A DNA stretch of 64,000 nt from contig WGLV01000025.1 in assembly GCA_016125385.1 (NCBI GenBank), positions 1 through 64,000 on the forward strand. Reading direction: 5' to 3'. Both the position numbers and the translations under genes were made by a program. The stretch is from a bacterium (GTDB lineage: Bacteria > Hinthialibacterota > Hinthialibacteria > Hinthialibacterales > Hinthialibacteraceae). Positions 1 to 64,000 of the stretch are shown here, one piece after another (within the stretch, counting starts at the first letter, position 1; every line of letters starts with the position of its first letter). Below the pieces are notes generated by a model, which did no database searches, was not told where the DNA came from, and saw nothing but the letters and a program-made list of their open reading frames with translations.

Positions 1-34
1 GAGCCCTAAGGTCTTTTTGATGATACTCTTTAAT

Positions 35-101
35 AACACGCGCTTCCCCTCGTGCTTCTTATGTTCTCAGCAAACTGAGATTACACGAGTTAGCGCGTGT
101 T
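35..101. other. Nested three-helix inverted-repeat element
   Basis: Three inverted repeats are nested here. A 9-bp outer helix pairs 35-43 (AACACGCGC) with 93-101. A 6-bp middle helix pairs 49-54 (CTCGTG) with 84-89. A 6-bp inner helix pairs 65-70 (TCTCAG) with 75-80 around a CAAA loop. The internal loops are asymmetric (5/3 and 10/3 nt). Neither side has a strong T-run, so it is a poor fit to a simple terminator. It lies beyond the purB terminator in a stretch (1-258) where I see no gene. I do not recognise it as a known RNA or recombination site. Confidence 0.5.
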
Positions 102-225
102 TCCATGTCTACCCAACGCACAGATTCTTAGAACGAACCAGGAATATACTTCATCTCACTGGCAAAATAGTTTGGCGAAATATATCAAAGATCAGGCGCT
201 TCAAACCAAGCAGTAAGCAATGAAA

Positions 226-249
226 GGGCGGGTTCAAATGAACCCGCCC
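226..249 (-). terminator. Rho-independent terminator of purB
   Basis: A perfect 10-bp stem (226-235 with 240-249, GGGCGGGTTC and its complement) closes a 4-nt loop. It starts 10 nt beyond the purB stop and, read on the minus strand, is followed by TTTC. Confidence 0.75.
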
Positions 250-258
250 TGTTCGCTT

Positions 259-1554
<1,296 letters not shown>

Positions 1555-1825
1555 GAGCCTCTCCTTCATGAAAATGCGTACAAAGAGTAGTTCCACCGCG
1601 CGCAAACCCGAAGCCGTATCATCGCGGCGAAAATTCCTTGACGGCGTCAAGTTTTCCGCGTTTGATGTGCTACTATATATATTTGCTGCCAGAGTTACGT
1701 TCAGATTCATCGAAGCGAAATTCACGGTTTCCTTGTGATATTCGCGGGTTGTACCAAGGTTCAAAATGAACGTGTTTTTGACAGTCGCTGTAGTATGAGT
1801 CCGCGCGTGTGCGCCGAAGGGATGG

Positions 1826-3274
1826 ATGACCGGTTTTTCGATGAAGATTCTGCTGATTCAACCGCCCGAGTTCAACATGATCACGACCAACGTGCCCAGC
1901 GTGGTCGATGAGGAGACCGGCGCGTATCCGCCGCTCGGGCTGTTATACGTCGCGGCGTTTATCGAGAGCCAGACCGGCCATCAGGTCGAGATTCTCGACG
2001 CCATCCTCGACAAACTCGATTACGACGGCCTGGAGGCGGAGATCCGCCGCCGCAAACCCGACGTGGTGGGCGTTCAGGCGATGACCTTCACCGTGATCGA
2101 CGCCACGCTGACGGCGAAGCTGGTCAAAAAGATCGATCCGTCCATTCCGGTCGTCTTCGGCGGGCCGCATGTATACATCTACCCCACCGAGACGCTGCGC
2201 ATCCCCCAGGTCGATTACATCGTGATTGGCGAAGGCGAGGAGACCACCGCCGCGCTGATGGACGCGCTCGCCGAAGGCCGCGACCCCGCGACCGTACCGG
2301 GAATCGGCTACAAGCAGGGCGGCGAAGCGAAACTGACGCCCTCGGTTCCGCTCAATCAGTCGCTTGACGATCTGCCCATGCCCGCGCGTCATCTCACCCC
2401 GGTCGACCGCTATTATTCGGTGCTGGCCCGAGAGACGCCCATCACCACGATGATGACCAGCCGCGGCTGCCCCATGCAGTGCATCTTCTGCGACCGCCCT
2501 CATCTCGGCAAGCAGTTCCGCTATCGCAGCCCTCAAAGCGTGGTCGATGAGATGGAAGCCTGCCAGCGCATGGGCGTCCGCGAGATTTTCATCTATGACG
2601 ATACGTTTACCATCCGCCGCGATCGCGTGATGGAGATCTGCCGCCTGTATCGCGAGCGCGGCCTCACCATCCGATGGGACGCCCGCGCGCACATCAACAC
2701 CATCAACGAAAAAATGCTCGACGCGATGGCCGCGTCGGGGTGTTCGCGTCTGCATTACGGCGTCGAGGCCGGTACGGAAGAGATTACTAAAGTGCTCAAA
2801 AAAGGCATCGACCTGCAACGCACCCGCGACGTGTTTCGTGAAACCAAACGGCGTGGCATGACCACGCTAGGGTACTTCATGATCGGCAACCCCGGCGAAA
2901 CGCGCGAACAGGCCATTGAGACCATCGAGTTCGCGCGGCGGCTCGACGCCGACTTCATCCATCTTTCCGTCGCAACGCCCTTCCCCGCGACGGAGCTTTA
3001 CCGCCTCGCTTTCAAGGTGGGGCTTTATCAGAACGACCACTGGCGCGAGTTCGCCCGCGACCCGCGCCCCGACTTCAAGCCCAAACTCTGGACCGAAGTC
3101 ATGTCGGAAGACGAGCTCATCAACCTGATGCGCTGGGGCTATCAGCGCTTCTACATGCGCGGCGGGTACATCGCGAGGCGCGTGCTGGAACTGCACAACT
3201 GGAACGAGTTCGTCCGCAAGGCCCGCGCTGGAATCCGCCTGCTGGCGTGGGGCGTGCGCGCCAAAGCCGTCTGA
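1826..3274 (+). CDS. B12-binding-domain radical SAM protein
   Basis: This is a cobalamin-binding radical SAM enzyme of the BchE/HpnJ/methyltransferase type. The N-terminal ~150 residues form a Rossmann-like B12-binding domain (KILLIQPPE start, VVFGGPHVYIYP, VIGEGEET). The radical SAM core carries the CxxxCxxC cluster at C215, C219 and C222 (RGCPMQCIFC) and a GVEAGTEE segment typical of this clade. Such enzymes methylate or rearrange lipids, cofactors and natural products; the substrate cannot be told here and no biosynthetic neighbours are visible. Start 1826 has GAAGG five bases upstream; an internal ATG at 1841 (MKILLIQPP) is the alternative. It is divergent from purB. Confidence 0.88.
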   Translation: MTGFSMKILLIQPPEFNMITTNVPSVVDEETGAYPPLGLLYVAAFIESQTGHQVEILDAILDKLDYDGLEAEIRRRKPDVVGVQAMTFTVIDATLTAKLVKKIDPSIPVVFGGPHVYIYPTETLRIPQVDYIVIGEGEETTAALMDALAEGRDPATVPGIGYKQGGEAKLTPSVPLNQSLDDLPMPARHLTPVDRYYSVLARETPITTMMTSRGCPMQCIFCDRPHLGKQFRYRSPQSVVDEMEACQRMGVREIFIYDDTFTIRRDRVMEICRLYRERGLTIRWDARAHINTINEKMLDAMAASGCSRLHYGVEAGTEEITKVLKKGIDLQRTRDVFRETKRRGMTTLGYFMIGNPGETREQAIETIEFARRLDADFIHLSVATPFPATELYRLAFKVGLYQNDHWREFARDPRPDFKPKLWTEVMSEDELINLMRWGYQRFYMRGGYIARRVLELHNWNEFVRKARAGIRLLAWGVRAKAV

Positions 3275-3339
3275 TCCGCCACCCTCTTTCTCTCAACCCA
3301 CCCTGTTTGAATTCAATGAATGCCGTGCTGTGTAAATCG

Positions 3340-3368
3340 ATCCCCTTTATGCGTGACGGGGATTTTTT
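3340..3368 (+). terminator. Probable terminator after the radical SAM gene
   Basis: ATCCCC (3340-3345) pairs with GGGGAT (3358-3363) across a 12-nt loop, and a T-run continues to 3368. The stem is short, so this is only moderately secure. Confidence 0.5.
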
Positions 3369-3536
3369 ATCCATAACATCTGGTAATTAAGCAAGTTGTA
3401 AAAATGACAGGCAAAACCTCATGCAAGACGTGCAGGTTCAGCCCGCGTCAAGAAATTTACGCGAGTTTTTTTTTGAGGATAAAACAGTTTAAATATTCTC
3501 TGGCGTGAATTTTTTAGCAGAAAGGAAAATTGGGAA

Positions 3537-4421
3537 ATGAGATTCGGATTCGTAAATTCAATGAAAAGAAGCCCGTTCGTCATCGGCTGTCTGCTCGCGG
3601 CGGCGCTGTTCGCCGCTCCGGACGTAAACGCGCAGATCAATGAAAATCTGGACGAGGCCGTTCCGTATTTCGCGGGAATTTTCAAACATGAAGCCGCGAA
3701 TATCGGCACGGCATGGGAGCAAAAAGACGCGGAGAATTTCGCTGCGGGGTTGCTGGTTACGTTGGATGAATACAAGGCCGCGCTCGGTGATGAAAACTTT
3801 CGGGCTCTGTCTTACTATCTTCCCGCGTATATCAAAAAAATCGCTCGCCGGATCGTCATCATCGGAAAGCAACCCGATCCCATGTACCTCGATGGCTATT
3901 TGGAGGATTTCAGGGGGCGCGTTGAAACGCTGGCCAAGCGCGGCGGACCGATCTTTCCTGATGAAGGGTCTCGAAATGTGATTAAAGCGCAGATCACGGA
4001 GCTCGTGGATTCGGTATTTGAGCAATTGAAGTCGGAAGAGATCGTCACGTCCGATGAAGAAAACGAATTGAAAGAAACGATCGTCTTGTATTTGTACAAA
4101 AAGGCGGACGACCCTTTGCTTTCTGAATTCAAACGAGTCGCGGCTCCTTCGGAAATGGAACGCTTTAAAGATGAGATCAATGCCAATGCGGGAAAAATAA
4201 AACTGGATCAAAACGCCCGAGTAAAAAACCCCGCGAGTGGGAAACGGGAGAAAACTCGGAAAATACTCTCTCTTGTTTCATCCTATGTAATGAAGAATTG
4301 GTATGTGGAACCGGTTCTGAGGCCCTCTGAGGAGGCCATTCAAAAATTCGATATGGCGATTCAGAAGCGGAAGGATGAAATCATGCGTGAGCATGAGGAA
4401 CGCGCCAAATCCAATCAGTGA
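3537..4421 (+). CDS. Secreted protein of unknown function
   Basis: I do not recognise a family. The 294-aa product opens with a Sec-type signal peptide (basic start, hydrophobic VIGCLLAAALFAA, cleavage near DVNAQ). The rest is mostly charged helix, with the tail rich in Lys and Glu (EEAIQKFDMAIQKRKDEIMREHEERAK), so a helical-bundle periplasmic protein is plausible. AAAGGA lies about 10 nt before the ATG; MKRSPFVIG at 3561 is an alternative start. It is the first of five exported proteins read in the same direction, with only 32 nt before the next gene. The DNA is AT-richer than the radical SAM gene to its left. Confidence 0.7.
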   Translation: MRFGFVNSMKRSPFVIGCLLAAALFAAPDVNAQINENLDEAVPYFAGIFKHEAANIGTAWEQKDAENFAAGLLVTLDEYKAALGDENFRALSYYLPAYIKKIARRIVIIGKQPDPMYLDGYLEDFRGRVETLAKRGGPIFPDEGSRNVIKAQITELVDSVFEQLKSEEIVTSDEENELKETIVLYLYKKADDPLLSEFKRVAAPSEMERFKDEINANAGKIKLDQNARVKNPASGKREKTRKILSLVSSYVMKNWYVEPVLRPSEEAIQKFDMAIQKRKDEIMREHEERAKSNQ

Positions 4422-4453
4422 ATAGAATAAACGATAAAAACAGGGAGATTGAC

Positions 4454-5302
4454 ATGATGAATTACATTCAGCATATCGTTGTATTTCTCGCGGCCGTTGC
4501 GGTCTCATTACTTAGCCTGAATGCGCAAGCCCAATCCTGCTATACCACGTATGGAGCAGTGGCGCATCAGCCATCCGATCCATCCGGCGGCGATTTGTTT
4601 GACGATGGATGGCAAATTGATTTTTCTCTGGGCTCTTCTGGAGGACATATCGAGGATACTTTGGACGTCGATACATTAAACGAGGAAACGGATAATTGGA
4701 TTATCGTCGACTTGGATTGCAATATAGTAGAGACTGCCTTGGCAAATTCGAATGGGACCTGTGATTCCAGCGTCCGGAAAGTGTGTGTGCAAGGCGGCGC
4801 CTGTATATACGTAGATACCGTAATTGACGGCGAGACATTATCTTACACAATTGATGATTATTCCGCTGAAGCGTATGTTGATAATTCGCCGGTGGGGTCT
4901 ATTTCAGAAACAAGTTCAAATACGAACATATCAGGGCTACAGTCAGGTGTTCTTACTTTGGATCATAAAAAGGTCGATGGGGTGTTTTATTATTGGCAAT
5001 GGAGTTACACAAATCCTTGGGTATGTACATTAGGTTCAGCCTGTGTTGAGGATCATCCGGTCGATCAATGGTATGCTGATGATAACGGATCGCATGCACC
5101 TATAGATGGGATTGACGGTGCGGGTACGGCAGTACACATGGATGTTGGCAGCGTTTTCAATCAAGCATCGGTGACCGCTCAATCTTCCTGGAATCCTCAT
5201 ATCTATGTAGCAAATAGGGGATATGAACAGGCATTTGCGCATCAAGTGATCCGTGTTCGAGCGTCTGTTTCGGATGTTTCATCTGGTGGAACTTGTCCAT
5301 AA
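4454..5302 (+). CDS. Secreted cysteine-containing protein, unknown
   Basis: No family is recognised. The 282-aa product has a clear signal peptide (MMNYIQHIVVFLAAVAVSLL, cleaved near NAQAQS). The mature part is rich in Ser, Thr, Asp, Gly and aromatics and has scattered Cys (SCYTTY, LDCN, GTCDSS, KVCVQGGACIY, VCTLGSACVED, GGTCP). This suggests a disulfide-stabilised extracellular beta-protein. GGGAG at 4443-4447 fixes the start at 4454 rather than the in-frame GTG at 4418 that overlaps the preceding stop. Base composition is AT-rich and unlike the flanking housekeeping genes, which may mean transfer. Confidence 0.7.
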   Translation: MMNYIQHIVVFLAAVAVSLLSLNAQAQSCYTTYGAVAHQPSDPSGGDLFDDGWQIDFSLGSSGGHIEDTLDVDTLNEETDNWIIVDLDCNIVETALANSNGTCDSSVRKVCVQGGACIYVDTVIDGETLSYTIDDYSAEAYVDNSPVGSISETSSNTNISGLQSGVLTLDHKKVDGVFYYWQWSYTNPWVCTLGSACVEDHPVDQWYADDNGSHAPIDGIDGAGTAVHMDVGSVFNQASVTAQSSWNPHIYVANRGYEQAFAHQVIRVRASVSDVSSGGTCP

Positions 5303-5404
5303 ATTACAACTTTTTACATTATTTTATGAATTCCTTTCTCTGTTGTGATAAATTGTAGCATGCGAAAGCAGGGAGCCACAAAGAAAGATCATAGGAGTAA
5401 CATC

Positions 5405-6529
5405 ATGTCTCGCGCTTTGTTTCTGATCGCGCTGCTCATGGGGATGATGGGAACGCTGAAGTCTGGCTGGACGGAGTTGTTAACGCCGATTCATCTTGGA
5501 ATATTCCAGGAAGGGGGGCAGGTTGGCAGCCCCGGGTATTTTAAAGCAATGGAGGTGGATTCAAATGGGAATGTTTATCTTGCCACGATGCACGAAATTG
5601 TCCAATATAATGAAGAAGAGGGCGTTTTTCGCAGAATTGCCGGGAATGGTATTCTTCCCTATGATGTTGAAGACGGTCCCGCGATAGATCTATCGGTTTC
5701 ACCTGAAGATTTGACGCTTTCTCCACAGGGCGATGTGTATTTTTTAAACGGAGAATGGTATATCACCGCTATTTCCAAAGATGGAATCGCTTCAAAGGTC
5801 TCTCTGTATCTCCCTGGTTCGTCCGATCCGCAATACCTTCTGATTTCGCGTTTTTTCGCTTCTCCCCAAACAAATCGGTTTTTCTTTTATGGATCGGGGA
5901 AATGGTATGGAGAAACCGGAGATAAAGCCGATGTTTTATACATCATGCAGGCGGATCAGAATGGCCTAGTCACCAAATACGTGGGAGGAGGAGATCAATC
6001 GATCGATCGTACGCCTCGCAATCGTCTTGATGTAAGTGTGGATGGGGCCGATCAGGTGTATTCAATGCCGGACAATACGCTGTTTTTCGCTTGGCATGGA
6101 CGAATTTTAATACAGAGCCGATTGTACGACCATTTGTATATGGCGGAAGTAACGCCGAAAGATGAAGTCAGTTTGTTTTTCGATATTGGCGGTGATAACA
6201 TTAAAATGATTAAGTATGGCGCCTTTTTGTCCAAAGAGATGTTTTGCGTTGGAAGGCGCGCGCGGCATGAGGGTTATGCTCCGGATCGATTTTTCGCGGA
6301 GGTAATCACGCCCGGTTCGACGGAGTCGCGTCCCGTCGCCGTATTCCCTGAAAATCCTGCCTATCGATGGCCCGTGGCGGATCAAGCGTACTTCGCTTAT
6401 TGGAAAGAGCGGGACGTGCTATACATCATGCTGCAATACCAGCGTGAAGAAAAACTCGAGCTCTGGAAAATCCCCGACGTGCTGGCTCGCCTGCAATCCG
6501 GCGCGCAAGATTGGGCGCTGTATGAGTAA
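5405..6529 (+). CDS. Secreted propeller-like protein, tandem copy 1
   Basis: The 374-aa exported protein starts with a signal peptide (MSRALFLIALLMGMMGTL). NHL/SMP-30-like motifs follow (AMEVDSNGNVYLAT, EIVQYNEEEGVFRRIAGNG, LSPQGDVYFLNGEWYITAI), so a beta-propeller is likely. The fold is inferred from motif rhythm only. AGGAG (5393-5397) precedes the ATG by 7 nt. The stop overlaps the start of a second copy (TATGAGTAA). The two copies share long stretches, including an almost identical C-terminal ~75 residues, but differ strongly in the segment around residues 215-280. Ligand and role are unknown. Confidence 0.8.
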   Translation: MSRALFLIALLMGMMGTLKSGWTELLTPIHLGIFQEGGQVGSPGYFKAMEVDSNGNVYLATMHEIVQYNEEEGVFRRIAGNGILPYDVEDGPAIDLSVSPEDLTLSPQGDVYFLNGEWYITAISKDGIASKVSLYLPGSSDPQYLLISRFFASPQTNRFFFYGSGKWYGETGDKADVLYIMQADQNGLVTKYVGGGDQSIDRTPRNRLDVSVDGADQVYSMPDNTLFFAWHGRILIQSRLYDHLYMAEVTPKDEVSLFFDIGGDNIKMIKYGAFLSKEMFCVGRRARHEGYAPDRFFAEVITPGSTESRPVAVFPENPAYRWPVADQAYFAYWKERDVLYIMLQYQREEKLELWKIPDVLARLQSGAQDWALYE

Positions 6530-7646
6530 CATCATGTCTCGTGCGTTGTTTCTGATCGCGCTGCTCATGGGGATGGCGGGGACGCTGGAAAACGGCTGGG
6601 CGGAGTTATTAACACCGATTCAAATTGCATTATTTAAAGAAGGAGAACAGGCGGGTTTCCCGGGATATTTCAAAGCGATGGAGGTGGATTCAAACGGCAA
6701 TATTTATCTTGCCACGATGGATGAAATTGTCCAATATAATGAAGAAGAGGGCGTTTTTCGCAGAATTGCCGGGAATGGTATTCTTCCTTACGATGTGGAC
6801 GAAGGCCCCGCGATTGATCTTACGATATATCCCGAAGATTTGGCGCTTTCTCCGCGGGACGATGTGTATTTTTTAAACGGTGAATGGGAAATTACCGCCA
6901 TCTCCGAGGAGGGAATCGCTTCAAAGGTTCCTCTGTATCTCCCTGGTTCTTCCGATCCAGTTTACTCCTTGGAAGCGCCTTCTTTTGCCTCTCCCCTAAC
7001 CAATCGGTTTTTCTTTTATGGATCGGGGAAATGGTATGGAGAAACCGGCGATAGAGCCGATGTTCTATACATCATGCAGGCGGATCAGGACGGCCTGGTT
7101 ACAAAGTATGTTGGCGGGGGAGATCAACCGATCGATTACACGCCTCGCGATCGTATGGATGTAAGAATTAATAGAATCGATCAGGTGTATTTTTTGCCGG
7201 ATGGTACGCTGTTTTTCCCTTGGCTTGCGAGAGAGGAAATATATCGTCACTGGTACATGGCTGAAGTGACGCCGCAAGGTGGCGTGAGTCTGATTTTTGA
7301 TATTAATGATGATAAAATCGGCTTGTTTAACTATGGAGCCTTCGTATCCAGGGAACTTTTTCTCTTTGGAAGGCGCGCGCGGCATGAGGGTTATGCTCCG
7401 GATCGATTTTTCGCGGAGGTAATCACGCCTGGTTCGACGGAGTCGCGTCCCGTCGCCGTATTCCCTGAAAATCCCTCCTATCGATGGCCCGTGGCGGATC
7501 AAGCGTATTTCGCCTATTGGAAAGAACGGGACGTGCTATACATCATGATGCAATACCAGCGTGAAGAAAAACTCGAGCTCTGGAAAATCCCCGACGTGCT
7601 GGCTCGCCTTCAATCCGGGGCTCAAGATTGGGCGCTGTATGAATAA
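6522..7646 (+). CDS. Secreted propeller-like protein, tandem copy 2
   Basis: This is a paralogue of the gene just upstream, with the same signal peptide and the same NHL-like motifs (DSNGNIYLATMDEIVQYNEEEGVFRRIAGNG). It is four residues shorter when counted from the matching Met. The ATG at 6522 overlaps the TAA of copy 1, so translation is probably coupled; the Met matching copy 1 is at 6534. The AGGAG that precedes copy 1 has been replaced here by the end of copy 1, leaving only GAG. The last ~200 bases are nearly identical to copy 1 even at silent sites, while the middle differs. This points to recent duplication or gene conversion. Confidence 0.8.
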   Translation: MSNIMSRALFLIALLMGMAGTLENGWAELLTPIQIALFKEGEQAGFPGYFKAMEVDSNGNIYLATMDEIVQYNEEEGVFRRIAGNGILPYDVDEGPAIDLTIYPEDLALSPRDDVYFLNGEWEITAISEEGIASKVPLYLPGSSDPVYSLEAPSFASPLTNRFFFYGSGKWYGETGDRADVLYIMQADQDGLVTKYVGGGDQPIDYTPRDRMDVRINRIDQVYFLPDGTLFFPWLAREEIYRHWYMAEVTPQGGVSLIFDINDDKIGLFNYGAFVSRELFLFGRRARHEGYAPDRFFAEVITPGSTESRPVAVFPENPSYRWPVADQAYFAYWKERDVLYIMMQYQREEKLELWKIPDVLARLQSGAQDWALYE

Positions 7647-8301
7647 ACCACTGACCGTCGCATTTGCTGTATCGATCGCCGTCCTGCTGGCCGGACTTCC
7701 CGCGCGGGGCGGAGAAACGGGCGCCGGGGACGGCGCGAGGCGACTGCCTTTGATGGATGGATCGCCCGAGTCGCTATCCGTCTATCACGGCGAGCCTGTT
7801 TCGATCACCGAAGCGGTGCGGGACAAGGTGGCCGTGTTGCGTTTCTGGTCGCCCTCGTGTCCTCACGCGCAATCGCTCGATCCCGCGATGGCCGATCTGG
7901 CGAGTTCGTTCAAAGACCGCATCGCCGTCTTCGACGTGGATTCCAACTGGAAATCCAACCCGGAGGATTCAGAGCGAATACGCGAGGAGCGGGGGCTGGG
8001 CTGGCCGATGATTCGCGATCCTCGCAGTCTGCTGGCGAGGGCGCTGAAAGCGCGCACCAATGGAGAGTTTTTCGTCTTCCGAAACGATGGAACGTTGGCG
8101 TATCGCGGCACGAACGACATAGCGCGGTATCGCCCCGCGATGAAGATCGCCGACGTTCATCATTTGGTGGAGAAGCTGCTCGCGGGCGATTCGGTGGAGT
8201 GTGGCGACGCGCCCTGTTTTGGCTGTTATATCAATTACAATCCCATCGTTCACAAAGAGGATTTGGATTTTCTCAAAAAAATAGCCGTATTGGATGAATG
8301 A
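7639..8301 (+). CDS. Exported redoxin/thioredoxin-like protein
   Basis: The 220-aa product has a signal peptide (AFAVSIAVLLAGLPARG) and a thioredoxin-fold core (VAVLRFWSPSCPHAQSLDP, IAVFDVDSNW, FFVFRNDGTLAYRG). The usual CxxC is reduced to a single cysteine, C74, in SPSCPH, as in some AhpC/TSA-type redoxins. A second cluster, VECGDAPCFGCYINYN, lies near the C-terminus and could supply the resolving thiol or bind a ligand. The ATG overlaps the stop of the upstream propeller gene (TATGAATAA), which suggests coupled translation. A role with the disulfide-bearing secreted neighbours is inference. Confidence 0.78.
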   Translation: MNKPLTVAFAVSIAVLLAGLPARGGETGAGDGARRLPLMDGSPESLSVYHGEPVSITEAVRDKVAVLRFWSPSCPHAQSLDPAMADLASSFKDRIAVFDVDSNWKSNPEDSERIREERGLGWPMIRDPRSLLARALKARTNGEFFVFRNDGTLAYRGTNDIARYRPAMKIADVHHLVEKLLAGDSVECGDAPCFGCYINYNPIVHKEDLDFLKKIAVLDE

Positions 8302-8327
8302 GCCTTTATAACCGCTCACCCTTATAC

Positions 8328-8356
8328 AAAAACGGGGCGGCTGATGGCCGCCCCGT
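8328..8356. terminator. Shared terminator between convergent genes
   Basis: A perfect 10-bp stem (8332-8341 with 8347-8356, ACGGGGCGGC and its complement) closes a 5-nt loop. The A-run 8328-8332 gives a T-tract on the minus strand, serving the DUF1080 gene; the plus-strand operon also ends here. Confidence 0.8.
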
Positions 8357-8380
8357 TCTCGTGCGTAGAATGAATCGAGA

Positions 8381-9415
8381 TCAGTCGATGGGGACGAACC
8401 ACACGTTGCGGTAGCGCAGGCCGTTGTCGGTGTGATCCTGGAAGAAAAAGCGTCCGGTGGGCGCTTCTTTCCCGTCGAGGCCGCCCGGCGTGGGGTGCTT
8501 CAGTTCGAGGTTGTCGAAGATGGTCTCGCCGTTATGCACCACGGTGATGACGGCGTTTTTCGTCTTCTGGCCGTTGGCGTCGAACTCGGGCGCGTGAAAG
8601 GTCACGTCGTAGGTCTGCCATTCGCCCGGCGGCAGGACGGCGCTGATGCGCGGGACCGCCTGCTGATAGATGCCGCCGCAGAGGTTATCGGCGGGGGCGT
8701 CGCCGTAGCTGTCGAGCACCTGAATCTCATAGCGGCCTTCCACGTAAAAGCCGCTGTTGCCGCGTTCCTGGCCCCGGTCGTAGGGTTGAAACGGCGTGGA
8801 AAACTCGACGTGATACTTGCCGCTGCCGTATTCGGCTTTGGTGACGAAGTTGCTGCCGGTCGAGTAGACCGAGCCGTCATCGTCGTTATAGCCCCAGCGC
8901 GGCTGGCGGTCCCAGTTCTGGTCGACCAGCTGCGGTTTGCCGGGGGCGAGCAACACCATCGCGCCCGCGGGCGGCTCGGCGCCCAGCGTCGGCGATTTGA
9001 CGAAGACTTTCTTCATCGAAAAGGCGAGGTCTTTACCGCCCGCGCTCAGCGTGCCGGTGAATTCGCCCACCCGGTCGCGGCCCTGACCGCTGAACTTGAT
9101 CGCGCCCTTCACCGCGGCGGCGCCCATGACGCCCAGATCGCCGTCGCCATTAAACGAGACGACGCCCTGGCTGGCTTTGCCCGCGGCGTTGAGGCGTTCG
9201 TTTTCAGGGAAGGTGGTGTCGAGAAAAAACACCGCGCGGTAATCGTCGCCGCCCAGCGCGACCACCTGCGCCCGCAGAACGTGGTCGGAGCCGTTGATGT
9301 CTCCCTGCCAGTTGCCCTGGGTCCGATAGGCGTCCTGCGCGAACGCCGGCGTCATCGCCAGCGCCAGCATAACGCCGATCATCGTCAACCCGTGTTTCAT
9401 CATGCGTGAATTCAT
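8381..9415 (-). CDS. Exported DUF1080 (3-keto-disaccharide hydrolase-like) protein
   Basis: The 344-aa product has a signal peptide (MIGVMLALAMTPAFAQ). Its C-terminal ~180 residues carry the hallmarks of DUF1080, a concanavalin-like beta-sandwich: YHVEFSTPFQP, NSGFYVEGRYEIQVLDS, GGIYQQAVP, PGEWQTYDVTFHAP, FFQDHTDNGLRYRNVW. Some DUF1080 members hydrolyse 3-keto-glycosides, and carbohydrate binding or cleavage in the periplasm is likely. The N-terminal ~140 residues (GNWQGDINGSDHVLRAQVVALGGDDYRAVFFLD) form a separate beta-rich region often seen with this domain. The start at 9415 has GGAGAGGAG upstream. The gene is divergent from a secreted toroid-like protein. Confidence 0.88.
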   Translation of the reverse strand: MNSRMMKHGLTMIGVMLALAMTPAFAQDAYRTQGNWQGDINGSDHVLRAQVVALGGDDYRAVFFLDTTFPENERLNAAGKASQGVVSFNGDGDLGVMGAAAVKGAIKFSGQGRDRVGEFTGTLSAGGKDLAFSMKKVFVKSPTLGAEPPAGAMVLLAPGKPQLVDQNWDRQPRWGYNDDDGSVYSTGSNFVTKAEYGSGKYHVEFSTPFQPYDRGQERGNSGFYVEGRYEIQVLDSYGDAPADNLCGGIYQQAVPRISAVLPPGEWQTYDVTFHAPEFDANGQKTKNAVITVVHNGETIFDNLELKHPTPGGLDGKEAPTGRFFFQDHTDNGLRYRNVWFVPID

Positions 9416-9585
9416 CGTGTTGAAAACTCCTCTCCAAACGAATTTGAACTTCATATCATTGTTGAAAAATTCCACGAATGCGCAAGGGACGGAAACCGGG
9501 GGCGGTGAATGAACCGTTGACAAGCGGTTCGGCGATTCGAGACAATCAGAGCGGATCGCGTGATGAAACCGGGGGAGAAAACAGC

Positions 9586-11349
9586 ATGCGGCGATTGTTG
9601 CTGATTGGATTGATGTTTTGCTGTTTCAACAGTTTTGATGGAATGGCGCAGGATCGATTCGCCGAGGCGTTCAGCCGCGCGGGTAACGCCGATGCCGAGG
9701 CGGATCGCCTCGGCGCGTTGCGCGCGATTCGGGATGACCGGGGGAACGATGAATCCATCCGCCGGTCCGCCGAACGCCTGATCGGCGCCATCGAAACATG
9801 GAATACCGCACAGCGGCTCGACTACTTCGGGCGCGATATCCGCGACGATCTCGATTTTGATTTCGGCCTCGCGCCGGATGATCCGCTCTATCCGCTTACC
9901 CGGCTTTACCGGGCGCGGATGTTGATCTGGGTGACGCTTGAAACCGGCAACATCTGGAACGACGCCGATCAACGGGCGGCGTTTCTCAACAAAGCCCGCG
10001 CCGAGCTGGAGACGTTCCACCGCGATTTCCCTGAAAACCGCATCGCCCGCATGATTCTGGGAGAACCGATTCCTCCGGAGCGTACGCTTACCGCGCCGCC
10101 AAACGCTCCGGCGTGGGCGGCCGCCCAGCGTGAAGGTCTCGAACGGCTGGCCGATATCATCGTCTGGTGGATCGAAAACCGCATGCAGGCGGACGGCCAG
10201 TATGGTGGAGGCTGGGGCGACGATTGCGAGATGTGGCGATGGTGGGCGCCGGTGCTGATCGGTTTTGACGACCCCGCCAAAGCCTGCGACACCGTCTATC
10301 ATCCCCGCGCGGTTCAGCCCGCGTTATTATTATGGCAGCGGAGCGGAGAGGAACGATTGACGCGGCTGTTTGGCGACTGGATGGATACCTGGGTCGACGC
10401 CACCGCTCGCGCCGAACGCGGAAAACCGGGGGGAATTATCCCCAGCGCGATTCACTGGCCTGACGGCGCCATCGGCGGGTTGGGCGAACACTGGTGGGAC
10501 CCGCGCAATCACAGCGAACCGACGCTCTACCAGTGGCCCAGCGCAATGACCATGATGACCAACACGCTCCTGCTGGCCTGGTATAAAACTGAGAACGGCC
10601 GGTATCTTCAGCCCATCCGGAGCATGGCGCGCATCCGGCTCGACGCGCTGCGTGATCCGGAATCGATGGATCGCGCTGAACCGGGTACGGCGGAGTGGTG
10701 CGCGGGGCGCATGCCGATCGCGGACGCCGCCGCCAAGTACCGCCTGTTGACCGGGAGCGATGAGTTTGATGAATTGCTCGAACGCGAGCGCGATCCATAC
10801 ATGCCCTTTCTGTTGCATGGCGATCGTGAACCATTAACGCGCGGGCTTCAACGCAACGCCCGCGCCTTGCGGGTCAATTTCGCGGGCTACACCAGCGAGG
10901 TGCGATATACCGACCGCGTGTTGCGCTTTCCGGGCTTGTTGAAAACTCGTGAAATGAACGGTGGAAACGCGCCCGATATCGATGAACCCGATCCAGCCCT
11001 GCTGTATTCGACGGTGACGGGAGACCCGGGCGGCGTTGGGTACTTTCCGCTTAACCGGGTTCGCTGGCTGACCCCGCCTCGCGATTTCGCGGCGCTGGTC
11101 ATCGAAACGGGCGACGATCGTTTTGCGGCTGAAGTCTATCATTTTGGAGAATCGCCCCGTGAGTTGAGCATGGAAATCTATCTGCTCAAACCGGGCGGCT
11201 ATCGTATTGAACTGCTCAACGATTCGGGTTTGGTGATACAGAACGCGATGATGACGGCGTCGGCTTCAACCGCGCGAACCTCCATGACGATACCGCCTCA
11301 ACAGTGTTGCACAATTCAAATCAAACCCGATACAGGGAGTCTGGAATGA
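9586..11349 (+). CDS. Secreted protein with helical-toroid-like region, unknown
   Basis: The 587-aa exported protein (signal MRRLLLIGLMFCCFNSF, cleaved near GMAQ) belongs to no family I can name. The middle has repeated aromatic helix pairs of the kind seen in alpha/alpha-toroid carbohydrate enzymes (IIVWWIENRMQADGQYGGGWGDDCEMWRWWAP, IHWPDGAIGGLGEHWWDPRN). The C-terminal ~150 residues look beta-rich. GGGGGAG is 8 nt before the ATG. Its last four bases overlap the start of the phosphotriesterase-like gene (ATGA), so the two are co-translated and probably act together. A lyase or glycosidase role is only a guess. Confidence 0.7.
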   Translation: MRRLLLIGLMFCCFNSFDGMAQDRFAEAFSRAGNADAEADRLGALRAIRDDRGNDESIRRSAERLIGAIETWNTAQRLDYFGRDIRDDLDFDFGLAPDDPLYPLTRLYRARMLIWVTLETGNIWNDADQRAAFLNKARAELETFHRDFPENRIARMILGEPIPPERTLTAPPNAPAWAAAQREGLERLADIIVWWIENRMQADGQYGGGWGDDCEMWRWWAPVLIGFDDPAKACDTVYHPRAVQPALLLWQRSGEERLTRLFGDWMDTWVDATARAERGKPGGIIPSAIHWPDGAIGGLGEHWWDPRNHSEPTLYQWPSAMTMMTNTLLLAWYKTENGRYLQPIRSMARIRLDALRDPESMDRAEPGTAEWCAGRMPIADAAAKYRLLTGSDEFDELLERERDPYMPFLLHGDREPLTRGLQRNARALRVNFAGYTSEVRYTDRVLRFPGLLKTREMNGGNAPDIDEPDPALLYSTVTGDPGGVGYFPLNRVRWLTPPRDFAALVIETGDDRFAAEVYHFGESPRELSMEIYLLKPGGYRIELLNDSGLVIQNAMMTASASTARTSMTIPPQQCCTIQIKPDTGSLE

Positions 11350-12401
11350 CGAATCAAACATGGTTTCACCGCGCGGCGTCGCGCCGCGAATTCATCTTCG
11401 CCGGCGCGGGAGCGATGTGTGCGCTGGGGCTCGCCGCGCGCGCGGATGAGCCGCTCGAACATCAGGGCCGCGTCATGACGGTGATGGGGCCCATTGAGCC
11501 GCGTTCGATGGACGTCACCCTTTCGCACGAACATGTGCTGGTCGACTTCATCGGCTGGAAGGAGACGGGCAAGCATCGTTATGATGAAGACGACGCGTTC
11601 CGCGTGATCCTTCCTCATCTGAGAAAACTGCGCCGTCTTGGCTGCAAGACGCTGGTTGAATGTACGCCCAACTACATTGGCCGCGATCCCGCCCTGTTGC
11701 TTCGTCTTGCGCGTGAAAGCGATCTTCACCTGCTGACCAACACGGGGATCTACGGCGCCGCGAATGAAAAATTCGTTCCCGATTCCGCGCGCGAGGCCTC
11801 CGCCGATCAACTCGCCGATGAGTGGGTGAAGGAATGGCGCGAGGGGATCGGCGATACCGGCGTCCGCCCCGGCTTCATCAAAACCGGCGTTAATAACGGT
11901 CCGTTGAGCGAACTCGATCGCAAACTGTTCCGCGCCGCCTGCCGAACCCACAAACGGACGGGGTTGACCATTGCCTGTCACACCGGCGGTGGCGGCGCGA
12001 TCAATGACGAGCTGGATATTCTCGAAGATGAAGGGCTGGCCGGCGAAGCGCTGATCTGGGTTCACGCACAGAACGAGCGCGATTTTCAGCTGCACGCGCG
12101 CGCCGCGCGGTTGGGCGTCTGGGTTTCGTTTGACGGCGTATCAACGAAAAACCGCTTCGACTACGTCACCCGTCTCAAGGCGATGAAAGATCGCGGCCTA
12201 TTGCATCGCGTGTTGATTTCGCATGACGCGGGCTGGTACAGCCCCGGTGAACCGGAGGGTGGCGATTTCAGGCCGTATGACGCCGTCTTTACCGCGCTGA
12301 TTCCCGAGTTACGCCAGTCGGGATTCGATCGGGATGAACTGCATCGCCTGGTGACGAAAAATCCGCAAACCGCCTTCACCATCCAGACGCGTCTCGCGTA
12401 A
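11346..12401 (+). CDS. Tat-exported phosphotriesterase-family hydrolase
   Basis: The 351-aa protein has a Tat signal (ASRREFIFAGAGAMCALGL) and an amidohydrolase-superfamily TIM barrel. All metal ligands expected for the phosphotriesterase/lactonase family are visible: H61-x-H63 (SHEHV), the lysine that is carbamylated in relatives, K179 (GFIKTGVNN), H212 (CHTGGGG), H240 (VHAQNE) and D294 (SHDAGW). Relatives hydrolyse lactones or phosphotriesters, and a sugar-lactone substrate would suit the neighbourhood. The start codon overlaps the upstream stop (ATGA). A strong bidirectional terminator follows. Confidence 0.88.
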   Translation: MTNQTWFHRAASRREFIFAGAGAMCALGLAARADEPLEHQGRVMTVMGPIEPRSMDVTLSHEHVLVDFIGWKETGKHRYDEDDAFRVILPHLRKLRRLGCKTLVECTPNYIGRDPALLLRLARESDLHLLTNTGIYGAANEKFVPDSAREASADQLADEWVKEWREGIGDTGVRPGFIKTGVNNGPLSELDRKLFRAACRTHKRTGLTIACHTGGGGAINDELDILEDEGLAGEALIWVHAQNERDFQLHARAARLGVWVSFDGVSTKNRFDYVTRLKAMKDRGLLHRVLISHDAGWYSPGEPEGGDFRPYDAVFTALIPELRQSGFDRDELHRLVTKNPQTAFTIQTRLA

Positions 12402-12417
12402 TTCCATTCGAAACAAG

Positions 12418-12455
12418 AAAACGGCGCGTGGTTCGAAATGAACCGCGCGCCGTTT
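12418..12455. terminator. Bidirectional terminator
   Basis: A 16-bp stem with one G-U pair (12418-12434 with 12440-12455, core GGCGCG) closes a GAAAT loop. T-rich tracts lie on both sides. It separates the phosphotriesterase-like gene (plus) from the phosphatase-like gene (minus). Confidence 0.85.
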
Positions 12456-12500
12456 GTGTTTTACTCACTATCGAATCCGTACAGAAACCCAGTTCGGAAA

Positions 12501-13427
12501 TTACTCGAACGCCGCCATCACGGGCCGGGCGATCCAGCAATCCGGCTGTTTCAGTCCGAGAACATAAGCGATCGTCGAAGCGGTGTCGAAGGTATCGACC
12601 GGGACGGCAATCTCCTTGTGCTTCACGCCGGACCCGGCGGCGATCCAGGGGATCTCGATTTCAGGCATGGTGGCGCCGCCGTGCCCTTTGCCGACGCCGC
12701 CGTGATCGGCGGTGACGAGCAGGAAGGTGCTGTCAGCGATGCCCGCGTCTTGAATCGCTTTCACTACATCGGCGATGTACCGGTCGGCTTCTTCGACGGC
12801 CTGGTAATATTCCGGCGTTCCGTGACCGAATTCATGTCCCGCGTGATCGACGTGATCGAGGTGGATGAAGGTCAATAGAGGCTTTTTCGTTTTGATGATC
12901 TCAACCGCTTTGTTCGTCGTGTCGGCGGGGCCGTCGCCGTCGATCTTAACGTCGACCATGTCTCTTTCGAACAGTCGGCCGAAGTCATCCCAGTCATAGA
13001 TCGCGGCGGTGAATGCGCCGGGCCGCTGTTGGCGGATCACGCTGAAAATGGTCGGGAAGATGCCGCCCGGGCCTTTGACGGTGGGTTCGATCTCATACTT
13101 GCCGGGCTGCCAGTCGTTGGAGGTGACGCCGTGTTGTTCGGGGCCGGCGCCCATGATCATCGACGCCCAGTTCGAGCTGCTGCTGGTGGGCATGACGGCG
13201 CGTGCGTGCAGGGTGAAGGCGCCTTCTTTCATCAACCGGTCCATCGCGGGCGTATCCGCTTTGCGGACGCCGTCGGGGCTCATGCCGTCGCATCCAACCA
13301 CCACCACGTGTTGCGCGAGGGCTTCGCCCGCGCTGGCGTTCGCCGCATAAATCAGCGTTGTGGTTAAACAGAGAACGAACGTGACGAATAATGCCAATGA
13401 GAGATTGAATGAATGACTTTTGTTCAT
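12501..13427 (-). CDS. Exported alkaline-phosphatase/phosphodiesterase superfamily protein
   Basis: The 308-aa product is a type I phosphodiesterase / nucleotide pyrophosphatase-like member of the alkaline phosphatase superfamily. It has a signal peptide (LALFVTFVLCLTTTLIYA) and the superfamily metal motifs: VVGCDGMSPDG at the first strand, a TSSSSNWASM nucleophile region, HLDHVDHAGHEFG, and TADHGG. The nucleophile is probably the Thr/Ser in MPTSSSSNW. Likely periplasmic; the phosphoester or related substrate is unknown. AAGGAG supports the start at 13427. It lies downstream of and in line with a sugar-isomerase-like gene, 68 nt apart. Confidence 0.86.
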   Translation of the reverse strand: MNKSHSFNLSLALFVTFVLCLTTTLIYAANASAGEALAQHVVVVGCDGMSPDGVRKADTPAMDRLMKEGAFTLHARAVMPTSSSSNWASMIMGAGPEQHGVTSNDWQPGKYEIEPTVKGPGGIFPTIFSVIRQQRPGAFTAAIYDWDDFGRLFERDMVDVKIDGDGPADTTNKAVEIIKTKKPLLTFIHLDHVDHAGHEFGHGTPEYYQAVEEADRYIADVVKAIQDAGIADSTFLLVTADHGGVGKGHGGATMPEIEIPWIAAGSGVKHKEIAVPVDTFDTASTIAYVLGLKQPDCWIARPVMAAFE

Positions 13428-13495
13428 GCCTGGCTCCTTGATTGGATCAATGTGCATCCGGTTAAAGCCAACTTGAGTTAGAATCGTATGAGCGT

Positions 13496-14305
13496 TCAGG
13501 CCCATCTCTGGCGAATTCGCCGCGCTCCCCACAGGCAGATGTCCCACAGCGAGGCGACGGGTTGATCGGTATAGGGCAGGGTATGCATATATCGCGGCGG
13601 GCCGTATTCAGGCGTGAAGGTAAGACGGGGTGCGTTCGCGGCGATGCGCGCGTTGCGAATCGCGTCCCACCACTGCTCGTGGCTCATGACGTGGCTTTGA
13701 TGCTCGGGCGCGCGCGGATCGGGAACCTGGGGTCCTTCTTCATACCCCACCCGGCCATGAATGTGAATCGCGCGGCGGCAGGCCAGTTCAACCATTTCCG
13801 TCACGTCGCCGAGCATCGACTCGCACACGCAGCACCAGTGGCTGAAATCGGCGCAGATTGATAGCGATTCAAACTGGTTCAGATACGCCGCCGCAGTCCA
13901 CGGCGCGTACAGCAGCCGCCCGCGATGCGTCTCATGCGCCACCGCGGCGCCGCCGCCCGCTTCGATGCGAAGCGCTTCGTGAAAGAACTCTTTTCCCTCG
14001 GCGAAAGTCATCTTGTCGCGCCCGCCGTGCGCGTTTATCAAGACAGGTTGATAGGGCAGAATCTCCTGGTATTGCCGGTGAAACGTGATGGCGTCTTCGG
14101 CGAAGATCTGGCCAACGAAGGTCAGGTTATATTTCGTGCAAAGATCGATCCATTGGGCGGGCTCCATGTCAGGCGCGCCCGTTTCAACTCCGTCATAACC
14201 CGCCTCGTGGATGAGGCGCAGCTTGTCTTCAAGGCTCTCGCCTTCGGTCATGCCCCACAGGGCTTTACAGACGATCAGTGAAATCGTGCCGGGGGAACCG
14301 GACAT
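13496..14305 (-). CDS. Sugar phosphate isomerase/epimerase-like TIM barrel
   Basis: The 269-aa cytoplasmic protein is of the xylose-isomerase-like TIM-barrel family. Typical strands are KLRLIHEAGYDGVETG near the N-terminus, PVLINAHGG, AVAHETHRGR (metal-binding His/Glu region), ICADFSHWCCV and IHIHGRVGYEEGP. Members isomerise or epimerise sugars, inositols or keto-sugars; the substrate is not evident. The start at 14305 has GGAGG upstream, and the frame is open further to 14371. It probably forms a transcription unit with the downstream phosphatase-like gene, and fits a carbohydrate catabolic context with the enolase-superfamily gene nearby. Confidence 0.84.
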   Translation of the reverse strand: MSGSPGTISLIVCKALWGMTEGESLEDKLRLIHEAGYDGVETGAPDMEPAQWIDLCTKYNLTFVGQIFAEDAITFHRQYQEILPYQPVLINAHGGRDKMTFAEGKEFFHEALRIEAGGGAAVAHETHRGRLLYAPWTAAAYLNQFESLSICADFSHWCCVCESMLGDVTEMVELACRRAIHIHGRVGYEEGPQVPDPRAPEHQSHVMSHEQWWDAIRNARIAANAPRLTFTPEYGPPRYMHTLPYTDQPVASLWDICLWGARRIRQRWA

Positions 14306-14452
14306 AGCGCCTCCATGCGAATCGTTTTTTTGAGCGGGCCAGTGGAGTGGGTGACGCAGGTGAGGATTCATCGGCCGGGATCGTCAGTCTCGAATGGATG
14401 TATAGTATCGTATCAGCCCGTGACGGGACAGGACCAGAAACGGGAGGTTCAG

Positions 14453-14722
14453 ATGGATATTCAGATTCAGAAACAGGGGAACGATGTATTTCGGGTGACG
14501 GTGAAAGGCCGCGCGGTCAGCGCGCACACGGTTGAAGTTTCAGATAGCTATTTCAATCAACTGACCGGTGGCGAAGTCACGAAAGAAGAGCTGCTGCGCG
14601 CGTCGTTTGAATTTCTGCTCGAACGAGAGCCCAATACCAGTATTCTGTCGCGATTTGACTTGCCCGTGATTCAACGCTATTTCTCTGAGTACGAACAAAC
14701 CATGCGCGAACGTTTCGCTTGA
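14453..14722 (+). CDS. Small conserved protein, unknown function
   Basis: The 89-aa protein starts MDIQIQKQGNDVFRVTVKG with GGGAGG just upstream. It has no signal peptide. The N-terminal half reads as beta-strands and the C-terminal half as helix (KEELLRASFEFLLEREPNTSIL, PVIQRYFSEYEQTM). I believe similar short proteins ending in this FEFLLEREPNTSIL...YFxEYE pattern are widespread, but I cannot name a function. It is divergent from the isomerase-like gene and sits 76 nt before the enolase-superfamily gene. Confidence 0.78.
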   Translation: MDIQIQKQGNDVFRVTVKGRAVSAHTVEVSDSYFNQLTGGEVTKEELLRASFEFLLEREPNTSILSRFDLPVIQRYFSEYEQTMRERFA

Positions 14723-14798
14723 CTTCAACCTGCTCGCCGTTGTTTCATGCGGCGAGAATCAATCAATAACGTCCGATGGAATCAGGGAGGACGCCTTC

Positions 14799-16043
14799 AT
14801 GCAAAACCGCCGCACGTTTATTCAAACCGCCGCCGCCGCCGGGCTTGCCTCCACAGTAACCGCGTCTCCTGCAGGCGCCGCCGCGCGATACGACCAGCTG
14901 GGGCGCTCTCCTCACTATCATCTTCCTCCGGTGTTAAAAAGCAAAACCGGGCTCAAGATCGTCAAGATCGAGACGTTCACCCAGGGGGCGACGCTCTCTT
15001 TCGTCCGCATTACGGCGGATGACGGCTCGGAGGGCTGGGGCCAGCTTTCAACCTATGACGCCGATCTTGCGGCGGCGGTGCTTCACCGCAAGCTCGCCGG
15101 CGTTTTTTTGAATGAAGACCCCGCCGATCTGGATGCGCTGGTCGATCGCGCCATCGAAGCCAATTACAAATATCCCTGGTCGTTTGTGTGCCGCGCTCTT
15201 TCCGGGCTCGATACCGCCGTGTGGGACTGGCTCGGCAAGCGGGAAGGCAAGTCGGTTTGCGAGCTGCTGGGCGGAAAACCGCGCCCGTTTCCGGTGTATG
15301 GCTCCAGTATGAGCCGCGAAATCAAGCCCGCCGATGAAGCCGCGCGGCTCAAGCGCCTGATGGATGAGAAGGGCTACGCCGCCTTCAAGGTAAGGGTCGG
15401 GTCGGTCGCGGGCCATGACAGGGATCAGTGGCCGGGCCGAACGGAAGAACTGATTCCCGCCGTTCGCAAAGCGGTGGGAGACGGAGTCGACCTGCTCGCC
15501 GATGGCAACAGCTGTTACACGCCTCCCCGCGCCATCGAAGTAGGCCGCCTGATGGAAGACAACGGATACATTCACTTTGAAGAGCCCTGCCCCTTCTGGG
15601 AACTGGAATGGACCGCCGAGACTGCCAAAGCATTGACCGTGCCCGTCGCGGGCGGCGAGCAGGATAACGATCTTGCCCAGTGGCGGCGTATGATCGCCAT
15701 GAACGCGGTTGACATCGTTCAGCCGGATATTCTCTACGTGGGCGGCGTTACCCGCTCCTTGCGCGTCGCGGCGATGGCGCTCGAAAAAGACATGCCCTGC
15801 GTGCCTCATTCAGCCAACCTGGCGATGGTGACGCTGTTTTCATTGCACGTGATGGGCGCCATTCTCAACGCGGGGCCGCACGTCGAGTTCAGCATCGAAT
15901 CGACGCCCTGGACGGACGGGCTGTTTTCGCCCGCGCTGGAGGTTAAGGAAGGCAAAGTCATGATTCCCGCCGAACCCGGCTGGGGCGTGACGATCAATCC
16001 GGACTGGCTCGCTCAAGCCGAGCGTCAGGTCAGCGAGTTATAA
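14799..16043 (+). CDS. Exported mandelate racemase/muconate lactonizing-type enzyme
   Basis: The 414-aa enolase-superfamily enzyme has a Tat-like leader (NRRTFIQTAAAAGLAS). Metal ligands are visible at D235 (LLADGNS), E261 (FEEPCP) and E287 (AGGEQ). The base candidates are K197 in FKVRVG (the second position of the usual KxK is Arg199) and H337 (VPHSAN). The family abstracts an alpha-proton from carboxylates, typically racemising or dehydrating acid sugars. The leader suggests a periplasmic location, unusual for this family but common in Planctomycetes-like genomes. GGGAGGAC precedes the ATG. Confidence 0.88.
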   Translation: MQNRRTFIQTAAAAGLASTVTASPAGAAARYDQLGRSPHYHLPPVLKSKTGLKIVKIETFTQGATLSFVRITADDGSEGWGQLSTYDADLAAAVLHRKLAGVFLNEDPADLDALVDRAIEANYKYPWSFVCRALSGLDTAVWDWLGKREGKSVCELLGGKPRPFPVYGSSMSREIKPADEAARLKRLMDEKGYAAFKVRVGSVAGHDRDQWPGRTEELIPAVRKAVGDGVDLLADGNSCYTPPRAIEVGRLMEDNGYIHFEEPCPFWELEWTAETAKALTVPVAGGEQDNDLAQWRRMIAMNAVDIVQPDILYVGGVTRSLRVAAMALEKDMPCVPHSANLAMVTLFSLHVMGAILNAGPHVEFSIESTPWTDGLFSPALEVKEGKVMIPAEPGWGVTINPDWLAQAERQVSEL

Positions 16044-16090
16044 CCGGCGGCGTCATGGCGCCGCGCTTGTGATCGGAAAGGAATCGACTC

Positions 16091-16546
16091 ATGGCCAAAC
16101 CGGCATTAACACGCGAAAACTGGCCGCTGTTCAGGCAGCGCTTCGATCGAATCAACGCCGATTCGGTTCCCCAGTGGGGAACGCTGACACCCGCCCGCCT
16201 GATGAAACATCTCCAGGTCGCGATTGAATCGAGCCTGGGCCGGGTAAAAATCAAAGATCAGAGTACGTGGTTTTCACGCAACGTTATCAAGCCGTTGATC
16301 GTGAACGTCTTTACCAACTGGCCCAAGGGCGTCAAAGCGCCCGATATCCTGTTCCCCGATGCGGAAAACGATTTTGACGCCGAGCGCGGCAGGCTCTACG
16401 CGCTGGTGGATGAATATTTCGCCGAAGTCGATCGCGATCCGCTCCGGATCACCCATCACCCCTTCTTCGGGCCGATGACGATGCGGTATGGCCAGCGCCT
16501 GCACGGCCTGCATTTCAACCACCACCTTCGCCAATACGGCGTATAA
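16091..16546 (+). CDS. DUF1569 (DinB-like four-helix) protein
   Basis: The 151-aa product matches the DUF1569 pattern: WGTLTPARLMKHLQVAIESSLG, a central KAPDILFP segment, the ERGRLYALVDEYF helix, and the C-terminal HPFFGPMTMRYGQRLHGLHFNHHLRQYG. The conserved His residues (MKHLQ and HFNHHLRQ) are placed as in metal-binding DinB-type bundles. DUF1569 is uncharacterised; relatives include thiol-dependent enzymes. It is 47 nt downstream of the enolase-superfamily gene and likely co-transcribed. A hairpin with a T-rich tail follows. Confidence 0.85.
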   Translation: MAKPALTRENWPLFRQRFDRINADSVPQWGTLTPARLMKHLQVAIESSLGRVKIKDQSTWFSRNVIKPLIVNVFTNWPKGVKAPDILFPDAENDFDAERGRLYALVDEYFAEVDRDPLRITHHPFFGPMTMRYGQRLHGLHFNHHLRQYGV

Positions 16547-16594
16547 CCACGGTGTAAAACTTCTTTCTCCCCGGCTCTCAAAGCCGCTGACGTT

Positions 16595-16635
16595 CAGCCG
16601 GTTTAAGCGTGAACCGGCTGTTGTGAATCTTTTTG
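16595..16635 (+). terminator. Probable terminator after DUF1569 gene
   Basis: A 9-bp stem plus a G-U pair (16595-16604 with 16611-16620, CAGCCGGTT and complement) closes a 6-nt loop and is followed by a T-rich tract ending around 16634. Confidence 0.6.
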
Positions 16636-16847
16636 GAAAAGAGCATATGCTCTGTTGGGCCGGTTGGAATGACCGCCGGAATCGATGCTGTAACCCAATA
16701 AACGACAATATCGATTTTCTGTTACCGAATCGGATACAAACTGAATCGCCAGACCGAAGAATCCATCTCCCGCTCCGAATGCTAAACAACATGGAGCACA
16801 CGATCTAAGTCTATTTTATTCAAGTGGATGTTGATGAACCTGCCTGT

Positions 16848-16875
16848 AAAGCCGCCTGATGGGCGGTTTTTGTTT
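16848..16875 (+). terminator. Second terminator-like hairpin upstream of kinase gene
   Basis: AAAGCCGCC (16848-16856) pairs with GGCGGTTTT (16862-16870, one G-U) around a TGATG loop, then TTGTTT follows. It cannot belong to the DUF1569 gene unless the first hairpin is read through, so it may end an unseen transcript. Confidence 0.6.
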
Positions 16876-16987
16876 GAAAAACTGTGTTTTCTTGCGGCAT
16901 GATGGCCTGATACTTGCGCTTCCGAATGATAATTGCTGTCCAATTAATTTATTGATTCGCATGGATGTGTTGGATTGGAATGAGATC

Positions 16988-18247
16988 ATGATGAAATCAG
17001 GATGCATTCTGCTGATTTTCGCCGCCGTACATGGAAGCATGACTCTCTCGCCGGGACTGGTTGAAAGCCCGTGGTTGATGACCGCTTGGGCTCACTCGCT
17101 GGATAACGGGGTCATCATCGAATTATGGGATTCGCTGGCGGGCGGGGGGCTCGCTCAAGCCGCTCCGGATGCGTTGATCCAGAAAACCAGCCCGATTGAG
17201 TTGTCATGGAGTCTGACTGAAGTTGTATCGCTGGTCGTTTTGCCGTTGTTCTCACTGGTTGTGTTGATTGCCGTATTGATGACCACCATCGGGATCAGGC
17301 GAGACGCTGTCGCGAGTGGGGATGCGCCATCCTCCAACCGGCACGGCGTTTTACCAGGCGAAAATGAAAAACGGGATGGCGCGGGGGGAGTAACAGAGAT
17401 GGGATCAGAAGATGGAACCGGTGAACTGCAACGCCGAATGACCATGATCATGCGCCAGAATCAGAAACAGGAACTGATGTGCCGCCTGGTGTCGGGTATG
17501 GCGCATAACATCAACAATCTGCTGACCGGCGTGATCGGCAACATCAACCTGGCGGAATTAAAATGTTCGATCGAGACGGAAGAATATCTCAAACGGGCGC
17601 GCCTCTCGGCCGACCGCGCGGCTGAGATCGTCAACGGCCTGCTGACCTTCAGCCGGGAGAGTTCAGTCAAGTTTGAACGGATCAATCTGAACGACCTGGT
17701 GCTCGATACCTACCAGCTGCTGCGCGGCGTTTTCGAAAGCCGTATCAACCTGTGCGTCGAACCATCCCATTCTCCGCTTTTCGTCTACGCCGATCCTCGC
17801 TTGGTACAAACCGTGCTGATGAATGTCTGCGTGAACTCGCGCGACGCCATCCGCGCCGTGATGGACTCAGACGCTCCCGCCGCATTGCGTAAGAATGCTT
17901 CATGGTATGCGCTGATTCGTACCTCGATCGTATCAACCCGCAAATCGCTGGATGAATCCGTCCGGAAATACGCGTTGATCACTGTGAATGACAACGGAGT
18001 GGGAATGACGGACGCGCAAAAAGACCGGGTTTTCGATCCGTTTTTCACCACCAAGGACGACGTGGGCAAGGGCATGGGGCTTGCCGTCGCTTATGGCATC
18101 GTCCTTCAACACGAAGGGTGGATCGACTTCACCAGCCAGTTTGGCGAGGGCAGCACGTTCAATATTTATCTTCCACTGAATGAGAATGATGAAGTGAACT
18201 CGCGAGAATGGAGCCGGGACGAGTCTCCCATGCGGGACTCCGTGTGA
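16988..18247 (+). CDS. Orphan membrane-associated sensor histidine kinase
   Basis: The 419-aa kinase has an N-terminal hydrophobic stretch, a transmembrane segment near residues 80-100 (VVSLVVLPLFSLVVLIAVLMT), a polar linker, then the transmitter. The phospho-accepting His is H173 in SGMAHNINNLLTGVIGN. HATPase boxes follow: VLMNVCVNSRDAI (N), DNGVGM (G1), FDPFFTTK (F), GKGMGLAVAYGIV (G2). This MAHNINN-type H-box is typical of hybrid-style kinases, yet no receiver domain is fused and no response regulator is encoded nearby. The ribosome site is weak; MDVLDW at 16961 is an alternative start. Confidence 0.85.
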   Translation: MMKSGCILLIFAAVHGSMTLSPGLVESPWLMTAWAHSLDNGVIIELWDSLAGGGLAQAAPDALIQKTSPIELSWSLTEVVSLVVLPLFSLVVLIAVLMTTIGIRRDAVASGDAPSSNRHGVLPGENEKRDGAGGVTEMGSEDGTGELQRRMTMIMRQNQKQELMCRLVSGMAHNINNLLTGVIGNINLAELKCSIETEEYLKRARLSADRAAEIVNGLLTFSRESSVKFERINLNDLVLDTYQLLRGVFESRINLCVEPSHSPLFVYADPRLVQTVLMNVCVNSRDAIRAVMDSDAPAALRKNASWYALIRTSIVSTRKSLDESVRKYALITVNDNGVGMTDAQKDRVFDPFFTTKDDVGKGMGLAVAYGIVLQHEGWIDFTSQFGEGSTFNIYLPLNENDEVNSREWSRDESPMRDSV

Positions 18248-18318
18248 TTTCAGCCTCGCCGCATGGTACGATGAACTCCTGGATGGATTGATTCGATCGG
18301 GAAGGGAGAATCGTATTC

Positions 18319-20403
18319 ATGAGACGTCTGTTTCCCCTCGTAACGCTTTTTACCGCTTTCATCGGTTTCGCGGCGCCCCACGCGGACGCATTTGAGTGGC
18401 GCGCCGGCGGCGCTGAAGCGAATGGGTTTTCCAGCGAAGGGCTGGAAGCGCTGAGGCTTGAACTGGAACGCAATCAGACCGACGGCGTCGTCGTTGTGCG
18501 CAACGACCGCGTCGTGCTCGAATGGTACTCGAAAAACTCCGGACCTGATAAACCGCATTACACCGCGTCGCTTGCCAAAGCGCTGGTGGGCGGCCTGTCG
18601 CTGATGGTCGCCATGCAGGATGGCCTGGTCTCGCCTGACGACCCCGCTTCACGCTACATCCCCGAATGGCGCGGCGACGACTTGCGCGCTCAAATCACTC
18701 TGCGCCAGCTCGCGACTCACTCATCCGGCGTGGAAGACGCGCATTCACCCTACCTGGGGCATTTTGAAATGGGCGGGTGGAAAACCCGCTTCTGGAACCG
18801 CGATCCCGATCCGTTTTCCATCGCGCGCGACTGGGCGCCCCTGCGCTTCAAACCGGGGACGGCCTTCGAATACAGCAACACCGGTATGGCGATGTTGTCG
18901 TACGCCATCACGGCGGCGCTGAAGGATGCGCCGCAACACGACGTGCGTACCCTGTTGCGCGATCGCATCATGCGCCCCATCGGCGTGAAAGACGACGAAT
19001 GGTCGATCGGGTATGGCAAGACGTATGAGGTAAACGGTTTGCCTCTGGTGGCGAACTGGGGAGGGGGCAATTACACCGCCCGCGCCGCCGCCCGGGTGGG
19101 CCGGCTGATTCTGCATCATGGCGACTGGGACGGGGAGCGCATTCTGTCGCCGGAGACGATTACCTCCGCCCTGGCCGATGCGGGGACGCCCGCGCCGTTT
19201 CGCGGCGAACCCGAAGGCCCCGCCCCGCGCGCCGGGTTGGCGTGGTGGGTCAACACAGACGGAGTCTTGTCTCGCCTGCCGATGGACGCCGTCATGGGCG
19301 CCGGCGCCGGCAACCAGGTTTTGCTGATCGCGCCCAGCCTTAATCTGGTCGCGGTCCGGTTCGGCGGCCTGATCGATCCGGACAGTTTCTGGGGCGGCAT
19401 GGAAGAACACTTTTTTAATCCGTTGATCGCCGCCATGACCGACGTGGCTCAACCGCCCCGCCCGCCCAGCCCGGCGATCGAACGCGCCGTCTGGGCGCCC
19501 GCTCGCGAAATTGTGCGCATGGCGACGGGGAGCGACAACTGGCCGCTGACCTGGGGCGATGACGATCGTCTTTATACCGCGTATGGCGACGGCAACGGGT
19601 TCAAACCCTTCACCGGCAAAAAACTCAGCATGGGCTTCGCCCGCGTTTCCGGATCGCCGCCCGGCCTGACTGGGGAAAACATCCGCAGCGAATCGGGTGA
19701 GACCATTGGAGACGGGCCGCGAGCCAGAAAAGCCAGCGGGATCATCATGGTCGACGGCGTGCTTTATCTCTGGGCGCGCAACGCGGCGAACGCGCAACTC
19801 GCCTGGTCGGAAGACCACGGCGAAACCTGGCGATGGAGCGACTGGAAGTTTGAAACCGGTTTCGGCGCCCCCACGTTTATCAACTTCGGCAGAAACAACG
19901 AAAATGCGCGCGACGAATTCGTTTATCTCGTTTCTCATGACAACGACAGTGCCTATGAACCCGCCGACCGCATGGTCATGGCGCGCGTCCCCGCCGATCG
20001 CATACTCGAGCGGAGCGCGTATGAGTTTTTTGAATCGCTCGGCGAAAATAACTCGCCGCGGTGGACGAAAGAGATCAATAAACGCGGCGCCGTCTTCGTT
20101 CATACAGGAAAGTGTTACCGATCGGGCATCTCGTGGAACCCGGGATTGCGGCGCTATCTGTGGCTGCAAACGCTGCCCAAAGGCGACGCCCGGTTTGAAG
20201 GCGGCTTCGGGCTTTATGACGCGCCGGAGCCGTGGGGCCCGTGGACGACGGTTTACCTGACCCAACGCTGGGACGTAGGGCCGGGTGAAAGCAGTTCTCT
20301 GCCGGTGAAGTGGATGAGCCCTGACGGACGAAGCGCTTTTATGGTGTTTTCAGGAAGCGATGCTTTTTCGGTGCGCCAGGTCGATTTTATTCTTCGTGAA
20401 TAA
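18319..20403 (+). CDS. Secreted serine hydrolase (beta-lactamase family) fused to sialidase-like domain
   Basis: The 694-aa exported protein has two parts. Residues ~25-390 are a class C beta-lactamase/esterase domain with nucleophile S84 in SLAK (SxxK, K87) and Y185-S-N187 (YxN); GAGAGNQ near 325 stands about where the usual KTG-type motif falls. Residues ~400-694 are beta-rich (WAPAREIVRMATGSDNWPLTW, WSEDHGETWRW, RDEFVYLVSHDND, SGSDAFSVRQVDFILRE) and resemble DUF4185 or sialidase-type propellers. An exported carbohydrate or ester hydrolase with a glycan-binding propeller is plausible. It sits 12 nt before a second propeller gene. Confidence 0.82.
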   Translation: MRRLFPLVTLFTAFIGFAAPHADAFEWRAGGAEANGFSSEGLEALRLELERNQTDGVVVVRNDRVVLEWYSKNSGPDKPHYTASLAKALVGGLSLMVAMQDGLVSPDDPASRYIPEWRGDDLRAQITLRQLATHSSGVEDAHSPYLGHFEMGGWKTRFWNRDPDPFSIARDWAPLRFKPGTAFEYSNTGMAMLSYAITAALKDAPQHDVRTLLRDRIMRPIGVKDDEWSIGYGKTYEVNGLPLVANWGGGNYTARAAARVGRLILHHGDWDGERILSPETITSALADAGTPAPFRGEPEGPAPRAGLAWWVNTDGVLSRLPMDAVMGAGAGNQVLLIAPSLNLVAVRFGGLIDPDSFWGGMEEHFFNPLIAAMTDVAQPPRPPSPAIERAVWAPAREIVRMATGSDNWPLTWGDDDRLYTAYGDGNGFKPFTGKKLSMGFARVSGSPPGLTGENIRSESGETIGDGPRARKASGIIMVDGVLYLWARNAANAQLAWSEDHGETWRWSDWKFETGFGAPTFINFGRNNENARDEFVYLVSHDNDSAYEPADRMVMARVPADRILERSAYEFFESLGENNSPRWTKEINKRGAVFVHTGKCYRSGISWNPGLRRYLWLQTLPKGDARFEGGFGLYDAPEPWGPWTTVYLTQRWDVGPGESSSLPVKWMSPDGRSAFMVFSGSDAFSVRQVDFILRE

Positions 20404-20415
20404 GGGAGTGGTGGA

Positions 20416-21321
20416 ATGATGACCGCGCGAATGTGGCTGACTGGATTCGGATTGTTTTTCGCCGCCGTAATCGTGAATGCTCAGACGGGACCATGGGAAG
20501 GGTACATTCTTTTCCACCGATCCACGGACGGCGTATCGTTTAAAAGCGAACAGGTGTTGACCTCCCGCGCTGGAGTCTCAACCGTGGCGCGCATGCCGGA
20601 CGGCCGGCTGATCGCCGGGTTTCAATGGTTTCCGATTGACGATGAAAAACATTACGACCGGATCGCGGTCGCGTTCTCCCGCGATGAGGGATTGACCTGG
20701 AGCCTGCCCCAGCCGGTCACGTTTATCAATCTTCCTTCCAACATCACGCGTCAGTTCGATCCGACGCTGCTGGCGTTGCCGGATGGCCGCATGCGGTTGT
20801 ATTTCACCGGCAACCCCGATTCGTCGCGGACGCTCAATTCTTCGATCGGCATTTACTCGGCGTTCACCACGGATGGAGTGCATTTCACCTATGAACCGGG
20901 CGAGCGCTTCGGCGTCGATGACGCGCCGGTGATCGATTGCGCGGCGGCGATTCTGAACGGAAAATTTCACCTGTTTTCGCCGGTTCAGGAAACGGATGGC
21001 AAGGCGTATCACGCGGTGTCGGACGACGGCCTGAATTTTACCCGGCAAGACGATCTCGACGCGGGCGCCGGCGTCAACTGGCTGGGGTGCGTGGTCGCGG
21101 TGGATGGGGGCTTGCGCTTCTTTGGAACCGCCGCGCCTCAGTCGTCGTTTAACGGCGTCTGGTCATCGTTCTCCAGCGACGGTTTCACCTGGACCGCGCC
21201 GCAAAGCCTGGGCGCCACGGGCGCCGACCCCGGCGTGGTTTATCTCAACGGCGGCGGTATGCTGATTACCTTTACCGGCAAACCGCAATCGTCCTTCAGA
21301 GCCTTTGAGCGCTATCGTTAA
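20416..21321 (+). CDS. Secreted sialidase/GH43-like beta-propeller protein
   Basis: The 301-aa exported protein (signal MWLTGFGLFFAAVIVNAQ) is made of repeated propeller blades with BNR/Asp-box-like turns (FSRDEGLTWSLP, AFTTDGVHFTYE, AVSDDGLNFTRQ, SFSSDGFTWTAP). The even spacing suggests a five-bladed fold of the GH43/sialidase type. A full catalytic triad cannot be assigned from sequence alone, so binding or hydrolysis is open. GGGAG lies before the ATG. It is in an apparent operon with the serine-hydrolase fusion and ends at a very strong bidirectional terminator. Confidence 0.8.
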   Translation: MMTARMWLTGFGLFFAAVIVNAQTGPWEGYILFHRSTDGVSFKSEQVLTSRAGVSTVARMPDGRLIAGFQWFPIDDEKHYDRIAVAFSRDEGLTWSLPQPVTFINLPSNITRQFDPTLLALPDGRMRLYFTGNPDSSRTLNSSIGIYSAFTTDGVHFTYEPGERFGVDDAPVIDCAAAILNGKFHLFSPVQETDGKAYHAVSDDGLNFTRQDDLDAGAGVNWLGCVVAVDGGLRFFGTAAPQSSFNGVWSSFSSDGFTWTAPQSLGATGADPGVVYLNGGGMLITFTGKPQSSFRAFERYR

Positions 21322-21338
21322 GACGTATTCACCGCATG

Positions 21339-21369
21339 AAAAAGGCGAGCCGCATCGGCTCGCCTTTTT
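21339..21369. terminator. Strong bidirectional terminator
   Basis: A perfect 14-bp stem (21339-21352 with 21356-21369) has a 3-nt CAT loop, with A5 on the left and T5 on the right. It serves the convergent propeller gene (plus) and GH127 gene (minus). Confidence 0.92.
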
Positions 21370-21416
21370 GATTCACACTGTTCAATACTCAGCCGCTGTT
21401 GGCGTCTGTGCTTTGC

Positions 21417-23780
21417 TTACCAGACGCGCCATTCAAGGATGCCGGCGCTGGCGTCTTCCTGCAATTGAACCTCGATCCGCAGCCCGTCCGTTTTGACGGG
21501 GGTGAATTGAAGCTGGTTGTATCGATCGATCTCCACGCCGTACTCGCCCCGGGCTTCAACCGGAAGCCACTGGCCGTTCTGGTGGTACGACAGCCTCCAT
21601 GACGCCGGCGCCTTGCAGCCGCCCTTATCGCTGTCGTCGTACCAGTACACCTCGACGGCGGAAACGGTTTCCGCTTCAGGGAACTGATACGCGGCCCATT
21701 CCTCCGTGCCTTTGTGCTTCCACCAGGTGAACCGCGGTTGTCCCTTTGCGTGCGAAGACGAGGGCTCGACCTGATCGTTCAGCGCATAGAGCGTGTCGCC
21801 CTCGTTTCGATAGGAGCTGGAGGCGTGAGCTCGCGCCGCCAGGGTAAGCACCGGCGTGAAGTCGGGGTGTTCGGGCAGCCACAACTCCATGCCGCCGGGC
21901 GTACGGTTATCCCATGCGTAATAGGGTACGGCGGTGAACGCGACGGGATGATCGGACGTCGTAAAGCGGTAGAGGTTGTGCTTCCATCCATCCATAGTGC
22001 GGTACTGGCCGTATCCGCGCAGAACGGTAACGCCGTCCAGCAGGTTCGGTTCGCGCTCGGCGACGACCGGCGCATCGGGCGGCAGCGCGATGTGATGGAC
22101 GCTGACCGGATTATCCATTTCTTCCAGACAATACATCAGCGGTCCGCGTTGCAGGGCGACGCGTCCCCGGTCGGCTTCGATCATCGGGTTGCCGTGTACG
22201 CGTTCGATCGGCATGGGCAGCGAGAGCGTTACCGCGTCTCCGTTTTTCCATGTGCGGTGAATCCGGGCGTAGCCGTGTTCCAGCGACGCTTCGGCCGGTT
22301 CGCCGTTGACGCTCAGCGTATAGCCCCGGCTCCAGCCGGGGATGCGCAGACAGACGTCGAACTCGGAGGGTTCGCCGAGGCCGAACGTCAGCGTTGAGTC
22401 GCCATTCCAGGGGAGAGCGGTTTCCAATTGGACGTGAACGTCTGCAATCGTCGTCCGCGAGCCGATGTATTGATTGACGTACAGGCCGTCGTCGTCCGTC
22501 GCGTAGATGAAGCCCCCGATCTGGGGAATGAAGCGTACGATATTGGTGGGGCAGCAGGCGCAGGAATACCAGTATTGCCGGTGGAAGGGGCTGTCGCCCT
22601 GTTTTCCGCCGCTGGGGTCGTAGCCCTGGGGGCCTCGGCTGGCGAGCGGGTTGCGGTAGTTGAACTTGTCGCCGTCGAGCGAGACGCCCGCCAGCAGGCC
22701 GTTGTACAACACGCGTTCGAAAACGTCGGCGTAACGCGCGTCGCCATGGACGGTGGTCAACCGGTGGTTGAACAGCGCCAGCGCGATCGAGGCGCAGGTT
22801 TCGGCGTAAGAGTCTTGATTGGGCAGGTCGTATTCCGTGGCGAAGCCTTCGCCGTGATTGGCGACGCCGATGCCGCCGGTGACGTACATTTTGTTTTCGA
22901 CGAGGTCGGTCCAGATGTCGTCCATGGCGGTGAAATAACCGGGGTCGCCGTTGATGGCGGCCACGTCGGCGACGCCGCTGTAGAGATACATGGCGCGCAC
23001 CGCATGCCCGAAGACGCGATGCTGATCGCGCACCGGCAGGTGGTCTTGCGACGATTCGCCGTACAGTTCGCGCCCGTTATCGTGGCCGCGCTGATCGATG
23101 AAGTATTCAGCCAGTTTGAGGTATCGCTCTTCGCCGGTGACGCGGTACAGCTTGACCAGCGCGAGTTCGAGCTCTTCATGGCCAGGAACGCCGTGGCGCT
23201 TACCGGGGCCGAACAGCGAGCCGATCAGGTCCGCGTAGCGGATCGCGACGTCGAGCAACGAGCGTTCGCCCGTCGCTTCAAAGTAGGCGACGCCCGCTTC
23301 AATCAGGTGGCCCGCGCAATACAGCTCATGTTTGTCTTTGAGGTTGCTCCAGCGGTTGCCGGGCTCGGCCACGGTGTAAAACGTGTTGAGGTAGCCGTCC
23401 GCCTGCTGGGCGGCGGCGATGCGTTCAATCAGTTTGTCGACGCGCTCCCGCAGCGCGGGATCGGGCCGGACCGCGAGCGCGTACGCCGCGCCCTCGATCG
23501 CCTTGTACACGTCGGAATCGTTGAAATAGATGCCTTCGAACTCGCCCTGCATCCGGCCGGAGGCCTTGTCGAAATTGGTCAGCCGTCCGGTCTCCTCGCA
23601 CCAGTCCAACACGGCTGGCACGGTCGATTCATGATTCACTTTCAGCCGGGGCGACCAGAAGGCGTCGTCGATGACCACGTCCTTGAACGAAACCGGCTCC
23701 TGTTTGGCGTAGGGCGCGGGTTCAGCCCGCGCCGTCTGGCTCAGCGCGGCGAAAATCAGAACTGTCAGAATCGATCGCAT
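21417..23780 (-). CDS. Exported GH127 beta-L-arabinofuranosidase-type enzyme
   Basis: The 787-aa exported enzyme (signal MRSILTVLIFAALSQTARA) is a GH127/DUF1680 member with an alpha/alpha-toroid catalytic domain. The zinc-cysteine site known for this family is intact: E327-T-C329 (YAETCAS) and C407-A-C409-C410 (SCACCPTN), matching the Glu/Cys set in which a cysteine acts as nucleophile. The C-terminal ~130 residues (WWKHKGTEEWAAYQFPEAETVSAVEVYWYDD...) look like a discoidin/CBM-type module. It likely releases beta-L-arabinofuranose or a related sugar from plant-type glycans. GGGGAGGA precedes the ATG. It lies 71 nt downstream of another putative glycosidase on the same strand. Confidence 0.92.
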   Translation of the reverse strand: MRSILTVLIFAALSQTARAEPAPYAKQEPVSFKDVVIDDAFWSPRLKVNHESTVPAVLDWCEETGRLTNFDKASGRMQGEFEGIYFNDSDVYKAIEGAAYALAVRPDPALRERVDKLIERIAAAQQADGYLNTFYTVAEPGNRWSNLKDKHELYCAGHLIEAGVAYFEATGERSLLDVAIRYADLIGSLFGPGKRHGVPGHEELELALVKLYRVTGEERYLKLAEYFIDQRGHDNGRELYGESSQDHLPVRDQHRVFGHAVRAMYLYSGVADVAAINGDPGYFTAMDDIWTDLVENKMYVTGGIGVANHGEGFATEYDLPNQDSYAETCASIALALFNHRLTTVHGDARYADVFERVLYNGLLAGVSLDGDKFNYRNPLASRGPQGYDPSGGKQGDSPFHRQYWYSCACCPTNIVRFIPQIGGFIYATDDDGLYVNQYIGSRTTIADVHVQLETALPWNGDSTLTFGLGEPSEFDVCLRIPGWSRGYTLSVNGEPAEASLEHGYARIHRTWKNGDAVTLSLPMPIERVHGNPMIEADRGRVALQRGPLMYCLEEMDNPVSVHHIALPPDAPVVAEREPNLLDGVTVLRGYGQYRTMDGWKHNLYRFTTSDHPVAFTAVPYYAWDNRTPGGMELWLPEHPDFTPVLTLAARAHASSSYRNEGDTLYALNDQVEPSSSHAKGQPRFTWWKHKGTEEWAAYQFPEAETVSAVEVYWYDDSDKGGCKAPASWRLSYHQNGQWLPVEARGEYGVEIDRYNQLQFTPVKTDGLRIEVQLQEDASAGILEWRVW

Positions 23781-23851
23781 GAGATCATCCTCCCCTTGAT
23801 GACGCGCGCGGAGTCCGCTGATTCAGACGCCGGGCGCGTTCATGTAAAAAA

Positions 23852-25990
23852 TCAGAATTGAAGCTCCAGCATGACGCCGTCCGGATGATTGGGATAGCGC
23901 AGCAGCAGCGTGTTGGAATGCGCGTCCCACTCCTGCTCAAATTCAATGGCGCCGCCTTCGGGCGAGTGCATCGCCACGCCGGAGGGTTCCATTTTGAGAA
24001 GAAGCCGCGCCACGCCCTGGCTTTTGAGCGGGCCTTTCAACGTCGCCGTATAGGCATGCGCGCCGGTTTCTTCCTCCTCGACGCGCGAGGCGGCCGCGAG
24101 TACGCACGGCGCCGGTTTTTCATTGCGGCGCAGGTTATAGACGAAGGCGCGTTCGCCGGGGTGAACGATCTTCGATTTCAACACCGGAAGCTCCGGGTCG
24201 TACAGATCGATCACCGGTCCGTCGATGACGTTGGGCGTTTCGCCCGCGCTTTCATCCAGCGCGGCGGCGACGTCGTAGGGGCCGCGTTCCAGTAATAGCC
24301 AGTTCTTTTCTTCCAGTTCGCCGTCCAGCGCCTGCCTTACGAGGTTCACCAGCGCTTCGCCGCCGTCGGGCGCCGCGCACAGCTCTTTCGGGTCGAGCCG
24401 CAGAATGGTCAGCGAGCCGCCGCCCACGGAGTAAGTCTTGACCGGCTCTCCGCCGTCTTTGACGCCCGCCAGTTCAAACAGGTGCTGGCTGGGCGCGCTG
24501 TACGAATAATCGCCCTGGCTCCACCATTCGTGAATGCCCTGGTACGGGTCGGCGTCGCGTCCCGCGTAGATCAAAGCGCCGCCCTGTTTTACCCAATTGA
24601 CCAGCGCCTGATGATACTCGGGCTTCAGCGGTTTCATGTTGGCGTAACTCATCACCAGCACGCGCAGGTTCTTCAGCGTGTTTTCATACGGCAGGTTTTC
24701 CATCTGCGCCAGTTGTACGGGAACGCCGCGTTTAAGCAGCGGCAGCGCCATGCCGTAAAAATTCGACAGGCGCGGGTCTTCATACCCTTCAAAGGTGGGG
24801 AACCGCTGAAACATCATCGTATCCGAGAGCAACACGCCCACGCCCCGCGTTCCCGAAACGCGCGAATCGCTCGCCGGAACGTCGTTGAGCGCGTTGATCA
24901 GCGTAAGGATTTCCGTCTTGTATTTTTCAGGGATCGCCTGCGGTTCGTCGCTGCCCTCCACCTGATGCTTGCCGAAGAAGATGCGGTTTGGCCAAGGCAT
25001 CACCTCGTAATGATCGACTTCCGGGTGCATCAATTGCGCGGTGAAGGTCTGTTCGTAGTTATATTTGTAGTCGTCCCATGAATGATTGGGGTTGTCTTCG
25101 ATCGGGTCGGTCAGAAAATACACCAGTCGGCCGGTGGGCGCCGTCATGGCCAGCATCGAGCCGTATTCGAGATAGGCGTTTTCGAAGGTGCGCTCTTTTT
25201 CAACGCCTTTATAAATCAGCGGCGTGCGCGACGTACCCGTCCAGACCTGCGCGATGTAACCGTCCATCCCATCAAGCGCGGAGAGGCTCGATTCGGGGCT
25301 GACGATCTGCCACGCGGAATAATTGATGAGGGTGTGGGTCGGAACGAAGCACTTCACCCGCGTCCCCTTCGACTCGCTGTATTGCTTGGCGTGAGCGAAG
25401 AGTTCTTTCAACGCTCTGAAATACAGATGGTATTTGAGTTTCGCCGAGTGGTAAGCCGCTTCGGGCGATTCGTGTTGCGGGCGCCAGTCTTCGCCGTAAT
25501 ACGCCAGCCATTCCTGCTTGAAGCCTTCGCTGTAGCCGCCCCGGTTCCAGAACTCGGGCTCTTCCAGGTAGATCGACGAAACGCCCGCGTCGATGGCCCG
25601 CTCAAGCAGCGTCTTCATATACTCGATGTAACTCGGCGTGGGAACCATGTACGGGATGCCCCTGCCGTGCATAATAGGACGACCGTCGCGTTCGACCTGG
25701 CCCTCATCGTGATGTTCCTTCCCGTCGAACCGGCCGTTCAGGTAATCCTGATAGCCGCCCCAGGCGACGCCGGTCATGAATTGCAGCCCATAGCCGCGTT
25801 CTTTCCAGCTTTGCAGCCTCTCCATGAATGAATCGTTCATCCCGTAAATGATCGCGGCGTCGGAACGGATATCCATTTCGGCTCGCCAGGGCGAGGCGGT
25901 TTGAAACACGGTCTTGTCGCGAGTCTCCTGGCCCATCAACGGAGCGGCGAGCAGGGGAATGAGTAACGTCAGAATAAAAATACGGCGCAT
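23852..25990 (-). CDS. Exported glycoside-hydrolase-like protein with trimerisation-type domain
   Basis: The 712-aa protein has a signal peptide (MRRIFILTLLIPLLAAPLMGQ). Its N-terminal ~330 residues look like a TIM barrel with a buried acidic strand (VSSIYLEEPEFWNRGG) and another near VYFLTDPIEDN. A middle segment (LKNLRVLVMSYANMKPLKPEYHQALVNWVKQGGALIYAGRD) resembles the GATase-like trimerisation domain of GH42-type beta-galactosidases. The C-terminus is beta-rich. I cannot assign it to a numbered GH family; E in EEPEF is a candidate acid/base. It probably forms a unit with the downstream GH127 gene. AAGGAG precedes the start. Confidence 0.72.
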   Translation of the reverse strand: MRRIFILTLLIPLLAAPLMGQETRDKTVFQTASPWRAEMDIRSDAAIIYGMNDSFMERLQSWKERGYGLQFMTGVAWGGYQDYLNGRFDGKEHHDEGQVERDGRPIMHGRGIPYMVPTPSYIEYMKTLLERAIDAGVSSIYLEEPEFWNRGGYSEGFKQEWLAYYGEDWRPQHESPEAAYHSAKLKYHLYFRALKELFAHAKQYSESKGTRVKCFVPTHTLINYSAWQIVSPESSLSALDGMDGYIAQVWTGTSRTPLIYKGVEKERTFENAYLEYGSMLAMTAPTGRLVYFLTDPIEDNPNHSWDDYKYNYEQTFTAQLMHPEVDHYEVMPWPNRIFFGKHQVEGSDEPQAIPEKYKTEILTLINALNDVPASDSRVSGTRGVGVLLSDTMMFQRFPTFEGYEDPRLSNFYGMALPLLKRGVPVQLAQMENLPYENTLKNLRVLVMSYANMKPLKPEYHQALVNWVKQGGALIYAGRDADPYQGIHEWWSQGDYSYSAPSQHLFELAGVKDGGEPVKTYSVGGGSLTILRLDPKELCAAPDGGEALVNLVRQALDGELEEKNWLLLERGPYDVAAALDESAGETPNVIDGPVIDLYDPELPVLKSKIVHPGERAFVYNLRRNEKPAPCVLAAASRVEEEETGAHAYTATLKGPLKSQGVARLLLKMEPSGVAMHSPEGGAIEFEQEWDAHSNTLLLRYPNHPDGVMLELQF

Positions 25991-26153
25991 GAAATGAACT
26001 CCTTGTCGTACCAGAGTGAAGCCGTTTGCCTTGAACGGCGGGTGAGAAAAAGCGGTTTCGATGGTTGGCCGTCAATCAACGTCGTCAATATCAAAGCCAA
26101 ACCTTTCTATCATGACAAAAACCCCTGCTTTCCGGTAGGGATCGAACGAGGGG

Positions 26154-28388
26154 ATGACCAATCAAATGAATCGAATCACTGGCGTGCTGGTCTGGGCGGG
26201 AATCGCGGCCGCTTCAGCTTTTTACGGCTATTCGGGCGCGGCCGACGTTCCGTTTCAACAGGAGTATCGCGAAGAATATCTCAACGCGGCCAAAGGGGCC
26301 AACGACGCGCGAGCCATCGCGCTGGGGCCTGACGGCGCGGTCTGGACCGCTACAGGCGCGGGGCTGTACGTTTTGCGGGACGGCGCCTGGAGCGCGGCGT
26401 CAGGCGTGACCGATGGCCCCGTTTTCGACGTCGCCGTTGATAAACAGGGCGCCGTGTGGGCGGCCGCGTGGGATGGCCTGTACCGCGTCGCGGACGCGGA
26501 CGAAAAGATCGCCGCCGTCGATGGCCCGGTCTCGGTGTTGTGCGTGTTGAGCGAAGGCGTTCTGGCGCTGGGACCCGACGGCGCATGGACGAATGAGAAC
26601 GGCTCATGGCGCAAGGTGAAACGTGAATGGCCGGGCAATCTGCGCGATGCGCTGCAAACGCCGGACGGCGCCGTATGGATCGCGACCGGCGTGGGGCTTT
26701 GCCGCAAAACGCCGCAAGGCGTTCGGCTGTATGCGAGCGAGTTGTACTCCAGCGAGGTGAACGGCCTGGCGCTCGGGCCGGACGGCCGTCTGTGGGCGGG
26801 TGAGTACGGCGCGATCAACGCGATCGAAAACGGCGCCGTAATCAATACGCTGACCGCTGAAGATGGGCTGCCCTGTTTCGACGTGCGCCGCGCGTCGCCG
26901 GGGCCGGATGGGCGCCTGTGGTTCGCCACCGCGCTGGGCGTGGCGCGATACGATCCCGCGTCGCGCGCATGGTCGCTGCGTCACAGCCGCCGCTGGGTTC
27001 CTTCCGATGACGCGCGTGACGTCGCCGTCGCGCCGGATGGAACCGCCTGGATCGCCACCGCCGGCGGCGTCTGCGCCATCCGCCATAAAACCATGACGCT
27101 GGCGCAAAAGGCGGATTATTTTCATGAGATATGCCACGAGCGCCACGTGCGCGCTCCCTGGTTCGTTGAAAAATGCTGGTTCCCCGATCCCGATGACAAA
27201 TCGAATTCGTATGTCCGCGATGACGACAACGACGGCAGCTACACCGCCTATTACATGGTCATGGAGTGTCTTCGCTACGCCGCCACCGGCGACCCGGAAG
27301 CGAAGGAACTCGCCGATAAGGCGTTCGACTCCATCGCGATGCTTCAGCCCATCACCGGGACCAATGGCTTTGTGGCGCGTACCATTATTCCCGCCACTCA
27401 GACCGAAATGGCCGACGCCAACCGGACCTTCACGCCTCAGGAGGCGGTGGAGAGCCGGGTGCGCGATCCGCGATTCAAACCGGTTGAACGGCGCTGGCGT
27501 CCATCCGCGGATGGTAAGTGGCTTTGGAAGGGCGACACCAGTTCCGATGAAATCACCGGTCACATGTTCGGCTATCTGTTTTACTACGACCTCGCCGCCG
27601 ATGAACCCCGCAAGGAGCGCGTTCGCGAGCTGGTGCGCAAGGTGATGGACTACATCATCGAAGGCGGTTACGTGCTGAAAGACATCGACGGCAAGGCCAC
27701 GCGCTGGGGCGTCTGGTCGCCTGAGCGTCTGTTGCACGATCCTGACTGGCGGGTTGAAAGCCCCATCAACGCCTTCGAGATCCTTTCATATCTCAAAGCG
27801 GCGTACCACATCACAGGCGACCGCAAGTATCAGCGCGAATATGAGACGCTGATTGAAAAACACGGCTACCTTGAGCTCGCGCGCCACCCCAAAAATTACG
27901 GGCGATCCGAACGAACTCACATCGATGACGAGTTGATGATGTTCGCCGCGCCCGCGCTGTTGTTGTATGAAGACGACCCTCGTCTGCTCGCCGTATATCG
28001 CGAGGGTCTTGCGTGGGCGTACCGCACCGTCGATAAAGAGATGAATCCCTTTTACAACTTCATGTACGCCCTGATGGGCGGCGAGGCGTACCATCTGGAT
28101 GACAGCCTGTTCTTTCTGCGCGATCAGCCGCTCGACCTCACCCAGTGGCCGGTCGATAACTCCACCCGCGACGACGTAAAACTCGTCCGTGCGCCCATGC
28201 TCGACGCGCTGCAACTCAATCGCATGGTTCCGCCCAGTGAGCGCGGCGTGATGCGGTGGGATAAAAATCCCTGGACGACGATCTCCGGCGACTTCACCGA
28301 TTCTCAGGGGCGGCTCGAAAGCAGCGGCGTATTCTGGTTGTATCCTTATTGGCTGGGACGCTATCTCGAATTGATCGACGCGCCGTAA
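26154..28388 (+). CDS. Exported beta-propeller plus helical-toroid protein
   Basis: The 744-aa protein has an N-terminal hydrophobic signal (ITGVLVWAGIAAASAFYGYSG). Residues ~45-310 are a beta-propeller with a repeating DGAVW/DGRLW strand (GPDGAVWTATGAGLYVL, KQGAVWAAAWDGLYRV, TPDGAVWIATGVGLCRK, GPDGRLWAGEYGAI, GPDGRLWFATALGVARY, APDGTAWIATAGGVCAI), as in sensor-kinase propellers. Residues ~320-744 are a helical region with toroid-like helix pairs (DNDGSYTAYYMVMECLRYAATGDPEAKELADKAF, DDELMMFAAPALLLYED). A kinase-type propeller fused to an enzyme-like helical domain is unusual. Start could be 26154 or 26166. Confidence 0.75.
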   Translation: MTNQMNRITGVLVWAGIAAASAFYGYSGAADVPFQQEYREEYLNAAKGANDARAIALGPDGAVWTATGAGLYVLRDGAWSAASGVTDGPVFDVAVDKQGAVWAAAWDGLYRVADADEKIAAVDGPVSVLCVLSEGVLALGPDGAWTNENGSWRKVKREWPGNLRDALQTPDGAVWIATGVGLCRKTPQGVRLYASELYSSEVNGLALGPDGRLWAGEYGAINAIENGAVINTLTAEDGLPCFDVRRASPGPDGRLWFATALGVARYDPASRAWSLRHSRRWVPSDDARDVAVAPDGTAWIATAGGVCAIRHKTMTLAQKADYFHEICHERHVRAPWFVEKCWFPDPDDKSNSYVRDDDNDGSYTAYYMVMECLRYAATGDPEAKELADKAFDSIAMLQPITGTNGFVARTIIPATQTEMADANRTFTPQEAVESRVRDPRFKPVERRWRPSADGKWLWKGDTSSDEITGHMFGYLFYYDLAADEPRKERVRELVRKVMDYIIEGGYVLKDIDGKATRWGVWSPERLLHDPDWRVESPINAFEILSYLKAAYHITGDRKYQREYETLIEKHGYLELARHPKNYGRSERTHIDDELMMFAAPALLLYEDDPRLLAVYREGLAWAYRTVDKEMNPFYNFMYALMGGEAYHLDDSLFFLRDQPLDLTQWPVDNSTRDDVKLVRAPMLDALQLNRMVPPSERGVMRWDKNPWTTISGDFTDSQGRLESSGVFWLYPYWLGRYLELIDAP

Positions 28389-28465
28389 CGCGGCGCTGGT
28401 TTTTTGGCGTGCGATGCGTTCATTTGTAGAATGGATGAAACAATACGGATTGCATGGAGGAGCGA

Positions 28466-29293
28466 ATGATGGGTATGACGGGATGGATGAAGAAAGGGCT
28501 TGTATTCGGGTTGTTCACGATCGGCGCCGTCTTGAGCGCCCATTCACAGGATTGGGCGCTGCAACGCCTGAACGACTCGCCGCGCCATCATGAATGGGTG
28601 GCTCTCGAGAGCGGCGGGCGAGCGTTGCATGTCTTTGTCACGTACCCTGAAACGGCTGAAAAAGCGCACGCCGTCATCGTGATTCACGAAAACCGGGGCT
28701 TGACCGACTGGGTGCGCTCGCTGGCCGATCGGCTCGCCGAGGCGGGCTACATCGCCGTCGCGCCGGATCTGCTTTCCGGAAAAGGACCGGGCGGAGGTAA
28801 AACCAGCGACTTCGCAAATGATGACGCCGCCCGCAATGCGATCTATGAGCTCGACGGCGCACAGGTTCTCGATGACCTCGACGCGTGCGCCGATTATGCG
28901 AAAAGCCTCGACGCCTGCGACGGGACGATTTCCGTGGCGGGTTTCTGCTGGGGCGGCGGTCAATCGTTCCGGTTCGCCGCTCATCGTTCCGATCTCAAAC
29001 TCGCCTGCGTTTTTTATGGAACGCCGGTGGAAAGCGATGAAGAAGCCGAGTCGATCCAGTGCCCGGTGTATGGCTTTTATGGTGGAAACGACGCCCGCGT
29101 CAACGCGACCATTCCCGCGACGGTTGAACGCATGAAATCGCATGGCAAAACCTACCAGCCGGTCACCTACGAAGGCGCGGGGCACGCCTTTATGCGGCGC
29201 GGCGAAGAACCCGGCGTAACCGACGCGAACAAGGATGCGCGTGACGCCGCGTGGAAACGCTGGCTGGGCCTGTTGAATGACGCGGCGCGGTGA
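28466..29293 (+). CDS. Exported dienelactone hydrolase-family protein
   Basis: The 275-aa alpha/beta-hydrolase has a signal peptide (GLVFGLFTIGAVLSAHSQ). The dienelactone hydrolase triad is present with cysteine as nucleophile: C161 in GFCWGGGQ, D209 in GGNDARV and H240 in GAGHAFMRR. Family members open cyclic esters or other carboxyl esters; being exported, it more likely acts on sugar esters or lactones than on aromatics. GGAGGAG at 28456-28462 points to ATG 28466 or 28469, not the upstream ATG at 28454. It ends 2 nt from the convergent glycosyltransferase gene. Confidence 0.87.
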   Translation: MMGMTGWMKKGLVFGLFTIGAVLSAHSQDWALQRLNDSPRHHEWVALESGGRALHVFVTYPETAEKAHAVIVIHENRGLTDWVRSLADRLAEAGYIAVAPDLLSGKGPGGGKTSDFANDDAARNAIYELDGAQVLDDLDACADYAKSLDACDGTISVAGFCWGGGQSFRFAAHRSDLKLACVFYGTPVESDEEAESIQCPVYGFYGGNDARVNATIPATVERMKSHGKTYQPVTYEGAGHAFMRRGEEPGVTDANKDARDAAWKRWLGLLNDAAR

Positions 29294-29295
29294 GC

Positions 29296-30981
29296 TTATT
29301 CCTTCGCGGCGCGGGTCGGAAAGACCTCGATCGTCGGGCCAGGATGACTTCGCCGCCATAAGCGAGTGACGGGATGATAGGCGTCTTCCGCCGATGCGGC
29401 GTGAGGCGAAGCTTCATCGCCGAATGGATCGAAACGCCTTGACGCCTCGCCTCCACCCGCGAATTCAATTAACGCCGCGCGCCGTTGCGAATAGTTATCC
29501 GTGATCAGGCCGGGAAAAGCGGCGAACGTGCTCAACGCGACGTACCCGACGGGAGGATTCATCTGATCCATCTGATTCAGTTGGGCGGAAGGCAGGCTGT
29601 CGATGATGATCTGTCTCGGATCGGCCGGCACGCCCCACGGCGGGACGCCGGTTTTATAGAACAGCGGCAGGGCGAATTGATCGGACGCGATCAGCAACGG
29701 TTTTCGCGCGTCTTCAAAAAACCACTGCAAGCATAACACCCGCGTGTCGGTTTGATGAAACAGCCAGTTCGCGCGAAAGTCTTTCGTCAGCGGTTCAACC
29801 GCGCAAATCAGCGCCAGCCCCGCCGCGATCCAGGTTGAATATTTTGGCGCGCGCTTCGCCGCCTGGTCGATGCCCAGCGCCGCGAAGAGCGATACCCACG
29901 GCAGATTGGGCAGCGAAAAACGCACGAAATAAAGCGGATGCGTCGCGATCAGGATCGAGTATCCCAGCGGAAACAGAAAAAGCGTCCATATCCGTTTGCG
30001 GGCCATCAACGCCGCGCCGAACAACGCCAGCCCAGCGCCGATCCACCCTTCGCTCCATACGAACGACCGCGCCAGTTGCCAACCCGTCCAGCTCGGGTCC
30101 TGCCCCGGCCAGGGCCGGGACGACGCTTCAGCCAGGCGTTTCATCTCGGAAAAGAACGTGGCGGAGTCAATGATGGGAAACGGACAGATGATGAAGAACA
30201 CGATAACGCCGATGCCCGCCGCCAGCGCGCCGCGGGTGAGGGTTGACGCGAAGCGCGGCTTCTCTTCCGTGGGACGGTGGAGCCATTCGAGCCAGGGCGC
30301 CGCGCACAGCGCCAGCGAGGCCACCGCCGCGTTGTACTTCACCGCCGTGGCCGCGCCCGCCAGCGCCGCCGCGAAATAAAACAGCCGCGGCGACGAGCGC
30401 TCAAGCCCGCGCAGCCCCAGCGCCATCGCCCACGTGGTCAGACACGCCGCCGCCACGTCGTTGGTGGCGAAATGCGCGTCTCGAACGCCGATGAACGAAA
30501 CGGCGGCCAGCGCCGCCGCGATCAGCGAGGCCCGCCGGCCGCCCGCGTTGCGGGTGAGAAAATACACGCCCACGGCGGTCAGCGCCCCCAGAATCGCCGA
30601 AAGCGTTCGCCCGCCGTACACCAGCAGGTAGGGCCGCGCCAGCAACGCGCGGTAAGGGTTCACGATCGGCGTGGCGGGCTGTTGAATCCCCATCCAATCC
30701 GGAATCGTCACGTCCGGCGTGATGTACATCCAGAGCGTGTACCACGCCGCGTTCATATAAGAAAAACCGGGCGGATTGCGGAAATATTTCGGATTCCACA
30801 CGCCGTGGTGTACCTGTCCGCCCGCGTACACGTATTTCCATTCATCGGGATGCAGCCGGAAAGGCAGCCCCCAGTCCGCGCCGTCCCATCGCAAGGCGAA
30901 TGCCAGCGCCGCGATGACCAACAGCGCCAACGCGAGTTTTCTTCGGTGCAGCCAGTCCAGCGGGGCGGGGGTTTCGTTCAA
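29296..30981 (-). CDS. GT39-like membrane glycosyltransferase
   Basis: The 561-aa integral membrane protein is of the dolichyl-phosphate-mannose/ArnT-like (GT-C) type. The catalytic first-loop motif is visible (FRLHPDEWKYVYAGG). Many transmembrane helices follow (LALALLVIAALAFAL, RTLSAILGALTAVGVYFL, RASLIAAALAAVSFI, LAAGIGVIVFFIICPFPII, WIGAGLALFGAALM). A soluble C-terminal tail of ~150 residues follows. It would transfer a sugar from a lipid-linked donor to protein, lipid or polymer on the outer face of the inner membrane. It appears to start with TTG behind a GAGG site. It lies downstream of clpX on the same strand but is separated by a terminator. Confidence 0.86.
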   Translation of the reverse strand: MNETPAPLDWLHRRKLALALLVIAALAFALRWDGADWGLPFRLHPDEWKYVYAGGQVHHGVWNPKYFRNPPGFSYMNAAWYTLWMYITPDVTIPDWMGIQQPATPIVNPYRALLARPYLLVYGGRTLSAILGALTAVGVYFLTRNAGGRRASLIAAALAAVSFIGVRDAHFATNDVAAACLTTWAMALGLRGLERSSPRLFYFAAALAGAATAVKYNAAVASLALCAAPWLEWLHRPTEEKPRFASTLTRGALAAGIGVIVFFIICPFPIIDSATFFSEMKRLAEASSRPWPGQDPSWTGWQLARSFVWSEGWIGAGLALFGAALMARKRIWTLFLFPLGYSILIATHPLYFVRFSLPNLPWVSLFAALGIDQAAKRAPKYSTWIAAGLALICAVEPLTKDFRANWLFHQTDTRVLCLQWFFEDARKPLLIASDQFALPLFYKTGVPPWGVPADPRQIIIDSLPSAQLNQMDQMNPPVGYVALSTFAAFPGLITDNYSQRRAALIEFAGGGEASRRFDPFGDEASPHAASAEDAYHPVTRLWRRSHPGPTIEVFPTRAAKE

Positions 30982-31072
30982 GTCAACCTCGGATCGGGAA
31001 AAATTCGATGCGGGATACGCGTGCGTATTTTAACATGGTTCGCGCGATTCGACGGGGTGGGCGGCGCGGCAT

Positions 31073-31102
31073 AAAAAAGCCCCTTCGCGTGAAGGGGCTT
31101 TT
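31073..31102 (-). terminator. Terminator of the tig-clpP-clpX operon
   Basis: A perfect 12-bp stem (31075-31086 with 31091-31102, AAAAGCCCCTTC and complement) has a GCGT loop. The A-run 31073-31078 gives a T-tract on the minus strand directly after clpX. Confidence 0.88.
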
Positions 31103-31123
31103 GTCGTTTCGTTTTCAAACGGC

Positions 31124-32380
31124 TCAGGCGGTTTCGACCTGATCCTCAAACACGAGCAGGGGTTCCGAACGCTTCTGTACCACCTCTTTGGTGATGACGC
31201 ACTTGGTTACGCCCGACATGGAAGGAATGTTGTACATGATGTCGAGCATGGCTCGTTCGAGAATGGCGCGCAGACCGCGCGCGCCGGTCTTGCGTTCCAT
31301 CGCCTGCCGGGCGATTTCATCGTATGCGTCGTCGGTGAATTCCAGCTCGACGCCTTCGAGCTCGAACAGCTTGTGATACTGCTTGCACACCGCGTTTTTC
31401 GGCGTGGTCAGAATCGACTTGAGCGCGGGCAGGTCGAGTTCTTCCAGCGAGGTGATACAGGCGAATCGGCCCACGAATTCGGGAATCAGGCCGAATTTGA
31501 TCAGGTCTTCGGGTTCGACCCGCGTCAGCACGTCGTCTTCGCCGATCGCCACCGGGCCCGCGTCAGACTGGCCGAAGCCGATGACGCGCTTGCCGATGCG
31601 GCGTTCGATGATTTTATCGAGCCCCACGAAGGCGCCGCCGCAGATGAACAGAATGTCGGAGGTGTTCACCTGGATGAATTCCTGATGAGGGTGTTTGCGT
31701 CCGCCCTGCGGAGGCACGTTGCAGACCGTGCCTTCGATGATCTTGAGCAACGCCTGCTGAACGCCCTCGCCCGATACGTCGCGGGTGATCGAGACGTTTT
31801 GGGTGGTGCGGGCGATCTTGTCGATCTCGTCGATGTAGATGATGCCTTTTTCGGCTTTTTCGACGTGATAGCCCGTCGCCATCAACAGTTTGAGGATGAT
31901 GTTTTCCACGTCTTCGCCGACGTAGCCCGCTTCGGTGAGCGTGGTGGCGTCGACGATGGTGAAGGGGACGTTCAGAATGCGGGCCATCGTCTGGGCGATG
32001 TAGGTCTTGCCCGAGCCGGTGGGGCCGATCATCAGGATGTTGCTTTTCTGCAGTTCGACGTCTTTCGCCACCGTTTCGTGGTAGCGGATGCGTTTCAGGT
32101 GGTTATGAACCGAAACCGCGACGGACTTCTTTGTTTGTTCCTGACCGATGACGTAGGCGTCGATGGCTTCCTTGATTTCCTTCGGTTTCAGGAAATCACG
32201 CATTTCCACTTCGATCTCTTCTTCGAGCACGCTGTTGCACAGGCGAACGCACTCGTCGCAGATGTAAGCGGGTTGCGAGGTGTGTTTTTGCGGGGGACCG
32301 GCGATCAGCTTTTTGACTTCATCCTGGTGCTTCCCGCAAAAGGAACAATACAAAGGTTTATTCTTGCCAGCGTAATCCAT
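31124..32380 (-). CDS. clpX: ATP-dependent Clp protease ATP-binding subunit ClpX
   Basis: The 418-aa AAA+ unfoldase has the standard layout. An N-terminal zinc-binding domain carries C12, C15, C41 and C44. Walker A is GPTGSGKT at 119-126 and Walker B is IYIDEID near 181-187. The pore loop follows GYVGEDVEN (152-160), and an RRIGKR-type region and a C-terminal sensor-2 ([10 protein letters not shown]) follow. It hands substrates to ClpP in the cytoplasm. GAGAGG lies before the ATG. The 96-nt gap from clpP holds a hairpin (GGCCG 32406-32410 with CGGCC 32415-32419) just ahead of the ribosome site. Confidence 0.98.
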
Positions 32381-32476
32381 AAAAAAACCTCTCAGACCGG
32401 GGCGCGGCCGCTCGCGGCCTGACTTTTATCTCGTATGAACGTATCTTACCTGAATTTTCGCCCGAAAGGGGCTTTT

Positions 32477-33118
32477 TTATTCGGATTTTTCACCGTCCGA
32501 TTTGGCGGCGCCATTATCGCCGGCGCCCTTTGATTCTTTCAACGGTTCGAAAATATTGTCGATCAGGCCGTAGTCGAGCGCTTCCTGGGGCGACATGAAA
32601 AAGTCGCGGTCCGAGTCGCGTTCCAGCGTTTCGAGGTCTTTGCCCGAATGGAACGCGATGATCTCGTTCAGCCGCTGCTTGGTTTTCAAAATCTCTCGCG
32701 CGCGGATCTCGATGTCTGAAGCCTGCCCCTGAAAGCCGCCCAGCGGCTGGTGAATCATGATGCGCGCGTTGGGCAGGGCGAACCGCTTGCCGGGCGAGCC
32801 GCCGGTGAGCAGAACGGCCGCCATGCTGGCCGCCAGACCGACGCAGATCGTGGTGACCTGGGGTTTGACGTACTGCATGGTATCGTAAATCGCCAGACCG
32901 GCCGACACCGAACCGCCCGGGCTGTTAATGTAAAGCTGAATGTCCTTGTCCGGGTCTTCCGCCTGGAGAAACAGCATCTGGGCGATGACCAGGTTGGCCA
33001 TGTTGTCTTCGATCGGAGTCCCGATAAAGACGATCCGGTCTTTCAGCAGACGCGAATAAATATCGTACGCGCGTTCGCCCCGGTTCGTCTGTTCAACCAC
33101 CATGGGAACCAGAACCAC
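32477..33118 (-). CDS. clpP: ATP-dependent Clp protease proteolytic subunit ClpP
   Basis: The 213-aa serine protease has the canonical triad S98 (GLAASMAA), H123 (MIHQPLGG) and D172 (DRDFFMSP). It forms the tetradecameric chamber used with ClpX. The start is GTG at 33118, 2 nt after the tig stop. It is favoured over ATG 33103 because AAGGAGG sits 7 nt upstream inside the end of tig, and the extra residues ([10 protein letters not shown]) match the usual N-terminal loop. The C-terminal tail is long and acidic ([16 protein letters not shown]). Confidence 0.97.
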
Positions 33119-33120
33119 GA

Positions 33121-34488
33121 TTATTCCTCCTTGGCGGCGTCGCTGGCCGCGTCTTCGCTAGCATCGGCTATCTTTTCACGGGCGCTTGACTTTTCCGGCT
33201 TGGCTTCATCGCCGCCGCGCGCCAGTTTTTCAAGTTCGTCGATTACCTTTTCTTCAAGCGCCAGGCGGCGGTAGTAATTTTCCATCCCCTGGTTCTTGAT
33301 CCGCTGCAGATAGGTCGCCGGGTCGGCGTAGGCGCTCTGCGCCATCTGGGCGATGTAGGTTAAATAGTCTTCATCCGACACCGCGAGGTTTTCGACGTCG
33401 GCGATTTTATCGAGAACCAGCGAGAGCCTTACTTCTTTCTCCGCCGTTTCCTCGTTACGCGTGAGCAGACCTTCATCCTGTTGCGCGGCGCTTTCCAGCG
33501 ACTGGCCGTAACGCTTGAACTCGGCGTCCTGCATGGCGTTGATCAGGTTATACCGGCCGCGGACCATGCTGGGCGGAACCGGAAACTGATTCCGGTTGAC
33601 CAGCTCGTCGCGAATCGCCTGGCGGAGCTGGTCGCGGGCATGCTGTTCCATGTTGGCTTCGAGGTCTTCGCGGATGCGGTTTTTCAGGTCGGCGAGCGAT
33701 TCAAAATCGCCCATGTCCCTGGCGAACTCATCGTCCAGTTCGGGCAGGCGGCGTTCCTGAACGCGCTTGATTTTGACGTTGAACTCCGCCGCCTTGCCGC
33801 GCATGGATTCCGTGGGGTATTCATCGGGCAGGGTGAGCGTGAAGGTCTTTTCCTCTTCCAGATTCATGCCCTTCAACTGATCTTCAAAGCCGGGGATATA
33901 GCGGTTGGAGCCAACCTGGATGGGAATTTCGTCGTGCGTCGCTTCACGGAACGGTTCGCCGTCGATGGTGGCCTGACAACTGATGGTGACGTAATCCTGA
34001 TCCTGAACCGGGCGGTCTTCGACGGCGGCGTAGGCGGCGTTGTTGTCGCGCAGCCGGTCGAGGGTCTGCACGACATCTTTTTCAGACACTTCGCTTTGGG
34101 GCGGTTCGGGGCGGATATCTTTGTATTCCGCCAGTTCAAAGGGCGGAACGTATTCGAACTTGGCTTCAAAGACGATGGGTTCGTCGTCTTTGAGATCGCC
34201 GACGTCTGAGATTTCGGGCTGGTTGACCGGTTTGACGTCGAGCTCATCCACCGCGTTCTGAAACGCCGATTCCACCGCCTTGGCCATGGCCTCCTGGCGC
34301 AGGTGCTTGCCAAAGCGCATCTGGACGATTTTACGCGGCGCCTTGCCCCGGCGGAAACCGGGCACGGAGGCGTGCGTCATGAATTCTTTGAAAACGGTCT
34401 CCAGTTCCGAATTCACGTCGTCTTGAGGCACTTCAATTTTCAGCGACTTGATACAGGTTCCAGTGTCTTGTTGTTCCAGGATCTTCAA
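33121..34488 (-). CDS. tig: Trigger factor (ribosome-associated chaperone)
   Basis: The 455-aa ribosome-bound peptidyl-prolyl isomerase/chaperone has the three expected regions: the ribosome-binding N-domain ([29 protein letters not shown], containing the GFRxGKxP signature), an FKBP-like PPIase domain ([12 protein letters not shown]... LPDEYP), and a helical C-domain ending in a charged tail. The start appears to be TTG at 34488, with GAGGAAAA upstream. It heads the tig-clpP-clpX unit. A terminator-like hairpin lies in its leader. Confidence 0.95.
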
Positions 34489-34524
34489 GGCTTTTCCTCG
34501 GCTTTACCTGATATTGGTGTAATG

Positions 34525-34559
34525 AAAAAACGGCGACGGCTGACTGAGCGGCCGCCGCG
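34525..34559 (-). promoter_or_regulatory. Terminator-like hairpin in the tig leader
   Basis: On the minus strand, an imperfect GC-rich stem (34531-34540 with about 34551-34558) is followed by six T (34530-34525), about 37 nt before the tig start. Its position upstream of tig suggests attenuation, or blocking of antisense transcripts. Confidence 0.4.
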
Positions 34560-34570
34560 AATACGAATCT

Positions 34571-34600
34571 ATATTATGACCCCGGAAACAATTTACGTAA
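34571..34600 (-). promoter_or_regulatory. Possible tig promoter
   Basis: On the minus strand, TTACGT (34600-34595), an 18-nt spacer and TAATAT (34576-34571) could serve as -35 and -10. The match to consensus is weak. Confidence 0.3.
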
Positions 34601-34656
34601 GTGTCAGCGAAGCCGCCTTTCGGCGGCGAAATCGGGCGATGTCTGTCACCTGTTTC

Positions 34657-34684
34657 TGAATGTTCAGTATTGACTGAACATTCA
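34657..34684. promoter_or_regulatory. Perfect 12+4+12 palindromic operator
   Basis: TGAATGTTCAGT (34657-34668) and ACTGAACATTCA (34673-34684) are perfect inverted repeats around ATTG. A TTGACT -35 element (34670-34675) lies within it and TGAAAT (34693-34698) is 17 nt on. The site lies 56 nt before the regulator gene, so autorepression by promoter occlusion is likely. Confidence 0.7.
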
Positions 34685-34740
34685 GAACGTGATGAAATGT
34701 CATTATCCTGATCGTGGCTATGAAAGCGTAACAGTAGATT

Positions 34741-35214
34741 ATGAATGATCCCAACCAGCCAATCATGCGCTGGGTCGACGAATTCGGCCTCTACTTTGAA
34801 GAATCGGGTCTGCCCCGAACGGCGGGACGGATTCTGGGTTGGCTGCTGGTGGCGAACCCACCCGAGCAGTCGGCGTCCGACCTGACCGAGGCGCTAAAGG
34901 TCAGCAAGAGCAATATCAGCGCGTCGGCGCGCATGCTGCAACAATTCGGCCTGATCGAACGCGTAAGCCGCCCCGGCGACCGCAAGGACTACTACCGCAT
35001 GCGGTCCGACGTATGGGCCAACGCATTTCTGAACAAAGTGGGACAATTTACCCGCATGCGTTCGCTGGCCGATCGTGGTTTGAAACTGCTCGACGCCGCC
35101 CCGGACGAAGACAAGGCCCGGCTTAACGAGTTCCGCGAATTTTACGCCTTTTTTGAAAAGGAAGTGCCCAAACTCATTGAGATGTGGATTCGCCGGAACG
35201 AGGGGCAATCATGA
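34741..35214 (+). CDS. GbsR/MarR-type transcriptional regulator
   Basis: The 157-aa winged-helix protein resembles the GbsR branch of the MarR superfamily: WVDEFGLYFEESGLPRTAGRILGWLL at the N-terminus, a recognition region DLTEALKVSKSNISASARMLQQFGLIERVSRPGDRKDYYRM, and a helical dimerisation tail. It most likely represses its own operon through the perfect palindrome 56 nt upstream. Its stop overlaps the start of the ABC ATPase gene (ATGA), so regulator and transporter are co-expressed. The inducing ligand is unknown; exporters under such regulators often handle toxic small molecules. Confidence 0.87.
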   Translation: MNDPNQPIMRWVDEFGLYFEESGLPRTAGRILGWLLVANPPEQSASDLTEALKVSKSNISASARMLQQFGLIERVSRPGDRKDYYRMRSDVWANAFLNKVGQFTRMRSLADRGLKLLDAAPDEDKARLNEFREFYAFFEKEVPKLIEMWIRRNEGQS

Positions 35215-36065
35215 TCGCGGTCACCGATCTGGAATTCACTTACCCCAAACGGCGCGAGCCCGCCCTGAAAAAACTGAACTTCTCGATTGAGAAGGGCGAG
35301 ATCTTCGGCTTTCTCGGCCCCAGCGGCGCGGGTAAAAGCACCGCCCAGAAAGTGCTGACCGGTCTTTTGACGCGCTACCGGGGGACTGTGAAGGTTATGG
35401 GCCGGGAGTTGAGTCAGTGGGGGCGCGGTTATTACGAGCGTATCGGTGTTGGTTTTGAATATCCGAATCACTACCTCAAACTGACCGCGCGAGAAAATCT
35501 GGAGTATTTCCGCTCGTTGTACGCCGGCCCTGTCGAAGATTCGATGGCCCTGCTTGACCGCGTCGGCCTGACCGCGGACGCCGATACGCGCGTGTCTCAA
35601 TTTTCGAAAGGCATGAAAAGCCGTCTGAATTTCGTCCGCGCGCTGATCAACCGGCCTGAACTGGTCTTTCTCGATGAACCCACCAGCGGACTCGATCCCG
35701 TCAACGCCCGCGTGGTGAAAGACATGATTCTTGAATTGAGAGATCAGGGCAAAACGATCTTTCTCACCACGCATAACATGAACGTCGCCGATGAACTGTG
35801 CGGCCGGGTGGCGTTTATCGTGGATGGGGAACTGCCGCTGATCGATTCGCCGCGTGCGTTAAAACTGCGCGGCGGAGAGCGAACCGTCCGCGTCGAGTAT
35901 CACGAAGGCGGGGAGTTGCTCCATGAATCGTTTTCTCTTGATCGACTTGGTTATTGCATTGAGTTTCAGGCTCTTCTCCGCGAAAAGCCGATCGAAACCA
36001 TTCATACCCTCGAAAGTACGCTCGAACAGGTGTTTATCCAGGTCACCGGCCGGAGCCTGACATGA
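35211..36065 (+). CDS. ABC exporter ATP-binding protein
   Basis: The 284-aa ATPase has Walker A GPSGAGKS (about residues 39-46), an unusual signature (VSQFSKGMKSRLNFVRAL in place of LSGGQ), Walker B LVFLDEPTSGLDP and the switch His in LTTHNM. This SxGMKxRL signature is typical of ABC-2-type exporters. The C-terminal ~75 residues form an extra domain. The start at 35211 overlaps the regulator stop, and its own stop overlaps the next gene. It pairs with the two permeases downstream. Confidence 0.9.
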   Translation: MIAVTDLEFTYPKRREPALKKLNFSIEKGEIFGFLGPSGAGKSTAQKVLTGLLTRYRGTVKVMGRELSQWGRGYYERIGVGFEYPNHYLKLTARENLEYFRSLYAGPVEDSMALLDRVGLTADADTRVSQFSKGMKSRLNFVRALINRPELVFLDEPTSGLDPVNARVVKDMILELRDQGKTIFLTTHNMNVADELCGRVAFIVDGELPLIDSPRALKLRGGERTVRVEYHEGGELLHESFSLDRLGYCIEFQALLREKPIETIHTLESTLEQVFIQVTGRSLT

Positions 36066-36763
36066 CCGCGTTGCTCTCCACCTGCCGGCTCGATCTCCGC
36101 CTGCAATGGCGCAACGGATTTTATGCGATCGCCCTGCTGGCGGTGATGCTGACCGCGCCGCTGATGCGCGCGATGATTCCCGCGGCGTGGCTGGGCTGGT
36201 CGATTCCGGGAATCTATCTCATTTCAGCGGGGCAGACCTTTTACCTGATCGCCGGTCTGGTGCTGTTTGAAAAGGGGGAGGGAACCCTCGCCGCGCTGGC
36301 TGTGACCCCGCTTTCGCCGCGCGCGTGGTTGTTGTCAAAGATCGCGACGCTCAATCTGATGCTCGCCGCCGAAGTTTTCGTCACCGTGTGGTTCGCCTAC
36401 GGCGCGGGATTCAATCACGCGCTTTTTCTGCTCGGATTGATGGCGATGGGCGCGTTGTATTCCATCGTGGGGCTGATCGTGGTGGTGCGGTTCGATTCGA
36501 TTACCGATTACCTGATTCCTTCCATCTTTATTGCGACGGGCCTGCAATTGAACGCGCTCGATTATTTCAACCTCTTGCCTCATCCGCTGTTCGAATTATG
36601 GCCGACTCAGCCGATGTTGACGCTGATGGCCGCCGCGTTCGGCGCCGAAACGCGCTTCGGGTTGATGTATGGTCTGGCCGGTTCCGCCTTCTGGCTGGGG
36701 TTATTCTGGTTCTGGGCGATGCGCGAGTATCAGGCGCGCGTTCTGGAGGGACGGACGGTCTGA
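36062..36763 (+). CDS. ABC-2-type permease, first subunit
   Basis: The 233-aa integral membrane protein has about six predicted helices (FYAIALLAVMLTAPLM, IPGIYLISAGQTFYLIAGLVLF, LFLLGLMAMGALYSIVGLIVV, GLAGSAFWLGLFWFWAM). It has the FEKGEGTLAALAVTPLSPRAWLLSK coupling segment seen in ABC-2 permeases. The same motif occurs in the next gene (LEERDEGTLAALRVTPLPPRDYLLHR), so the two are probably divergent duplicates forming a heterodimer. Start overlaps the ATPase stop by 4 nt. Confidence 0.85.
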   Translation: MTALLSTCRLDLRLQWRNGFYAIALLAVMLTAPLMRAMIPAAWLGWSIPGIYLISAGQTFYLIAGLVLFEKGEGTLAALAVTPLSPRAWLLSKIATLNLMLAAEVFVTVWFAYGAGFNHALFLLGLMAMGALYSIVGLIVVVRFDSITDYLIPSIFIATGLQLNALDYFNLLPHPLFELWPTQPMLTLMAAAFGAETRFGLMYGLAGSAFWLGLFWFWAMREYQARVLEGRTV

Positions 36764-37497
36764 TGAGCGGAACGATCCACCATTTGACAATCCTTACGCT
36801 GAACGACAGCCGGCTGGTGGGGCGCGACCCCTTATTGAAGCGGATGCTTTTCGTCCCGCTCGTTTACGTGGCGATGTTGCGCTGGCTGTTGCCCGCCGTC
36901 GCCGGGTGGTTGAGCGAATACGCCGATATCACGCCGTATTATCCGCTGTTCGTCAGTTATATACTCGTCGCGACCGTGCCGCTGATTTTCGGCGTGGTGA
37001 CGTCGTTCATTCTGCTTGAAGAGCGCGACGAGGGAACTCTCGCCGCGCTGCGCGTGACGCCATTGCCGCCGCGCGATTACCTGTTGCATCGGGCGCTGCT
37101 ACCGATGCTATGTTGTGCGCCCGCGCTCGCTCTGTCTTTCGCGTTGACATGTATGGACGGCATGACGTGGAACGGACGCTTCGCCGTCGCCGCCGCCGCT
37201 TCGTTCTGGGCTCCGCTGACCGGCCTGTTCACCGCTGCGTTGGCTGAAAACAAAATTCAGGGCTTCGCCCTGCTCAAACTGGTTGGCATCTTTCAGGCTT
37301 TCCCGCTGGCGGCCTATTTCGTCCCCATGCCCTGGCAACTGGCTTTTGGAGTGGTTCCGATCTACTGGCCGCTCAAAATGCACTGGATGCTGATAGACGG
37401 CGCCGGGCCGGTCTGGCCTTGTTTCGCGGCGGGCGCGCTGCTCCACATTATTTGCATCATCCTGCTGATGAAGATCTTCATCCGGCGCGCGGGCTGA
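36763..37497 (+). CDS. ABC-2-type permease, second subunit
   Basis: The 244-aa membrane protein has about six helices and the EERDEGTLAALRVTPLPPRDYL coupling motif shared with the preceding permease. The ATG overlaps the upstream TGA by one base (TGATG), so all four genes from the regulator on are translationally linked. The reading frame stays open far upstream (to 36325) but that part overlaps the first permease gene and is not expected to be used. It ends 23 nt before the convergent PhoD-like gene, with no clear terminator. Confidence 0.85.
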   Translation: MSGTIHHLTILTLNDSRLVGRDPLLKRMLFVPLVYVAMLRWLLPAVAGWLSEYADITPYYPLFVSYILVATVPLIFGVVTSFILLEERDEGTLAALRVTPLPPRDYLLHRALLPMLCCAPALALSFALTCMDGMTWNGRFAVAAAASFWAPLTGLFTAALAENKIQGFALLKLVGIFQAFPLAAYFVPMPWQLAFGVVPIYWPLKMHWMLIDGAGPVWPCFAAGALLHIICIILLMKIFIRRAG

Positions 37498-37520
37498 CGC
37501 CTTATCTCAACCATTTGCGC

Positions 37521-40133
37521 TCATTTTCCGTCCTGAAACTCGGCGGTTAGAGTTCCGCTTTGTTCCCGCGTCGATTCAACATGCTTGAACTCTCTGATTT
37601 CATTTCGTTCCGGTTCGCCAACCTGAATCGTGTACGATCCCGAATGAAAAACCTTTGGCTGAAACTCGACGCCCTGAATGCGCAGGGCGAAAACCAGCTC
37701 TCCGCTGGACTCGTCATAGACGCGCACGACGGGAGAGTCCATGCCTTTCACTCGCAGCAGGGGCAACCAGCCCGCCGGCTTGCGGCCGTAGTTATCCTGC
37801 TGGTGAATGGTGATCGGCCAGCCAGGATACTGCCGCGCGCCCGGGGCGGCGGGGTCTGAAAAACGCGGCCAGCATTCCATCGTGATCGATCTGCCCTCCC
37901 GCTGAAAACGGACGATGCCATAGCCTGTGGCGCGATCGTGCAGAATCGCCGGTTCGAGACCGGTGAAGACCGGGTTGGAGACGGCGAACACCGTCATCAG
38001 GTTGCCGAATCCGTCGTGAAATTCGCCGGTGTAGCGTGGTTGCATCGGATCGCGGTTCGCTCCCGGCTCGGGCGGAAACCATCGCCGGGGGAACACATTG
38101 GCGATGGCGGGGACGCAAAACGCGTAGGAGGCGTCGCCCCAGTCGTCCACGCCATATTGAATCGTGCTGCCCAGATGCTGATCGCCCGCGATGTGGATGG
38201 CGAAACATTTCCGGATCACTCGCAATACTTCGTTTCGCGGGGTTTGCGGCCAGCCGTTTGAATCCATATCGGCGGCGGGGACGTCGTTTTGCGCGTATTC
38301 GCCGGGGGGCAGTATGCGCAGCTTGGGCACCACATTGTCATCGGCCGCGTCGGATGGCAGAGTGGCGACGTTGGCGAAGATCGTCTGTGAGACGAGGCAT
38401 TTCATCCACACGCCGGGCGCCCAGTCTTCAGCCCAGTTTTGAAGAAACCGCATCTGCCGCTCGCCCAGCAGCACCGCGCCTTTCACGTCCGCCAGTTTCG
38501 TGGCGTCGAAATCGCGATTGAGCGCCCAGCCGTTCACCACGTCGCCGCCGGGCAACATGACGCTGGGCGATGACTTGAACTTGCGGTCTTCAATGATGGC
38601 GAAACTGATTCCGCCGTATTCCATTTCGGTGTAGTACACGCCAACGCCCTGCAAAACCGGTGTGGGGTCGTAGGGATCGGGCAGGTGGCTGGTCTGGGTT
38701 CGCTGAACCATGTTGACCCATTCAGCCGGCATGGTGTATCCGCCGCTGTCCTGCCCCGGTTTGCCTTCGCCGATCGCTTTTTTTCCGCTCATGCCCCAGA
38801 TGTTGCCGTGATACACGTCGTGGTCGTCGGGGATGGAGATGGTGGGGCGGTCTTTCATCAGGCCGCGGTACGACCAGCCGTAGAGATACCATTTGCGCAG
38901 GTAATCGAGCGCGGCTTTGTCAAGCGGGCTGCGCTGAACGCCATACCCCGCCACGCCTTCATAAATCTGATCGCCGGTAAAGATCAACACGTCGGGGTCG
39001 ATCGAACCGACGTGTTCGACGACGTCGGCGTTGGGAAAACCAAAATCGTTGTTCCCGGTGAAGCCGGCCGCGGCGATCTCTTTCTCACCCGCCGGATCGT
39101 GACGGATCACGCCTCGCCATTCGTAGTCGGCGAGATGGCCTTCGGTTGTTCGCAGCCCGTAAACCAGGCGGTATTCCACGTCCCGGCTTGCATCCCAGCC
39201 CTCCCGGCGGAACTCGGCGGTACGCGCCAGCGGATCGATGGGCGCCTCGGCGAGGGTTCGCCATTCGCCGTCACGCCGGGTCTGAAGCCGCACGGATTGC
39301 GCATCGTTCGGCCCGGTGGGCGCCATCTGGGCGGTCATCTTCATGACGCCTCGGCTCAGGGTGTACTGCGACCAGAGAATCGGCCCGAATACGCGATCGT
39401 CGTGCGCGGCGATCTTGTCGCCCGACATCGTCCAGTCTTTGAACCAGAAGCGGAACTCGCCCCGGTTGGGCTTCTTTTCCGTATCGGGGAAGGTATGGCA
39501 TACCAGCGCGATGTTGCCGTGTAACGCGTCCCGTTTGACGCGGCGTTCCATACGCAACAGTTCTTCACCGTGTTCAGGGTCGAGAGCGGTCAGAATGAGT
39601 TGATACTCATCGGGGCCGCCGGGTTGGGCGGTGACTTTCAAAACGAGTTCTGTGGTTGAAATGACGTTGTTCGACTCATACTTCGTTGGGTCGCCGACGA
39701 ACAGGGCGCCTTCGTCGGTGATTCCCATATTGAGCCCGTCGCCGTACACGGCGTTGCGGCGGTAATCGTCGAAATTCGCCCTCGCGCCCAGGCGGAACCC
39801 CGCCCAGCCGCGCGCCGCGTGTCGCGCGTCGTCTGAAAAACGCCCCAGCCTGACGCTGATCTCAAAGCGCCCGTCTTCGGCGCTCAGGTCTCGGGTGAGC
39901 AGATGAAGGTTGCGATTGGGGCCGCTGAACTCGCATTCCAGCCGGCCGTCTTGAACCCGCCAATCCTGAAGGCGGTTGGCCCAATACTCCGGTCCGGCCC
40001 ATACGCGCTTTGTCAGGGGCGGCCAGGCGGAGTGGAACGAGGCGGTCCATCCCGCAGGTAAACTGATTGTTATCAGTAAGATGCAATAAATCAGCGGTTT
40101 CAGCGTTTTTCGGGTCAAACGGTCCTTTTTCAC
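37521..40133 (-). CDS. Exported PhoD-like metallophosphatase
   Basis: The 870-aa protein is a PhoD/calcineurin-like phosphatase with an N-terminal hydrophobic signal (IYCILLITISLPAGWTA). A ~330-residue N-terminal region looks beta-rich (FRFWFKDWTMSGDKIAAHDDRVFGPILW). The metallophosphatase motifs follow: FTGNNDFGFP, LIFTGDQIYEG, PDDHDVYHGN and HIAGDQH. C-terminal beta-sheet segments complete it. It probably hydrolyses phosphate mono- or diesters outside the cell. The start codon is GTG at 40133, with GGAGG (40141-40146) upstream. It is longer than classic PhoD because of the N-terminal region. Confidence 0.85.
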   Translation of the reverse strand: MKKDRLTRKTLKPLIYCILLITISLPAGWTASFHSAWPPLTKRVWAGPEYWANRLQDWRVQDGRLECEFSGPNRNLHLLTRDLSAEDGRFEISVRLGRFSDDARHAARGWAGFRLGARANFDDYRRNAVYGDGLNMGITDEGALFVGDPTKYESNNVISTTELVLKVTAQPGGPDEYQLILTALDPEHGEELLRMERRVKRDALHGNIALVCHTFPDTEKKPNRGEFRFWFKDWTMSGDKIAAHDDRVFGPILWSQYTLSRGVMKMTAQMAPTGPNDAQSVRLQTRRDGEWRTLAEAPIDPLARTAEFRREGWDASRDVEYRLVYGLRTTEGHLADYEWRGVIRHDPAGEKEIAAAGFTGNNDFGFPNADVVEHVGSIDPDVLIFTGDQIYEGVAGYGVQRSPLDKAALDYLRKWYLYGWSYRGLMKDRPTISIPDDHDVYHGNIWGMSGKKAIGEGKPGQDSGGYTMPAEWVNMVQRTQTSHLPDPYDPTPVLQGVGVYYTEMEYGGISFAIIEDRKFKSSPSVMLPGGDVVNGWALNRDFDATKLADVKGAVLLGERQMRFLQNWAEDWAPGVWMKCLVSQTIFANVATLPSDAADDNVVPKLRILPPGEYAQNDVPAADMDSNGWPQTPRNEVLRVIRKCFAIHIAGDQHLGSTIQYGVDDWGDASYAFCVPAIANVFPRRWFPPEPGANRDPMQPRYTGEFHDGFGNLMTVFAVSNPVFTGLEPAILHDRATGYGIVRFQREGRSITMECWPRFSDPAAPGARQYPGWPITIHQQDNYGRKPAGWLPLLRVKGMDSPVVRVYDESSGELVFALRIQGVEFQPKVFHSGSYTIQVGEPERNEIREFKHVESTREQSGTLTAEFQDGK

Positions 40134-40350
40134 TCGTCCGCCTCCACATTGCGCCGTATTCGGTGTATTTTGTCGTCAATAGTCAGATGGAAGATTTTGT
40201 CATATTCTTTCTATGTAACCATGAATCACGGTTTTGAAGAACAGGTCCGGGCCGGTGCGCGGCAGTATGCACGATGAGAGGCGGGCCGCGAAATGCACCC
40301 GGACGACTCGAATTACGAAACCGAAGATCAAACAGATCAGGAGAGGTACC

Positions 40351-41016
40351 ATGAGCATGTTCCGTTGGCTGACCGCGTCCGTCCTGCTTGCGGCGATGAT
40401 GGGGTGTTCTTCACTCTGCATCCAGAACAAAACGGTTTACCAGTGTTATCCCTATAGTTGGCAACAGAAATGGAATCATCACCAGGTTTACGTGCTGGAA
40501 CGCGACGGCTCGCGCGATGGACAGAGCGCTGAAGCCCGTATTCTGGTCAGCGCCCCCGGTCAGCGCGATCCCATCGAAACCAGTTTCAGTTTCGAGGGAT
40601 TCATTCAATGCGCATGGGTGACCGACATGGATGAAGACGGCGCCCCCGAGGTTTCGGTCTTCACCCAGACTGAAAGCCGCCGCGAATACGGCGAATTGCA
40701 CGTGTTTGAGCTCGAAGGCGATCGACTGGCGGTGCGCCCGCTCTCTCCCTTCTCGCCGCGCGATTATCAGTACAAGGGCGAAGACTATTACGACGTGTGG
40801 GATGACGCCATCGTTCACGTCTTCCCCACGCACAAGGTGACCGACATCGACAGCGACCCCACCGGCGGCGTTCGCTGGATCGAATACCAGTTGAAAAAAG
40901 ACAAGTGGGCTTACACCCTCGAACATTATCCTGAACTGGCGATGGCCGACGCTGGCGATTGCGATTGCGCCTGCAGGGAATGCAGCGATTGCCCCTGCGC
41001 CGGGTACGCCGAGTAA
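40351..41016 (+). CDS. Lipoprotein with cysteine-rich tail
   Basis: The 221-aa product has a lipoprotein signal (RWLTASVLLAAMMGC, lipid Cys C19). The middle region has an FG-GAP/EF-like DMDEDGAPEVSVFTQ turn and beta-strands. The striking part is the C-terminus: six cysteines within 13 residues (C204, C206, C208, C211, C214, C216), pattern CxCxCxxCxxCxC. That spacing suits metal binding or disulfide cross-linking. I know no family with it. GGAGAGG precedes the ATG. It sits 15 nt upstream of a sulfatase gene, so both are probably co-transcribed. Confidence 0.75.
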   Translation: MSMFRWLTASVLLAAMMGCSSLCIQNKTVYQCYPYSWQQKWNHHQVYVLERDGSRDGQSAEARILVSAPGQRDPIETSFSFEGFIQCAWVTDMDEDGAPEVSVFTQTESRREYGELHVFELEGDRLAVRPLSPFSPRDYQYKGEDYYDVWDDAIVHVFPTHKVTDIDSDPTGGVRWIEYQLKKDKWAYTLEHYPELAMADAGDCDCACRECSDCPCAGYAE

Positions 41017-41031
41017 GAAGCGCCAGGGTTC

Positions 41032-42456
41032 ATGCGGCGCCGCGATTTCATAAAACACAGCCTCGCCGGGGCGGCCTTCACCGCCGCTCCGGCGGTCGTG
41101 CGAGGCGATCAACGCCGGCCTCCCAACGTGGTGTTGATCGTCGCGGACGACCTCGGTTATGGAGAACTGGGCTGTTATGGCCAGACGAAGATCAGAACGC
41201 CCCGGCTCGACCGTCTCGCCGCCGAGGGCATGCGATTCACCCGCTTTTACTGCGGACAGGCGGTTTGCGCGCCCAGCCGCTGCGTACTGATGACCGGCAA
41301 ACACACCGGACACGCCGCCATTCGCGATAATAAAGAAGTCCAGCCCGAGGGGCAGCAGCCGTTGCCCGATTCTGAGTTCACCATCGCTGAAATGTTGAAG
41401 GCGCGGGGATACGCCACCGCCGCCATCGGCAAGTGGGGGCTGGGGCCTCCCGGATCGAGCGGCGACCCCAACCGGCAGGGCTTTGATGAGTTCTTCGGCT
41501 ACAACTGCCAGCGCCACGCTCACAATTATTATCCGCGTTATCTGTATTACAACGATGAGCGCATGCCCCTGCCCGGCAACGACCGCGGCCTGACGGGGAA
41601 ACTCTACGCGCCCGATCTGATGCTTGACGAAGCGCTCGGGTTTATTCGCGATAACAAAGACCGGCCGTTCTTTCTGTATTATCCCACGACCGTGCCTCAT
41701 CTGGCGCTACAGGTTCCCGGCGATTCGCTGAATGAATACAAGGGTGAATGGCCCGACAGGCCGTATGAGGGCAAGAGCGGTTACCTGCCTCATCCCTCTC
41801 CGCGCGCCGCGTACGCCGCCATGATCACGAGAATGGACCGCGACATCGGCCGCATTCTTGACGAACTCAGCGCTCAGGGACTGGATGACGACACGCTGGT
41901 GATTTTTTCCAGCGATAACGGCCCCACCTATCTCGAGGGCCCCGACACCGACTTTTTCGACAGCAACGGCCCGCTGCGCGGTAAAAAGGGTTCGCTCTAT
42001 GAAGGCGGTATCCGCGTGCCAACTATCGCGCGCTGGAAAGGCCGCGTTCAGCCGGGCGCCGTGTCGGACTGGGCGGGCGCGTTCTGGGATGTCATGCCCA
42101 CGCTCGCGGATCTCTGCGGCGGCGAAGCGCCCGAGGGAATCGATGGCGTGAGTTTTGCGCCGGCGCTGCTGGGTGAAGGCGCCCAGCCGGAACATGACTA
42201 CCTGTATTGGGAATTCTCCGCGTACGGCGGCCAGCAGGCGCTGTGCGCCGGCGAATGGAAGGCGATTCGCCAGAACCTGACCCGCAAAGAAGGCGATCGC
42301 TCCATCCAGCTCTATAACCTGCGCGACGACGTGGGTGAAGAACACGACGTGGCGGGTGATCATCCGGAGATCGTGCAGCGTTTACACGAGATGATGCAAA
42401 AAGCCCGCGTTCCGTCTTCAGTGTTCCCATTCCCCGCGCTCGATCGCGAGTCATAA
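41032..42456 (+). CDS. Tat-exported type I sulfatase
   Basis: The 474-aa arylsulfatase-type enzyme has a Tat leader (RRRDFIKHSLAGAAFTAA). The formylglycine signature CAPSR begins at C79; its maturation enzyme is not in the window. Metal ligands D39-D40 (VADDLGYG) and SSDNGPT are present, with KWGLG and the C-terminal RSIQLYNLRDDVGEEHDVA typical of formylglycine sulfatases. It removes sulfate esters from glycans, probably in the periplasm. The upstream lipoprotein gene ends 15 nt before it. The ribosome site is weak (CAGGG). Confidence 0.93.
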   Translation: MRRRDFIKHSLAGAAFTAAPAVVRGDQRRPPNVVLIVADDLGYGELGCYGQTKIRTPRLDRLAAEGMRFTRFYCGQAVCAPSRCVLMTGKHTGHAAIRDNKEVQPEGQQPLPDSEFTIAEMLKARGYATAAIGKWGLGPPGSSGDPNRQGFDEFFGYNCQRHAHNYYPRYLYYNDERMPLPGNDRGLTGKLYAPDLMLDEALGFIRDNKDRPFFLYYPTTVPHLALQVPGDSLNEYKGEWPDRPYEGKSGYLPHPSPRAAYAAMITRMDRDIGRILDELSAQGLDDDTLVIFSSDNGPTYLEGPDTDFFDSNGPLRGKKGSLYEGGIRVPTIARWKGRVQPGAVSDWAGAFWDVMPTLADLCGGEAPEGIDGVSFAPALLGEGAQPEHDYLYWEFSAYGGQQALCAGEWKAIRQNLTRKEGDRSIQLYNLRDDVGEEHDVAGDHPEIVQRLHEMMQKARVPSSVFPFPALDRES

Positions 42457-42555
42457 TTCTCTCCACCATTTCGCCAGCGGGCCGCACAAATCAAACTCGC
42501 GCCAGACCGCTCGCCCTGAGTGAAACTCCGGCGAACCAATAAGAGGGAGTCCGTC

Positions 42556-43701
42556 ATGCGTTTGTTGATGATCGTGGCCATGTTCAGCCTGATGATGGCG
42601 CCGGCTTCGCTGTTGCTCGCGGCCGTTCCGCTGAAGGTGGACGAACTTCGCAAGCTGGCGTTGCAGGCGCGGCTTGACGACGCGGGACGCAACGGGATCG
42701 CGTTACGGATGGCCGCGTTGATCGAAGAGGCCGATACCGCCTCGGTGAAGCATGAACAACGCGCCGTGCAGGAATCGCTTTTGTTGCTGTGCGATCGCGA
42801 TGTGTACGACACGCTTCAACCTTCGGCGATCCGCGCGATTGATGTCGCGCTTGAGTCGCATTTCAGTCTGGATGAAATCAGCCGCGACGTGCGCATCGAT
42901 CCGGTCGCTTACGTGTACGGTTATTTCAATCGGGACGTTACGGTTGACCAGATCGTTCAGGCGGGCGATCTGTGGCGCTCACTGTCGCTGGAAGAACGAG
43001 CCCCCCGGTACCCGGCGTACATTCATCTGATCGACGCCGTCTGCAAGCCGCTGTCGATGGGCATGCTCGATGATGGCGAAGACGCGACGCGCCAGGCGCT
43101 CGAATACGTCACGCCTTTATTGAAAGAGATGATCTCTCAGCCGCCGCGGCCCGGTACGGCGTTTCACGAACCGACTCATCCCGCGCTGATTCTGGGCCCC
43201 TTGTACGAGCGTTGGATCGATCACCCCCGGCTTGGCGGCGTGATGAAACGGCTGATCGGTGGACGTGACGATCTGATTGAATTTCTGACCGGCCGGCTGG
43301 TGAGCCGCCAGCCCGATCCATTGAAGTTCGACAAGACCGAACAACAGTTTTTCGCTTATACCGGCCGTTATTTCGCGAACGTACTGGCCCGGCTCAACGC
43401 GCGTTCCGCCGTGGACGCCCTGCGCGGATCGATTGAGGTGTACCGCAAGACGGGCGCGGACGCCGTGACGATCCATTACACCGAGGGGGCGTTGATCGCG
43501 CTGGGCGATGAATCGCTGCGAAAGCGGTTTGAAGAAACAACGGAAAGAAACGATAAAATCGAAACGCTGGTCTGGTTGATCCGCAATGGAAAAGGCGAGA
43601 CGGTTGAGTATGCGTCGCGATTGCTGGGCGCTGAACTCCAGTGTCCGCCCCGGCAGGCATTGAGGCGATATTTTCAGAACCGCCTCGACGAGATGGAATG
43701 A
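42556..43701 (+). CDS. Secreted helical protein, unknown
   Basis: The 381-aa exported protein has a signal peptide (RLLMIVAMFSLMMAPASLLLAA). The rest is almost all helical with charged repeats (ELRKLALQARLDDAGRNGIALRMAALIEEAD, RFEETTERNDKIETLVWLIRNG). It may be a HEAT-like or helical-bundle protein, but no family is recognised. AGAGGGA precedes the ATG. It ends 4 nt from the convergent sensor-kinase gene and 99 nt after the sulfatase, with no terminator visible in either gap. Confidence 0.68.
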   Translation: MRLLMIVAMFSLMMAPASLLLAAVPLKVDELRKLALQARLDDAGRNGIALRMAALIEEADTASVKHEQRAVQESLLLLCDRDVYDTLQPSAIRAIDVALESHFSLDEISRDVRIDPVAYVYGYFNRDVTVDQIVQAGDLWRSLSLEERAPRYPAYIHLIDAVCKPLSMGMLDDGEDATRQALEYVTPLLKEMISQPPRPGTAFHEPTHPALILGPLYERWIDHPRLGGVMKRLIGGRDDLIEFLTGRLVSRQPDPLKFDKTEQQFFAYTGRYFANVLARLNARSAVDALRGSIEVYRKTGADAVTIHYTEGALIALGDESLRKRFEETTERNDKIETLVWLIRNGKGETVEYASRLLGAELQCPPRQALRRYFQNRLDEME

Positions 43702-43705
43702 ACGG

Positions 43706-46700
43706 CTACAGGTCGATGGAAAACGTGGAACCGTGATTGAGCTGGCTGTTAACCGTAAGCGTAAAGCCCAACAACTCGCACAGACGTTTTGAGATGGAAA
43801 GCCCCAAACCCGCTCCGCCGTACTTGCGCGAGATGCGCCCTTCCGCCTGTTGAAACGCGTTAAAAATCACGTTGATCTTGTCGGCGGCGATACCGATGCC
43901 CGTGTCGATGACTTCGATGCGCCTCGGCGCCGAGTCGTCATCGCCCCTGACCAGCCGTACGGTGACGCCTCCCCGCGAGGTGAATTTGATCGCATTGCCG
44001 ATCAGGTTGATAAGAATCTGTTTCAATTTGGCGGGGTCGGTTTCAATCGGGCCGCACTTCGGCGTCTCGACGTGCAGGTATAACCCTTTGGCGCGCGCCT
44101 GAATCTCCAGTGAATCGGTGGTCTCCCGCAACAGGCGGTCGATCTCTACTGGGACGCGGTCGACTTCCATTCGCCCCGCCTCGATCTTCGACAGGTCGAG
44201 AATCTCGTTAATCAGCGACAGCAGGTGGATTCCGTTCGACGAGATCTTCTGCAGAAAGAGAATCTCCCGTTCATTGAGCTGCGCGGCGGTTTTTTTGATC
44301 AGGAGCTGCGAATAACCGATGACTGAATTCAGCGGCGTACGCAGTTCATGGCTGATGTTGGCGAGAAACTCGCTTTTGGCGCGGCTGGCTTCTTCCGCGG
44401 AGAGTTTGGCGTACTCCAGTTCGGTCTGAATGCGGATCATGTCGGTGATGTCCTGCCCCAGCGCGATGACGCCCAGCGGTTCGTTCAATGGGTTTTTCAG
44501 CAGGTTGAGGTTCCAGAGCAGAATCCGCTGCTGGTGTTCCACGTCGAAGATCGGGCTTTCAAACGCACCGTCCGATTCTCCGCGCAGATAGCGCTCGATC
44601 TCTCCGTGAAAGCGCCAGTAGTTATCGCTTGATTTGAACGCGTGGCTCAGCGGCGCGCCCACCAGCCCATCCCGCTTCAGGCCGAAAAGCGCTTCGGCGG
44701 CGGGGTTGAATTCACGGATCCTCTTGTCAGGCGAGATATAAAGAATGACGCCGCCGGTCGACTGTACCAGGTGTTGAAAGCGGTGTTCGCTCTCGATCAG
44801 CGCCATTTTCGAGCGTTTGTGTTTGCTCGAAACCGTGGCGAACGCGACCGCGCCAGCCGCCAGCCCCACGCAGCCCGTGAAAAACAGCAACAGCGCCCAC
44901 GGCTGTTTGTACCAGGGCGCGCCGGCGTGAATCACGATCTCGTCGAGTTGGCTCCACAGGTAGCCGCTTTTTTGCGCGCGAATGGCGATATGGTGTTGTC
45001 CTTCGGTCAGATTGGGCAGCCGCAGCGTGTGCGCGGAAGAAGGCGATGACCACGGCTCATCGTTAACGCGGTATTGATAGACGACGTCTTCGGACGGAAA
45101 AATCAGCGACCCGAATACGATCTCAAGAAATGAATGATAAGGAAGCGACTGGTTGAGAATCGACGCGGGGCGGATCTTTTCATCAAGCCTGATTTCAAAC
45201 TGGCGCGGCGTGGGGGTTCTGAGCATGGCGAATTGCAACTCGCGGGTGAACGACAGCCCGTTGCTGGTGGCGATAAAAAGCCTGCCCTGCGAATCGCGAA
45301 TCAAACCACGCGGCGTGATGGTGACGCCCGAAAGCCCGTCTCTCCGCGAAAAACGGTAAAACTCGCCTTCGGCGTAGCGCAACAGTCCGCGAATGGCGCC
45401 GATCCACAGGCCGTTTTCATCGCTGGAGATGGCGGTCATCAGCGAGTCGGTGGTCGAAGCCGGGTCGGTGACGCGCCGGAACTCGCCGTTTCGAAACCAG
45501 ATCAGCCCGTCCGACGTCGCGAGCCAGACCGCGCCCTCGCCGTCAAAGGTGATGTCATTCACGCTGAAATCAGGGTTGACCGAAACCGGTTTGGAGATCG
45601 AATTGAAACGGTCCGCGCTTTCATCGTAAAGAAAAAGAAATTCGTCCCGGTCTCCGCCCGCCGCGTACAACGATCCATCGGGTGAAGTCCGGATGACGTT
45701 GATTCGCACCGGCAGGCCTTTGTCGTTCCCGTAATAGTCCACTTCGTCATCAGGCGAAACGCGGAACGCTCCAATCAGCCCATCCTGGCATACCCACAAC
45801 CCGCCGGGGCCGCCGTTCATGAAAAACACCACCCGGTTGGCGATGTCAGGCAGATCGATCCGCCGTTCGATTCCATTGGTCGCCGCCAGGATGAAACCAT
45901 TTTGAAAGCCCATGTACGAGGCGTTTTCATCCGCGTACACCGAGGTCACGATCTGGTTGTTGAGCGACGAGCGCGGCGTTACAGATGTCTCGTCGTGGTT
46001 GACGATGGTCTCAACCACGCTGAATCCATCCGTCGAGAGACATCCACCGCCAGGCAACGGCGCGACGGACGCGATATACGCGTTGAAGAAGTCCTGTTTG
46101 ATCGAGTCGAACCGGTGAGGGCTTAATACCGCCAGACCTTCATTGGAGGCGATCCAGATTGCGCCTTCCCGCGTCAGGGTGATGTGGTTGATGGATTTGA
46201 ACGTCACCGCCCCGATCGGGATGGGAGCCTCGTCTTCGCGAGGTTCTTTCAGGTAAAACGCGCCCTTGTTCCACGTGCCGAGATAGAGACCGCCGTGCTC
46301 GTCTTGCGCCAGGCAGGAGATGTCGGGCAGGGTTGTGACCGGCGTGACTCTGAAGGAGGGCTCAGGCCCCACCGTGACGTGATACACGCCGAAATTGCTC
46401 GCCGTATAGACGTCGCCGTCATCATCCACAATAAAGTCGTTGATTCGAAGATCGGGGCTGCTGTACTGATGTTCGAACAGGGTGAGTTCATCCGCGTCTT
46501 CATCGTATAGAAACGTCCCTCCCCGTTGCGAAACGATCCACACCCGGTCCCATTGGTCTTCAAAAAAGAAAAACGACCGGTCGTAACTTTCGGTGCGGTG
46601 TTCTTCCGGCATGGGATAGCGCTTCATGCGCCCCTGATGGACGCGCGTCACCGATTCGCGTTCGGCGATCCACACGTCTCCGCTCCGCGTTTCATACATC

Positions 46701-47152
46701 CGTTTGGGATAAACCAGAGCGCCGTCTTCGGGGCGCGGGGCCGCCGGAAGCCATATCTTTGCGCCCGGTTGGGCTCCGTACGGGTCCGTCACCTGGCTGA
46801 TTCCGCCGTCCGACACGACGAACAACTCGCCGCTGGCCGATTCGACGATCTGTTTGACGAAGGCGCTGGGCAGCGAGGCGCTGATGGGCGTGAAATTATA
46901 CCCGTTATACCGCACCGCGCCGAAATCGGCGGAAATCCAGACCACGCCTTCGCTGTCCTGATAGACGTTTTTGACGAGGTTGGAGGGCAGACCGCTTTCA
47001 ATGTCGTACACGTCGGCGCGCCACGACTGCGCTCGCGACGGTTGAGAGGCGATAAAAACGGCGGCGGCGATCAGCAGGCGCGCGAAAAGTACGCCCGCCT
47101 TCAAGCGCGAGAGGCGCCGCCCGAAAAGAAGATCATGATAGAAGCTGCTCAT
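43706..47152 (-). CDS. Giant two-component sensor kinase with periplasmic propeller
   Basis: The 1148-aa kinase has a signal or anchor helix (~20-40), a large propeller sensor of repeated Reg_prop-type strands ([62 protein letters not shown]), and a Y_Y_Y-type beta-domain ([26 protein letters not shown]). A transmembrane helix ([20 protein letters not shown]), a PAS domain, and HisKA with H935 (SHELRTP) follow. HATPase_c closes with DTGIGI and [13 protein letters not shown]. This is the layout of the Bacteroides-type polysaccharide sensors, but it lacks the fused receiver and AraC output, and no response regulator lies nearby. It is divergent from a Tat-exported toroid protein. Confidence 0.9.
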
Positions 47153-47449
47153 TCAACAAAACACAGGCGGACGCGTTGTCATGATATGAATCATGGTTGA
47201 TGTTCCACCGCGCCAGCAGGATATCCACACCCTTTCGCGGGTTTAGTATACTGTAGCCTGATGTGAAAAGACTGGCTATCCGATAATTCGGCCTGAAAAA
47301 TCAGAACATCCGGATTAAACTGGAATGCATTTTCTTCGTGAGCGCCGTAATGGTTTCTGGTATGAAGATTTTTATTGTACGAATGATTCTATCAAGTCAT
47401 CCGGATATCAACGTACATTGACGGTCAATATGAAACTGGGGAGATTCAG
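47153..47449. promoter_or_regulatory. Divergent intergenic region with short palindrome
   Basis: This 297-base region separates the sensor kinase (minus) from the toroid gene (plus). It holds a small palindrome ATTGAC-G-GTCAAT (47417-47429), 20 nt before the plus-strand ATG. An AGTATA/TATACT stretch (47245-47250) could be a minus-strand -10, without a clear -35. No small gene is seen. Confidence 0.35.
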
Positions 47450-49126
47450 ATGATGCAACGCCGTGATTTCATGCAGGGCATGGTTGCGCTGACGGCGCTT
47501 TCCGCGCCCTCCGTATCGCATGGAGAAGCCGATTCCAGATTGTTCGACGCCGTTCTCGCCGCGAATGACGCGCAGGCGCGTGACCTGATGAGCCGCCAGC
47601 AGCTCGATCCGAATTCGCGCGGCTACGGCGCGTGCGCGGATGGCGACGGGTTATATCAACCCGGTTCGGCCGCCGCATTGGCTCAAACCCTGGCGGCGTC
47701 ATACCTGAGCGAGCGATCGGCGCTTTACCGTGACGTTGAAACGCTGAACCGCATTCAGCTGGCCGCGAAACACCTGCAACGCGTCCAGTCGCCCGATGGC
47801 TTCATCGACCTGCTGACGACGAACTTCAACTCGCCTCCCGATACCGGTTTTGTGATTCACCACGCCGCCTCAGCGGCGCGCCTCGCCCGCATGGCTGGCG
47901 ACCATGACATTGAATCCGCGCTGGAGCCGTTTCTTCGCCTCGCGGCCGAGGGCTTGAGAAAGGGAGGCGTCCATACGCCCAACCACCGCTGGGTCGTCAG
48001 TTCGGCGCTCGCCCAGTTGAATGAACTCTACCCGGATGAAGGCAACCTGAAGCGTATCGACGAATGGCTTTCAGAAGGAATCGATGTCGACGAAGATGGA
48101 CAGTTCACTGAAAAAAGCACGACGATCTATAACGCGGTATGCGACCGCGCTTTCGTGGTGATGGCCCACAAGCTGAAACGTCCCGGCCTGCTCGACCCGG
48201 TCAGGCGCAATCTGAGCGGCATGCTGTACCTTCTTCATTCAAACGGCGGCGTCGTTACGGAGATTTCATCCCGTCAGGACGTGAATACGCGAGGCGACCT
48301 TCAGCGTTACTGGTTTCCGCTGCGTTATCTGGCGATTCATGACGGCGATGGCGTATTCGCCGGGCTGGCGCGGTCGCTGGAACCGCGCAGGGCCAGCCTC
48401 GCCGACCTGATGGAATATCCCGAACTGCTTCAGGCGCCGCCCGCCGCCGAGCCGCCGCCAGACGATTACGTCAAAACCTTCGCGCGCTCGCCGATCACGC
48501 GTATCCGCCGCAAAAAAATCAGCGCCACCCTGATTCATCAGGGCAACAGCCGTTTTTTCAGCCTGCACGCGGGTGATGCGGCTGTCGGCGCCGTCCGTTT
48601 CGCCTCGGCGTTTTTTGGCAAAGGGCAGTTCATTCCCGAAACGTTTCGCCACAACGGCGGCGATTATGAATTCAGCCAGTCGTTGCAGGCGGGCTACTAC
48701 CAGCCGTTGCCCAACGCCGAAATTGGAGCGGATCGTGACAAATTGCGTCAGGCTCACGCCCGGCGCGAGGTGAGCGAACTCTGCAAAATGGATTACGCCG
48801 CCGTTGTGCGCGAAATCGAGGGCGGGTTCGAGATCGAATTATCAGCGCGGGGAACCGATAACGTGCCGCTCGCGGTGGAGATCAACCTGGCCGAACGCGG
48901 CGAGATCGAAGGGTGCGCCGCGTCTCCGGTTCACGCGGACTCGTTTCTGTTCGAGGCGGATCGGGCGGTCTACCGGCGCGGGAATGATACGATTCACATC
49001 GGGCCCGGGCTTAACCAGCACGCCTATACTCAGGTGCGCGGCGCGCAAGACAAGATGCCGGGCCCCGCGATTTACCTGACCGGCTATACGCCTTTTCATC
49101 ATACGTTTCAAATTACCGTGAGCTGA
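47450..49126 (+). CDS. Tat-exported helical-toroid/beta protein, putative lyase
   Basis: The 558-aa product has a Tat leader (QRRDFMQGMVALTALSAPS). Residues ~50-310 are helix pairs resembling the alpha/alpha-toroid of heparinase II/III-type or related polysaccharide lyases (NHRWVVSSALAQLNELYPDEG, STTIYNAVCDRAFVVMAHKL). Residues ~330-558 are beta-rich (SATLIHQGNSRFFSLHAGDAAVGAVRFASAFFG). The N/Y/R-containing TTIYNAVCDR segment could be catalytic. Assignment to a lyase family is inference from fold style. GGGGAGA precedes the ATG. It is divergent from the giant sensor kinase, which may control it. Confidence 0.68.
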   Translation: MMQRRDFMQGMVALTALSAPSVSHGEADSRLFDAVLAANDAQARDLMSRQQLDPNSRGYGACADGDGLYQPGSAAALAQTLAASYLSERSALYRDVETLNRIQLAAKHLQRVQSPDGFIDLLTTNFNSPPDTGFVIHHAASAARLARMAGDHDIESALEPFLRLAAEGLRKGGVHTPNHRWVVSSALAQLNELYPDEGNLKRIDEWLSEGIDVDEDGQFTEKSTTIYNAVCDRAFVVMAHKLKRPGLLDPVRRNLSGMLYLLHSNGGVVTEISSRQDVNTRGDLQRYWFPLRYLAIHDGDGVFAGLARSLEPRRASLADLMEYPELLQAPPAAEPPPDDYVKTFARSPITRIRRKKISATLIHQGNSRFFSLHAGDAAVGAVRFASAFFGKGQFIPETFRHNGGDYEFSQSLQAGYYQPLPNAEIGADRDKLRQAHARREVSELCKMDYAAVVREIEGGFEIELSARGTDNVPLAVEINLAERGEIEGCAASPVHADSFLFEADRAVYRRGNDTIHIGPGLNQHAYTQVRGAQDKMPGPAIYLTGYTPFHHTFQITVS

Positions 49127-49184
49127 TCGGGCTTGCGATTCATGATCAAAGATGGAGCCCGGCTGAAAGCGGAGGAGAAAGTCT

Positions 49185-52100
49185 GTGTTTAAAAAATCGG
49201 GTGAACTGGTCTTTTCTCCCAGCGATCTGATCTGCTATTACGAATCGCCGTTCGCGTCGTGGATGGACCGGTATTATCTGGAAAACCCCGGTTCGATCGC
49301 GCCGGACGATCTGACGGACGAACAGTCGCTCATCGTTCAGAGCGGCGAGCGACATGAACAGGCCGTTCTAAAAAACATCAGGGCGAAATACGGCGAGATC
49401 GCCGAGATTGACCGGAGCGATTATCATGCGGCTTTTTCCGCGACGCGTTCCGCCATCAACGCGCGCGTGCCCGTGATCTATCAGGGAGCGCTTGAAAGCG
49501 GCCGTTTCGCGGGATTCACCGATTTTCTCATCCGCCACGATACCGGCGGCTACCGCGTCTGGGATGTCAAACTCGCCCGCTCGCCCAAACCCTATTTCGT
49601 TCTTCAACTGTGTTGTTATTGCGAGATGTACGCCGAGGCGACGGGCGAACCGTTGCCGGACCGCTTCGGCGTGATTCTCGGCACGGGCGATTGGATCGAA
49701 TACCGGCTGGAAGATTTTATTTATTACTATCGCCGCCTCAAAGAAAATTTTCTTGCCATGCATGACGCATTCAGCGGCGATCTGGATGATTGTCCTGAAC
49801 CGTGTCCCGGCGCGGCTCATGGCCGATGGACCTCGTACGCGGAGCGGTTTTTTGAAGAGACCGATCACCTCGTCCAGGTTGCGGGAATCACGTCCGGTCA
49901 GATCAAAAAACTGAAAGCGGCTGATATTTCGACGATGGCGAAACTCGCCGTTTCGTCCGGCTGTTCCGTAAAGAAACTGAATTCAGAGACGCTGGAGAAA
50001 CTGGCGGCTCAGGCGCGGCTGCAATGCGCGACCCGTGAAGATCGCGCCGTTGATCCCGATGCGCCTCCACGCTATGAGCTGCTCCCACTGGCGGGGCCGT
50101 ATGGCGAACCCGCCGGTCTAGCGGCGTTGCCGCCTGAAGATCGCGCCGACGTGTTTTTTGACATGGAGGGCTATCCCCTCGCGCCCGGTGGTCTGGAATA
50201 CCTCTTCGGCGCGTATTTCATTAACCTCGAGACGAACCAGGGCGAGTTCATCGACTGGTGGGCGCATAACCGTGTGGAAGAAAAACGCGCGCTGGAGGGA
50301 TTCATCGATTGGGGCTATCAACGATGGCAAGATCACCCCGGCATGCACGTCTACCATTACGCCGCGTATGAAGTGAGCGCCGTCCGGCGGCTCAGTACGC
50401 GGCACGATACGCGGCAGGACGAAGTGGACGCTCTGCTGCGCGCCGAAGTGTTCGTCGACCTGTACCGGACCGTCCGGCGAGGGTTGCGCATCGGCGCGGA
50501 GAGTTACTCGATCAAGAAGGTTGAACTCCTTTACCGTCCCAAACGGGCGACGGAAGTCGCCACCGCGGTCGATTCCATCATTCAGTACGCCAACTGGATC
50601 GACAGCGGACAGCCGCCCGACTGGCGGCGAAGCGCCATCCTGAAAGATATTCGTGATTACAACGAAGACGATTGCGTCTCCACCGCCGAACTGGCGGCGT
50701 GGCTGCGACGGATCGCCCTCGAAAACGGCGCGAGTGTTGAACTGTGGGCCGGCGCTGAAACGATGGAAGCGCCCGAACCCAATGAGCCGCCTGAAGAAGC
50801 CCTCGAACGCCAGCGGCTCGTGGACGAACTGCGCCAGCGTGATGATTCCGTCTCGCTGGTCCTGGCCGATCTGGTTGATTTTCATCGGCGTGAAGAAAAA
50901 CCGGGTTGGTGGAAGATGTTCGACCGCCGCGACGCGGAGCCCGAAGAGTTGCGAGGCGACCCCGCTTGCGTCGAAGGCCTGCGCGCTGCTGGCAAGCCCA
51001 AACAGGACAAACGCTCTTTTGTGCGGACCTATCGCTTCGACCCGAATCAGGAGTGCAAACTCGCCGGCGATGGAAGTTCTCAAGTGATGTTTTGTGATCT
51101 GATTGAGGCCAAATTCACGCTGGCTTCGCTGAATTTGGCCAGGGGAGAACTTCAACTCAAGATCAGTGAAAAGATGCTGAATGAAAAATGCGGCGGTGAA
51201 TTTCCCGAGACGGGTTCCATCATCCCGTATGAACACGTTCCGGCCAAAGCGATTCAACAGGCGCTCGCCGACGCCGCGACGCGGCATTTATCCGGTGAGT
51301 TATATCCATCCACACAGGCTCTGTTGAATCGTAAGACGCCGGCGGCATTGCCGAAAAACCGTGACGAATCACCGCTCGAAGCCGCCATTCGTATTTCGAA
51401 TTCCATGTCGGGCGATTGCCTGGTGATTCAGGGGCCGCCGGGCACGGGCAAGACCTACACGGCGGCGCGTGTGATCCGGACGCTGATCGCCGCGGGAAAA
51501 AAAGTCGGCGTCACGTCGAACAGCCATAAGGCGGTGATGAATCTGCTGACCGCATGCGGTGAGGCGGTTCGCGAAGAGGGCGGCTCGCTCAGGGGAATCA
51601 AAGTCGGCGGCGATCGTGAAGGAGCGCTTTTTTCAGATAACCCTGATTTCGAGTATGTATCGAACGCAAAAGACTCGCGCGACCGGTATTCAGGCGGCGC
51701 CGTTGGTGGAACCGCATGGCTGTTCGCGCGGCCCGAGTGGGAAGGCGCGCTCGATTATCTGTTTATCGATGAAGCGGGCCAGGTTTCGCTGGCCAACGCA
51801 ACCGCCATGAGCCGGTGCGCGAAAAATCTGGTGCTGCTGGGCGACCAGATGCAGCTCGAACAACCGATTCAGGGCTCCCACCCCGGCGACGCCGGTCTGT
51901 CGGTTTTGCAATACGCGCTCAAAGATCGGAGCGCCAGCGTGCCCGATGCGCCGGTTTTTCACGCGGTCGTCCCGGATGACGACGGCCTGTTTCTCAGAGA
52001 GTCGCGCCGGATGCACCCTTCGGTTTGCCGCTTTATCTCAGAGAGCATCTATGAAGGGCGGCTCGGTTCATTCGCTGATTGCGCCCGCCAGAAAATCAAA

Positions 52101-52601
52101 TTCGCGCCCGCTTCGAGAGGGCTGATTCGCCGCGAGAACGGAATCGTGTTCAGCGGCGTCGAACATGATGGAAACATCCAGCGCAGCGATGAAGAAGTCG
52201 AGCGGATTATGGCGATCTGCGGTGAGTTGAAAGGGCGCCCGTATACCGATGCAAACGGAAAGACGCGGCCGCTTGGACTGGATGATATTCTTTTCATCGC
52301 GCCCTACAACGCACAGGTGCGCGCCCTTCAGTCCGCGCTGCCGGACGCGCGAGTCGGTAGTGTGGATCGCTTTCAGGGGCAGGAGGCGCCGGTGTGCATC
52401 CTGTCGCTGTGTTCGAGTTACGGCGAATACGGGTCGCGCGGGCTGGCGTTTATTCTCGACCGAAACCGCGTCAACGTGGCGATTTCGCGCGCGCAATGTC
52501 TCGCGGTGGTGGTCGCCGATCCACGCATCGCCAGCGCGGTGGCTGGCTCGATCGATGAAATGAAACTGCTCAACATCTTCTGCAAGATCACGTATGAATG
52601 A
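49185..52601 (+). CDS. TM0106-type RecB-like nuclease / RNase-H-like / SF1 helicase fusion
   Basis: The 1138-aa protein joins three parts. First is an N-terminal PD-(D/E)XK RecB/Cas4-like nuclease (GFTDFLIR... WDVKLARSPKPYFVLQLCCYCEMY, ~105-150). Second is a DnaQ/RNase-H-like domain (D326-M-E328 in FFDMEGYP, D495-D496 in YNEDDCVSTAELA). Third is a Upf1/DNA2-like SF1 helicase: Walker A GPPGTGKT at 750-757, Walker B D862-E863 (FIDEAGQ), GDQMQLEQP and VDRFQGQE. The start is GTG at 49185 with GGAGGAG 7 nt upstream. Role in repair, R-loop handling or defence is unproven. It stands alone. Confidence 0.88.
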   Translation: MFKKSGELVFSPSDLICYYESPFASWMDRYYLENPGSIAPDDLTDEQSLIVQSGERHEQAVLKNIRAKYGEIAEIDRSDYHAAFSATRSAINARVPVIYQGALESGRFAGFTDFLIRHDTGGYRVWDVKLARSPKPYFVLQLCCYCEMYAEATGEPLPDRFGVILGTGDWIEYRLEDFIYYYRRLKENFLAMHDAFSGDLDDCPEPCPGAAHGRWTSYAERFFEETDHLVQVAGITSGQIKKLKAADISTMAKLAVSSGCSVKKLNSETLEKLAAQARLQCATREDRAVDPDAPPRYELLPLAGPYGEPAGLAALPPEDRADVFFDMEGYPLAPGGLEYLFGAYFINLETNQGEFIDWWAHNRVEEKRALEGFIDWGYQRWQDHPGMHVYHYAAYEVSAVRRLSTRHDTRQDEVDALLRAEVFVDLYRTVRRGLRIGAESYSIKKVELLYRPKRATEVATAVDSIIQYANWIDSGQPPDWRRSAILKDIRDYNEDDCVSTAELAAWLRRIALENGASVELWAGAETMEAPEPNEPPEEALERQRLVDELRQRDDSVSLVLADLVDFHRREEKPGWWKMFDRRDAEPEELRGDPACVEGLRAAGKPKQDKRSFVRTYRFDPNQECKLAGDGSSQVMFCDLIEAKFTLASLNLARGELQLKISEKMLNEKCGGEFPETGSIIPYEHVPAKAIQQALADAATRHLSGELYPSTQALLNRKTPAALPKNRDESPLEAAIRISNSMSGDCLVIQGPPGTGKTYTAARVIRTLIAAGKKVGVTSNSHKAVMNLLTACGEAVREEGGSLRGIKVGGDREGALFSDNPDFEYVSNAKDSRDRYSGGAVGGTAWLFARPEWEGALDYLFIDEAGQVSLANATAMSRCAKNLVLLGDQMQLEQPIQGSHPGDAGLSVLQYALKDRSASVPDAPVFHAVVPDDDGLFLRESRRMHPSVCRFISESIYEGRLGSFADCARQKIKFAPASRGLIRRENGIVFSGVEHDGNIQRSDEEVERIMAICGELKGRPYTDANGKTRPLGLDDILFIAPYNAQVRALQSALPDARVGSVDRFQGQEAPVCILSLCSSYGEYGSRGLAFILDRNRVNVAISRAQCLAVVVADPRIASAVAGSIDEMKLLNIFCKITYE

Positions 52602-52603
52602 GG

Positions 52604-52636
52604 AAAAAAAGAGGCGATTCGGAATGAACCGCCTCT
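52604..52636 (-). terminator. Terminator of the haem unit (shared)
   Basis: A 7-bp stem (52610-52616 AGAGGCG with 52630-52636) is followed on the minus strand by seven T (52610-52604). It lies between the convergent helicase fusion and hugZ. Confidence 0.75.
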
Positions 52637-52675
52637 CATCGCATTCCGTCTGAGCGAAATTTTGTTGCGTGATTT

Positions 52676-53425
52676 TTAGATTGAACCGGCTGAGACGGGG
52701 GCGCCGCCGCGGGCGCGGTGAAGCATGTCGATCAGCCGGGTTTTCGCTTCGCTGGCGTTGGCGATGGGCTTCTCGAAATCGATGCGGATCAAGCGGTCTT
52801 CCCGCCGCAGGTCGAAGCCTTCCGGATCGACGCCGGTCATGAGCCAGCCCGTTCCCCCGGCGGAGGCGTACACGCTTGCGTACAGATCGAGCGCGTCCCG
52901 GTGGCCGGCGTTCATGTGTTCGATTACGCCGGCTTCCTGCTTCTTCAGTTCGGCGGCGGCTTCTTCCGCAAGGATGATCTTCTCCGCGTTGATCCAGTGA
53001 ATGCGTCCGAAGCCCGCGACCAGGTGCGCGCGCTCGACGTTCATGCGGAACAGAAAAAAGTCGTGCGCGTTTTCATAGCGCCGTGCATGTTCGTGACGGC
53101 GGAAAAAGCGCTGTTTCACCTCGGGGTCCTCAATCTCCTCCCACACGCCCTGAACCGAGGCGCGCGGCCCTGACAGTGGATCGGTCAGTCCGTCGTTTTC
53201 TTCAAACATCAGTGACGATACCGGGTTCTTACGGATGTTTTTGGTATGCACCGCCAGGTTGGAGATAAAAATCAGCGGGCGGGCCTGATGGTCGCAGGCG
53301 TTCAGCGTCAGCGACGCGTACGGCTCCGCGCAAGAAGATGAACCGAGTAAGGTGGCGAGTGTGGCTTTAACGCGAGACCGGATCAGGCGTCTCACGATCT
53401 GTTCGGGGGATTTGTCATCATACAT
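52676..53425 (-). CDS. hugZ: HugZ-family haem oxygenase-like protein
   Basis: The 249-aa cytoplasmic protein is of the split-beta-barrel HugZ/PNPOx-like family. An N-terminal flavin-fold barrel (KATLATLLGSSSCAEPYASLTLNACD, VSSLMFEEND, ASVQGVWEEIED) is followed by a DUF2470-type C-domain (EHMNAGHRDALDLYASVYA). In characterised relatives this protein binds and degrades haem to free iron. Its position as last gene behind hmuTUV supports that role. The start at 53425 has AAGGAG upstream and overlaps the hmuV end by 8 nt. Confidence 0.9.
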   Translation of the reverse strand: MYDDKSPEQIVRRLIRSRVKATLATLLGSSSCAEPYASLTLNACDHQARPLIFISNLAVHTKNIRKNPVSSLMFEENDGLTDPLSGPRASVQGVWEEIEDPEVKQRFFRRHEHARRYENAHDFFLFRMNVERAHLVAGFGRIHWINAEKIILAEEAAAELKKQEAGVIEHMNAGHRDALDLYASVYASAGGTGWLMTGVDPEGFDLRREDRLIRIDFEKPIANASEAKTRLIDMLHRARGGAPVSAGSI

Positions 53426-54293
53426 AACGGCGTTCTCCTTGATTGATTGTAGTGGGTTCTGAAAAAGAAATCGAATTCGTTTGTTTTTCAGCGTTGGCTC
53501 GCCCATCCAGCATCACTTCGGGAATCATCATGGGACGCCCCCGGTTCGGATGCGTACTGATAACGGCGGGATGACCGAACGCGCGTTCGATCGCTTCGAC
53601 GCGCATGGCCTCCGCCGGCGGCGCGTCGATTAAAACCTCGCCCGCTTTCATGACCACCATGCGGTCGGAGTACCACGAAGCCAGGTTGAGATCGTGCAGA
53701 ATAATCAGAACGCCCACGCCGGAGCGGGCGATTCCATGCAGAACTCTCATCATTTCATGCTGACGGCGCAGATCGAGATTAGAGGCCGGTTCGTCGAGCA
53801 ACAAATACCGGTTATGGTTCGAACGGGGCGCGTCGATCTGGGCGAGCACCCGCGCGAACTGCACGCGTTGCTGTTCACCGCCCGACAGGGTGGGGTAAAT
53901 TCGGCGGCGCAGCGAATCCACGCCCGCCGCCGACAGCGCTCGCTCGATCGCGTCGTTGTGTTCGCGCCGCGAAGCCGTGGCATGATGCGGGTGGCGGCCC
54001 ATCGCGACGACTTCTTCGGCCAGAAAAGGAAACTCCAGCGAAGACGATTGCGGCATCACGGCGCGGCGCCGCGCGATCTCGATCGGGCTGAGCTGACTGA
54101 GCGGGACGCCGTCAAGTTCAACGCGTCCGATGCCCGGTTGAATTTCGCTGGCGAGCGTGCGCAGCAGCGTCGACTTGCCCGCGCCGTTTTCGCCCAGTAT
54201 GGCGGTCAATTCGCCCGGCGCGATCGAGCAATGCACGGCGCGCAACAGATCACGGCCCGCCGTGGTAACGGTCAAATTATCAGCCTTCAGCAT
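53418..54293 (-). CDS. hmuV: Haem ABC importer ATP-binding protein
   Basis: The 291-aa ATPase has Walker A GENGAGKST (34-42), a Q-loop near MPQSS, signature LSGGE (136-140), Walker B LLLDEP (164-169) and switch His in ILHDLN. The HPHHATASR segment after the Q-loop is characteristic of HmuV/haem importers. It energises HmuU in the inner membrane. The C-terminus carries ~25 extra residues. It begins 1 nt after the permease stop, and GAGGTG lies before the ATG. Confidence 0.93.
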   Translation of the reverse strand: MLKADNLTVTTAGRDLLRAVHCSIAPGELTAILGENGAGKSTLLRTLASEIQPGIGRVELDGVPLSQLSPIEIARRRAVMPQSSSLEFPFLAEEVVAMGRHPHHATASRREHNDAIERALSAAGVDSLRRRIYPTLSGGEQQRVQFARVLAQIDAPRSNHNRYLLLDEPASNLDLRRQHEMMRVLHGIARSGVGVLIILHDLNLASWYSDRMVVMKAGEVLIDAPPAEAMRVEAIERAFGHPAVISTHPNRGRPMMIPEVMLDGRANAEKQTNSISFSEPTTINQGERRYV

Positions 54294-54294
54294 G

Positions 54295-55395
54295 TTAACA
54301 CCTCACCCGGCGGCGATGGCGAACCAGCAAAAACAGAAAAAAAGGGCCGCCAAGCAGGCTGGTGACCAGACCGATGGGGAGTTCGGCGGGTGAGACCCAG
54401 GTTCGGGCGATGATGTCGGAGAGTAACAGCAGCGCGGCGCCCGCGATGGCGCTGCCCGGCGCCACGAATCGATGGTCGGGCCCCCAGATCAGACGCAGCA
54501 GGTGCGGCGCGGCCAGCCCGATGAATCCAATGATTCCGCTTAATGAAACGGCGGCGCCCACGCCCAATGCGGTCGTGGCCAGCAAGGCGATCTTGAGCCG
54601 TTGTACGTTAACGCCGGTGTGCGCCGCTTCGCGCTCGCCCAGCACGTATAGGTTCAGCGCGTCGCCCGCGAAAACGCATACCGCCAGCGGCGCCAGCATG
54701 AAAGGGATGGCCGGCGCCAGCGAGGTCCACATCGCGCCGCTTAAACTGCCGAACATCCAGAACATGATGGCGCGCATCTGCTGGTCGTCGCTCCAGTAAA
54801 TCAGAATACCGATGCAGGCCGAAACAACCGCGTTGACCGCGACGCCCGCGAGAATCATCATCGTTGCGTCAGTTCGGCCCTGGCGGGTCGCCATTCGGTA
54901 GACGAACCACGAGGTCAATCCGCCGCTGGCGAACGCGCTTAACGGAGTCAGGTAAATCAGCGACTCGCCGCCGAACGTTCCCGCCAGCGCGGCGCCCGCC
55001 CAGGTCGCCGCCACGGCGCCCAGCGCCGCTCCGCTCGACACGCCCACCAGGCCCGGATCGGCGAGCGGATTGCGGAAAAGCCCCTGTAACGCGGCGCCCG
55101 ACACGCCCAGGCTGGCGCCCGCCAACGCTCCCAGTAAAACGCGCGGCAGCCGGATGTTCAGAACGATGGTTTCCTGTAACGCGGTAACCCCCTGTGCGTT
55201 TATCAGCCCCAGGCGCGACAGTACGATCGTCAACACGTCGAGCGGAGATACAGGCGCCGCGCCCATCCCCACCGAGTAAATCATTATGGCCAGCAACAGA
55301 ACCGACAGCCCGCACAAGGCGGCTGTACGCGCTCCGGAGCCACGGAGCGCGGGGCCTTGGTGACGATTGAGAGTGATAGCGGCGATGTTATTCAT
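54295..55395 (-). CDS. hmuU: Haem ABC importer permease
   Basis: The 366-aa inner-membrane permease is of the FecCD/BtuC family, with about ten helices. Family landmarks are IVLNIRLPRVLLGALAGASLGVSGAALQGLFRNPLADPGLVGVSSGAALGAV and IGFIGLAAPHLLRLIWGPDHR. It forms the haem channel with HmuV. Its start overlaps the hmuT stop by 8 nt. The closest match is to haem rather than B12 or siderophore permeases, given the gene order. Confidence 0.93.
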   Translation of the reverse strand: MNNIAAITLNRHQGPALRGSGARTAALCGLSVLLLAIMIYSVGMGAAPVSPLDVLTIVLSRLGLINAQGVTALQETIVLNIRLPRVLLGALAGASLGVSGAALQGLFRNPLADPGLVGVSSGAALGAVAATWAGAALAGTFGGESLIYLTPLSAFASGGLTSWFVYRMATRQGRTDATMMILAGVAVNAVVSACIGILIYWSDDQQMRAIMFWMFGSLSGAMWTSLAPAIPFMLAPLAVCVFAGDALNLYVLGEREAAHTGVNVQRLKIALLATTALGVGAAVSLSGIIGFIGLAAPHLLRLIWGPDHRFVAPGSAIAGAALLLLSDIIARTWVSPAELPIGLVTSLLGGPFFLFLLVRHRRRVRC

Positions 55396-56314
55396 GGCTG
55401 ACTCTCAACGCCTCCGGAATGACGTAGCCCGGATGGATTTTCGCGGCCAGCTCCGCTGCTGCGCGGACATAGCGGGGGCCGAACATCAACAGATACTCGC
55501 TGTCCATGACCAGAATTCGGCCCTGTTGCACGGCGGGTAGATTCTGTAATTCGGGCAGGGAAGCCAGCGCGTCTTCGCCGCCCATCATTGCGGTTCCGTG
55601 CGATGGAACCAGAATCAGCGCGGGGCCGGACGCGATGATCGATTCTCCTGAAACCGGTTTATAACCTGAAAAGCCTTCCATCGCGTTACGGCCGCCCGCG
55701 AGGCGGATGATGGCGCCGGCGCCGGTGTTTTCGCCCGCCGCCAGCACCGAACCGCGTTGCACGCCCATCAGGCAGAGCACGCGGGGGCTGTCGTGAAAGT
55801 TCGTGAGCGATCTCTTCAGCGCCGTGCTCTCATGCTGGATGGTTTGAATCAACTCGGCGCCTTGCGGCTCGCGGTTGAGGGCCTTCGCGATGATGCCGAT
55901 CTTCTCGGCCACCGCTTGTTCTGAATACCCTTGTGAAACCCGCACCAGCGGCGCACCCGCGTCGCGCAGGTGTTTGATCGCCGTTTCGGGGCCGGCGCCC
56001 TGCGTGGCCAGAATCAGGGTGGGGTTGACGGACAAAACGCCTTCGGGCGTCAACGTTCTCATGTACCCCACGCTGGGCAGTTTTTTTAACTCGGGCGGGA
56101 ACAGGCACGTGTCGTCGCGCGCGACGATGTCTTCCATCGCCCCGAGCCGCGCGGCGATTTCCGCTACGTCGCCGCCCACCACCACCACGCGCGATACGCT
56201 GGCGATCTCAACGGCCGCTCCGGTTGAATCGACCACCGTATGCGCCGCGCCGGGAAGCGCCGCCACGATCGCTGCGAGCAAGAGAAGGCTGAATATTCCG
56301 ATCCGGTGATCCAT
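55388..56314 (-). CDS. hmuT: Periplasmic haem-binding protein
   Basis: The 308-aa class III solute-binding protein has a cleaved signal peptide (GIFSLLLLAAIVAALPGAAHT) and no lipobox, so it is freely periplasmic. Tyr84 in PSVGYMRTLTPEG corresponds to the conserved haem-ligand Tyr of ShuT/PhuT/HmuT. ATQGAGPETAIKHL and YKPVSGESIIASGP are typical family segments. It delivers haem to HmuUV. AGGAG precedes the ATG by 11 nt. It follows a pseudopilin gene by 27 nt with no terminator between. Confidence 0.92.
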   Translation of the reverse strand: MDHRIGIFSLLLLAAIVAALPGAAHTVVDSTGAAVEIASVSRVVVVGGDVAEIAARLGAMEDIVARDDTCLFPPELKKLPSVGYMRTLTPEGVLSVNPTLILATQGAGPETAIKHLRDAGAPLVRVSQGYSEQAVAEKIGIIAKALNREPQGAELIQTIQHESTALKRSLTNFHDSPRVLCLMGVQRGSVLAAGENTGAGAIIRLAGGRNAMEGFSGYKPVSGESIIASGPALILVPSHGTAMMGGEDALASLPELQNLPAVQQGRILVMDSEYLLMFGPRYVRAAAELAAKIHPGYVIPEALRVSHE

Positions 56315-56341
56315 GAATCGATTGCTCCTGTTTTGATGTCT

Positions 56342-56920
56342 TTAATGCGCTTTCGCGTTTACGCTGCGGCGGAAAATCTCACCGCCGCTGCTCAGCCCGT
56401 TGCTGGCGTCGTATCGATACCACTCCGGCCTGACGAATCCTTCCGGAAAAAAGTAATAGGGGTAATGCAGCCGGTGATCGGGCCCGACGCTCGCCAGGCT
56501 CCATGCGAATCCGGCCGGGTGGTTATCCGCGCCATGCGACGCGCCGTTCTCCGCGTCGCTCCGGTTATAGATGTACATGCGGTTCTCCCACCGCTCCGCC
56601 TCGTCTTCACTGAACAGAAACGGGTGCAGCATCGGCTGAAACGGATCGGTGGGCGGAGCGCCGATGTAGGCGACCGGCGTGGTGAGCGGGCGCAGGCGTT
56701 CGAAGTACCCCGGCGCGAATGGGCCGTCGGTGAAGGGAACGTTTCCACTGTCGAGCCGGTACAGTTCGATGCACTGCGAGAGCAAACGCAGGTCGCTTTG
56801 CGCCCGGGCGATTTTCGCCCGGGTTTGCGCGCTCATGAAATTGGGAGCCGCGATCGAGACCAGGATCCCGATCACGGCTGTTACGACAAGCAGTTCAATC
56901 AAAGTGAACGCGTTTTTCAT
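56342..56920 (-). CDS. Prepilin-type pseudopilin in the haem unit
   Basis: The 192-aa protein has a type II/IV prepilin N-terminus: four residues, then FTLIELLVVTAVIGILVSIAAPNF with Glu at mature position 5. The residue before the cleavage site is Ala (KNA/FTLIE) rather than Gly. The body resembles GspG/H-like pseudopilins of Planctomycetes-type genomes (AQSDLRLLSQCIELYRLDSGNVP, WSLASVGPDHRLHYP). It is assembled or anchored at the inner membrane by type II/IV machinery, none of which is nearby. It lies 20 nt after the secreted protein gene and 27 nt before hmuT. Confidence 0.88.
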   Translation of the reverse strand: MKNAFTLIELLVVTAVIGILVSIAAPNFMSAQTRAKIARAQSDLRLLSQCIELYRLDSGNVPFTDGPFAPGYFERLRPLTTPVAYIGAPPTDPFQPMLHPFLFSEDEAERWENRMYIYNRSDAENGASHGADNHPAGFAWSLASVGPDHRLHYPYYFFPEGFVRPEWYRYDASNGLSSGGEIFRRSVNAKAH

Positions 56921-56940
56921 CGCGGCCGCTCGAATTCGCC

Positions 56941-58230
56941 TTAATACATCAGCCAGTTCGCCGCCGATGACGTTTCAGAAGCCAGCCGCCCGCTCAGCGT
57001 GAATTGTCCGAAAGGCAATTGATCGTAAGCTGGCTTGGTTTCGATCATGACGTAATAAATCAGACCCGCCTCCGCAGTGAACGACAGCGGCGCGAGACGT
57101 TCGCCTTCGTCCGTGTCGTCAACGCATGTGACTTCGGAAACCTGGTGCGTGTTGAGGTTGTAGGCATGCAGCGAGATCACCGTGTCGATTACCGGATTGG
57201 GGCCGTCTCCCGGCGTGATTTCGATCACGTATTGCTCACCGGCCTGGGTGGATGGCAGGCGGTACCAGATGTCGGCCCCACTCAGGGCGTTGCCGCCCGA
57301 ACCGTGACCTTCACCCTCGACGGGTTCGATGCAGCCGCTGATTTCGAGATCGGCGTTGGCGGTGGTGTCGCCGCTGGCGTGGAAGCCCCAGCCGATCTCG
57401 TTGAGGTCGATCGCGTCCATGATGTCGTTCGCCGAAGCCTCGCCCAGCGCCTCGATCGACAGAGTCACCGAGTTTTCAGTGCTGCCAACGTAATAGTCTT
57501 CCCAGATCACGGTGTAGGTGACGCCCGCTTCGAGTTGCGCCGCGATTTGAGAATCGCCGATGATGCTGGTGGCGGTTTTCAGCTCGGTTAACGAGCCGCA
57601 CTCACCGGTCCAGACGCCCACGCCGCCGAAGCCGCGCTCGGGTAGTTCATGACCGGGGATGGGCGCCGATTCGCCCCGGGTGGCGCCGAGCGTGATCAGA
57701 TACGCGCCGGATGCGCCGGGCGTGAACGTCCAGAATCCATCATGCCCGCCGGGGCGGCTGATCGAGTCGGCCGCGCCGCCCCGGTAGTCGCCGCTGTCGG
57801 TCGACGCAGTCACGTCGAAGGTCTGGCTGTATGGCAGGTCGGCGCTGACGATCGCGTAGGGAAACGCGGCGCCGTTCAGATCGCCGCAAGCGTCCAGACC
57901 CGCCGGATAGGCTTCATCCTGCAGCGGGCTGGCCAGCGTCGATGTCCCGGCGCTGGCTTGCGGGATGTCAATCACGCGGCCGTTCGCGTAAATCACCTGG
58001 GCGAGAATCCCGCGCGGCGGTGGATCGCAGACCCCGGCGTCGATCAAGCCGTATTCCGATTGCAGATACAACAGAATCGGCAGTTCCTGATCGGCTGTAA
58101 TGACGGAAAATCCGTTTGGATTTAAAGAGGTATACAGGTGAAAAGCGCCCCCGGGCGCCGCCGCGTCGATGGAACCAGCGGCGAAAATCGTGCAACAGGC
58201 AAGCGTGAACATAGAGAAAACGAATCTCAT
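56941..58230 (-). CDS. Secreted beta-rich protein heading the haem unit, unknown
   Basis: The 429-aa exported protein (signal FVFSMFTLACCTIFAAGSIDA) has no clear family. It is beta-rich, with two regions resembling pre-peptidase/bacterial carbohydrate-binding folds (GGHDGFWTFTPGASGAYLITLGATRGESAPIPGHE, GADIWYRLPSTQAGEQYVIEITPGDG). Cysteines are paired (VCDPP, DACGD, GECG, SGCIE, VTCVDD). AAGGAGACG precedes the ATG. Being the first gene before a pseudopilin and hmuTUV-hugZ, it may capture haem or haemoprotein outside the cell, but no haem motif is recognised. Confidence 0.72.
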   Translation of the reverse strand: MRFVFSMFTLACCTIFAAGSIDAAAPGGAFHLYTSLNPNGFSVITADQELPILLYLQSEYGLIDAGVCDPPPRGILAQVIYANGRVIDIPQASAGTSTLASPLQDEAYPAGLDACGDLNGAAFPYAIVSADLPYSQTFDVTASTDSGDYRGGAADSISRPGGHDGFWTFTPGASGAYLITLGATRGESAPIPGHELPERGFGGVGVWTGECGSLTELKTATSIIGDSQIAAQLEAGVTYTVIWEDYYVGSTENSVTLSIEALGEASANDIMDAIDLNEIGWGFHASGDTTANADLEISGCIEPVEGEGHGSGGNALSGADIWYRLPSTQAGEQYVIEITPGDGPNPVIDTVISLHAYNLNTHQVSEVTCVDDTDEGERLAPLSFTAEAGLIYYVMIETKPAYDQLPFGQFTLSGRLASETSSAANWLMY

Positions 58231-58345
58231 TGGTACGTCTCCTTCTTGAGTATGGTTTGAAGTTTGTTATGAAGTGTCAGAGTTGAAATGAGATGCGCTT
58301 TACCATTGCCGTCCGGTCCAGCTGATATCCGGCGTCGATCCAAAT

Positions 58346-58403
58346 AAAAAAGCGCAACTCGGGCGGAGTCCGATGACCGGACCTCCACTGCCTCGTTGCG
58401 CTT
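58346..58403 (-). terminator. Two-tier terminator after the coiled-coil gene
   Basis: The outer 9-bp stem pairs 58350-58358 (AAGCGCAAC) with 58395-58403. An inner GGAG...TCCG/CGGA...CTCC stem fills the loop. Six T follow on the minus strand (58351-58346). It insulates the small gene from the haem unit downstream. Confidence 0.7.
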
Positions 58404-58449
58404 CGACTGATTTACCCGAAGTAAACCCGGCAAACGCCCCTGGCTTGAA

Positions 58450-58707
58450 TCAGGCCTGCTTCAATACTTCTTCGATTTTTTGTCTCAGTTCCATTAACTG
58501 CTTTGAGCGAAACGACCGCTTGGTTTTTTCCAGCGCCGCCGCCGCTTCCTCCAGCGTCCGCCGGTAACTGGCCTCGCGCGAGGGCTCTTCTAGATCACCG
58601 GCCGCAGGGGAGGATGGACCTTCGTCCAGCCGTTCGATTGCATTTTCCAGCCGGCTGACCGAATCGCTCAGCCGGTCGAGGAGCTGATGAGTTGATGCGT
58701 CACACAT
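58450..58707 (-). CDS. Small coiled-coil protein, unknown
   Basis: The 85-aa cytoplasmic protein is predicted to be helical, with leucine-rich heptads at both ends (HQLLDRLSDSVSRLENAIERLD and EEAAAALEKTKRSFRSKQLMELRQKIEEVL) and an acidic, proline-containing hinge between them. I recall similar short proteins ending in a KTKxxFxSKQLxxLRxKI pattern but can give no function. The start at 58707 is the first Met, with a weak ribosome site. A promoter-like pair and a dedicated terminator support it as a real, separately transcribed gene. Confidence 0.68.
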   Translation of the reverse strand: MCDASTHQLLDRLSDSVSRLENAIERLDEGPSSPAAGDLEEPSREASYRRTLEEAAAALEKTKRSFRSKQLMELRQKIEEVLKQA

Positions 58708-58757
58708 GGAACCGTTTTCGTTGACGTTGGCGTCGTTGGGTGAATCACTGAACGTTT

Positions 58758-58789
58758 GTTATGCTAGTATAACTTTTGTATGGCGTCAA
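58758..58789 (-). promoter_or_regulatory. Promoter of the coiled-coil gene with near-palindrome
   Basis: On the minus strand, TTGACG (58789-58784), a 17-nt spacer and TAGCAT (58766-58761) form a plausible sigma-70 promoter, about 50 nt before the coding start. The -10 lies inside a near-perfect 16-bp palindrome (58758-58773, one mismatched pair). Confidence 0.45.
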
Positions 58790-59003
58790 GTTGATTGCGT
58801 AATAAAAGCAATTTTTTGCTTTATTTTTTATTCATTCATCATGGTGGGCAATCTATTGCGAGGGCGACGGCGTAATCAGCGGGCTCTCCACCGGGAATCG
58901 GATGACGCCGTTGAGCCGGGGCGATTGGCCCGGCATAGTGAACCTTGCTACGCTATGGCGGAGTTGATGGCTTGACCCGACGATGAGTCGATCAGGAGGG
59001 ATG

Positions 59004-60215
59004 ATGCTGATTACGCTGGATGACGCGGTTCAAATCGTGATGTCGAAGGTTAAACTTCTGCCGCATGAAGCCATCGGCCTGGATGACGCGTTGGGCCGCG
59101 TGCTGGCCCGCCCCGTCAAGGCTGACCGCGATCTGCCTCCCGCCGACCTGTCGGCTATGGATGGCTACGCGATTCGGGCTGAAGACCTTGCGCCGGAACA
59201 GACCCGGCTGAAGGTGATCGGCGAAAGTGCGGCGGGGCGCAAACCCGCGTTCCGCGTGCGCCGGGGAGAGGCCGCTCGAATTTACACGGGCGCGTTGCTT
59301 CCCTCCGGAGCCGACACCGTCGTGATGGTTGAACAATGCGTCGAAGAGAACGGCGTGGTCGTCATCGCCGGACCGGTCAAACCGTACTCCATGCTCTTCC
59401 GGCGCGCGGAAAACGCCTCCCGGAAAGACGTACTGATCCCCGCCGGTGAAGCGCTGCGTTCACCCTCCATCGGGACGTGCGCGGCGGTGGGCGCGTCGCC
59501 GGTCCGCGTATACAGGCATCCCGCGACGGCGATTCTCTGTACGGGCGAAGAGCTCCGCGCGGTTGAAGACGCGGTTAAACCGCATGAGACGCGCAATTCC
59601 AACGGACCGATGTTGCAGGCTGCGTTGCGTGAATGGGGATTTTCGTGCAAGCGCCGGGTCGTGGCCGACCGGCTGTCGGATATCACCAGAACCTTGCGCC
59701 GCCTGGCTGGCGAAAACGATGTGCTGATCGTAACCGGCGGGGTATCGAAAGGCCGCTATGACTTCGTCCGCGAGGCCGTTGAGCGCATCGGCGGGCGAAT
59801 CCAATTTCATGGCGTCTCGATGAAACCGGGCAAGCCGCAGTTGTTCGCGACGTTGAAGGGCGGGAGGCTGATCTTCGCTCTGCCGGGCAATCCGCTCAGC
59901 GCGATGACCGGTCTGCATGAACTCGTGTTGCCGGCGATGCGCCGCATGGTGGGCTATGAGCCGGAGCGATGCCGCCCTGTGCTTCAAGCCATTCTTCAGC
60001 GTCCGCTGGCGAATCACGGCGATCGCTTGCGGATGGTGCTGGCCCGCGTGAAGTTTGACGGCGCGCGTCTCGCCGCCGAGCCGGTGGGAGTGCAAAGTTC
60101 GGGCGACGTCGTCGCCTGCGCGAAAGCGAACGGCGCGATCATTCTCCCCTGTGAAACGGAACTCGACGCCGGCGCGTTGGCGGAGTTTCACCCCTGGACG
60201 CCGGAATTATTCTGA
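59004..60215 (+). CDS. moeA: Molybdopterin molybdenumtransferase
   Basis: The 403-aa enzyme inserts molybdate into adenylylated molybdopterin. Conserved segments are LPPADLSAMDGYAIRAEDL at the N-terminus, GAxLPSGADTVVMVE, PHETRNSNGPML, VTGGVSKGRYDFV (MoCF_biosynth signature) and ALPGNPLSAMTG. AGGAGGG at 58994-59000 is four bases from ATG 59004; ATG 59001 and the more distant ATG 58983 are alternatives. No other molybdenum-cofactor gene lies in the window. It ends by overlapping the convergent HD gene by 9 nt. Confidence 0.94.
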   Translation: MLITLDDAVQIVMSKVKLLPHEAIGLDDALGRVLARPVKADRDLPPADLSAMDGYAIRAEDLAPEQTRLKVIGESAAGRKPAFRVRRGEAARIYTGALLPSGADTVVMVEQCVEENGVVVIAGPVKPYSMLFRRAENASRKDVLIPAGEALRSPSIGTCAAVGASPVRVYRHPATAILCTGEELRAVEDAVKPHETRNSNGPMLQAALREWGFSCKRRVVADRLSDITRTLRRLAGENDVLIVTGGVSKGRYDFVREAVERIGGRIQFHGVSMKPGKPQLFATLKGGRLIFALPGNPLSAMTGLHELVLPAMRRMVGYEPERCRPVLQAILQRPLANHGDRLRMVLARVKFDGARLAAEPVGVQSSGDVVACAKANGAIILPCETELDAGALAEFHPWTPELF

Positions 60216-60758
60216 TATCTTGAATTCGCCGAGCTTTTCCGCCCACTGGTGGTAAGCCGGGACGCATTCACGCTGAAGCGCGCGGCGATTGGCCCACTCC
60301 ATCATCTCCGGTTTCTTCGCGGCCTCGGTGCAGAGCAGCCAGGGGGAGGGGAAGACGCCGACGCGCGCGAGATCGAGACGATCCGAATCCCAGCAGATCT
60401 GTATGATCGGGTCCGCCTCCGTCATCCCGTCGGTATGGTGTACGCAGGCGAAGTAGAGCCGCTCAAAACGGTCGTCTGAAAGATGGATCAGGCTGCCGCG
60501 CAGCGTCGCCGCGAAGTCGGCGCCCCGCTGGCCGTGGCCGTAGTCGATTCGCTCATTCACCCGGCGGCTGTCGTGAAACAGGGCGAACAGCGCGGCGACT
60601 TCCAGGTCTTCATTCAGGCCTGCCGCGAGCCGTTGTCCGGTTTCATACACTCTCGCCCAGTGGGACATTCCATGTACGCCATTCGGGTCGAGTGGATAGC
60701 CCTTCAGAATGCGATGCAGAATCGCTTCCAGATTCAGTTCGATAAATTCTTCCACCAT
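60207..60758 (-). CDS. HD-domain metal-dependent hydrolase
   Basis: The 183-aa protein has the HD phosphohydrolase residues in order: H33 (GMSHWARVYE, with H29 nearby), H62-D63 (LFHDSRRVNE), H107-H108 (CVHHTDGM) and D124/D126 (CWDSDRLDL). Such small HD proteins hydrolyse nucleotides or other phosphoesters in the cytoplasm; the substrate is unknown. It lies 7 nt downstream of the beta-helix gene, so the two probably share a transcript. It overlaps the end of moeA on the opposite strand. Confidence 0.85.
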   Translation of the reverse strand: MVEEFIELNLEAILHRILKGYPLDPNGVHGMSHWARVYETGQRLAAGLNEDLEVAALFALFHDSRRVNERIDYGHGQRGADFAATLRGSLIHLSDDRFERLYFACVHHTDGMTEADPIIQICWDSDRLDLARVGVFPSPWLLCTEAAKKPEMMEWANRRALQRECVPAYHQWAEKLGEFKISE

Positions 60759-60765
60759 TACCTGA

Positions 60766-62250
60766 TTATCCGCCTGATATTTCTCCGAATTGTTTTTTCA
60801 TCAGATCGGCGATCCAGACTTTGTGGCGATCCATGTACGTATCGAACGTCTCTGGATGATGAGGGTCGAATTGAGGCCCGGGCCAGTCGAACTCAATGGG
60901 GCTGGGCGCGTTGGGGGCTTCGCGGTTGGCGTCTTCCGGCGGATTATGATGCTCGCCGAGGTAGCGGTTGCCTTCAAACGTCACGTTTTTCGCTGGCGCC
61001 CAGCCATCCGCGATACCGTAGGTCCCGTCTTTTTCATGGCTGGCGCCATGCCCGTAGAGCGCTCCGCCGCCTGATTGAAACAGGTTGTTTTTGAAGTGAA
61101 GCCCGTCGGCCCATCCCGACCAGTCCGTCACGATCACCATCTGGATATCGGCGTCTTCCGTGTAGATCGCGTTGTGTTCGACCAGCGTGTCGTCCGCCGC
61201 GCTGACGTGAAAGATGCGCGCGCGATCGTTTTTGCTGATGTTATTGCGCACGATGGTTCCCTGATTGCCCAGGTTGTCTTTCGGGTCCCGGCCGCCGGGC
61301 GAACAGATCAGAAAAAATCCGCCTTCGTTATCGTGGCTCAGGTTATATTCGAACACCGAGTTGCGCGAATTGTAATCCGAGTCAAACCCCTGCCCATCGA
61401 GCGTCGTCTTGACGCCGGAGGCTCGGTTAAACCGGAACAGCGAGTTATCCGTCGACCACGGCCAGATGCCCGCGTTGTAGCTGCCGGCGCGCTCGTTCGC
61501 GCCCTGCACGATGTTATATTCAACCAGCGCGCCGTCCGTCGCCCACGGAACGACGCCGTCGCCGCCCGCGCCGCCCACCCAGTTTTCGCGGATGGTCACG
61601 TTGAGCGAGGGGAACCACGCGGTGCGCTTCCAGTGCGAACTCTGCGCGGCGATTCCGGATCGGTCCACCTTCCACACGATGTTCCGCTCGATGCGCAGCC
61701 CGTCGAATCGGGTTGGAGTGCGCTCGCCGCGGGTCCGAAAGATGATGCCGCCCGAGTCTTTGCGTTTTTCCGTGCCGTTCACGTCGTGGATGAACAGGCC
61801 CGAGATGACGACGCCGTGCAGCGTTCCCGCGTTTTCGGCGAGCAGGTGAACGCCGCGCCGCATGGCCTCGCCTTCGCCGTGGTTGGTGATCTCAAGCCCG
61901 CCGATCTCCACGTATTCGGCGTTATGTATCAGCACGCCGTCCTCAAAGGCGCCGTCCGCGTCGATGCGGGGCATGCCGCCCTCGCCATACGCGGCGTATC
62001 GGATGGGGTTCCGCGCTTCGCCGCTCGAATGAACGGCCAACTGGCCTTTCCAGACGCACCCCGCTTTGAATAACACGCGGTCGCCCGGTTTGAACTCGAA
62101 CGCGTTGATCCGATCGAGGCTCGCCCATGCCGAGCCGGGCGCGGTTCCCTGATTCGCGTCGTTGCCAGTCTGATTGTCGACGTAATACTCCATCCCGAAC
62201 GCGGGAATGATCGATATCGCTATTAGCGTTAGGCTGATTAGTGCTCTCAT
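60766..62250 (-). CDS. Secreted right-handed beta-helix (pectate-lyase-like) protein
   Basis: The 494-aa exported protein (signal MRALISLTLIAISIIPAFG) opens with the DUF1565-like EYYVDNQTGNDANQGTAPGSAWASLDRINA segment. Many parallel beta-helix rungs follow (VLIHNAEYVEIGGLEITNHG, GVVISGLFIHDVNG, LRIERNIVWKVDRSG, VTIRENWVGG, LVEYNIVQGA, IVRNNISKN). Relatives bind or cleave pectin-like polysaccharides. A catalytic set cannot be assigned with confidence. The start at 62250 has GAGGATGAC upstream; the frame is open further to 62418. Confidence 0.85.
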   Translation of the reverse strand: MRALISLTLIAISIIPAFGMEYYVDNQTGNDANQGTAPGSAWASLDRINAFEFKPGDRVLFKAGCVWKGQLAVHSSGEARNPIRYAAYGEGGMPRIDADGAFEDGVLIHNAEYVEIGGLEITNHGEGEAMRRGVHLLAENAGTLHGVVISGLFIHDVNGTEKRKDSGGIIFRTRGERTPTRFDGLRIERNIVWKVDRSGIAAQSSHWKRTAWFPSLNVTIRENWVGGAGGDGVVPWATDGALVEYNIVQGANERAGSYNAGIWPWSTDNSLFRFNRASGVKTTLDGQGFDSDYNSRNSVFEYNLSHDNEGGFFLICSPGGRDPKDNLGNQGTIVRNNISKNDRARIFHVSAADDTLVEHNAIYTEDADIQMVIVTDWSGWADGLHFKNNLFQSGGGALYGHGASHEKDGTYGIADGWAPAKNVTFEGNRYLGEHHNPPEDANREAPNAPSPIEFDWPGPQFDPHHPETFDTYMDRHKVWIADLMKKQFGEISGG

Positions 62251-62417
62251 GAGGTCATCCTCGAAGTGTATTTTGTTTATTTTATTCATGGCATTTGAAG
62301 AGAGATAGGTTTTATCTTTCTGAGTACGGATTGAGTTTGACCGTTGCCCATGAAAATGCGATGATTTTAATGTTTTGTTTGTTCCACTTCGCATGAATTG
62401 GAAGGGTGATATATCCA

Positions 62418-63329
62418 ATGCCGATTCCTGATTTTCAAAGTTTTCTGCTTCCGGTTTTGCATACCTGCGGCGACTCCGCCGTTCACTCGATGGTGCAAAT
62501 CCGCGCGCAGGTCGCTGAGAATTTCAACTTGTCGGATGCTGAAACCGCTGAATTGTTGCCGAGTGGTAAACAACCAATTTTCGTTAATCGAGTCGCGTGG
62601 GCGGTTGTCTATTTAAAAAAAGCAGAGTTGCTGGAATCCCCAGCGCGTGCACAAGTAAAAATTACTCAATTGGGCTTGGATGTTTTGAATCGGAATTTGG
62701 ATCGTATTGACGTCAAATACCTGAAACAATTCGATTCGTTCAAGAATTTCCGGGAAATTAAGTCTCAAACATTGGAAAACTCAAATGAGAATGAATCGGA
62801 TGTGTTGACTCCTCAAGAAACTCTTGAGTCCAGCTATCAGGATTTAAAACAGCAGCTCGCCCAGGAACTGCTCGACAAACTCAAAGAAGTCGAGCCATCT
62901 CGATTTGAGCGTATAGTGATTGAACTGCTTGTTCAGATGGGATATGGAGGTTCATTGAAAGATGCGGGTAAGGCGTTAGGCAAAGCAGGAGACGGTGGTG
63001 TGGATGGAATTATCAATGAGGACCGGCTTGGGTTGGATGTAATTTATATTCAGGCGAAAAAGTGGGATTCCACTGTGGTTGGCCGTCCCGAAATTCAAAA
63101 ATTCGCTGGCGCTTTGCAGATGAATCGAGCTCGAAAAGGAGTTTTTATAACAACATCCACTTTTTCGAAGGAAGCGCTTGATAGTGTCAATCAGTTGTAT
63201 GACAGCAAGATGATATTGATTGATGGTGAAAAACTGGTGGAATACATGATTGAGTTTAATCTCGGCGTATCGACTGAAACCGTGTATGAAATCAAGCGGA
63301 TTGACAGCGACTATTTTTCAGAAGACTGA
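62418..63329 (+). CDS. mrr: Mrr-type restriction endonuclease
   Basis: The 303-aa protein matches Mrr. It has an N-terminal winged-helix DNA-binding domain (HSMVQIRAQVAENFNLSDAE, WAVVYLKKAELLE, ITQLGLDVL) and a C-terminal PD-(D/E)XK domain with FERIVIELLVQMGYGG, then the GDGGVDGII strand and the QAKKW lysine (D near 195, K near 214). The family cleaves DNA carrying methylated bases. GAAGGG lies 11 nt before ATG 62418. DNA is AT-richer than the flanking genes, consistent with acquisition. A toxin-antitoxin pair follows. Confidence 0.92.
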   Translation: MPIPDFQSFLLPVLHTCGDSAVHSMVQIRAQVAENFNLSDAETAELLPSGKQPIFVNRVAWAVVYLKKAELLESPARAQVKITQLGLDVLNRNLDRIDVKYLKQFDSFKNFREIKSQTLENSNENESDVLTPQETLESSYQDLKQQLAQELLDKLKEVEPSRFERIVIELLVQMGYGGSLKDAGKALGKAGDGGVDGIINEDRLGLDVIYIQAKKWDSTVVGRPEIQKFAGALQMNRARKGVFITTSTFSKEALDSVNQLYDSKMILIDGEKLVEYMIEFNLGVSTETVYEIKRIDSDYFSED

Positions 63330-63466
63330 CCGTTCCCTTTACCTCCCGCTTTTCTCGCCGTCCGTGATGAAATCCGCGGAGGATTGAATTGAAGTGGATA
63401 CGCAATCGGTCTAACGTATAGAGGATGTGATACAATATCCATCAACAAACGATGAGGATGGTGAGC

Positions 63467-63700
63467 ATGAACGGTAAAAGCGCGGCGGTTCAACGATTGG
63501 AGTCTCTGGTTGACAGTCTTCCTCCCAAAACCATAGAACAGATCGTGGATTACGCGGAATATCTGAAATCGAGAGAAGAGTGGGAAGCCACTCAGGAAAT
63601 CCTCAACGACCCTGCGATGCTGCGCGATGTTGAAGAAGGGCGAGCGCAGTCAGCAAGGCGTGAAGGAACATCATGGCGAGAGGTTCGGCGGCGTGTATGA
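63467..63700 (+). CDS. Antitoxin-like small protein (DUF2281-type)
   Basis: The 77-aa protein has a VQRLESLVDSLPPKTIEQIVDYAEYLKSREEWEAT segment, typical of DUF2281/RelB-like antitoxins with a helical start and an acidic, flexible tail that usually wraps the toxin. ATG 63467 is taken as the start because GGTGAG lies directly upstream and other in-frame ATGs (63452, 63458) are less well placed. Its end overlaps the toxin start by 8 nt. Confidence 0.8.
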   Translation: MNGKSAAVQRLESLVDSLPPKTIEQIVDYAEYLKSREEWEATQEILNDPAMLRDVEEGRAQSARREGTSWREVRRRV

Positions 63701-63953
63701 AGTTAGGCTCACGCCCCAGGCGGAGAAAGATTATTTGAAACTGGACTCTTCCGTTCGCAAACGAGTTGATATTGTGTTTGAGCGTTTTGAAGAAGGAGAA
63801 TTTACTCATCCCAATATCCGCGCGCTACACGGTCGGCTTTCCGGCAGTCTTCGTTACCGTCTTGGGGCTAGAAGGATCATATTTCATATCCAGCACGCTG
63901 AACGGATCGTTTGGATCGAGACGATCACCCAACGTGGAGGAGCGTATTCTTAG
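63693..63953 (+). CDS. RelE/ParE-family toxin
   Basis: The 86-aa protein has the RelE-type layout: VRLTPQAEKDYLKLDSSVRKRVDIVFERFEEGEF helices, then IRALHGRLSGSLRYRLGARRIIFHIQHAERIVWIETITQRG strands, with the conserved basic YRLGARRIIF and the IETITQRG end. RelE toxins cut mRNA on the ribosome. The start is probably GTG at 63693 (GAGAGG upstream), overlapping the antitoxin stop; an in-frame ATG at 63627 lies deep in the antitoxin gene. Nothing is seen in the 47 bases after it. Confidence 0.85.
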   Translation: MYEVRLTPQAEKDYLKLDSSVRKRVDIVFERFEEGEFTHPNIRALHGRLSGSLRYRLGARRIIFHIQHAERIVWIETITQRGGAYS

Positions 63954-64000
63954 TAACATCGAGTTAATCACGGCCAGGAAGAGTAACCAACGTTCCGTTC

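Follow-up and report, generated by a model that had tools for sequence, protein, structure and literature searches.

An in-register tandem gene duplication with clean edges at a short repeat and patchy divergence between its copies

The gene pair and its genomic surroundings

The window (the whole stretch of DNA that was analyzed, 64,000 nucleotides) contains two adjacent homologous genes on the same strand, preceded by two orphan genes and followed by a gene for an AhpC-TSA/thioredoxin-like protein, hereafter redoxin (Table 1). In the window's own genome the gene is present twice, as this pair only. A global alignment of the two repeat units revealed 945 identical columns out of 1140, and the ten leader bases are the same in both units. 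The edges of the homology are sharp and coincide with a hexamer, as seen in ungapped comparisons. At the left hexamer edge, 17 of 60 bases are identical upstream (outside) and 55 of 60 downstream (inside), whereas at the right edge, 56 of 60 are identical upstream (inside, TAA included) and 17 of 60 downstream (outside); beyond both unit edges, identity is at the chance level. Copies 1 and 2 therefore form a tandem duplication that is in register and very cleanly delimited. A previous sequence-only reading of this DNA had described such a repeat and proposed a base-by-base alignment of its units; their homology is borne out, and the periods of 1129 and 1117 bases that it gave are both correct.

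Table 1. Coordinates of the features at the locus and the basis of their assignment
Feature	Position	Strand	Basis
Two upstream orphan genes	3537-4421; 4454-5302	+	Unmatched in the 13 further genomes of the phylum that were compared; GC3 0.575 and 0.401
Likely ribosome-binding site (AGGAG) of copy 1	5393-5397	+	Sequence
Repeat unit 1, including 10-base leader	5395-6529	+	82.9% identity to unit 2; identity drops to 17/60 upstream of 5395
Copy 1 gene; NHL-propeller-like product of 374 aa with a signal-peptide-like hydrophobic segment at the N-terminus	5405-6529	+	ORF; profile match
Near-identical tract, probable gene conversion tract	6242-6490 (copy 1), matching 7359-7607 (copy 2)	+	dS 0.09 vs 0.66 outside; 4/400 permutations
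ATGAGTAA: copy 1 stop over in-frame upstream start of copy 2; holds junction hexamer 6524-6529	6522-6529	+	Sequence
Repeat unit 2	6524-7646	+	Alignment
Copy 2 gene	6534-7646	+	ORF; 370 aa when counted from the homologous start and 374 aa when counted from ATG 6522
ATGAATAA: copy 2 stop over redoxin start	7639-7646	+	Sequence
AhpC-TSA/thioredoxin-like gene (redoxin)	7639-8301	+	Pfam PF00578 E 2e-9, PF00085 E 9.2e-6

No model of Pfam or NCBIfam was matched at its cut-off by copy 1 or copy 2. Inspection by eye revealed an N-terminal hydrophobic segment resembling a signal peptide, and a profile of both copies matched, over positions 48-133, the repeats of teneurin-like proteins, which we take to be NHL repeats (whole-chain E 2.3e-6, with the best single stretch being weak). 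A possible likeness to NHL-repeat beta-propeller proteins lies in the alignment of these positions to teneurin-like repeats and to short segments of various other proteins; the pair differs from them in that neither copy reaches a family cut-off, and the likeness is confined to this one weak stretch. When the same profile was searched against the phylum, 5 of 14 genomes gave matches at E 0.01, and a search of 386 genomes (own included) gave matches in 3 at E 1e-5; in both cases the matches were short stretches, and full length was reached only in the window's own genome. A structure model computed from the two copies had a mean pLDDT of 35 and was unusable. Our best guess is that the protein is probably a secreted, NHL-propeller-like orphan.

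The search for relatives returned neither a full-length homologue nor a single-copy relative among 6 genomes of the family, 13 further ones of the phylum or the set of 386 genomes (own included). Likewise, neither was retrieved from the collections of genome contigs, plasmids and viral contigs; some of the sets searched may lack records very close to the window's own genome. The genus is sampled by the window's own genome alone, and G001, the nearest relative compared and a member of another genus, has zero copies at the site. Flanking ORFs were read at 7 of 10 redoxin loci, and at these no copy of the pair's gene was seen ahead of the redoxin; at L008, a locus from another phylum, a different propeller-like ORF, as judged by eye, lies before the redoxin.

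The pair lies in a block of low GC content. The window has a GC content of 58%, whereas positions 3251-7500 are mostly at 44-50%, with about 53% near 6251-6750. The redoxin gene is of ordinary composition (58.5% GC), and its homologues outside this genome are 22-31% identical. By eye, a single cysteine occupies the active-site position of the redoxin-like protein (SPSCPHA), and three more lie near the C-terminus (ECGDAPCFGC). In G001, 188 bases separate a radical-SAM gene from a 3-keto-disaccharide hydrolase gene; in the window, the same two genes are about 5.1 kb apart, and between them lie both orphan genes, the duplicated pair and the redoxin gene. Other genes follow the radical-SAM gene in G002, G004 and G005, and the contig of G003 ends within it. 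The intergenic stretch of G001 did not align above shuffled sequences with the left edge (score 28, shuffled maximum 36) or the right edge (score 18, shuffled mean 18.2) of the extra block. The low-GC block with the pair has so far been seen only in this genome, and the orphans and the pair may have been gained here rather than lost in G001, as their composition favors.

Promoter-like sites were as frequent as expected by chance, and terminator-like sites were less frequent than that. A GC-rich inverted repeat at 8326-8362, between the convergent redoxin and hydrolase genes, is probably a shared terminator. Two other stretches of low GC content were observed. One is short (16501-17250, below 50%); the other (62406-63953) contains a gene for an Mrr-type restriction endonuclease (PF04471 E 3.7e-33) and, after it, a ParE-like toxin-type ORF whose match (PF05016 E 2.8e-4) narrowly misses the cut-off, and is possibly a defence or mobile patch.

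Patchy divergence between the two copies

Over the whole gene, the comparison of copy 1 with copy 2 gave a dS of 0.485 and a dN of 0.123 (dN/dS 0.25), and both copies look protein-coding and under purifying selection. Divergence is distributed unevenly along the gene, a feature absent from the sequence-only reading. In blocks of 20 codons, dS ranged from near 0 to more than 1, and exact stretches common to both copies reach up to 65 bases. A scan for segments of low divergence singled out a 3' tract of 75 codons that has 5 synonymous differences, as compared to 66 in 281 codons overall; dS is 0.09 within 6242-6490 and 0.66 outside. An equal or better segment was found in only 4 of 400 permutations that kept codon degeneracy. 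Two further permutation tests agreed (96/20000 and 321/20000), whereas a test of the longest unbroken run was weaker (850/20000).

A tract of unusually low synonymous divergence, the mark of gene conversion, is thus present, and the mosaic suggests that the copies exchanged sequence after an older duplication; the signal is moderate and comes from one sequence pair. The duplication itself is not recent, dS outside the 3' tract being 0.66. Taking as a scale the neighboring radical-SAM gene, which has a dS of 0.97 with respect to G001, the duplication may be younger than the split from that relative, a rough comparison given that base composition differs. PMC6053082 deals with concerted evolution in prokaryotes. 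As in gene conversion and concerted evolution of prokaryotic paralogues, synonymous sites are much more similar in some parts of the two copies than elsewhere, but homogenization here is limited to a tract within the gene, and no orthologues were found for comparison.

The junction hexamer and the origin of the join

GAGTAA is found at 5395-5400 and 6524-6529 and GAATAA at 7641-7646, exactly as had been read previously. The junction copy is identical to the left flank in 6 of 6 bases and to the right flank in 5 of 6, so that a short identity is common to the junction and both outer flanks. The motif GA(A/G)TAA is common per se, with 22 sites on the plus strand of the 64-kb window; the informative point is that the hexamer coincides with both edges of homology, not its occurrence alone. 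To place this match in context, 200000 random joins between points 900-1400 bases apart were drawn within the window. At least six exact common bases were observed in 0.26% of these joins, and six common bases with at most one mismatch, which is the present-day state, in 2.4%. The junction microhomology is therefore suggestive, not compelling.

Copy 1 carries its AGGAG seven bases ahead of ATG 5405. At the equivalent position, copy 2 has an ATG (6522) that is in frame with ATG 6534, the latter being the homologue of the copy 1 start. The genome gave a single 16S rRNA match (G000:C54:12862-13719), which covers model positions 9-873, and the 16S rRNA gene seems incomplete or interrupted in the assembly. 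According to the sequence-only reading, the stop of each gene overlaps the next start. This is certain for the redoxin, whose ATG at 7639 overlaps the copy 2 stop (7644-7646). For copy 2, it holds only if translation begins at ATG 6522, which the copy 1 stop (6527-6529) then overlaps; ATG 6534 lies four bases past that stop, without overlap, and a start there would still have a GAG seven bases before it. Judged from the sequence, the stop/start overlap associated with translational coupling is hence present at the redoxin and, for copy 2, only with ATG 6522, from which a coupled start is possible.

We consider it reasonably probable that the pair arose by in-register duplication through an exchange at short homology, followed by divergence and 3' gene conversion. 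The ancestor would have been a single gene preceded by AGGAGTAACATCATG and ending in ATGA(A/G)TAA, which lay across the start of the redoxin gene. An exchange or slip at short homology, between the two GA(A/G)TAA sites, would have added a copy, and stop and next start would have been kept in order because the site served one gene as leader and the other as stop codon. The copies would then have diverged and exchanged the 3' tract by gene conversion. The unequal exchange at the hexamer was already proposed in the sequence-only reading; the tandem copies, the position of both edges on the hexamer and the rarity of such a match at random joins support it in part, and the site of exchange itself is what we infer. 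It is the simplest reading and stays an inferred one because no single-copy relative that would show the ancestral boundary turned up in the sets searched, the outer flanks now match in only 5 of 6 bases, the event is old, and selection would favor an in-register stop and start under any mechanism.

This last point is the core of the main alternative, which we regard as unlikely but worth serious thought: the copies arose by another route (a join that was blunt or replication-based, or an array that used to be longer), and only the register with a working stop and start was retained by selection, so that the hexamer match is mostly a by-product of the needed stop codon. The hexamer does include a stop codon that must stay, and both the 22 plus-strand sites and the 2.4% of random joins with a one-mismatch match fit this explanation; the need for a stop accounts for the TAA, however, not for the GA(A/G) that precedes it. 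The patchy divergence admits another explanation, that the copies represent alleles of one gene which had diverged in different strains and were joined by unequal recombination between strains. Mosaic divergence, with dS from near 0 to more than 1 among 20-codon blocks, would be expected in this case as well, but nothing requires such a history, and we consider it improbable. An assembly artefact, in which two strain variants of one gene were written head to tail, is the least credible and very improbable. The genome is an incomplete draft of 77 contigs, and exact stretches of up to 65 bases could confuse an assembler over which block fits which copy; on the other hand, the sides of the junction have only six bases in common, probably too few for an overlap-invented join, neither reading frame is broken, and the register is kept exactly across the junction.

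Relation to known duplications

The exchange at the hexamer that we favor can be compared with tandem duplications described in bacteria. PMC11721125 reports amplifications whose joins show either microhomology or no homology, and PMC3411829 reports spontaneous duplications with longer junction microhomology, for which a cut-off of 11 bp or more was deduced for true duplications. These cases and the present pair have in common the head-to-tail arrangement and the few bases shared at the join. They differ in that the published duplications are recent and were under observation, whereas this pair is old and diverged and has its junction on a stop/start overlap; furthermore, the six-base match is shorter than the 11-bp cut-off. 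Among the titles and abstracts surveyed, no case of a duplication tied to a stop/start overlap or to short-repeat junctions was found, which is not proof of absence.

In type, the duplication is an ordinary one, slightly unusual in combining a clean join with patchy similarity, and it leaves the general knowledge of duplication unchanged. A far-reaching and quite improbable extension would be that one short sequence combines three roles, those of a ribosome-binding leader, a stop codon and a recombination seam, such that exchange there gains or loses a copy with the operon intact; the locus would then be a self-registering expansion point for a family of secreted proteins, with conversion shuffling variants between copies. 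If the history of short-homology exchange is right, the pair would be a neat example of how a short repeat at gene ends lets a gene within an operon duplicate without disturbing its neighbors.

Follow-up and report, generated by a model that had tools for sequence, protein, structure and literature searches.

Haem and vitamin B12 both exceed the size limit of porins, and in the textbook scheme for diderm bacteria they are taken up through TonB-dependent receptors. Secreted proteins may assist this process, as in the case of HmuY, which feeds HmuR. Stand-alone pilins have been described in another context: the scattered pilin and SBP_bac_10 (DUF1559) families of Planctomycetes comprise dozens of prepilin-signal proteins encoded genome-wide, often flanked by signal-peptide genes (PMC8567305). 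A literature search combining pilins or pseudopilins with the cobalamin riboswitch, vitamin B12/BtuB or heme uptake returned no relevant paper, and no earlier report of a pilin link to cofactor uptake was found.

The locus considered here lies in a 64,000-nucleotide stretch (the window) of a Hinthialibacterota genome (GCA_016125385.1, contig WGLV01000025.1), in which a haem importer is headed by a tagged secreted protein and a pilin (Table 1). The operon is confirmed: all six close-packed minus-strand genes of the preliminary description are present, with successive distances of 20, 27, −8, 1 and −8 nt, and a scan of the window sequence found no promoter match on the minus strand within the operon. 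Hairpins had been described at both ends; the one 3′ of the last gene stands, while the 5′ one, a long-loop stem at about 58404-58345 followed by TTTTTT, was read by eye, lies beyond the loop limit of the hairpin scan, and is probably the terminator of the upstream gene. The search for a Fur-like site gave nothing above chance, the best consensus match (11/19) being equalled in 184/500 shuffles.

Table 1. Features of the haem-importer operon and its 3′ border (window positions)
Feature	Position	Strand	Remarks
Six-gene operon	52676-58230	minus	order: 429-aa protein, pilin, hmuT, hmuU, hmuV, hugZ-like
429-aa secreted protein	56941..58230	minus	signal peptide, two beta domains, C-terminal tag ...SSAANWLMY
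C-terminal tag region	56941..56976	minus	W-x-[LIVM]-[YF] at extreme end; ending also on unrelated secreted proteins genome-wide
Orphan GspG-like pilin	56342..56920	minus	192 aa; PF07963, PF08334, TIGR02532
hmuT, haem-binding periplasmic protein	55388..56314	minus	PF01497
hmuU, FecCD permease	54295..55395	minus	PF01032, 298 bits
hmuV, ATPase	53418..54293	minus	NF010068 heme ABC transporter ATP-binding protein, 306.6 bits vs cut-off 261
HugZ-like protein	52676..53425	minus	PNPOx/CREG beta-barrel + DUF2470; PF13883, PF01243, PF10615
Terminator-like hairpin	52609..52637	minus	12 pairs + T run, 3′ of hugZ-like gene

The four genes downstream of the pilin are firmly predicted to encode a haem importer (HmuTUV) and a HugZ-like protein. 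The binding protein is of the HmuT/ShuT/BhuT kind, the ATPase of the HmuV type and the permease closest to HmuU, as in Hmu-type haem ABC importers. The earlier haem-importer call gains support from the NF010068 match above cut-off and from the best solved relatives of HmuT, namely Yersinia HmuT (3md9/3nu1; E about 5e-49) and BhuT (5b58). Alignment with these structures shows that the GYMR segment, whose tyrosine is the haem ligand in HmuT, is kept in the window protein (VGYMRTL / LPSVGYMRTL). The permease gene shares 41-53% identity with hmuU-type genes, mostly proteobacterial and many beside hmuS/hmuR, and the FecCD genes of class relatives are unlike it (best matches 33-40%). The last gene had been called a clear haem-degrading enzyme. 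Its CREG/PNPOx and DUF2470 domains are confirmed in Pfam/NCBIfam, and both this architecture and its PDB relatives (PA4388, MSMEG_6519 and plant HOZ) agree with a HugZ-type protein, but the TIGR04109/TIGR04110 HugZ haem oxygenase cut-off is not reached (53 bits vs 240). A haem-degrading or haem-handling enzyme is probable. The gene most likely starts at 53425, where the ATG is preceded by AAGGAG, and not at 53506, from which a longer frame runs.

The two leading genes are less familiar. The 429-aa protein has no sequence match in Pfam, NCBIfam or PDB, and its candidacy as a known haemophore fails there as well, with no HmuY, NEAT or other haemophore domain matched. Its first beta module (about residues 130-260), of the 'D.FW.FTP..SG.Y.I' type, is followed by a second beta domain, and matches several copies in a longer protein (L064) of a class relative, G013. 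Structure models are all-beta and of low confidence (pLDDT 40 and 57), and fold searches with them retrieved only assorted beta-sandwiches; at this model quality the search for a haemophore- or NEAT-like fold suggested in the preliminary description gave no haem-binding match. The modules look generic, and the 429-aa protein shows no sign of haem binding. The short tag W-x-[LIV]-[YF] at the C-terminus is common to unrelated secreted proteins of the phylum.

The second protein carries a class III signal (MKNAFTLIELLVV) and ends in 'YDASNGLSSGGEI'. Its prepilin N-terminal methylation/cleavage motif scores over the cut-offs of PF07963 and TIGR02532, whereas the GspG major pseudopilin model TIGR01710 is missed (56 vs 88.85 bits). 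The gene is an orphan; two gsp-like operons elsewhere in the genome (L136, L139) have GspG-like genes of their own. By sequence it is a pilin of the common scattered type, of which about 90 paralogous loci with very diverse neighbours are dispersed over the genome.

The six-gene order itself could not be traced in relatives. Same-family genomes hold no homologue of the 429-aa protein, and the weak one in G013 lies at an unrelated place; 0/80 hmuU neighbourhoods (GTDB) include a homologue of either leading gene. Scanning of genome contigs with hmuU alone returned no relatives, and with a FecCD alignment mostly proteobacterial loci. Direct conservation is therefore rejected, and a single haem case is known.

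A similar plan does recur with another cofactor. Pilin genes lie directly 5′ of FecCD importer genes in other families as well. In G011 the pilin stands between a gene for a secreted beta-propeller-like protein and the importer genes V, T and U, in that order; in G006 and G008 it is followed by permease and then ATPase, and a cobalamin riboswitch heads all of these loci. A distinct B12-type pilin subfamily has a cobalamin riboswitch in front at 15/16 testable loci and spans four or more families, other phyla included. Often found beside these pilins are a W-tagged secreted protein, cobT or BtuFCD genes, and 11 genomes with such loci have no detectable TonB receptor. At B12 pilin loci, 11/11 secreted partners carry W within the last 10 residues; among other secreted proteins such a W occurs in 22/104 and 15/86 from the phylum and in 16/190 from elsewhere. 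A B12-linked family of surface proteins lacks the tag at L059, where its neighbours are a TonB receptor and btuFCD genes; in genomes without detectable TonB receptors its members are tagged and overlapped by a pilin gene. In relatives, the B12 regulon includes pilins with W-tagged secreted partners. The idea that riboswitches control pilins generally is rejected: four Rfam scans found no cobalamin riboswitch at about 70 other pilin loci of the genome that holds the window, and the link is limited to this one subfamily. The window pilin is not a member: it aligns with the G011 B12 pilin at 33% identity, has a different ending, and no riboswitch was found near it.

Because the B12-switched operons of relatives carry the same kind of pair, a cofactor role is suspected for the pair in the window, whose operon looks like a haem version of the plan 'tagged secreted protein + pilin + FecCD importer'. 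The best explanation, held tentatively, is that the leading pair and a pilus-secretin path would bring haem to HmuT, much as the B12 pair would serve cobalamin. The tagged 429-aa protein would leave the cell via type II secretion or type IV pilus-like machinery, aided by its own pilin, and bind haem or haem proteins on the surface. The pilus-secretin path would then carry the ligand towards HmuT, beside or replacing a TonB receptor, after which HmuTUV would import the haem and the HugZ-like protein would handle it in the cytoplasm. It is plausible that a pilin may assist passage across the outer membrane. The broader proposition is one of tetrapyrrole uptake helped by pilins: dedicated pilins and C-terminally W-tagged surface proteins, the latter exported by type II secretion or type IV pilus-like machinery, would capture cobalamin in the riboswitch-controlled version or haem in that of the window, and would hand it over via a secretin to FecCD-type importers, with no TonB-dependent receptor involved. 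This is possible, if somewhat more doubtful. The alternative haem capture raised in the preliminary description stands in part. Counted for it are the identity of the haem importer, tight packing, the lack of an internal promoter and of a TonB receptor in the operon, recurring pilin-first FecCD operons, and the tie of relatives' pilins to cobalamin; counted against it are a generic pilin with some 90 paralogues, a widespread tag, a TonB system with four receptors, hmuU loci that often miss an adjacent receptor, the single haem case, a 429-aa protein with no sign of haem binding, and a search that turned up no Fur-like site.

A strong rival is that the two leading genes are a generic co-transcribed unit of a tagged surface protein and its export pilin, with a role of its own such as adhesion or polymer binding, haem entering via one of the four TonB receptors; this is nearly as likely. 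The many scattered pilins with their diverse neighbours and the presence of the tag on many unrelated secreted proteins fit such a unit, as do the scattered, signal-peptide-flanked pilin-like genes of Planctomycetes (PMC8567305). Tagged proteins are also often followed by a pilin with no importer nearby (7/21 vs 12/228, p = 3e-4; tag counts for the genome come from retrieved regions and a DNA pattern search). The window contains no TonB receptor, as had been claimed, and a TonB/ExbBD operon and four receptors are found elsewhere in the genome, the operon adjoining one of them. An hmuU gene with no receptor beside it is ordinary, this being the arrangement at 33/73 of the nearest hmuU loci with full flanks. 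Against a generic unit, none of the four receptors (0/4) passes the haem-receptor family cut-off, pilin-first importers occur in three families, and such tight packing is rare for these pilins: among 95 examined, those inside type II secretion operons set aside, the window pilin and L121 alone have neighbours at most 40 nt away on each side.

It is unlikely that the arrangement arose by chance, a horizontally acquired hmuTUV-hugZ cassette having inserted behind a resident tagged-protein/pilin pair. The proteobacterial affinity of hmuU, so unlike the FecCD genes of class relatives, and the lack of family-level relatives of the 429-aa gene would suit such an event, but the gaps of 20 and 27 nt hold no promoter, and pilins lead 3 of about seven independent importer operons while making up ~1-2% of genes, for which the post hoc probability is roughly 3e-5 to 2e-4, or 1e-3 to 5e-3 once the ascertained (window) case is removed. 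Least probable is a haemophore-like 429-aa protein feeding an unlinked TonB receptor, with the pilin serving export alone: HmuY does precede hmuS-hmuT-hmuU in a myxobacterium-like relative (L053) and the receptor at C48:57454 has the haem receptor model as its next-best score, but that score is far below cut-off, the 429-aa protein matches no haemophore and its structural model is weak.

Under the preferred reading, in which the pair serves haem capture, pilins may help two-membrane bacteria to capture the large cofactors haem and B12. The lineage puts pilins and tagged surface proteins under a B12 riboswitch, including in members with no detectable TonB receptor, and one genome heads a haem importer with a similar pair. 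If the link is functional, it would provide a first concrete job for the stand-alone pilins dispersed in such genomes without known purpose, and a TonB-independent route that is directly testable, with the W-tag as a handle on which secreted proteins use this export path.

Compared with known systems, the operon shares with HmuRSTUV, BhuRSTUV and ShuTUV the hmuT-hmuU-hmuV order, an HmuT nearest to solved HmuT/BhuT and a haem-type ATPase, but lacks the TonB receptor HmuR and HmuS, has a HugZ-like protein instead, and is headed by the tagged protein and pilin. HmuY-led operons (HmuY-HmuS-HmuT-HmuU in L053; TBDR-HmuY-hmuTUV in L179, L184 and L194) likewise place a secreted protein 5′ of the importer genes; the 429-aa protein, in contrast, is not HmuY, and those operons have no pilin. 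Cobalamin uptake by BtuB/BtuFCD resembles the relatives' pilin loci in its FecCD-type importers, cobalamin riboswitch and cobT, whereas the relatives' regulon holds a pilin and W-tagged secreted proteins, several genomes being without a detectable TonB receptor. The Planctomycetes families share the dispersed prepilin-signal genes, but here the genes of one subfamily are controlled by a cobalamin riboswitch and adjoin importers, and the W-tag is not described in that work (PMC8567305). Finally, the pilin has a GspG/ComGC-like N-terminus, as in competence pseudopili and type II secretion, and a further likeness may be that a ligand passes via a secretin, whereas the pilins here stand alone, away from machinery genes.

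All six genes of the heme operon were found, packed as the preliminary description stated, with the start of the last, hugZ-like gene better placed at 53425 and a terminator-like hairpin 3′ of it. The closest solved structures to HmuT are Yersinia HmuT (3md9, 3nu1) and BhuT (5b58, 5gj3), and the LPSVGYMRTL segment is conserved in it. HmuU is a full-length FecCD permease, HmuV scores above the NCBIfam heme cut-off, and the last protein shares the domain layout of HugZ at a score below the HugZ cut-off, its solved relatives being PA4388 and heme-binding HOZ-type proteins. The nearest GTDB relatives of HmuU (41–53% identity) are mostly proteobacterial hmuU-type genes in the order hmuT-U-V; of the 73 such loci with full flanks, 35 include HmuS and 40 a TonB receptor. 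Because the FecCD genes of class relatives are only 33–40% similar, several of them downstream of a cobalamin riboswitch, the heme cassette was probably acquired horizontally.

The 429-aa secreted protein that leads the operon ends in ...SSAANWLMY, a short C-terminal tag. At the source-genome loci examined, W-x-[LIVM]-[YFW], followed by at most three residues, closes 19/173 signal-peptide proteins and 3/281 proteins without a signal peptide, and matches at 10/8172 internal control positions. Signal peptides were called with a rough script, and the sampled regions had mostly been selected for the presence of a pilin. A whole-genome DNA search returned 20 tag sites, most at predicted protein ends and many with signal peptides; since searching with the motif reversed yields about as many raw hits, the number of DNA sites is by itself no proof, and the evidence lies in their coincidence with protein ends. 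The tag is present in genomes G006, G009 and G012, and was found in 0/191 secreted and 0/490 other proteins at 80 loci of other bacteria. With the window pair left out, 7 of 21 secreted proteins whose gene is directly followed by a pilin gene are tagged, versus 12 of 228 that lack such a neighbor (p = 3e-4). Two tandem duplicate 374-aa secreted proteins in the window, both ending in ...SGAQDWALYE, carry the same tag with no pilin nearby.

The window pilin is a prepilin resembling GspG, encoded outside any gsp operon. Taken alone, it is of little information, because about 90 such loci are scattered over the source genome, the neighbors of the 95 pilin genes inspected are very diverse, and dispersed families of this kind, with signal-peptide genes beside them, are known in Planctomycetes (PMC8567305). 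Secretion operons aside, only two of the 95 pilins are packed tightly on both sides, that of the window and that of locus L121, where a tagged secreted DUF5689 protein, a pilin and a signal-peptide FmdE-like protein follow the same plan in genes that overlap or are separated by 13 nt; this may be a further ligand-linked pair. In the 20-nt spacer that separates genes one and two of the heme operon, GAATTC adjoins GCGGCCGC, a cloning-linker-like juxtaposition that is probably due to chance.

A search of the phylum for pilin genes before FecCD genes led to G011 (450-aa propeller-like protein, pilin, ATPase, binding protein, permease) and to G006 and G008 (pilin, permease, ATPase). A cobalamin riboswitch heads all three loci, and their pilins are full-length homologs of one another (about 42%), none with full-length homology to the window pilin. 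A profile of the C-terminal part of this type finds one or two copies of such B12 pilins in 13/14 phylum genomes and in four other sampled genomes. By Rfam, a cobalamin riboswitch heads 15 of the 16 testable loci, a set outside which lie two copies at contig edges. No such riboswitch was found at about 70 further pilin loci in the source genome. CobT-like genes lie downstream in L312 and L314. Elsewhere in the source genome, a BtuFDC operon has a cobalamin riboswitch and no pilin; it is of a type conserved in the family (L061, L065).

Coordinates and layouts of the features discussed
Feature	Genome or contig	Position or locus
GAATTC adjoining GCGGCCGC	window	56920–56960
374-aa tandem duplicates	window	5405–6529, 6522–7646
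B12 pilin of source genome	G000:C65	L311:2251–3266
BtuFDC operon without pilin	G000:C60	L048:9436–9607
DUF5689–pilin–FmdE-like locus	G000:C18	L121:2160–4123
TonB receptor locus	G000:C2	L047:5054–13592
TonB receptor locus	G000:C48	L045:1273–7347
B12-linked surface protein family	G053	L059:2–970, 3088–5103
Riboswitch directly before pilin		L311, L312, L314, L317, L318, L319, L320, L324, L144, L146
Riboswitch, one or two secreted proteins, pilin		L313, L315, L058, L321, L322
Riboswitch before btuF-C-D; pilin further down, same strand (sixteenth locus)		L323

A tryptophan lies within the last ten residues of all 11 secreted partners of B12 pilins. One partner family is propeller-like (G002, G004 twice, G005, G011), and a second comprises 278/281-aa proteins. 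The third ends in ...EDW[SM]LYE in G025 and G312, its gene overlapping the pilin gene with no TonB receptor beside them, and is untagged in G053, where it lies inside an operon of the TonB-receptor–BtuFCD type. No TonB receptor was detected with PF00593 in 11 of 18 genomes checked; all eleven carry a B12 pilin, four having been sampled for that reason.

Regulation in the B12 case shows that cofactor uptake can include pilins and tagged secreted proteins, and the window shows the same plan, a tagged secreted protein and a pilin, ahead of a heme importer. The mechanism behind it may be capture at the surface, then passage by a pilus/secretin route. A dedicated heme role for the leading pair is the reading we tentatively favor, cautiously because the window pilin is generic, the heme case is single and the genome has TonB receptors. 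A generic pair, co-transcribed with the importer, is almost as likely in a genome so rich in scattered pilins, although pilins packed tightly on both sides are rare there. An arrangement due to chance is unlikely.

The proposal of the preliminary description that the pair takes the place of a TonB heme receptor draws little from the missing neighbor: an absent adjacent receptor is not unusual, since 33/73 hmuU loci have none within about 5 kb. The source genome (completeness 95.8%) encodes four TonB receptors by two Pfam models, two of the TOL_0244 family, and a TonB/ExbB/ExbD set adjoins one of the four. The receptors of L047 and L045 adjoin YfiR-like, sensor kinase and response-regulator genes, neighbors that suggest sensing modules, not nutrient uptake. 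None of the four receptors reaches a heme, siderophore or B12 cut-off. A hemophore supplying an unlinked receptor is the least likely of the readings.

A literature search found no paper tying pilins to cobalamin riboswitches or heme uptake in such a way. The heme operon represents a new form of Hmu-type system, and the wider pilin route, if shown, would be categorically new.
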